Virus record (IMG/VR): IMGVR_UViG_3300006790_000129
Coordinates: 1 to 22,078 of that record
Length of the DNA: 22,078 bases
Strand: one strand, 5' to 3'
Origin: a virus
Of this stretch, positions 1 through 22,078 are shown one piece after another. The notes beneath the pieces were generated by a model that saw only the letters and a list, made by a program, of their open reading frames with translations, had not been told where the DNA came from and made no database searches. The position numbers were made by a program, and so were the translations under genes. Positions within the stretch are counted from its first letter, which is position 1. The number at the start of each line of letters is the position of its first letter.

Positions 1-30
1 AAACTGATCTTCTGTTGCCTTCTTCTTCAT
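1..30 (-). CDS. 5' end of next late gene; possibly small terminase subunit (partial)
   Basis: Only the first ten codons are inside the window (MKKKATEDQF). The ATG overlaps the TGA of the upstream 109-residue gene in an ATGA arrangement. It is preceded by AGGAG with a four-base spacer, one of the few clear Shine-Dalgarno sites here. In T7-like cyanophages the small terminase gene commonly follows the fiber genes. Its start often resembles 'K-x-T-E-x-Q(F/L)', as I recall the family. The start is seen directly; the terminase identity is inferred from position and ten residues, so it is tentative. Confidence 0.45.
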   Translation of the reverse strand, partial: MKKKATEDQF

Positions 31-356
31 TTGTCTCCTAGGAAGATTCGACGTGGAGTAGTAGGTTTAGGGATAGTAGCTGTTACTGCACGGTTATGTG
101 GCTCACGCATCCACTTAGCATTAACGTGAAAACCATCGTGTGGTACAGGAGGGGTAAGTTCATTACCTTCCTCATCATAGGTACCAGGATCGTAGATAGT
201 GCCGATTACATCGACAGCCCAATCCATGGTGTAGAACATCCATCGTTCTTGTTCGTTACCTTCTTCATCAGTAATGATAGTAAGGATGCCGATCTCTTTA
301 GCTGCTTCACGCCAAGCTGCTTCATCAGCAAATTTAAGGAATTGTGTTTCAGTCAT
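27..356 (-). CDS. small conserved-type phage protein downstream of the fiber genes
   Basis: This 109-residue acidic, soluble protein has no signal peptide or membrane segment. Its N-terminal part contains FADEAAWREAAKEIGI. The middle reads DVIGTIYDPGTYDEEGNE and is followed by a GFHVNAKW motif. The layout (aromatic start, 'DVIGTIY', then 'G-x-HVN') resembles a family of small proteins encoded beside tail fiber genes in many tailed phages. Their function is not known to me; a fiber-assembly role would be a guess. The start lies five bases after the last lectin-like gene with no obvious Shine-Dalgarno, so translation is probably coupled. The stop overlaps the next start. Confidence 0.8.
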   Translation of the reverse strand: MTETQFLKFADEAAWREAAKEIGILTIITDEEGNEQERWMFYTMDWAVDVIGTIYDPGTYDEEGNELTPPVPHDGFHVNAKWMREPHNRAVTATIPKPTTPRRIFLGDK

Positions 357-361
357 TATGT

Positions 362-1663
362 TTATTGAGTGGTTAGTACTTGTAGGGCATCGTCAGATAA
401 TTGGGTTGGGTAGTAGTCAATTCTGCTGATGTACCCACAGAGGAATTGATCATCTTCGTAGTTACGTCCTAAATTCAACGCAACAGAAGGATTAGAGTTT
501 GTATTAGCTAGATTGCCTTCAACTACAGTCATGCCAGGAACACTGTAGAACCCAAATACGTTAGTGTTGTCAGTAGAGCTTGCTGATTTAATTGATTGAC
601 CGGCGAAGCTATAATCTACTGGCTTAGTGCCTGTAGATGCTTTTTGAGGCGGTCTGTAACCTGCACTTAAGGTGCTGGTATTGTAAGTCAATCTATCGCC
701 AGATACATTATCACCGGCATCTTTCATGCCATAAACTGATCTCCTAAAAGTTGTGGCAAATGTTGTATGTTGAGCAACAAATGAACGTGATGAGCTTGGA
801 GAGTAAAATTGATCCAACTCAGCTTGATTAATCGTACATAAATCAGCAGCACGGGTTTCTTCTGCGCCAGAGGTTGGGATGTAGCTGGTGGGGAAGGTGC
901 CTTCCTCTATTTGATAGCCCCACAAAACCATCCCACTGTTAGCAAGAGCAGTATTAACGGGACCACCAAAGCCAGAGGATGTGCTGCCTCCACCAGTATC
1001 TGTATCCGATGGGTTGAAGTACATCCCAACATCAGTAGCACTGGGGTAAGTAACAGTCAGCCAACATCTATACCACCCATTACCAACATTTTGAATACCA
1101 GCACCATAGGAAGTGCGAGTAGCAACATCACCTTCGAGGAATTTATAGCTCTCGTTAGCAAGATCAAATGTTGCTCGCACAAAATCATTGGTAGCCTGTA
1201 CTTCTCGAATTGCGAAATACTGTCGGCTGCCAATCAGCTTGACATAGACGGACCCTGTTGCACTGGTAGTCCAATTTCCTGTCGGCGGGGTTGGGTTCAC
1301 ACCAAGGCTATTCTGCCCAACGGTTTCGGCAAAATACACAGCATCGTTAGACCCATCTGGAGCCGTTTGATTGCTGTTATTGGTATAACCTGACGATATT
1401 GTGTAGCGGGTATCCAAAAGATCATTGCTGGGATAGTTGTAGTTCGTCCTACTTTCTTCAATCAACAAGCCCTGATCAGTGAGACGTGGGACATTACCTG
1501 GGTAAAGATATACCTCTCCATTGTGCATTCCTGTACCTGGACTAGGAACTGGTGGAGAGGCATCACTTTGTCTCGTAAAAGTAATCCTAGGGTCTAGCTT
1601 CTTACTCTTCATAAAGTCCAGAGTGATTGAAGGCTCTGCATCAGGAAATTTATTTGGTGTCAT
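362..1663 (-). CDS. lectin-like tail protein, paralog C (putative receptor-binding protein)
   Basis: This 433-residue protein is the third of three tandem paralogs after the main tail fiber. The N-terminus has the shared block LDPRITFTRQSDAS, then NVPRLTDQGLLIEESRTN. The middle is a beta-rich, jelly-roll-like region ending in WGYQIEEGTFPTSYIPTSGA followed by TRAAD. The C-terminus ends ISRIDYYPTQLSDDALQVL, close to paralog A and unlike B. The LLIEESRTN and SYIPTSGA-x-x-TRAAD motifs are common in phage tail proteins with a concanavalin/LamG-like fold. Carbohydrate or receptor binding is therefore the likely role, though no binding residues can be assigned. The start overlaps the stop of paralog B (ATGA). 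Confidence 0.8.
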   Translation of the reverse strand: MTPNKFPDAEPSITLDFMKSKKLDPRITFTRQSDASPPVPSPGTGMHNGEVYLYPGNVPRLTDQGLLIEESRTNYNYPSNDLLDTRYTISSGYTNNSNQTAPDGSNDAVYFAETVGQNSLGVNPTPPTGNWTTSATGSVYVKLIGSRQYFAIREVQATNDFVRATFDLANESYKFLEGDVATRTSYGAGIQNVGNGWYRCWLTVTYPSATDVGMYFNPSDTDTGGGSTSSGFGGPVNTALANSGMVLWGYQIEEGTFPTSYIPTSGAEETRAADLCTINQAELDQFYSPSSSRSFVAQHTTFATTFRRSVYGMKDAGDNVSGDRLTYNTSTLSAGYRPPQKASTGTKPVDYSFAGQSIKSASSTDNTNVFGFYSVPGMTVVEGNLANTNSNPSVALNLGRNYEDDQFLCGYISRIDYYPTQLSDDALQVLTTQ

Positions 1664-2988
1664 TGCGTTAACCCCACTTGTTGATCTTTATTTGAGTAAG
1701 AGTTGTAGATACACATACGCGATATTGTCATAGGCTGACTAAATCCAGCTATCCTCTCTGCACTTGCACTTTTTATACTCTCGTTGTTGTTACCTATTCG
1801 CTCATAATTTACGCCTTGATAACCAACTTCGTTTAAAGAAGTAGCAGAAGTTGTGCCATTAAACCAACTCTGAGCAACTTTGTAAATAACATCGGGTCCA
1901 GTTGTGTCAGGAAGAAATATCTGCCGATTGTTAATCTTAGATCCGTTAACTGTTGGGAAATAAGTTTTAGTTCTTATGTCACCACCATCACCACCACCCG
2001 ATTTACCTCGCATTACTAATCCAACGACTGAATCATTTCCATTAGAATCTTCAAGTCGCCACATACTCGTGTTACTAGCTGAGGACTTGTTATCTTGTAC
2101 TTTGTAGTTGAGATACAATTCTGTGCAAATAGTACCTTGCTGGTCAGCATTCCAGGCATCTGCAATATCTACAGTCATGGTATCAGCAGCCCTAGTCGCA
2201 GCAGCGCCAGAGGTTGGGATGTAGGAAGTTCCGAATGCGCCTAGTTCTGATTGGAACCCCCAGATAAACCAATTCGTAGAGTTGTATTGTGTCCTGATTG
2301 AAAAGAACCCAGTACCAGCAGCATTCTGTGCAGAAATAGCTAGACGATACCAGCCATTTGAATATCTTTCGAAACTAAAACCCGGTGAATTGGGTTCCAC
2401 TTGACTGCCTATGGTCTCAACCTCCGTAGTTTCGTTGTCAAAATTAAAGATAAAATTCCTTTGCGAGTCTGGGCCGTCCGGGAAAGTCCAACCGTTTCCC
2501 ATCAACCCAATGGTTGCCGTAGTTCCGCTGCCGGGATTTGCATCTTTCACCCACATTGAGTAGGTCCGAGATCCAGTAACTTGTGTAGTACTGCTGTTTA
2601 AGTTGAGGTTTCCCGTAGCTCCTGCCATTTGAAAATCAAGAAGAGCGCCAGTGTTAGTGCCATCAGGTGCTGTGGTTTGATTCGTCTTGACATAGTTAGG
2701 GATTAACCAAGTTCCTGTTGTGCCATCAAAAGTTGATGGATAGGTATCATTCGTCCTACTCTCTTCGATCAACAATCCCTGGCACTTGCCATCTTTCCAC
2801 TGAAACCGAGGAGTGTTGTAGTCAGAGAGTGAAATTTTATTAGAACCAGTGGCCGTACCAGGAGAGGGGACAGCAGGAGACGTAGCTTGTGAAGCACGAC
2901 CAAACGTAGCCTGAGGATGCATCTGTTGAGACCTAGCAAAGTTAACCGTGAAGGCTGGTCTCGTTGTAGGGAAACTGTCTAAGGTCAT
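1660..2988 (-). CDS. lectin-like tail protein, paralog B (putative receptor-binding protein)
   Basis: This 442-residue protein is the middle of three tandem paralogs. The N-terminal block (MHPQATFGRASQAT, then GLLIEESRTN) and the central WGFQSELGAFGTSYIPTSGA plus TRAAD motif match A and C. The last 150 or so residues differ: there is a glycine-rich GKSGGGDGGD stretch, and the C-terminus lacks the R-I-D-Y-Y-P-T ending of the other two. A shared fold with a different tip or a different target is a reasonable inference. The reading frame is intact, with ATGA overlaps at both ends and no promoter or terminator visible. Function is inferred from family resemblance only. Confidence 0.78.
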   Translation of the reverse strand: MTLDSFPTTRPAFTVNFARSQQMHPQATFGRASQATSPAVPSPGTATGSNKISLSDYNTPRFQWKDGKCQGLLIEESRTNDTYPSTFDGTTGTWLIPNYVKTNQTTAPDGTNTGALLDFQMAGATGNLNLNSSTTQVTGSRTYSMWVKDANPGSGTTATIGLMGNGWTFPDGPDSQRNFIFNFDNETTEVETIGSQVEPNSPGFSFERYSNGWYRLAISAQNAAGTGFFSIRTQYNSTNWFIWGFQSELGAFGTSYIPTSGAAATRAADTMTVDIADAWNADQQGTICTELYLNYKVQDNKSSASNTSMWRLEDSNGNDSVVGLVMRGKSGGGDGGDIRTKTYFPTVNGSKINNRQIFLPDTTGPDVIYKVAQSWFNGTTSATSLNEVGYQGVNYERIGNNNESIKSASAERIAGFSQPMTISRMCIYNSYSNKDQQVGLTQ

Positions 2989-4217
2989 GATGTTAATGCC
3001 TCCAGTGCATCTGTAGTAAACGTAGTTGGGTAATAGTCAATACGCTTTAAGTACCCACTTGATAGTTGACCACCAGAGCGGTTTTTGAAGAAACTCCATG
3101 TACTAACGGTAGGCACAGAGTCTGGCTTTGTTTCAGGAGTGGTGGTTAGTACACCATCATTAGCGCCCTCCAAATATCCAGTAGAGAATGATAATGCGTT
3201 CTTTGTAGGTTCATTAACAACGTCAGCGGAAGCTGGTCCCTTCACCTGTCCTGTATAAGTGGTGCCTGACATGTTAGTAATAAAAGTGTTAGTAAATGCT
3301 TTATCAGCATCATTATTTGAATAAGTGATTCTCCTATTCTGACCACTCCAGATAGCCCAAAGACGCCCTGTGTCGATAGGCTCTATAAAGGTGACGACTG
3401 TTCCTGCAATTGGGTTCCAGAAACTACTGAAGTTATTTCCAGTAATGTCCACCACATCCTGAGCCCTAGTCACTTCTGAGCCTGCAGTTGGGATGTAGGA
3501 GGTTGGGAAGGCGCCTCCTGTTTCTAGTTGTGCACCCCAGAGGTACACGCTCTTGGTATCGACAGGTACGATGTTTATTTTGTTAATATCATCTTTTACA
3601 TTTACTTTTATGCAAAGTCGATACCAATCATTTCCAACTGGTTCATACGAATACTCTGAAGGAGTTAGATTAGACGTGAAAGTTTTGGTAGCAAAGGTAA
3701 AGTTTATCCAACTCTGCTGACTTTGGGTTTTTGCAACCCTAAAAAGAACAGCTTCCGAATCTCCAGCCTTGACGTAAACAGTTGCAGCTAATGCAGTGCC
3801 TGAACTAATTTGCGTGAAACTTTGGTCAATCCCACTGGAACCAACCTTGCCATCAGTAACGTCTCCTGTAAATTTCAAAGCCGTATTGCTTCCATCTGGG
3901 GCGGTTGTTTCGGTTGTATTGGTATCTCCTGTTCCCCAATTAGTGATGTCCCAGTCTGCTGAGAAATCTTTTGATTGAAGAAGTATGTTTGTCCTTTCTT
4001 CCTCAACCAACAACCCGTCATCAGTAAGACGTGGGACATGCTCTTTGAATTGATAAAGCCCACCATTGTGCATACCATAACCTTCACCAGTAATTGGATA
4101 GGGAGTAGCACCTGCATCACTTGCTCTACTAAAAGTAATACGAGGATCCAGCTGCCTTGAATTCTGAAAATCCAAGGTGATAGCTGGCATCTCGTTTGGG
4201 TAATTAAATAACGTCAT
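2985..4217 (-). CDS. lectin-like tail protein, paralog A (putative receptor-binding protein)
   Basis: This 410-residue protein is the first of three tandem paralogs directly after the main fiber gene. It has the block LDPRITFSRASDAG, then HVPRLTDDGLLVEEERTN. Central beta-rich sequence leads to WGAQLETGGAFPTSYIPTAG and a TRAQD variant of the TRAAD motif. The C-terminus (LKRIDYYPTTFTTDALEAL) closely parallels paralog C. A LamG/concanavalin-like fold is likely from these motifs. A role as accessory fiber or receptor-binding protein follows from position. The start codon overlaps the tail fiber stop (ATGA) with no Shine-Dalgarno, which suggests coupled translation. Confidence 0.8.
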   Translation of the reverse strand: MTLFNYPNEMPAITLDFQNSRQLDPRITFSRASDAGATPYPITGEGYGMHNGGLYQFKEHVPRLTDDGLLVEEERTNILLQSKDFSADWDITNWGTGDTNTTETTAPDGSNTALKFTGDVTDGKVGSSGIDQSFTQISSGTALAATVYVKAGDSEAVLFRVAKTQSQQSWINFTFATKTFTSNLTPSEYSYEPVGNDWYRLCIKVNVKDDINKINIVPVDTKSVYLWGAQLETGGAFPTSYIPTAGSEVTRAQDVVDITGNNFSSFWNPIAGTVVTFIEPIDTGRLWAIWSGQNRRITYSNNDADKAFTNTFITNMSGTTYTGQVKGPASADVVNEPTKNALSFSTGYLEGANDGVLTTTPETKPDSVPTVSTWSFFKNRSGGQLSSGYLKRIDYYPTTFTTDALEALTS

Positions 4218-7102
4218 ACTGGTTGCGGGAACTTAGTAAGAACAACAGTGGAGGTATCAGCACGGTAGTTAAAATACAAACCTCGGTTAGCGATACTAGT
4301 TTGATCACCAACGTTATAGAAAAGAATACCTTCTCCAACAAATACAGGCTGAGGAACACCAGTTGTATCATTAGCTAAGGTTCCGCTTAAGTTAGTAGTA
4401 AACGGACGCAGAGTAGCTACGTTATCAACAAACGCCATCTGACCAAGCATCTGGTTCAGAGGGATCTGGTTTGGGTTAGTGCCAATATTTTCAACATCTA
4501 CAGCACCTAGGTTACCCCATTCAGTACCGTTATAACCTTCAAACTTATTGATAGTGGTGTTAAATCGGATCTGTCCAGCTGCTTCAGTAAAGGTACTATT
4601 ACGTTCAGCAGTAGTACCAGCAGGAATCTGAACAGCAGAAGTAGAAGTTAAATCAATAGTGCTAGAACCATTAACGCTTAGGACAATATCTCCATTACCA
4701 GCAGTACGGTCACCGACAATCTTAAAGTTATTAACATCTAAATCACCACCTAAATCAGGCGTAAGATCAGAAACAAGATTACTTGAAACTGCAGATGGAT
4801 CAATGTTAATGTATCCAGTCTTCTGGTCAACAGTTAGTGTCTCACCAACTTGGAATCTACCAACCTCATCAGTAGAAGATTGCCATACACGACCGCCATT
4901 AAACTGACTGTTATCTTTGGTACCACCTGCTTCACCACCAGTTTCAACAGTCTTAGCATTACCAGTGATAAAAGTACCACCACGAGATGGTAGTGCAGTG
5001 TAGTCAGTACCATAACCACAATACTCAAAGGTATGACCACCAGAAGAGATATAACTTTGATTGTAGAAAGTAGCAGTTTGAGGTGCTGTAGTATCAGCCT
5101 GGAAACCCATGTTGATATTACGTTGAGCAGGGTATGGGTTAGAGATAGTTACATCACATGCACCACCAGAAACTTTAGTAGCAGATAGGATTTCATAGTA
5201 ATCAGATCCAATCTGCATCAACATGCCAGAACCTGGTTGATTAGTACCCAAACCATTTACATTGACCTTGATGTCAAAAGCACTTTGTCCCGATGGGAAG
5301 GTAGGAGGATTAGGGCTATTATCTGTGTAGGCAAGGGTATCTTCAGTAGTATCACCAGTAAAGAGAGCACTAGATGACCTACCATCAGCAATCAAACCAT
5401 ATGAACCAAAGTCAGTAGTACAGTTACTAAGGTTTAAAATTGAACCTTTAATAGCTGCAGCATGGAAGTGGCAGAAGGTGCCAAAGAAACTAACCAGCTG
5501 AGCATATGAGTCGTCCGTACAGAGAACACCAGGACCATCTAGGCAGATCTGAGTGAAGCTATCAACGACAAAAGATTTAAGAGGTGATAGGGGATCAAGG
5601 ACAGAACCCTTAACTAGGATACCACCACCAGTTGGTGCAGATGTAAGATCTGCTGCTTCACCTGGGAGATCATTAGGGTCAAAATTGTCTTTCCTATTAT
5701 CAATCTGACTATCTGCAAAGTTAGTGCAGTTCTGGATATAAGGTGATTTAGTAATCTTTGCATTAGGAAGGAATCCAGCAATCCAACCCTGATTAACAGG
5801 AAGACCATAAGTAGGGTCTTCATAATCAGAACCTGATCCACCACGAGCACCTGATGCCTTCATACCAGCGAAGGTAAACCCAGTGATATAGCTACCACTA
5901 CCCATCCTAAACATCTGAGATAATTCAGGTGTTGATGGAACAGCAGGGTCATAGCCAGAAACACTCTCTACATTAGGGTGAACGAAACAACTACGCATTG
6001 CTTGTCCAACAATGCTCATGTTTCCAGCCTTCATGTCTATTGGTACGATTTCTTCATACACACCAGGGAATACAAAGATTAGAGCATTATCAACTTTGAC
6101 TTGTCCTGCAATTTCACCATTAGCAGCTTTAACTGCATGAGCAATGGTTTTCATCGCTTTGGTTACTGAATGACCACTATAAGCATCATCACCATTCTCT
6201 GCGCTTACAAAGAAAACATCGTTATATATAGTGTCACCAGCGGTGGAACCTTTGACAGGTACCCAAGTAGAACCATTCCAGATATGGAGGATGTCATCAG
6301 AGTCTCGGAACCAAGTCTTACCAGTTACATTGGTAGTAGGTTGAGCTTCTTGTACTAAGGTTTCATACTGAGTATCGTTAGCACCAGTTGAAGCTACAGT
6401 ACTATCAGTACCATTCCAAGCAGTAGTAGATGAATCATAGTAGGTATCTCCACTATTATCAATATCTACATTATTCCAATAACGGTCTTCGATAGCACCA
6501 GAGGTTGCTACATGTTGATCGTTAGTTTCCCAAGAGTCAGACTGTCTAACTGTTTCATCTATTTTGTTCCAATACCTAACATCAAGTTGTGGAATAGCAT
6601 CATTTACATTGTTAGTAGAACAAGCAGATTCCTCAACAACCCTACGTAAAGCTTCAAAGTTTTCATTAAGCTCTTCTGCTTTGATAGAACTACCTGGGTA
6701 AAAGGTAGCTGGTAAGTCACCTTTATCTATAGATGTTTTACGGTAGACACGTACGTTAACAGGCGATCCAGATTCTAGAGGATAGTTAGTACCAGTATTA
6801 GGTACTAGTGGGTGTTTCGCCGTACCTCCAGAAGGAAGTTTAGGAGTCGTAATAGAAGTAGCAAGTTGGGTAGTGACTACTCCTGTACTAGAGATAACCC
6901 AGGAATAAAAATCAGTTGCTGAACCACCAGTACCAAAGTTACCAGTAACACCAGTAGCTTGTGGTACGTTCACCCATTTACGGTTATTATAATCATATAT
7001 ATCAACTCTAATATCTTCATTGGTGTCAAAAGGGAAGGTAGGGGTAACTGTAAGTTGAGAGCCAGTTCCTGCTACCAAATCTTGAAAATTTTCGCAAGTC
7101 AT
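4214..7102 (-). CDS. gp17: T7 gp17-type tail fiber with beta-helix-like middle
   Basis: This 962-residue fiber subunit should attach to the tail and contact the host surface. Residues 1-160 form the T7 gp17-type tail-binding domain, ending FYPGSSIKAEELNENFEALR. Residues about 175-245 carry repeats of the D-x-x-VA(T/S)-x-GA type. From about residue 297 (FFVSAENGDDAYSG, then a KTIAHAV segment) the sequence resembles the entry to a right-handed parallel beta-helix, as in phage pectate-lyase-like spikes, and continues with short beta-rich turns. Residues about 825-865 hold the common fiber block AAGQIRFNTTINKFEGYNG. T7 gp17 is about 550 residues, so this one is much longer in the shaft and tip. 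No enzymatic residues were identified. It overlaps the gp16-like gene by ATGA. Confidence 0.9.
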   Translation of the reverse strand: MTCENFQDLVAGTGSQLTVTPTFPFDTNEDIRVDIYDYNNRKWVNVPQATGVTGNFGTGGSATDFYSWVISSTGVVTTQLATSITTPKLPSGGTAKHPLVPNTGTNYPLESGSPVNVRVYRKTSIDKGDLPATFYPGSSIKAEELNENFEALRRVVEESACSTNNVNDAIPQLDVRYWNKIDETVRQSDSWETNDQHVATSGAIEDRYWNNVDIDNSGDTYYDSSTTAWNGTDSTVASTGANDTQYETLVQEAQPTTNVTGKTWFRDSDDILHIWNGSTWVPVKGSTAGDTIYNDVFFVSAENGDDAYSGHSVTKAMKTIAHAVKAANGEIAGQVKVDNALIFVFPGVYEEIVPIDMKAGNMSIVGQAMRSCFVHPNVESVSGYDPAVPSTPELSQMFRMGSGSYITGFTFAGMKASGARGGSGSDYEDPTYGLPVNQGWIAGFLPNAKITKSPYIQNCTNFADSQIDNRKDNFDPNDLPGEAADLTSAPTGGGILVKGSVLDPLSPLKSFVVDSFTQICLDGPGVLCTDDSYAQLVSFFGTFCHFHAAAIKGSILNLSNCTTDFGSYGLIADGRSSSALFTGDTTEDTLAYTDNSPNPPTFPSGQSAFDIKVNVNGLGTNQPGSGMLMQIGSDYYEILSATKVSGGACDVTISNPYPAQRNINMGFQADTTAPQTATFYNQSYISSGGHTFEYCGYGTDYTALPSRGGTFITGNAKTVETGGEAGGTKDNSQFNGGRVWQSSTDEVGRFQVGETLTVDQKTGYINIDPSAVSSNLVSDLTPDLGGDLDVNNFKIVGDRTAGNGDIVLSVNGSSTIDLTSTSAVQIPAGTTAERNSTFTEAAGQIRFNTTINKFEGYNGTEWGNLGAVDVENIGTNPNQIPLNQMLGQMAFVDNVATLRPFTTNLSGTLANDTTGVPQPVFVGEGILFYNVGDQTSIANRGLYFNYRADTSTVVLTKFPQPV

Positions 7103-10100
7103 CGTGTTGGAAGATTAAGTAAGAAGTTTTCAGCTTGAGAACTTAGAGGCTCTTGACCAGTAGCTGCCCTGGCTTCATTCACATTATTGATCCATGATTG
7201 ATGTTCAATACGGTCGCGAGTGGACAACCTACCTCTTGCTGCACTAACAGCCACATTAAGACCATAAGCAAGTTCGTTGTGGATCCCCATAAATTTATCT
7301 TTAGGAACCCTATCAGATGTATTCCACCAATCAGACTTGAGATCCATCAGTCGTTCTAGAGAACCTTCTTTTTCAGCTCTCTTCATGACGTTACGGATTG
7401 TCTGAAGGAATAGACCATCTTTACCAACCATGTGGTACAACTCAGCACGTTCTGTATTAGTGTAAGGGATACCTTCAGGACTTTCGTTAAACTGTGGCAT
7501 AGAGTTAAACCCTACAACATCAAGGAACCTAGCTTCAGGACCCATATCATCACTAATCATAGCACCTTTGTTATAGGTATTCCAGACACGTGTCATGAAG
7601 GACGGATTATGTCCTACAGGTTTACCGTAGATCCAGTCAGTAGATTCAGGGAGTCTAGCATCTTCAGGTACAAAGACATCAGCAAATTTGTTACGGTTAC
7701 GGGCATAACCAATGATGTCACGTTCAATCTCTCGTGAAGTATCAGAGAACAACCGTCCCCACTCACCACGTTGTCCAGCACCAGGGATGGCATTGTTGAA
7801 CGTACCAGCGAGATAACGGTTAAGAGCACCTTCATTACCACTAAGGATATCATTGACAACTTGGAAGTTCATCATTGCGTTCTTATCTTTGATAGCAGCA
7901 CCAGCAACAAATGCTAGCTTGTTACCAATCTCTTCGATTTGAACTTCAGTGAGTCGATCAAAGTTATCCATAGCATTAACAGTTGTAGCTAACCAGTCAC
8001 CAACAGGTCCCAACGCCTCATAAGACACCCATTTCTCAATACCAGGTATTTTATAAGAACGAGTAGGTTTACCCAATTGACGAGCTTGTCTATCTAGTCC
8101 TGCTTCACCGTAGACGGTATTATCACCAGTAATACGGTCTTGAGTAAATGCCTGCCATGCACCCATTACACCAAGAGTACCCATAGCCCATCTACCTTTA
8201 GCTTCTTGACGTAGTTCAATGAACTTCTGCATAGCAGCATCAGGTGAGATGTCTACAATACCACGGTTCTGTAGTGCTTCCATAATTTCAGGACCACTAT
8301 ACTCTTTAAGTGGTTTCATGGTAAATGCTTGGAGGTCACCAACAAACTGACCAATAAGAGGTTGTGCAGGGTTGTACTTAGCAAACAGACTCAGCATGTT
8401 ACCTTGTGCTCTAGGGAACATAAACACGGATCTCATGATAGGAGAGTACCGGGTTAGTTGTCCGAGAGCATTAGACACACCATCATTCAACTGCATGTTG
8501 ATTTCTTGTGATGCATACTTAACACGTTGATCTGTAAGAACACCGTCGGCATCAAACATGTTATCATAGGAACGTTTGAAACCTTCTGCATACAACTCTT
8601 GATCACCTAGACTACCACGTACAATGTCATCCATAGACAGCCTACCTTCTACAAAGTCAAAGGCATCTGATTTAGCCTGTACCTGTGCCATAAATGCATT
8701 CACATAGGCATCCATAGCACTCATGGTGTTACCACTCCACCTCATCAATGGGTGTTGGTGTAGGTCTTCCAGTTGTTTGAGTTGTTCAACCAACATAGCA
8801 GGACCTTCATTACCATCTGTTAGGGCAGCTTCAGCGTAACTCCTAAGAGCCTGCATACGGTCATCTCTCTGTATCTGTAGATCAGGACGGACCAGTTCCA
8901 TGTACTTCTCAGGTTCCGTAGAGACCTTCATGTACACGTCATGAGCATACCGTCTAGCAGCATCCATAGTTTGTCCTAAGGAACTGTAGGCATGGAATGT
9001 CCTACGCATAGAGTAGAAGTCACCACTCATTACTGCTCCAATCATCTGTGTAGCAGGTTTGGAGAGTAGTCCGGTGACACCACCAATAGCAGCAGCAATA
9101 GGAGTACCAAAGCCAGACAGAGTAGAGTTCATGACATTTGCCCATCCTGCCTGTATCATACGGTTAGGCATATCAGGGTTAGGATCTACAAACAACTTAC
9201 TAGCATCAGCCATTTCCTGCATGAACTGTTTGTTCAGTCCATACATGGTGTTAACCTTACCATTAGTAGCGTCGTACATCTCGTACATCGGCTTCAGGAA
9301 GTGAGGTTTCTCCTGATTGATCTGTTTGAGAGTTTGGAGGAACTGTTTAGACTGTCCAACAATCTGAGTTCTAGCAATAGCACGAGCAGACTCATTCTTG
9401 CTCATGAACTCAGCCATTGCATCAGGCTTATTTTTAAACCTACTAGCCAACCTTTCAATAAAGTTTGGGTTGTAGAAGTCTTGTTGCTTGTTCCAATCAG
9501 ACAAACCTTTGACATTAAGTAGAGTTTCTACTCTATCCCAGATCTCATCTTTCAGGTTATCAGCAGCAAGGTAGTCCAGGTTCTCTAACAGACTGTCTGA
9601 CATATCAGCAATCTGTCCAGAAGCAGAAGTCTGTAGTAGTGCATCTGCTTGGAACTTCTCTAGGTTATAGATCTTATCCATATAACCCTTGACAGCATCA
9701 TTTACAGCACCAGATCGAATAATACTTTCAGGTACTTTCTGGACCATCTTAGCGATAAATCCACTGTCTGCCATAGGATCCATTAAAGTTTCTGCTAACT
9801 GAGTAGTTGCAGACTTGATAGACTTATCAGATAGTTTAACACCTTCACTGGTAATGTAATCGAAGTTACCAGCTTGTTTAATCCTGTCAGTTACTTGATC
9901 CAGTAACCACTCAGGACCTTCATCTACTGCTTTCTTAAGTGCCGCAGGAGATATAAAGTTAGCAACACGACCATATTGAGTACCTATGTTATCTTTAATA
10001 CGGGCAGCGCTAACCATAGCAGAAGCTACATCAGCTTCATCTACAGAACGCATACCGGTTTCAGCAACATCCCACATATCGTGGACACCCTTAATCGGTT

Positions 10101-11142
10101 GATCTATGACGCTAGACTCCATTTTAGACAATAGGTAGTCTCCTACATCATCCAGGTTCTTAGAACGCTGTTCAGCGGATCTGGCGAGGTTCTCAAAGGT
10201 GTTACGTACAGCACTGTCCTTATACCTACCAGAGAGGTTAGCAAAGAACTCACCAGCTTGTTCATTCTTAGGAACCCACCTAGCCTGTTTCCAGGCACCA
10301 TGAGCAGCTCTTACAAACCTAGCACCAGCACCAATCAGTTCAACACCCATGTTAAGACCTGCACCTTCCTGTCGATTCTTATGACGGAAGGTATCGGGAC
10401 TATCGTTATCAGAGGTTGCCCACCAGTTAGGGATCCATTTAGTTTGATCAGGGAACCAATTCTTAAGGTTACCACCTAGGTTATGTTCCTCTTCCTGTTG
10501 AGAAGCGGTAGAGTCTACATAGACACCTACACCTACATCAACACCTAGGTTAGCAAGTAGTTTAAAAGCAGGGTCATTACCTAATGCTTGAAGACGTGCA
10601 GGTGCAATACCAGAGGCATGGACCTTCTTAGCAGCACCTTTAGCACCTTTAGTGTATAGGATAAGAGGAGCAAGTAGAGCAGTCAGGTCACGAGTAGCGT
10701 CCTGAAGTTCATTATCCATCTTCCTCCACCTAGGGATCTCATCATATCCCCAGATATTTGCCTTAGAGTTAATCTCATCAGCAAACCAGTCATGAACACC
10801 TGCTGCAATAGGTTCTACTACCTGTCCAATAGGACGCAGTGGAGAGTTAGTATTGGGATCCATGATAGATCCAGGTACATATCCAGCAGGTTCATACTCA
10901 CCAGGTTCCGCAGTAGGACCGATGATCTCACCTTCCCTGAGTTTCAGGTCACCTTTAGAATCGATGTTCTTAGGTTGTACTTGTCCAGGTTGTGGTTCTG
11001 GTTTACCAGCATCAAGGTCAGCTACCTCTTCTTGGATAGCTGCCTTTTCAGTCACCTCGTCTAGATGTAACTCGGCGTCTTTTTGTCGTTTTTCTTCTTC
11101 ATCCCAGTCTACGACTCGGCCTAAAGATGGGGAATAAGTCAT
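7099..11142 (-). CDS. gp16: gp16-like internal virion protein (DNA ejection)
   Basis: This 1347-residue protein is about the size of T7 gp16 (about 1318) and sits in the same slot, between the gp15-like and fiber genes. In T7, gp14, gp15 and gp16 leave the capsid and build a channel across the envelope for DNA entry. The first 100 residues are charged and proline-rich. Hydrophobic or glycine-rich stretches lie near residues 152-163 (DLTALLAPLILY), 264-280, and 678-695 (TPIAAAIGGVTGLL), and might contact membrane. The rest looks largely helical. Unlike T7 gp16, no N-terminal lytic transglycosylase motif is visible; that activity appears in the neighbouring gene. The start overlaps the previous stop (ATGA). 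Identity rests on position, size and composition. Confidence 0.8.
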   Translation of the reverse strand: MTYSPSLGRVVDWDEEEKRQKDAELHLDEVTEKAAIQEEVADLDAGKPEPQPGQVQPKNIDSKGDLKLREGEIIGPTAEPGEYEPAGYVPGSIMDPNTNSPLRPIGQVVEPIAAGVHDWFADEINSKANIWGYDEIPRWRKMDNELQDATRDLTALLAPLILYTKGAKGAAKKVHASGIAPARLQALGNDPAFKLLANLGVDVGVGVYVDSTASQQEEEHNLGGNLKNWFPDQTKWIPNWWATSDNDSPDTFRHKNRQEGAGLNMGVELIGAGARFVRAAHGAWKQARWVPKNEQAGEFFANLSGRYKDSAVRNTFENLARSAEQRSKNLDDVGDYLLSKMESSVIDQPIKGVHDMWDVAETGMRSVDEADVASAMVSAARIKDNIGTQYGRVANFISPAALKKAVDEGPEWLLDQVTDRIKQAGNFDYITSEGVKLSDKSIKSATTQLAETLMDPMADSGFIAKMVQKVPESIIRSGAVNDAVKGYMDKIYNLEKFQADALLQTSASGQIADMSDSLLENLDYLAADNLKDEIWDRVETLLNVKGLSDWNKQQDFYNPNFIERLASRFKNKPDAMAEFMSKNESARAIARTQIVGQSKQFLQTLKQINQEKPHFLKPMYEMYDATNGKVNTMYGLNKQFMQEMADASKLFVDPNPDMPNRMIQAGWANVMNSTLSGFGTPIAAAIGGVTGLLSKPATQMIGAVMSGDFYSMRRTFHAYSSLGQTMDAARRYAHDVYMKVSTEPEKYMELVRPDLQIQRDDRMQALRSYAEAALTDGNEGPAMLVEQLKQLEDLHQHPLMRWSGNTMSAMDAYVNAFMAQVQAKSDAFDFVEGRLSMDDIVRGSLGDQELYAEGFKRSYDNMFDADGVLTDQRVKYASQEINMQLNDGVSNALGQLTRYSPIMRSVFMFPRAQGNMLSLFAKYNPAQPLIGQFVGDLQAFTMKPLKEYSGPEIMEALQNRGIVDISPDAAMQKFIELRQEAKGRWAMGTLGVMGAWQAFTQDRITGDNTVYGEAGLDRQARQLGKPTRSYKIPGIEKWVSYEALGPVGDWLATTVNAMDNFDRLTEVQIEEIGNKLAFVAGAAIKDKNAMMNFQVVNDILSGNEGALNRYLAGTFNNAIPGAGQRGEWGRLFSDTSREIERDIIGYARNRNKFADVFVPEDARLPESTDWIYGKPVGHNPSFMTRVWNTYNKGAMISDDMGPEARFLDVVGFNSMPQFNESPEGIPYTNTERAELYHMVGKDGLFLQTIRNVMKRAEKEGSLERLMDLKSDWWNTSDRVPKDKFMGIHNELAYGLNVAVSAARGRLSTRDRIEHQSWINNVNEARAATGQEPLSSQAENFLLNLPTR

Positions 11143-14100
11143 TGGTTAAAATCGAAGTGTCCGTCGTGTCCATCATAGACAAGGTTAATCCATCCATACT
11201 TAGCACCATTTGCCTTAATCCATGCCTTAGAGGCACCATGGATATCAACAGCATTACCAGTTAAGTGATTAGAGGTAGGTGATGCACCAGGTAGAGAGTT
11301 GTTCTTAGTTTGACTTCTCTGTGCAGAGACGATATCAGACCACTTAACTTGACCGTTAGAGTCTTGGACCATCTGTGCTAGTGCTTGTAGGGCTGGTTCA
11401 GCGAGTACTACCGGACGACCATGTGCATCTTGTGCACCAACGATAGTATAACCTTGACCGGTATCAGGGTGAGCTACTTGTCTAGCAGCAAACTTACCAC
11501 GCATGGCAAGGTTACTGGAGAATACAGAACGATCTCCAAACCTAGCAAGTTGTTTTTTAATCTTACGTAAATAGTCTTGTGCAGGTTCACGGAACTGAGG
11601 AACACCATTCACTACAGGAATGTACTCTTCACCCCCAGCAGTCTGTAGACCACCGTTATAGGCAGCGAGAGCGAAGTCTTCCTGATACTGTGGTGCAACA
11701 CCTCTCAGTTTGGCTTGTTGCAGCATCTCATTATAGACCTGCATAGCGTAGTCAGCGTTACCTTGGATATCACCAGGTTTATAAACGTAGGCACCTTGAT
11801 CAACATGGTATTGGTTAATCTGGAATGCACCGTAGTCCTGACCGTTAAAGTCTTGGTGAGTAGGTCCAATGTCCCTAAAGTTAGTTTCAACACCAGCAAT
11901 GGCAGCAACCAATGCAGGACGTTGACCACCTGTGGTAGCAGCTTTAACTACTACATCTCCCATACCATTAGGTACAAGAGTAGGAATAAACTCTCCTGCT
12001 TGTGAACCTGCTCGGGATACCTGATTACCTGTACGTGCACGTTGTAGTGCTCTCAGGGACTCAGTAACCTCAGGTGATGCACCTTGAGTCTGTTCCAGGG
12101 AAGGAGGTGGCGGTAGTTCATCAAGTCCCCTAGCAGCACGTAGACGGTTTGTAACGTCCAAGGGATTACCTAGACTAGGATCTAGGTCAACCATACGGTC
12201 TACCAGTGGGTGAGGTCTCCAGGTACTACTGTCGTACCCTACACCATTCTGTTCTAGTTTTGCCGTAGAGATATAAGGTTGGCCTTCCTTATTATCGATT
12301 TGCGAGGCGCCATACTCTGTCCAATCCTTATCGAACTTTTTGATTGTTTCAGCGGCCGCAGCACTACTCGCAGTGACTTTCCCAAGTTCTTGTTGTAAGT
12401 ACCCAGGGAATGCACCTTTAACACCGGGAGCATAGATACCGAAAGGCTTAGCACGATCAAGACCATTCTTGCGTGCTTCTGCCATGACAGTCGCCATAGC
12501 TGCGTTAGCCGCTCCACGGGGATCATTTGCGTATTTCTCATCAGATAGTATCAGTTGTTGGGTCTGCGCCTTAACTTGCTTGAGTAGGTCATAGACAAGC
12601 AGTTCAGCGGTGGTGGAAAGATCCTCATCTTTACCAAGGTCAGCAGCAATCGCCCTAACCTCTCCACGGATAGCAGTCTCCTGCTTAGTGAAGTTATCAG
12701 TAGCAGCATTGGCTCTTTCAATGTTGGTTACATCTCCCCTGTATTCAGTAAAGAGGCGACCACCCATTGACTTGAGTTGTTCCATTGTGATGGTACCATC
12801 AGCAATACCTTGGATAACAACTTTCTTATTTGATTCGTAGTTCTCAGTCTGTTGAGAGAACATCTTATAGTTCTTTTCAAGCTTACTAGACAACCCGTTA
12901 CCACCAGGAATCTGGGCAAGTTGTCGTTGTGCGTTCTTATAATCCTCCTCAGTAAAAGATTCACCTTTAGTCATGCGGTCAAGCATCATTTGGTTAATCT
13001 TCTCTTCCTCTTGTTTCCAGACCGCTGTGCCTGCTTTTTCCTGATCTGTCAGTTTCTCTGTCTGGTACTCATTAGCTTTAGCCAGCAGGTCAGCGTACAT
13101 CTTAGGACGTGCTTCTGCCCAGGTCTTACTAGGATCTAGTGGATCATAGTTATTTTCAAACTGTTGTTTAACAGCAGTCTGATCCATCATCCCAGTCTTT
13201 ACCCAACCTTCCAGAGTAGATTGAGTAGACTTCCAAGCGTCATTATAACTAGGTACCTTACCTTCATCTGTAAGTTGAGAAGCATGAGTTCTCCACAGAG
13301 AGTTAAGGTCAGCTACCTTACCAGAACGTACATTTGCTAATGCTGTAATATCAGCTACTTGTTTGTTGTTCTGGGATTGGTTAATGACAATCTCTTTCTT
13401 ACGACCTGCTACATAATCCTGTAGGGTAGCACGAGCACCATCTTTACCTCCAAGGAATGAATCCTCTAGGAAACCAGGGTCAGCACCTGCAATACCATAG
13501 TCCTGCATGAGATCAGCAAACACCGCTTGAGACGCAATGTTCACCTGTTCTACTGTTCTAGCAGTAGCAGGAGTGAAGGTCTGACCACCACTATCGATTA
13601 GTTTGATATCCTGATTAGAGGACATCTGTTGGCGTAAGTCGTTCTTAAAGTCCCCCTTACGGGTAGCCATCAATTGATTAGCGTAACCAATACGCTCAGA
13701 AGAACCCATACTACGGATGTTCTCTGACCGTGTATAGTCTCCCCATGTTTTCAAGTCAGCGATAGCCTCAGTCTGTGCTTCACCTTCTAGTTGAGCAGCT
13801 TGCTGCATCTTGAGTTGATACTCAGTAGCCTGTTCTTGTGTAAGACCGTTGTTAAGTTGGAGTACAGCACCGCGTGCTTGGTTGGCTTTTTGGTACTTTT
13901 GTAGTTGTCCCATTGCCATATCAACGAGTTTATCAGAAAACTTAAACAGTTTCTGCATCTCTGCGTTTTGACTGGCTTGAATTTGATCTAGTTTATTCTT
14001 CTCTCTTGCACGATTCTCAGCCGCTACCTGTTCATTAATAGTGAACTGGTTATAGTATGCCTGGTTACGTGCCTCTCCCTGTTGGTATTCACGTGTGATT

Positions 14101-14198
14101 TGAGATGCGATATCTGGTGCCTGAAACGGAGCGCCCGGTGTCTCGTAATTCACCGGGTTATACTCTGCTGGACCAAATACATCAAATGAAGAGGTCAT
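11139..14198 (-). CDS. gp15: gp15-like internal virion protein with transglycosylase-like and M15 peptidase-like domains
   Basis: This 1019-residue protein has a long helical, Q-rich N-terminal two thirds and a muralytic C-terminus. Residues about 755-860 resemble an SLT/lysozyme-like domain: VAAIAGVETNF with the likely catalytic Glu771, then YGAFQINQY, then LAAYNGG. Residues about 930-1019 resemble an M15 D,D/L,D-peptidase. SNHLTGNAVDIHG supplies His978 and Asp985, and the terminal GHFDF supplies His1014 as presumed zinc ligands. The canonical D-x-x-H before the last ligand is not obvious. Together they could locally cut glycan strands and peptide stems for DNA entry. T7 gp15 is about 747 residues and has no such domains, so gene order suggests enzymes moved here from gp16. 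Overlaps are ATGA at both ends. Confidence 0.87.
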   Translation of the reverse strand: MTSSFDVFGPAEYNPVNYETPGAPFQAPDIASQITREYQQGEARNQAYYNQFTINEQVAAENRAREKNKLDQIQASQNAEMQKLFKFSDKLVDMAMGQLQKYQKANQARGAVLQLNNGLTQEQATEYQLKMQQAAQLEGEAQTEAIADLKTWGDYTRSENIRSMGSSERIGYANQLMATRKGDFKNDLRQQMSSNQDIKLIDSGGQTFTPATARTVEQVNIASQAVFADLMQDYGIAGADPGFLEDSFLGGKDGARATLQDYVAGRKKEIVINQSQNNKQVADITALANVRSGKVADLNSLWRTHASQLTDEGKVPSYNDAWKSTQSTLEGWVKTGMMDQTAVKQQFENNYDPLDPSKTWAEARPKMYADLLAKANEYQTEKLTDQEKAGTAVWKQEEEKINQMMLDRMTKGESFTEEDYKNAQRQLAQIPGGNGLSSKLEKNYKMFSQQTENYESNKKVVIQGIADGTITMEQLKSMGGRLFTEYRGDVTNIERANAATDNFTKQETAIRGEVRAIAADLGKDEDLSTTAELLVYDLLKQVKAQTQQLILSDEKYANDPRGAANAAMATVMAEARKNGLDRAKPFGIYAPGVKGAFPGYLQQELGKVTASSAAAAETIKKFDKDWTEYGASQIDNKEGQPYISTAKLEQNGVGYDSSTWRPHPLVDRMVDLDPSLGNPLDVTNRLRAARGLDELPPPPSLEQTQGASPEVTESLRALQRARTGNQVSRAGSQAGEFIPTLVPNGMGDVVVKAATTGGQRPALVAAIAGVETNFRDIGPTHQDFNGQDYGAFQINQYHVDQGAYVYKPGDIQGNADYAMQVYNEMLQQAKLRGVAPQYQEDFALAAYNGGLQTAGGEEYIPVVNGVPQFREPAQDYLRKIKKQLARFGDRSVFSSNLAMRGKFAARQVAHPDTGQGYTIVGAQDAHGRPVVLAEPALQALAQMVQDSNGQVKWSDIVSAQRSQTKNNSLPGASPTSNHLTGNAVDIHGASKAWIKANGAKYGWINLVYDGHDGHFDFNQ

Positions 14199-14938
14199 CC
14201 TAGTTTAGATAAAAGTTCTTTGTGTCTGGCTTGTTGTCCCATATGTGAGGCAATACCTAAGCCAGCCTGGATTCCAGCTTGACCAATTTCCATCCACATA
14301 TCTGTGCTGGAAGGTTTCTGGATATAAGGCATTTGAGACAAGGTAGGTAGTCCTGGCATCTGTCCTAGTTGTGGAGCCACAGAAGTTCGTGCACCCACGA
14401 GATAGTTTTCGTGAGCAATCTTCTTCTGTAACATTTCATTACTAAGATCAAATGCATCAATACGACCTGTCAATTCTTTAGCCATCGTTGCTCTATTCAG
14501 TCCTAGTTGGACAATACCTTGACGATCCAACCTTCTGGCTGAAGCACCACTCCGTCCACTAGCTGCTGCTAGACCTGATTTCTTGGCTAATTGAATCTCA
14601 TCTGACTGGTCTTTGAATGCCAGTTGATTCATCACCTCCTCCATCTGGAGTTGGCGTTGTTGATATACGTCCCTGAAGTACTCAGCGTTATAGTTCAGCT
14701 GTTCCTTACCCTGTGCTACAGTAGCTAGGAAAGCATCTACAGCGTTCTGATTAGCAGCTTGGGTCCTTTGAGCTGACTGTTGCCAGCTGGTAAGTTGTGA
14801 CCATCGCTTTTGATTGCTTGAAGACTTGGCTAATCTTTTCTGTTCGCTGTAGTGTCGTTGTTTTTGTTGGTTACCTAGATAAGATTTACCTGCTGAATAG
14901 GCAAACTGAGCACCCAACATAGCTAATTGTAGTGCCAT
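14195..14938 (-). CDS. gp14: gp14-like internal virion protein
   Basis: This 247-residue protein sits between tail tube B and the gp15-like protein, the place of T7 gp14 (196 residues). Gp14 is the ejectosome component thought to sit in the outer membrane. The N-terminus (ALQLAMLGAQFAYSAGKSYLG) is small-residue-rich and mildly hydrophobic. The middle is glutamine-rich and helical, with a GLAAASGRSGASARRLDRQG segment comparable in layout to the 'GSS-x-DR' segment of T7 gp14. The C-terminus has another glycine/alanine stretch (GQAGIQAGLGIASHMG). A strong AGGAGG site five bases before the ATG supports this start. The ATG shares one base with the upstream TAA. Confidence 0.78.
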   Translation of the reverse strand: MALQLAMLGAQFAYSAGKSYLGNQQKQRHYSEQKRLAKSSSNQKRWSQLTSWQQSAQRTQAANQNAVDAFLATVAQGKEQLNYNAEYFRDVYQQRQLQMEEVMNQLAFKDQSDEIQLAKKSGLAAASGRSGASARRLDRQGIVQLGLNRATMAKELTGRIDAFDLSNEMLQKKIAHENYLVGARTSVAPQLGQMPGLPTLSQMPYIQKPSSTDMWMEIGQAGIQAGLGIASHMGQQARHKELLSKLG

Positions 14939-17900
14939 TAACTCCTCCTATAGGATAGGTTTGTGTACTCTCCTTCCCAGGTCATAGAAATAAGAGTCAC
15001 AGGGAGAGGATATTCTGATTTTAAATGTATATTGGTATTGATATTACGATCGTATACTGGTAAAGTAATAGTATCTATGTTTAAAATAGGGGCATTATTA
15101 AGATCATATGAGTCACAATAACGTGTCTCCTGACCACTTGTCCAGGTATCTCTACCTACCCTATCTAATTCAAACTCGTATGTACCTACTCGTGCCATGT
15201 TAAACTTACACCTATGTAGTACAAGACTACCATTTACATCGGATCTAGTGTTCTGTCCTGCTGCTCTGACAGGATATATTGTAGGCATCTCTACATTGAG
15301 ATGGTACTCATAACCAACCCAGACATCCAGGTCAGTCACTTTAATAGTAATAACTGAGCTAGTAGCTTTATCTATCCGAACAGTAGTATCGTTAGTATAG
15401 CCAATGCCGATATCGGAAATAACAAGTTTGGTAATCTTTCCGTTTTCAACCTCACCCGAAAGTCTGAGACCAGAACCAGCACCAGAAATAACAGTAGTTG
15501 GTTCCTGAGAGAACTTACCATCCGGTAGACCCGTCGCTGTATCCGTAGTAATCTCTGCTTTAATCTGTTCTGACCAGTTTCCATCTAGAGTGATCTCATT
15601 GTATGCAGCATTAAATTGGTTAGGTGGTGCAGTACTAGTTTTTACATCAACACATTGTTCATCAACACCGTTACCAATTTGGAAACATTTAACAGTGGTG
15701 CTAGTACCATCTACTTTCGTCTGATCATAAGTCCAAGCAGTACCGTTATAACCTATATCTGTAGTGGAGAATTTAGTAACACCATTACTATAAGTTAATT
15801 TACTATGTGGTACTTTTACTTTATTGTCCAGTCTAATAACATCGTGGTAATCTACATCTTTATAGTTGAAGGTGAAGTCAGAAGTTTTTAAGTCCATCTT
15901 CTGGAAGGTGACAATATTGTTACCATTCCGTACAACCCCGTACCAGGTGTCTTTAATGATCGTATGGTAGATTACCCCACCAGTCATCTCAAACTTGAAC
16001 CAGGCCGATTGTAGACGCCTCTCAGAGGTGTTGAAGTATCTGTATCCCCAGATAGTTTTATCGTCATCCTTACAAGTCAGTACAACTGCATTGTTTTTAG
16101 AGGTAGCGATGCGGTTAATACCTGTAGGATAGAGAGAAGAAATAATCTTACTCTGTTCAATTACCTCAGGCTGACCTTCCCTAGCAGGGTTAGCCATTTC
16201 ATATAACCTAGAGTTAGAACTCTCGTCATTCAAAAAACCAATAGTAGTTCCTAGAGTGAATGGAGGTACGTTTTCGTTATAGTTATATGCTGAGACAAAG
16301 TTGATCTTAGCAGTCTCCGCTGACAATACATCATTATCTGTAGTTAGCATGTACTGCTCTGTCTTAGAAAACAACATAAGACCAGCATTAACTTCTATAC
16401 TATCGAAGAGAGTAGCAGCAGAAGTAGATGAAGTACGTAAGTCAATTGGATCTTTAGGAGTCACAGCTAGTGCTGTAGATACCCAGAAGTTAAGGAAATC
16501 CTCAGGTCTGCTTAGTATAATATCTTGTTTACTGAGGAAACCTAGACGGTTTCTGAATAGACATACGTTGTTAATACGTGAGTTTAGGAATGAAGGATTA
16601 GGGTTACTATTTTCATCACCAATTAACCTATCATCATAGTTACCAGGAGTGAACATAAAACTAAGGTCACTCATACCAACTAGTATATGAGGCATAGTAG
16701 TCTTATCAAACCTATAATAACCAGTAATGTTCTTATCGGTATTAGGCCATGCTCTCCACTCAGTCCATACACCCTGTCCATCAGTACCATTAGAACCTTC
16801 AAACTTTACATAATAGTCATCTTCTAAGGTACCACTGTTGATAATCTTAAGTCGGTAACCATCACTACACTGGTCAGGTAAAGCAGTAATGTCCTGTACT
16901 TCATCAGTAAATACACTAAGCAATTGACGGTCTGGTGTTTCTAATGAGAAGACATCAGTACCTACACCTAACTTAGAAATAGTTAGAGTTAGGTCATCAG
17001 TACCGTCAGTACCACCTAAAGCAGAACCTAAGATAGTTTCAGTATCACTGACAATATAAGATGTACCACTTTCCAAAACAAGAACACTATTCGCAGCTAC
17101 ACCACCATTGGTATCGATAGTAACACGTACTTTAAGACCCTTACTACCTACAGTAAGGTCGTAACTTGTATCCGTTGGATTATAAGTAGAAGCTGCCTTA
17201 GAAGGGTTAGTTACAGCAGTGGCAGTATCAGTAGATACACCTGTAATATAAATACCATTACCAATCTTCTGACCATTGTACCCTGCTGCACCAATTTTAA
17301 ACAGTAGATCTTCTAGGACCTCATCTGTATTAGCAGTCTTACTAGTCTCTGCACCTACGATTGGTATAACAGTACCAGTATCTTGTATGATGTTAAACTG
17401 ATATACCTGTTCAAATCCAAGTTGTAGAACCTCTAGAAAACCTTCTGCAATTTTATCTGGTTCTTTAACAGTAGTATCGAGTTGAGTAACAACACTCTTA
17501 TTTACAATTATAGTAGTGTCATTAACTGTAAGTGTTTTGAAGATACTAGAATCACCAGGTTTTTGAGCAAACTCTTTCAGATATACAGAGTTAGTACCAG
17601 GTACTCTAGGTTGTATTACACTCCCGTACTCACCGATAGGTAGGGCGTAGGGTGAGATGTAATCACTGTCGTAATTAACACGACACTCTTCACCTGCAAT
17701 ACCTTCATAGTATGTAATAGTAGATGTCTTACTAGATATGACTACATCACCAGTATCACCACTCTTCCAGTTAGAACCTGGATCATTGATATAGACGGCA
17801 AGCATTTTACCATCAGCGTCAGTCCTACAATTAACTTTAAGACCGGTTCCACTACCAGATGGGTTGGTTACTGTTACGTTATTATAGTTAGCATCGTAGT

Positions 17901-18303
17901 TAGGGAAACTAGAATCTAGACCCTGTACATTTTTATCGTACCCGGTTCCTGCAGAGGTTACATTAACGTAACCCCTAGTAGGACTGTTAGGTGCTCCGGG
18001 GTAACGGTTGATAGGACCGTCAACAAGACGCCACACTTGTACGGTACCGTTGGCACTACCAGGTAGAATACGGGCAATGTACTGTTGATCATCAGCTTTA
18101 TAAATAGAGAACCAGTGCCCTTCATGGGCTGTTGCTCCTATCATCTCACGTATGTGTGCGGTACCAGGACGTTTAGATAACATCCTAGTAACGTCAGGAA
18201 CACCATTAACCAAATCACGTACTTGCCCTTGGCTCTTAAGTTGATCCGGTTGTTCTGAGATACCTAGGACATAGTTAGGTACAGTTTGGCTAATACTACT
18301 CAT
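14938..18303 (-). CDS. gp12: tail tubular protein B (nozzle), gp12-like
   Basis: This 1121-residue protein is the T7 gp12-type tail nozzle at the distal end of the tail, where fibers attach. The N-terminus (SSISQTVPNYVLGISEQPDQ, then a KRPGT motif) parallels T7 gp12. The core has NRLGFLSKQDIILSRPEDFL and DPIDLRT, and the C-terminus has MTWEGEYTNLSYRRS, matching the T7 'WEGNYLRRS' ending. It is over 300 residues longer than T7 gp12 (about 794). Part of the extra length is three glycine-rich beta modules near residues 112-192, 384-430 and 935-985. Their pattern is roughly G-x-GL-x-V ... G-x-x-Y-x-x-x-D. The start overlaps the tail tube A stop (ATGA). Confidence 0.93.
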   Translation of the reverse strand: MSSISQTVPNYVLGISEQPDQLKSQGQVRDLVNGVPDVTRMLSKRPGTAHIREMIGATAHEGHWFSIYKADDQQYIARILPGSANGTVQVWRLVDGPINRYPGAPNSPTRGYVNVTSAGTGYDKNVQGLDSSFPNYDANYNNVTVTNPSGSGTGLKVNCRTDADGKMLAVYINDPGSNWKSGDTGDVVISSKTSTITYYEGIAGEECRVNYDSDYISPYALPIGEYGSVIQPRVPGTNSVYLKEFAQKPGDSSIFKTLTVNDTTIIVNKSVVTQLDTTVKEPDKIAEGFLEVLQLGFEQVYQFNIIQDTGTVIPIVGAETSKTANTDEVLEDLLFKIGAAGYNGQKIGNGIYITGVSTDTATAVTNPSKAASTYNPTDTSYDLTVGSKGLKVRVTIDTNGGVAANSVLVLESGTSYIVSDTETILGSALGGTDGTDDLTLTISKLGVGTDVFSLETPDRQLLSVFTDEVQDITALPDQCSDGYRLKIINSGTLEDDYYVKFEGSNGTDGQGVWTEWRAWPNTDKNITGYYRFDKTTMPHILVGMSDLSFMFTPGNYDDRLIGDENSNPNPSFLNSRINNVCLFRNRLGFLSKQDIILSRPEDFLNFWVSTALAVTPKDPIDLRTSSTSAATLFDSIEVNAGLMLFSKTEQYMLTTDNDVLSAETAKINFVSAYNYNENVPPFTLGTTIGFLNDESSNSRLYEMANPAREGQPEVIEQSKIISSLYPTGINRIATSKNNAVVLTCKDDDKTIWGYRYFNTSERRLQSAWFKFEMTGGVIYHTIIKDTWYGVVRNGNNIVTFQKMDLKTSDFTFNYKDVDYHDVIRLDNKVKVPHSKLTYSNGVTKFSTTDIGYNGTAWTYDQTKVDGTSTTVKCFQIGNGVDEQCVDVKTSTAPPNQFNAAYNEITLDGNWSEQIKAEITTDTATGLPDGKFSQEPTTVISGAGSGLRLSGEVENGKITKLVISDIGIGYTNDTTVRIDKATSSVITIKVTDLDVWVGYEYHLNVEMPTIYPVRAAGQNTRSDVNGSLVLHRCKFNMARVGTYEFELDRVGRDTWTSGQETRYCDSYDLNNAPILNIDTITLPVYDRNINTNIHLKSEYPLPVTLISMTWEGEYTNLSYRRS

Positions 18304-18944
18304 CGTTGAAGTGCTCGGAAGGGAGAATAGGGAACGTAACTAGTACCATCTGGCCAACCCATCATGGTATAGTCACCCTGATTACATTCGTATTCCATAC
18401 AAGCAGCCATTGCTTGTGCTTCTTGTTGTTGAAGCATTTGCATTAGTTGTGGGTTTTGTACCAACTGTGTGGCTGCACGTACTTGTGCTTTGTAGATGAC
18501 ATACCTACGGAATACAGGTGGTAGTTCATCAAATGGGTAGAGGTAAGTAACCTCCATCACAACCTTACCATTACTATTAACGAGGTTGTGTGCTCTATCA
18601 AATTTAAAAGTGTGTTGTATTTTATCGTACAGTTTTCCTTCTTTCCAGATAGTATCTGTAGTACGTTGATAGAACTCACCTTGGATGTCCATCCTTAACA
18701 CATTGTTAGGGATGACAATCTCATCATCAATGTTAGGTTCAATCTCTACATACTTCTCACGATTGAATACCCATCCATGGTTCTGTACATCTCGGGTACA
18801 TTCCTGTAGGATCTGATAAACAAAAGAGATCTCAGGGTTTTCGTAGTCTAGTTTATTAATTGGAGATTGACCGATCGCTCCCAGTATTTGATTGACTGCG
18901 GATAATTCGTTATCGGTCTGAAATTGGGCAGCGGAAAAGGTCAT
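18300..18944 (-). CDS. gp11: tail tubular protein A (adaptor), gp11-like
   Basis: This is the T7 gp11-type adaptor between portal and nozzle. NELSAVNQILGAIGQSPI aligns with the T7 'ELSAVNDILASIGEPPV' block, and VQNHGWVFN with 'IQSRGWTFN'. C-terminal FRRYVIYKAQVRAATQL and CMEYECNQGDYTM also match family blocks. I chose the internal ATG giving MTFSAAQFQTDNELSAVN (214 residues). The longer in-frame start at 18971 lies inside the stem of the preceding terminator and would add an atypical GAFFIPIL leader. Neither start has a good Shine-Dalgarno. Expression must depend on terminator read-through or an unseen promoter. Confidence 0.92.
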   Translation of the reverse strand: MTFSAAQFQTDNELSAVNQILGAIGQSPINKLDYENPEISFVYQILQECTRDVQNHGWVFNREKYVEIEPNIDDEIVIPNNVLRMDIQGEFYQRTTDTIWKEGKLYDKIQHTFKFDRAHNLVNSNGKVVMEVTYLYPFDELPPVFRRYVIYKAQVRAATQLVQNPQLMQMLQQQEAQAMAACMEYECNQGDYTMMGWPDGTSYVPYSPFRALQR

Positions 18945-18956
18945 AAGAATAGGTAT

Positions 18957-18989
18957 AAAAAAAGCCCCCATCTCGTGAGAGACAGGGGC
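18957..18989 (-). terminator. strong intrinsic terminator after the capsid block (T-phi position)
   Basis: On the minus strand GCCCCTGTCTC pairs with GAGATGGGGGC: an 11-bp stem with two G-U pairs, loop TCAC, followed at once by seven T residues. It starts eight bases after the stop of the 154-residue gene. The plus-strand side has no T tract, so it acts only on late transcription. T7 places its main terminator T-phi between genes 10 and 11, the same position relative to capsid and tail tube A. Confidence 0.9.
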
Positions 18990-18997
18990 AGTATAAA

Positions 18998-19462
18998 TCA
19001 GGCAGCCGTGACAGCTAGAACGCTGCCAGGGAAACCATCAATTTCAACGGTGTCATCAGTAGCATACGATTCACCACCATCAACGACGGTGTAGTTACCA
19101 GGCGTAGCATTAATAGCACCAGTATTGGTAGTCGTAAATGAGACAATCAAACCAGCACCATTACCTTTGGTAGTAGTGGTAGTACATACAACTTTAGTTG
19201 ATTTGAGATCAGGGCGAGTTGCAGAGGTAGTAACACCTTTGATTGCGGTTACATCGTGGTTAGCAACACTTTTGTCACCGTGTTGCAGGGTGGGGACGCG
19301 TCCACCTTCTGCCATAGCGGCAGGTTCAGTGCCATCATAAGCACCACGTCGTCCACAGTGCCAGGAAGTACCGGGGATTCCACTGTAAGAATAGACAGCG
19401 GATTGAACACCAGTACTGGAGGCACCAGTTGCGGATACAGAGTATCCTTTGGTATTAGCCAT
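18998..19462 (-). CDS. small structural-type protein with glycine-rich beta module
   Basis: This 154-residue protein lies between the capsid block and the terminator. The N-terminal half (GYSVSATGASSTGVQS, then SYSGIPGTSWHCGRRGAYDG) is not one I recognise. The C-terminal half, GNGAGLIVSF through VVDGGESYATDDTVEIDG, has the same G-x-GL-x-V ... GG-x-x-Y-x-x-x-D-x-V-x-I pattern as three segments in the gp12-like protein. Such modules occur in virion proteins of marine phages. Close linkage to the capsid gene suggests a head-decoration or head-completion protein made at capsid level, but this is inference. It begins two bases after the preceding stop without a clear Shine-Dalgarno. Confidence 0.75.
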   Translation of the reverse strand: MANTKGYSVSATGASSTGVQSAVYSYSGIPGTSWHCGRRGAYDGTEPAAMAEGGRVPTLQHGDKSVANHDVTAIKGVTTSATRPDLKSTKVVCTTTTTKGNGAGLIVSFTTTNTGAINATPGNYTVVDGGESYATDDTVEIDGFPGSVLAVTAA

Positions 19463-19464
19463 AA

Positions 19465-19641
19465 TTAACTAGTCCAGATAGTAGTTGCATCCTTAGTGTA
19501 GGTAGAACTGTTAATACCATTAGAGGTATCAGCTGTTTTACCATACTCTACAGGAGTACAAATGTTCAGAGTCTGAGACTTTACCAAACCTACAGCATTA
19601 CTAAGCTGGGTACGGCGAGAAGTTCCAGGAGTAAGAGACAT
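19465..19641 (-). CDS. 58-residue protein after the capsid gene
   Basis: The start giving MSLTPGTSRRTQLSNAVGL is preferred. AGGAGG with a well-spaced gap stands before this ATG, one of the two best ribosome sites in the window. The alternative TTG at 19662 overlaps the capsid stop and would add seven residues encoded by the Shine-Dalgarno itself. The protein is polar, threonine- and serine-rich (TADTSNGINSSTYTKDATT), with no membrane segment. I do not recognise its family. Its place between capsid and terminator, and its strong site, suggest high late expression, so a minor head protein is plausible. The upstream frame is open into the capsid gene (see findings). Confidence 0.75.
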   Translation of the reverse strand: MSLTPGTSRRTQLSNAVGLVKSQTLNICTPVEYGKTADTSNGINSSTYTKDATTIWTS

Positions 19642-19658
19642 AATAAACCTCCTATGTA

Positions 19659-20765
19659 TCAAGCGGCAGCTTGCAATTCGATAGCTGCGGCAGGGTTCAG
19701 GGTTCCAGCACCCATAGCCAGACGACCAACAATCAGGTCACCTTGGTACATGGTGTGGACATCAGAACCGGTAGTCTGGATGGAAGGACCGATAGCTTCC
19801 ACAACAGCGGCAGCATCCTTATAGTAGATGAGGCCAGCGTGGCTTGCGAAGTCACCGGAGTAATCATTGTTCTCACCTTCAACAGAGGTAACAGTACCAG
19901 CCATGAAAGGCAGGTTGTTAGAACGACGAATCTTAATACCAGCAATCGAGTACAGACCTTCACCAGTGTTCAGAGAACCCTGAGTGGTGGTACCGTAATC
20001 GTTGTTGAGGATGTTGCTGTCGGTCTGAGAAATCAATGCATAATATTGCCGTGGCGAGAGCACAGCGGTGCGCCCTTCACGAGGCATGTTCTTTTCATCC
20101 AGGATGGAAGCAGCTTCAAAGAAGGCGTCCACAAGTGCCTGAGCATTATACTCTTTGTTGGCACCCAAACGGATGATAGAACCACCAGGCTCAGGACCAG
20201 GTGCTGCAGTAATAGGATGAGCTTCACGTGCTGCCAAGGCAATCGTACGGAAGATCTTCTTGTCATACGCTTCGGCCATGGCGTGGCCAATCTTGGCGCT
20301 GATCTCACTCCGCAAGGAGTAATGCGCAAGCGTTTCATCGAGGTCGTACACAAATGCACTGCTAATCAGCAGGTCATCCATCACGATGGTCTTCTCAGCC
20401 ACGGGAGGTGCAGCACTCTTACCGGACTCACCCATGTCAATGCCGAGAATCGGCTGACCAGGCACATGGTAGTCAGCGGTCATACGACCGGTGAAGATGA
20501 ACTGAGCAGCCTTGCCGTTACGCAGTGAACGAGACTGAACAGTACCTTTGGCGATACAGGCACTTTCATATGCCTTGATCATCTCGCCAGTAAACAGTTT
20601 CAGGTAGGTAGCATACTTTGCATCGTATGCAGACACGACCTGACCGTTGATAGTAACGGTATCACCGAACTTGGTACGACCAAGACCGGGGTTCCGGTTA
20701 ATAGAACCGGTGGAAGTGCCACGCATCTCGTTAGAGTCGTAGGCATTTACATTCCAAGTAGCCAT
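19659..20765 (-). CDS. gp10: major capsid protein, T7 gp10A-like
   Basis: This 368-residue protein forms the icosahedral shell (T7-type variant of the HK97 fold). Family blocks are in order: YLKLFTGEMIKAYE near residue 53, SRSLRNGKAAQFIFTGRM, ADYHVPGQPILG, KTIVMDDLLISSAFVYDLDE, and YSLRSEISAKIGHAMAEAYD. T7 gp10A has matching segments ('LFLKVFGGEVLTAF', 'SGKSAQFPVLGR', 'YDVRSEYTSQLG'). Length is typical (T7 gp10A is 345). The gene looks richer in G and C than the tail genes. No Shine-Dalgarno precedes the ATG, which is surprising for the most abundant virion protein. A noncoding leader with riboswitch, micro-ORF and candidate promoter lies upstream. Confidence 0.96.
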   Translation of the reverse strand: MATWNVNAYDSNEMRGTSTGSINRNPGLGRTKFGDTVTINGQVVSAYDAKYATYLKLFTGEMIKAYESACIAKGTVQSRSLRNGKAAQFIFTGRMTADYHVPGQPILGIDMGESGKSAAPPVAEKTIVMDDLLISSAFVYDLDETLAHYSLRSEISAKIGHAMAEAYDKKIFRTIALAAREAHPITAAPGPEPGGSIIRLGANKEYNAQALVDAFFEAASILDEKNMPREGRTAVLSPRQYYALISQTDSNILNNDYGTTTQGSLNTGEGLYSIAGIKIRRSNNLPFMAGTVTSVEGENNDYSGDFASHAGLIYYKDAAAVVEAIGPSIQTTGSDVHTMYQGDLIVGRLAMGAGTLNPAAAIELQAAA

Positions 20766-20795
20766 TTTAAGTAGAGAAAGTGTAGTTTACGTTTC

Positions 20796-20809
20796 TCTTA
20801 GATCTAAGA
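20796..20809. repeat. perfect 14-bp palindrome before the capsid gene
   Basis: TCTTAGATCTAAGA is a perfect dyad 31 bases upstream of the capsid start. It may be a protein-binding site or a small hairpin in the leader. It has no T tract on either strand that would make it a terminator. Confidence 0.5.
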
Positions 20810-20832
20810 TTTATTCAAATTTTTTGTGGTAA

Positions 20833-20860
20833 ATTTTAACGTTTACCGAACGTTCGGCAA
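20833..20860 (-). promoter_or_regulatory. candidate sigma-70-type promoter for the capsid block
   Basis: On the minus strand TTGCCG (20860-20855, four of six to the -35 consensus) and TAAAAT (20838-20833, five of six to the -10) are separated by 16 bases. Transcription would start near 20826, about 60 bases before the capsid ATG. The perfect palindrome CCGAACGTTCGG (20846-20857) overlaps the spacer and -35 edge, as an operator might. The match is by eye and the region is AT-rich. A phage-polymerase promoter could also lie here. Confidence 0.3.
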
Positions 20861-20892
20861 AGGGTTATCCCGTAGGGCCACAGTGCCAAATT

Positions 20893-20935
20893 GCTAAGGG
20901 AGGAATCGAACCTCCCCAAGTCCACCAGGATTAGC
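20893..20935 (-). ncRNA. stem-loop resembling a tRNA T-arm and acceptor end
   Basis: On the minus strand GGGAGG (20916-20911) pairs with CCTCCC (20903-20898) around the seven-base loop TTCGATT, the form of a tRNA T-loop. An outer stem GCTAA (20935-20931) pairs with TTAGC (20897-20893). The outer stem contains the TAA of the micro-peptide. No D-arm, anticodon arm or full acceptor stem is present, so this is not a complete tRNA. It could be a tRNA 3'-end fragment or simply part of the leader RNA. Confidence 0.5.
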
Positions 20936-20981
20936 GAGTGGTGTAGTAAGGTACGCCACGATAGACGAGACGAATCTTCAT
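20931..20981 (-). CDS. 16-residue YRG micro-peptide controlled by the riboswitch
   Basis: ATG at 20981 opens MKIRLVYRGVPYYTTR, then TAA. GGAG stands seven bases upstream, a good ribosome site, directly 3' of the aptamer. Known context: downstream-peptide (type II glutamine) riboswitches of marine picocyanobacteria and their phages precede short ORFs of about 17-100 codons. The 'Y-R-G-V-x-Y' start also resembles the N-terminus of the cyanobacterial/phage DUF4278 family, whose members carry a conserved YRG. This peptide holds only that opening. It may act itself (the host aptamer also controls a glutamine synthetase inactivating factor), or be a leader peptide for the capsid mRNA. Function is unknown. 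Confidence 0.7.
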   Translation of the reverse strand: MKIRLVYRGVPYYTTR

Positions 20982-20993
20982 AGGAATACTCCA

Positions 20994-21056
20994 ATGACCT
21001 GTGCCCCGTTCCATGCACAGGCGTCATGCGTCCCCTAAGGGATGAACGGACGAGAT
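20994..21056 (-). promoter_or_regulatory. type II glutamine riboswitch (downstream-peptide motif)
   Basis: The minus-strand RNA folds as follows. CCGUUC (21049-21044) is followed by a small hairpin UCCC-UUAG-GGGA (21042-21031). Next comes CGCAUGAC, overlapping a hairpin formed by AUGA (21027-21024) and CCUGUGC (21021-21015) with GCACAGG-UCAU (21004-20994), with CG bulged. The loop holds GAACGG (21011-21006), which is complementary to CCGUUC and gives a pseudoknot. Order, pseudoknot, the GUUCAUCC...GGACGCAUGA core and an adjacent Shine-Dalgarno plus short ORF match the downstream-peptide glutamine aptamer as I know it. It begins just after the upstream gene's stop. The SD lies two bases past the aptamer, so translation control is likely. 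Confidence 0.82.
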
Positions 21057-21060
21057 TCAA

Positions 21061-21468
21061 TCAAACAACAGTAACGTTAATAGTGTAGACTTTAGTACCA
21101 GTCATCTGTGTGTTAGTCACAGTACACTTGAGTTCGTAGCTACCAGCAGTTGCGTTAGAAGCAGCGGTAACGGTCTTGGTAGCAGCGTCAGTCAGGGTAG
21201 TGGAGGTGGTGGTATCAGTCTTAGTCCAAGCATAGGTAGAAGCCACACCATTCACTTTCTCAGGAACGTTGTCCACAGTGAACTTAGTGGAGGTACTCTT
21301 AGAAACAGTAGTCTTAGCAGGAGTACCATCTTCAGCGCAGATGTAACCGTAGGAACCGGTCTTACCATAACCGTCAATAACCTGTCCAACAGGTTGACCC
21401 AGAGGATTCTCGGTGTTATCACCAGCAGGCATCCGTGCGGTCTCAAAGATAAAAGGAGAAGTAGTCAT
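21061..21468 (-). CDS. Ig-like domain structural protein (putative capsid decoration)
   Basis: This 135-residue protein is almost entirely beta-type and threonine-rich. Residues about 1-50 contain PAGDNTENPLGQPVGQVIDGYG. Residues about 50-135 look like an immunoglobulin/PKD-like domain: alternating strands with VNGVASTYAWTKTD, then ATAGSYELKCTVTNTQ and a final TKVYTINVTVV strand. Ig-like domains are frequent on phage heads, tails and fibers, where they bind surfaces weakly. Being next to the capsid gene favours a head decoration role (inference). It starts seven bases after the upstream stop in an AT-only spacer with no Shine-Dalgarno. Its stop abuts the riboswitch leader. Confidence 0.75.
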   Translation of the reverse strand: MTTSPFIFETARMPAGDNTENPLGQPVGQVIDGYGKTGSYGYICAEDGTPAKTTVSKSTSTKFTVDNVPEKVNGVASTYAWTKTDTTTSTTLTDAATKTVTAASNATAGSYELKCTVTNTQMTGTKVYTINVTVV

Positions 21469-21475
21469 TAATTAA

Positions 21476-21697
21476 TTACCAATCAGCGAGAGTATTAGGT
21501 TTGACGGCCTTACCAATTTCAGCAGTACCGTCTTTATTTTTACCAACCAAGATCTTGCAATCAGCAAGACGTTGTGCCATAGTACCAGAGTTAGGGTTAT
21601 CACCTTGACTTTGGTTACCGGGGATGAACCACTGATCGGTTGATGTATTTGTAACGTACAGAACTTTAGAGATGTTCAAATCACGTTGTGCAGTCAT
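21476..21697 (-). CDS. 73-residue protein of unknown function in the pre-capsid cluster
   Basis: The ATG at 21697 shares a base with the upstream TGA and is placed seven bases after GGAGG, a good ribosome site. An in-frame GTG one codon earlier is too close to that site. The protein starts MTAQRDLNISKVLYVTNTST and continues with WFIPGNQSQGDNPNSG, then a short helix-like AQRLADCKILVGK. It is soluble, with no membrane segment. I do not recognise the family. Between two structural-type genes it is most likely a minor virion component, but nothing in the sequence proves this. Confidence 0.7.
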   Translation of the reverse strand: MTAQRDLNISKVLYVTNTSTDQWFIPGNQSQGDNPNSGTMAQRLADCKILVGKNKDGTAEIGKAVKPNTLADW

Positions 21698-22078
21698 CAC
21701 TCAACCTCCACAAAGGTCTTATCGAGGATCTTAATAGCACCGTTAGAGCAGTCAACAATCAGGAACTTCCAGGAAGCAGGTTCTGCATCAGAAGAAGTGT
21801 TAGCAACCAGGTTGTTTACGTTGTCACCATCAGCAGTCTTAGCATCCAACTGAGTCTGAATAGAGGAGGTAACACCATCCACATAATTCAGTTCTTCTGG
21901 AGTAGCCGTAATAGCAGTAGTACTATCAGCAGCGAGAACAGGGAGGCAACCAGACTGGTTAGGGAGTTTAATGGTACGGTCTGCTGTAGGGTCAACAACA
22001 GTAAGAGTAGACTCAAAGTCATCAGCAGTAGCACCTTCAAACACAACAGCGTTAGCAGCCTGCATGGTCACTGTATCG
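21697..22078 (-). CDS. fiber-like structural protein, probably 5'-truncated by the window edge
   Basis: The frame stays open to the right edge (in-frame D-T-V-T-M before QAANAVVFEG), so the GTG at 22071 or ATG at 22065 may be internal. The visible 124-plus residues contain FESTLTVVDPTADRTIKLPN, then ATPEELNYVDGVTSSIQTQL. This block is typical of repeated shaft segments in tail fibers of marine cyanophages. The C-terminal part (WKFLIVDCSNGAIKILDKTF) is beta-like. It may be a head fiber or a small fiber-type virion protein encoded just before the capsid gene. The stop overlaps the start of the next gene. Confidence 0.72.
   Translation of the reverse strand, partial: DTVTMQAANAVVFEGATADDFESTLTVVDPTADRTIKLPNQSGCLPVLAADSTTAITATPEELNYVDGVTSSIQTQLDAKTADGDNVNNLVANTSSDAEPASWKFLIVDCSNGAIKILDKTFVEVE

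Follow-up and report, generated by a model that had tools for sequence, protein, structure and literature searches.

Glutamine-II riboswitches form an RNA class that is already known. They act as ON switches, probably at the level of translation, with the ligand contacts lying in a pseudoknot (PMC6698751). In picocyanobacteria this type II glutamine switch precedes DUF4278 genes, and one Prochlorococcus member has been shown to switch on its downstream ORF in response to glutamine (PMC6316151). Host genes of the DUF4278 group are reported to be lowered at nitrogen exhaustion or raised in nitrogen excess (PMC1242208, PMC2518516, PMC6316151). Phages have glutamine riboswitches as well: T4-like marine phages carry them, in the tmRNA leader of Melnitz (PMC9004378) and in S-CREM1 (PMC9964418). 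As far as the accessible portions of these two accounts go, the switches are of the glnA type where typed, they sit on tmRNA or unrelated genes of myoviruses, and no micropeptide is described with them (PMC9004378, PMC9964418). Within our incomplete coverage of the literature, we found no report of Glutamine-II in T7-like cyanophages, of a phage YRG micropeptide or of a tRNA-like capsid leader; priority is uncertain in each case.

Here we analyse a stretch of viral DNA of 22,078 nt (IMGVR_UViG_3300006790_000129, hereafter the window), which forms a 22-kb virus record by itself. It carries a true Glutamine-II switch of a T7-like cyanophage, which very probably provides translational ON control of a 16-codon micropeptide that would mimic host proteins. 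The capsid protein is 77–81% identical to those of S-CBP4 and S-CBP3, phages of Synechococcus CB0101 and the closest relatives in the phage collection. Because of the capsid match and this kinship, we regard the window as a T7-like cyanophage fragment of the Autographiviridae type. The features of the region are, in the direction of transcription:

Ending 10 bases upstream of the aptamer: 135-aa ORF
20997–21051, minus strand: aptamer of a Glutamine-II riboswitch, with pseudoknot CGUUC/GAACG and the hairpins P1 and P2, from RF01704, covariation and a compensatory pseudoknot pair
20989–20992, minus strand: Shine-Dalgarno GGAG, 7 nt 5' of the micro-ORF ATG, read from the sequence
20931–20981, minus strand: micro-ORF MKIRLVYRGVPYYTTR, 16 codons, YRGxxY micropeptide, from conservation of YRGxxY and its place behind the switch
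20893–20935, minus strand: tRNA-like acceptor/T-arm element, from P1 complementarity and a tRNA-Gly at the equivalent place in relatives
20862–20890, minus strand: divergent copy of the leader motif GCC-(UACG hairpin)-GAYAMC, whose hairpin covaries in relatives
20828–20857, minus strand: palindrome CCGAACGTTCGG (20857–20846) and hairpin GGTAAA..TTTACC (20847–20828), from positional alignment with relatives
20796–20809, minus strand: second palindrome TCTTAGATCTAAGA before the capsid gene, from palindrome length against shuffles
19659–20765, minus strand: T7-like major capsid protein gene, the next gene downstream (phrog_267 major head protein, E 5.6e-72)

The RF01704 model (Glutamine-II, or Downstream-peptide) matches over its full length (1–60 of 60) and scores 48.7 bits, well over its cut-off of 33, at E 3e-9; it is the sole Rfam family to reach its gathering cut-off in the entire 22-kb window. 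The Glutamine-I model (glnA, RF01739) scores 18.5 bits on the window, under its cut-off of 35. In the aptamer, CCGTTC pairs with GAACGG. There is a small hairpin (CCC-TTAG-GGG), the linker reads CGCATGA, and the P2 stem is formed by CCTGTGC/GCACAGG, with a possible extension through TGA/TCA. An earlier note on this DNA, made from its letters, had proposed a type II glutamine riboswitch here and suggested a comparison with both Rfam models; the identification is confirmed for Downstream-peptide and not for glnA. All the parts it had named (CCGUUC/GAACGG, a small GC hairpin, a CGCAUGA core, a Shine-Dalgarno and a 16-codon ORF) are present, and its "bulged 11-bp" hairpin roughly agrees with P2 in the extended form. 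The limits it gave, 20994–21056, are in the right place and a few bases wider than the aptamer. The GGAG is placed identically in P-SSP7, P-GSP1, P-SSP2 and P-SSP3. Two small proteins are encoded just upstream of the riboswitch (21697–22071 and 21061–21468, both minus strand); one is similar to a portion of a baseplate/tail-fibre protein (phrog_8215, E 3e-9), and no PHROG matches the second.

The phage switch and the host Glutamine-II elements of Prochlorococcus and marine Synechococcus (RF01704; PMC2864571, PMC6698751, PMC6316151) have the same aptamer and the same glutamine-site residues. They also share a layout of aptamer, Shine-Dalgarno and a short ORF with a YRG motif. Unlike the host loci, the phage copy lies between psbA and the capsid gene, and its ORF has one YRG unit where hosts have three repeats. 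The Yfr6 or PMM1846-type DUF4278 genes of Prochlorococcus (PMC1242208, PMC2518516, PMC6316151) are likewise short ORFs behind the same leader, but their peptides of 33 to about 65 aa have two or three YRG/YRR repeats, whereas the phage peptide stops after one. Genome contigs with the aptamer pattern came mostly from Prochlorococcus and marine Synechococcus, and a YRG..YRR..YRG or related YRG ORF followed the aptamer in 116 of the 120 host loci listed from these contigs. The commonest host protein in this position was DUF4278 (E 9.4e-11). A YRG motif behind a glutamine riboswitch is found in phage and hosts alike. One riboswitch match lies on a contig of a supposedly bacterial MAG, Porticoccaceae NAT127 (locus L157); since one locus of the genome scan encodes a phage-type peptide, MTIKVTYKYRGIAYTKSKTI, this may be a binned cyanophage contig. 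The phage peptide should not be taken simply for a glutamine-synthetase inhibitor, because in the inhibitor IF17 the DUF4278 part is N-terminal and distinct from the inhibitory part.

Phage relatives keep the aptamer fold, pseudoknot included, through compensatory changes. In an alignment of 15 sequences (the window and 14 cultured phages) that was compared with 500 shuffles, 97.3% of the cells were paired (83.7% in shuffles), 11 of 17 pairs showed changes on both sides (3.6 in shuffles) and the covariation score was 0.403 (0.120 in shuffles). No shuffle equalled any of these three values, and sliding the pairing partner by a single base abolished the signal. The pseudoknot CGUUC/GAACG, the C19:G41 pair and the P1 and P2 stems are all backed by covariation. 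The glutamine-site residues of the crystal structure, C1, G2, G18, C19, A33, C39, G40, G41 and G42, with numbering mapped by hand from PMC6698751, are kept throughout the alignment.

The pattern used for scanning fixes the letters of the pseudoknot, so that pair statistics on the C:G set inform on P1 and P2 only. In SS120-1, the pseudoknot reads CGUUU...GAAACG where others have CGUUC...GGAACG, and we scanned the viral contigs for all four letter combinations at the C5:G36 pair. C:G occurred in at least 120 viral loci and U:A in 17 contigs, while the single-change forms C-A and U-G were absent from these scans. The YRG ORF was present in 16 of the 17 U:A contigs, and the seventeenth locus lies near a contig end. 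The pseudoknot, on whose fate in homologous phages the earlier note had made its proposal depend, is therefore retained by a compensatory change from C:G to U:A.

A YRG..Y ORF follows the switch in all 119 viral loci listed, excluding loci cut by a contig end; this set takes in the window and five cultured phages. Across the 85 distinct 30-base stretches among the viral matches listed, the Y, R, G and second Y are invariant and the third codon positions are free, with CGT, CGC, CGG, CGA, AGA and AGG used for arginine and GGC, GGT, GGG and GGA for glycine. Since the amino acids of YRGxxY are fixed while the codons wobble freely, we conclude that the micro-ORF is translated. The N-terminal extensions are highly variable, both in sequence and in length, and the phage peptides, which span 13–60 aa, are unannotated in P-SSP7 and several relatives. 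Longer phage peptides scored 24.5 and 22.9 bits against DUF4278 (PF14105, cut-off 25.3), and two others gave no match to this profile; the 16 aa of the window peptide are below the 20-aa minimum of the Pfam scan. Among PHROGs, only phrog_5049, of unknown function, matched one longer relative (E 1.2e-5).

When the leader DNA was compared with 50,697 phage records, it matched cyanophages only, namely P-SSP7, P-GSP1, P-SSP2, P-SSP3 and S-RIP1. In each case the match falls in a stretch with no annotation, which has psbA or a small ORF on one side and the capsid gene on the other. All five contain RF01704 above the cut-off. A further 18 cultured cyanophages were picked purely by capsid similarity, blind to the riboswitch; ten of them were above the cut-off as well, bringing the total to 15 of 23 cultured T7-like cyanophage records, P-SSP7 included. 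Within the capsid-picked set, no switch was found in S-SRP01, S-CBP2, S-CBP42, P60, Syn5 and S-B28. A scan of viral contigs added at least 120 further riboswitch loci. The placement before a capsid gene, which had at first been thought very unusual, is thus common in T7-like cyanophages, and the survey of related phages that had been suggested shows the place between psbA and the capsid gene to be shared by many.

Two cultured phages depart from this picture. The aptamer of S-CBP3 (L248:2126–2176) is strongly divergent and scores 21.7 bits with RF01739 and 16.1 with RF01704, both below the cut-off; it is intermediate between glutamine types I and II and has a YRG ORF behind it. S-SBP1 (L260, about 2140–2185) no longer has the aptamer's 5' half but keeps P2 and the YRG ORF, and so offers a natural example in which riboswitch loss can be studied. 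Both phages thus retain the YRG ORF although the aptamer is truncated in one and strongly divergent in the other, which shows that the switch can be dispensed with.

The DNA between the micro-ORF and the capsid gene contains a conserved motif specific to capsid-gene leaders, joined to a stripped-down tRNA-like element. The core of the leader consists of GCC-(short hairpin with UACG-type loop)-GAYAMC, followed by CCGTC..GACGG and then by a hairpin GTGG-GATAGA-CCAC. The copy in the window is short (GCC-C-UACG-G-GATAAC) and was missed by a stricter pattern. Searched with a pattern, 16 of 18 loci from cultured cyanopodoviruses proved to have the motif, and among the cultured loci L248–L264 it is also present in the riboswitch-less Syn5, P60 and S-B28. 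The pairs of its hairpin covary strongly (CG, UA and GC at one pair), with none broken in 68 sequences, and the GTGG/CCAC hairpin has compensated variants (GTAGG/CCTAC, GTGTG/CACAC and, in S-CBP3, GTCTG/CAGAC). An automatic consensus fold of the leader core pairs other parts of the core. In the window, CCGAACGTTCGG and GGTAAA..TTTACC are the counterpart of CCGTCTAGACGG and GTGG-GATAGA-CCAC in relatives. Rfam gave no family at useful scores for the capsid leader, and this structured RNA, present in nearly every T7-like cyanophage examined, is apparently undescribed.

Among 10 complete genomes, 8 have a single copy each of the GACGG..CCACA block, and the first gene after the leader block codes for the capsid protein in 81 of 81 loci. 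A promoter for the phage RNA polymerase, another candidate for the CCGTCTAGACGG/GTGGGATAGACCACA block, is disfavoured by this single occurrence, by its absence from other genes and by the constant capsid neighbour. The longest palindromes in the leaders average 11.2, compared with 5.75 in shuffles. A second element 75 nt past the leader core in 87 loci stays palindromic despite sequence change (CCAAACGTTTGG, CTCTGGATCCAGAG, TCTTAGATCTAAGA).

Upstream of the core, the tRNA-like element of the window has a P1 stem of GCTAA (20935–20931) and TTAGC (20897–20893) and a T-stem GGGAGG/CCTCCC with T-loop TTCGATT (20916–20898). No tRNA was called in the window, which shows no complete cloverleaf. A real tRNA-Gly(UCC) precedes the leader core in NATL1A-7 (L251:2237–2307) and in loci L286, L315 and L319 only, and in these four viruses no more than one base separates its 3' end from the core. 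Loci L035 and L049 have degenerate tRNA forms at this position. At one fixed place before the capsid gene, the element thus grades from a complete tRNA-Gly(UCC), by way of degenerate tRNA, into a mimic with no more than acceptor and T-arm. Many other leaders, the window included, have just an acceptor-like stem and a T-arm, whose loop is of the T type (for instance TTCGATT or TGCAAGT). In the remaining leaders, about half, the element is replaced by a 9-bp hairpin with a variable stem and a nearly invariant 15-nt loop, CACCUCAGAGUCGGA, just before the core (L261:2345, L264:2313, L047 and others).

The acceptor-like P1 has a mean of 4.33 Watson-Crick bp, as opposed to 2.54 ± 0.23 with partners swapped (200 permutations), and the result was repeated in an independent set (3.72 vs 2.52 ± 0.30). 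Acceptor and T-stem together come to 10–13 bp; in tRNA the acceptor/T-arm stack is 12 bp. In 38 of 43 loci, the final codons of the micro-ORF supply the 5' strand of the stem, which in the window is the last codon and the stop; in some leaders the element is far from the micro-ORF. A split tmRNA was considered and rejected, since the T-arm gives only a local 12.8-bit match to the tmRNA model. Acceptor/T-arm-like folds within longer transcripts, which tRNA enzymes could cut, are also present in tRNA-like processing elements such as plant mitochondrial t-elements and the C4 RNA of phages P1 and P7. The phage element differs from these in that it joins a new capsid-leader motif and is partly built from micro-ORF codons; cleavage of it is putative.

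By analogy with published work on the class, high host glutamine would close the pseudoknot on its ligand, and this closure would free the ribosome site of the 16-codon ORF. With plentiful glutamine the phage would then make the YRG peptide, its version of the host DUF4278 YRGxxY repeat, and the peptide may act on the nitrogen pathway of the host, at the targets of the host DUF4278 proteins, either as their mimic or as their competitor. The RNA class and the micro-ORF proposed in the earlier note are supported here; glutamine as the ligand and translational ON control are supported by extension from papers on the class (PMC6698751, PMC6316151). For a type II switch in a cyanophage, which that note took as reported, the papers found offer the T4-like cases named above, glnA where typed. 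We looked by eye for a conserved anti-Shine-Dalgarno in the aptamers of several phages and found no common solution, so the expression platform is putative. The minimum-energy fold of the window leader is uninformative on this point, because such folds cannot contain a pseudoknot.

The same note had extended glutamine control perhaps to the late head genes of the capsid operon. A switch that directly sets capsid or late operon expression would fit the observation that, in 90 of the 93 loci listed with enough downstream sequence, the first conserved gene to follow is the capsid gene, usually about 230–500 nt away (in the window its ATG is at 20765, 165 nt after the micro-ORF). However, in P-SSP10, 9515-10a, NATL2A-133 and NATL1A-7 the switch lies well upstream and can directly follow psbA, so that other genes separate it from the capsid gene. 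Loci selected by the leader and having at least 1.5 kb upstream contain the switch in 21 of 37 cases, 131–1196 nt from the leader; the other 16 keep the capsid leader with no switch in the DNA examined. There is also no terminator-like site between switch and capsid gene. Because of the distance, the intervening genes, the switch-less leaders and the missing terminator, we take the peptide, rather than the capsid gene, to be what the switch regulates, and we regard direct capsid control as very improbable. An indirect coupling is speculative and rather unlikely: a ribosome ending the micro-ORF would open the tRNA-like stem and so gate cutting by RNase P or RNase Z before the capsid gene. The above-chance P1 pairing, its overlap with the micro-ORF, the tRNA-sized stack with its T-type loop and, in four viruses, a genuine tRNA-Gly(UCC) that runs exactly up to the leader motif all speak for such a coupling. 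Its direction, with peptide synthesis preventing and glutamine shortage allowing processing of the capsid mRNA leader, is equally tentative. It is weakened by the CACCUCAGAGUCGGA-loop hairpin that takes this place in about half of the leaders, by elements far from the micro-ORF and by the window structure with P1 enforced, which is 1.1 kcal/mol above the best fold.

The micro-ORF might instead be a regulatory leader peptide, with translation mattering and the product not, as its very short length in the window and the joining of its 3' end to an RNA stem could suggest. We consider this quite improbable, since the YRGxxY core is kept at the amino acid level through silent third-position changes and matches host DUF4278, while the N-terminal extensions vary freely. 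Hosts do have the same switch-peptide pair, and psbA lies upstream of the switch in 50 of the 74 loci among the matches listed, so that a functionless host relic acquired together with psbA could be imagined. This is extremely improbable: present selection is evident from compensatory changes and from coding conservation, seen across many genera of phages, and the pair also occurs in SS120-1 and S-TIP28, which have no psbA in the region fetched. Under the best reading, a glutamine switch for the YRG peptide, the capsid gene is a neighbour and not the target.

These findings bear on whether an infecting marine phage senses the nitrogen of its host; these ocean viruses probably do sense the nitrogen state of the host while replicating. 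As cultured model phages such as P-SSP7 on Prochlorococcus MED4 carry the conserved glutamine sensor, nitrogen sensing becomes directly testable. If the indirect coupling were true, nitrogen status would set virion output through RNA processing. The phage peptide family is tied by sequence and by its switch to the nitrogen-regulated host DUF4278 proteins, and it may reveal the function of DUF4278.
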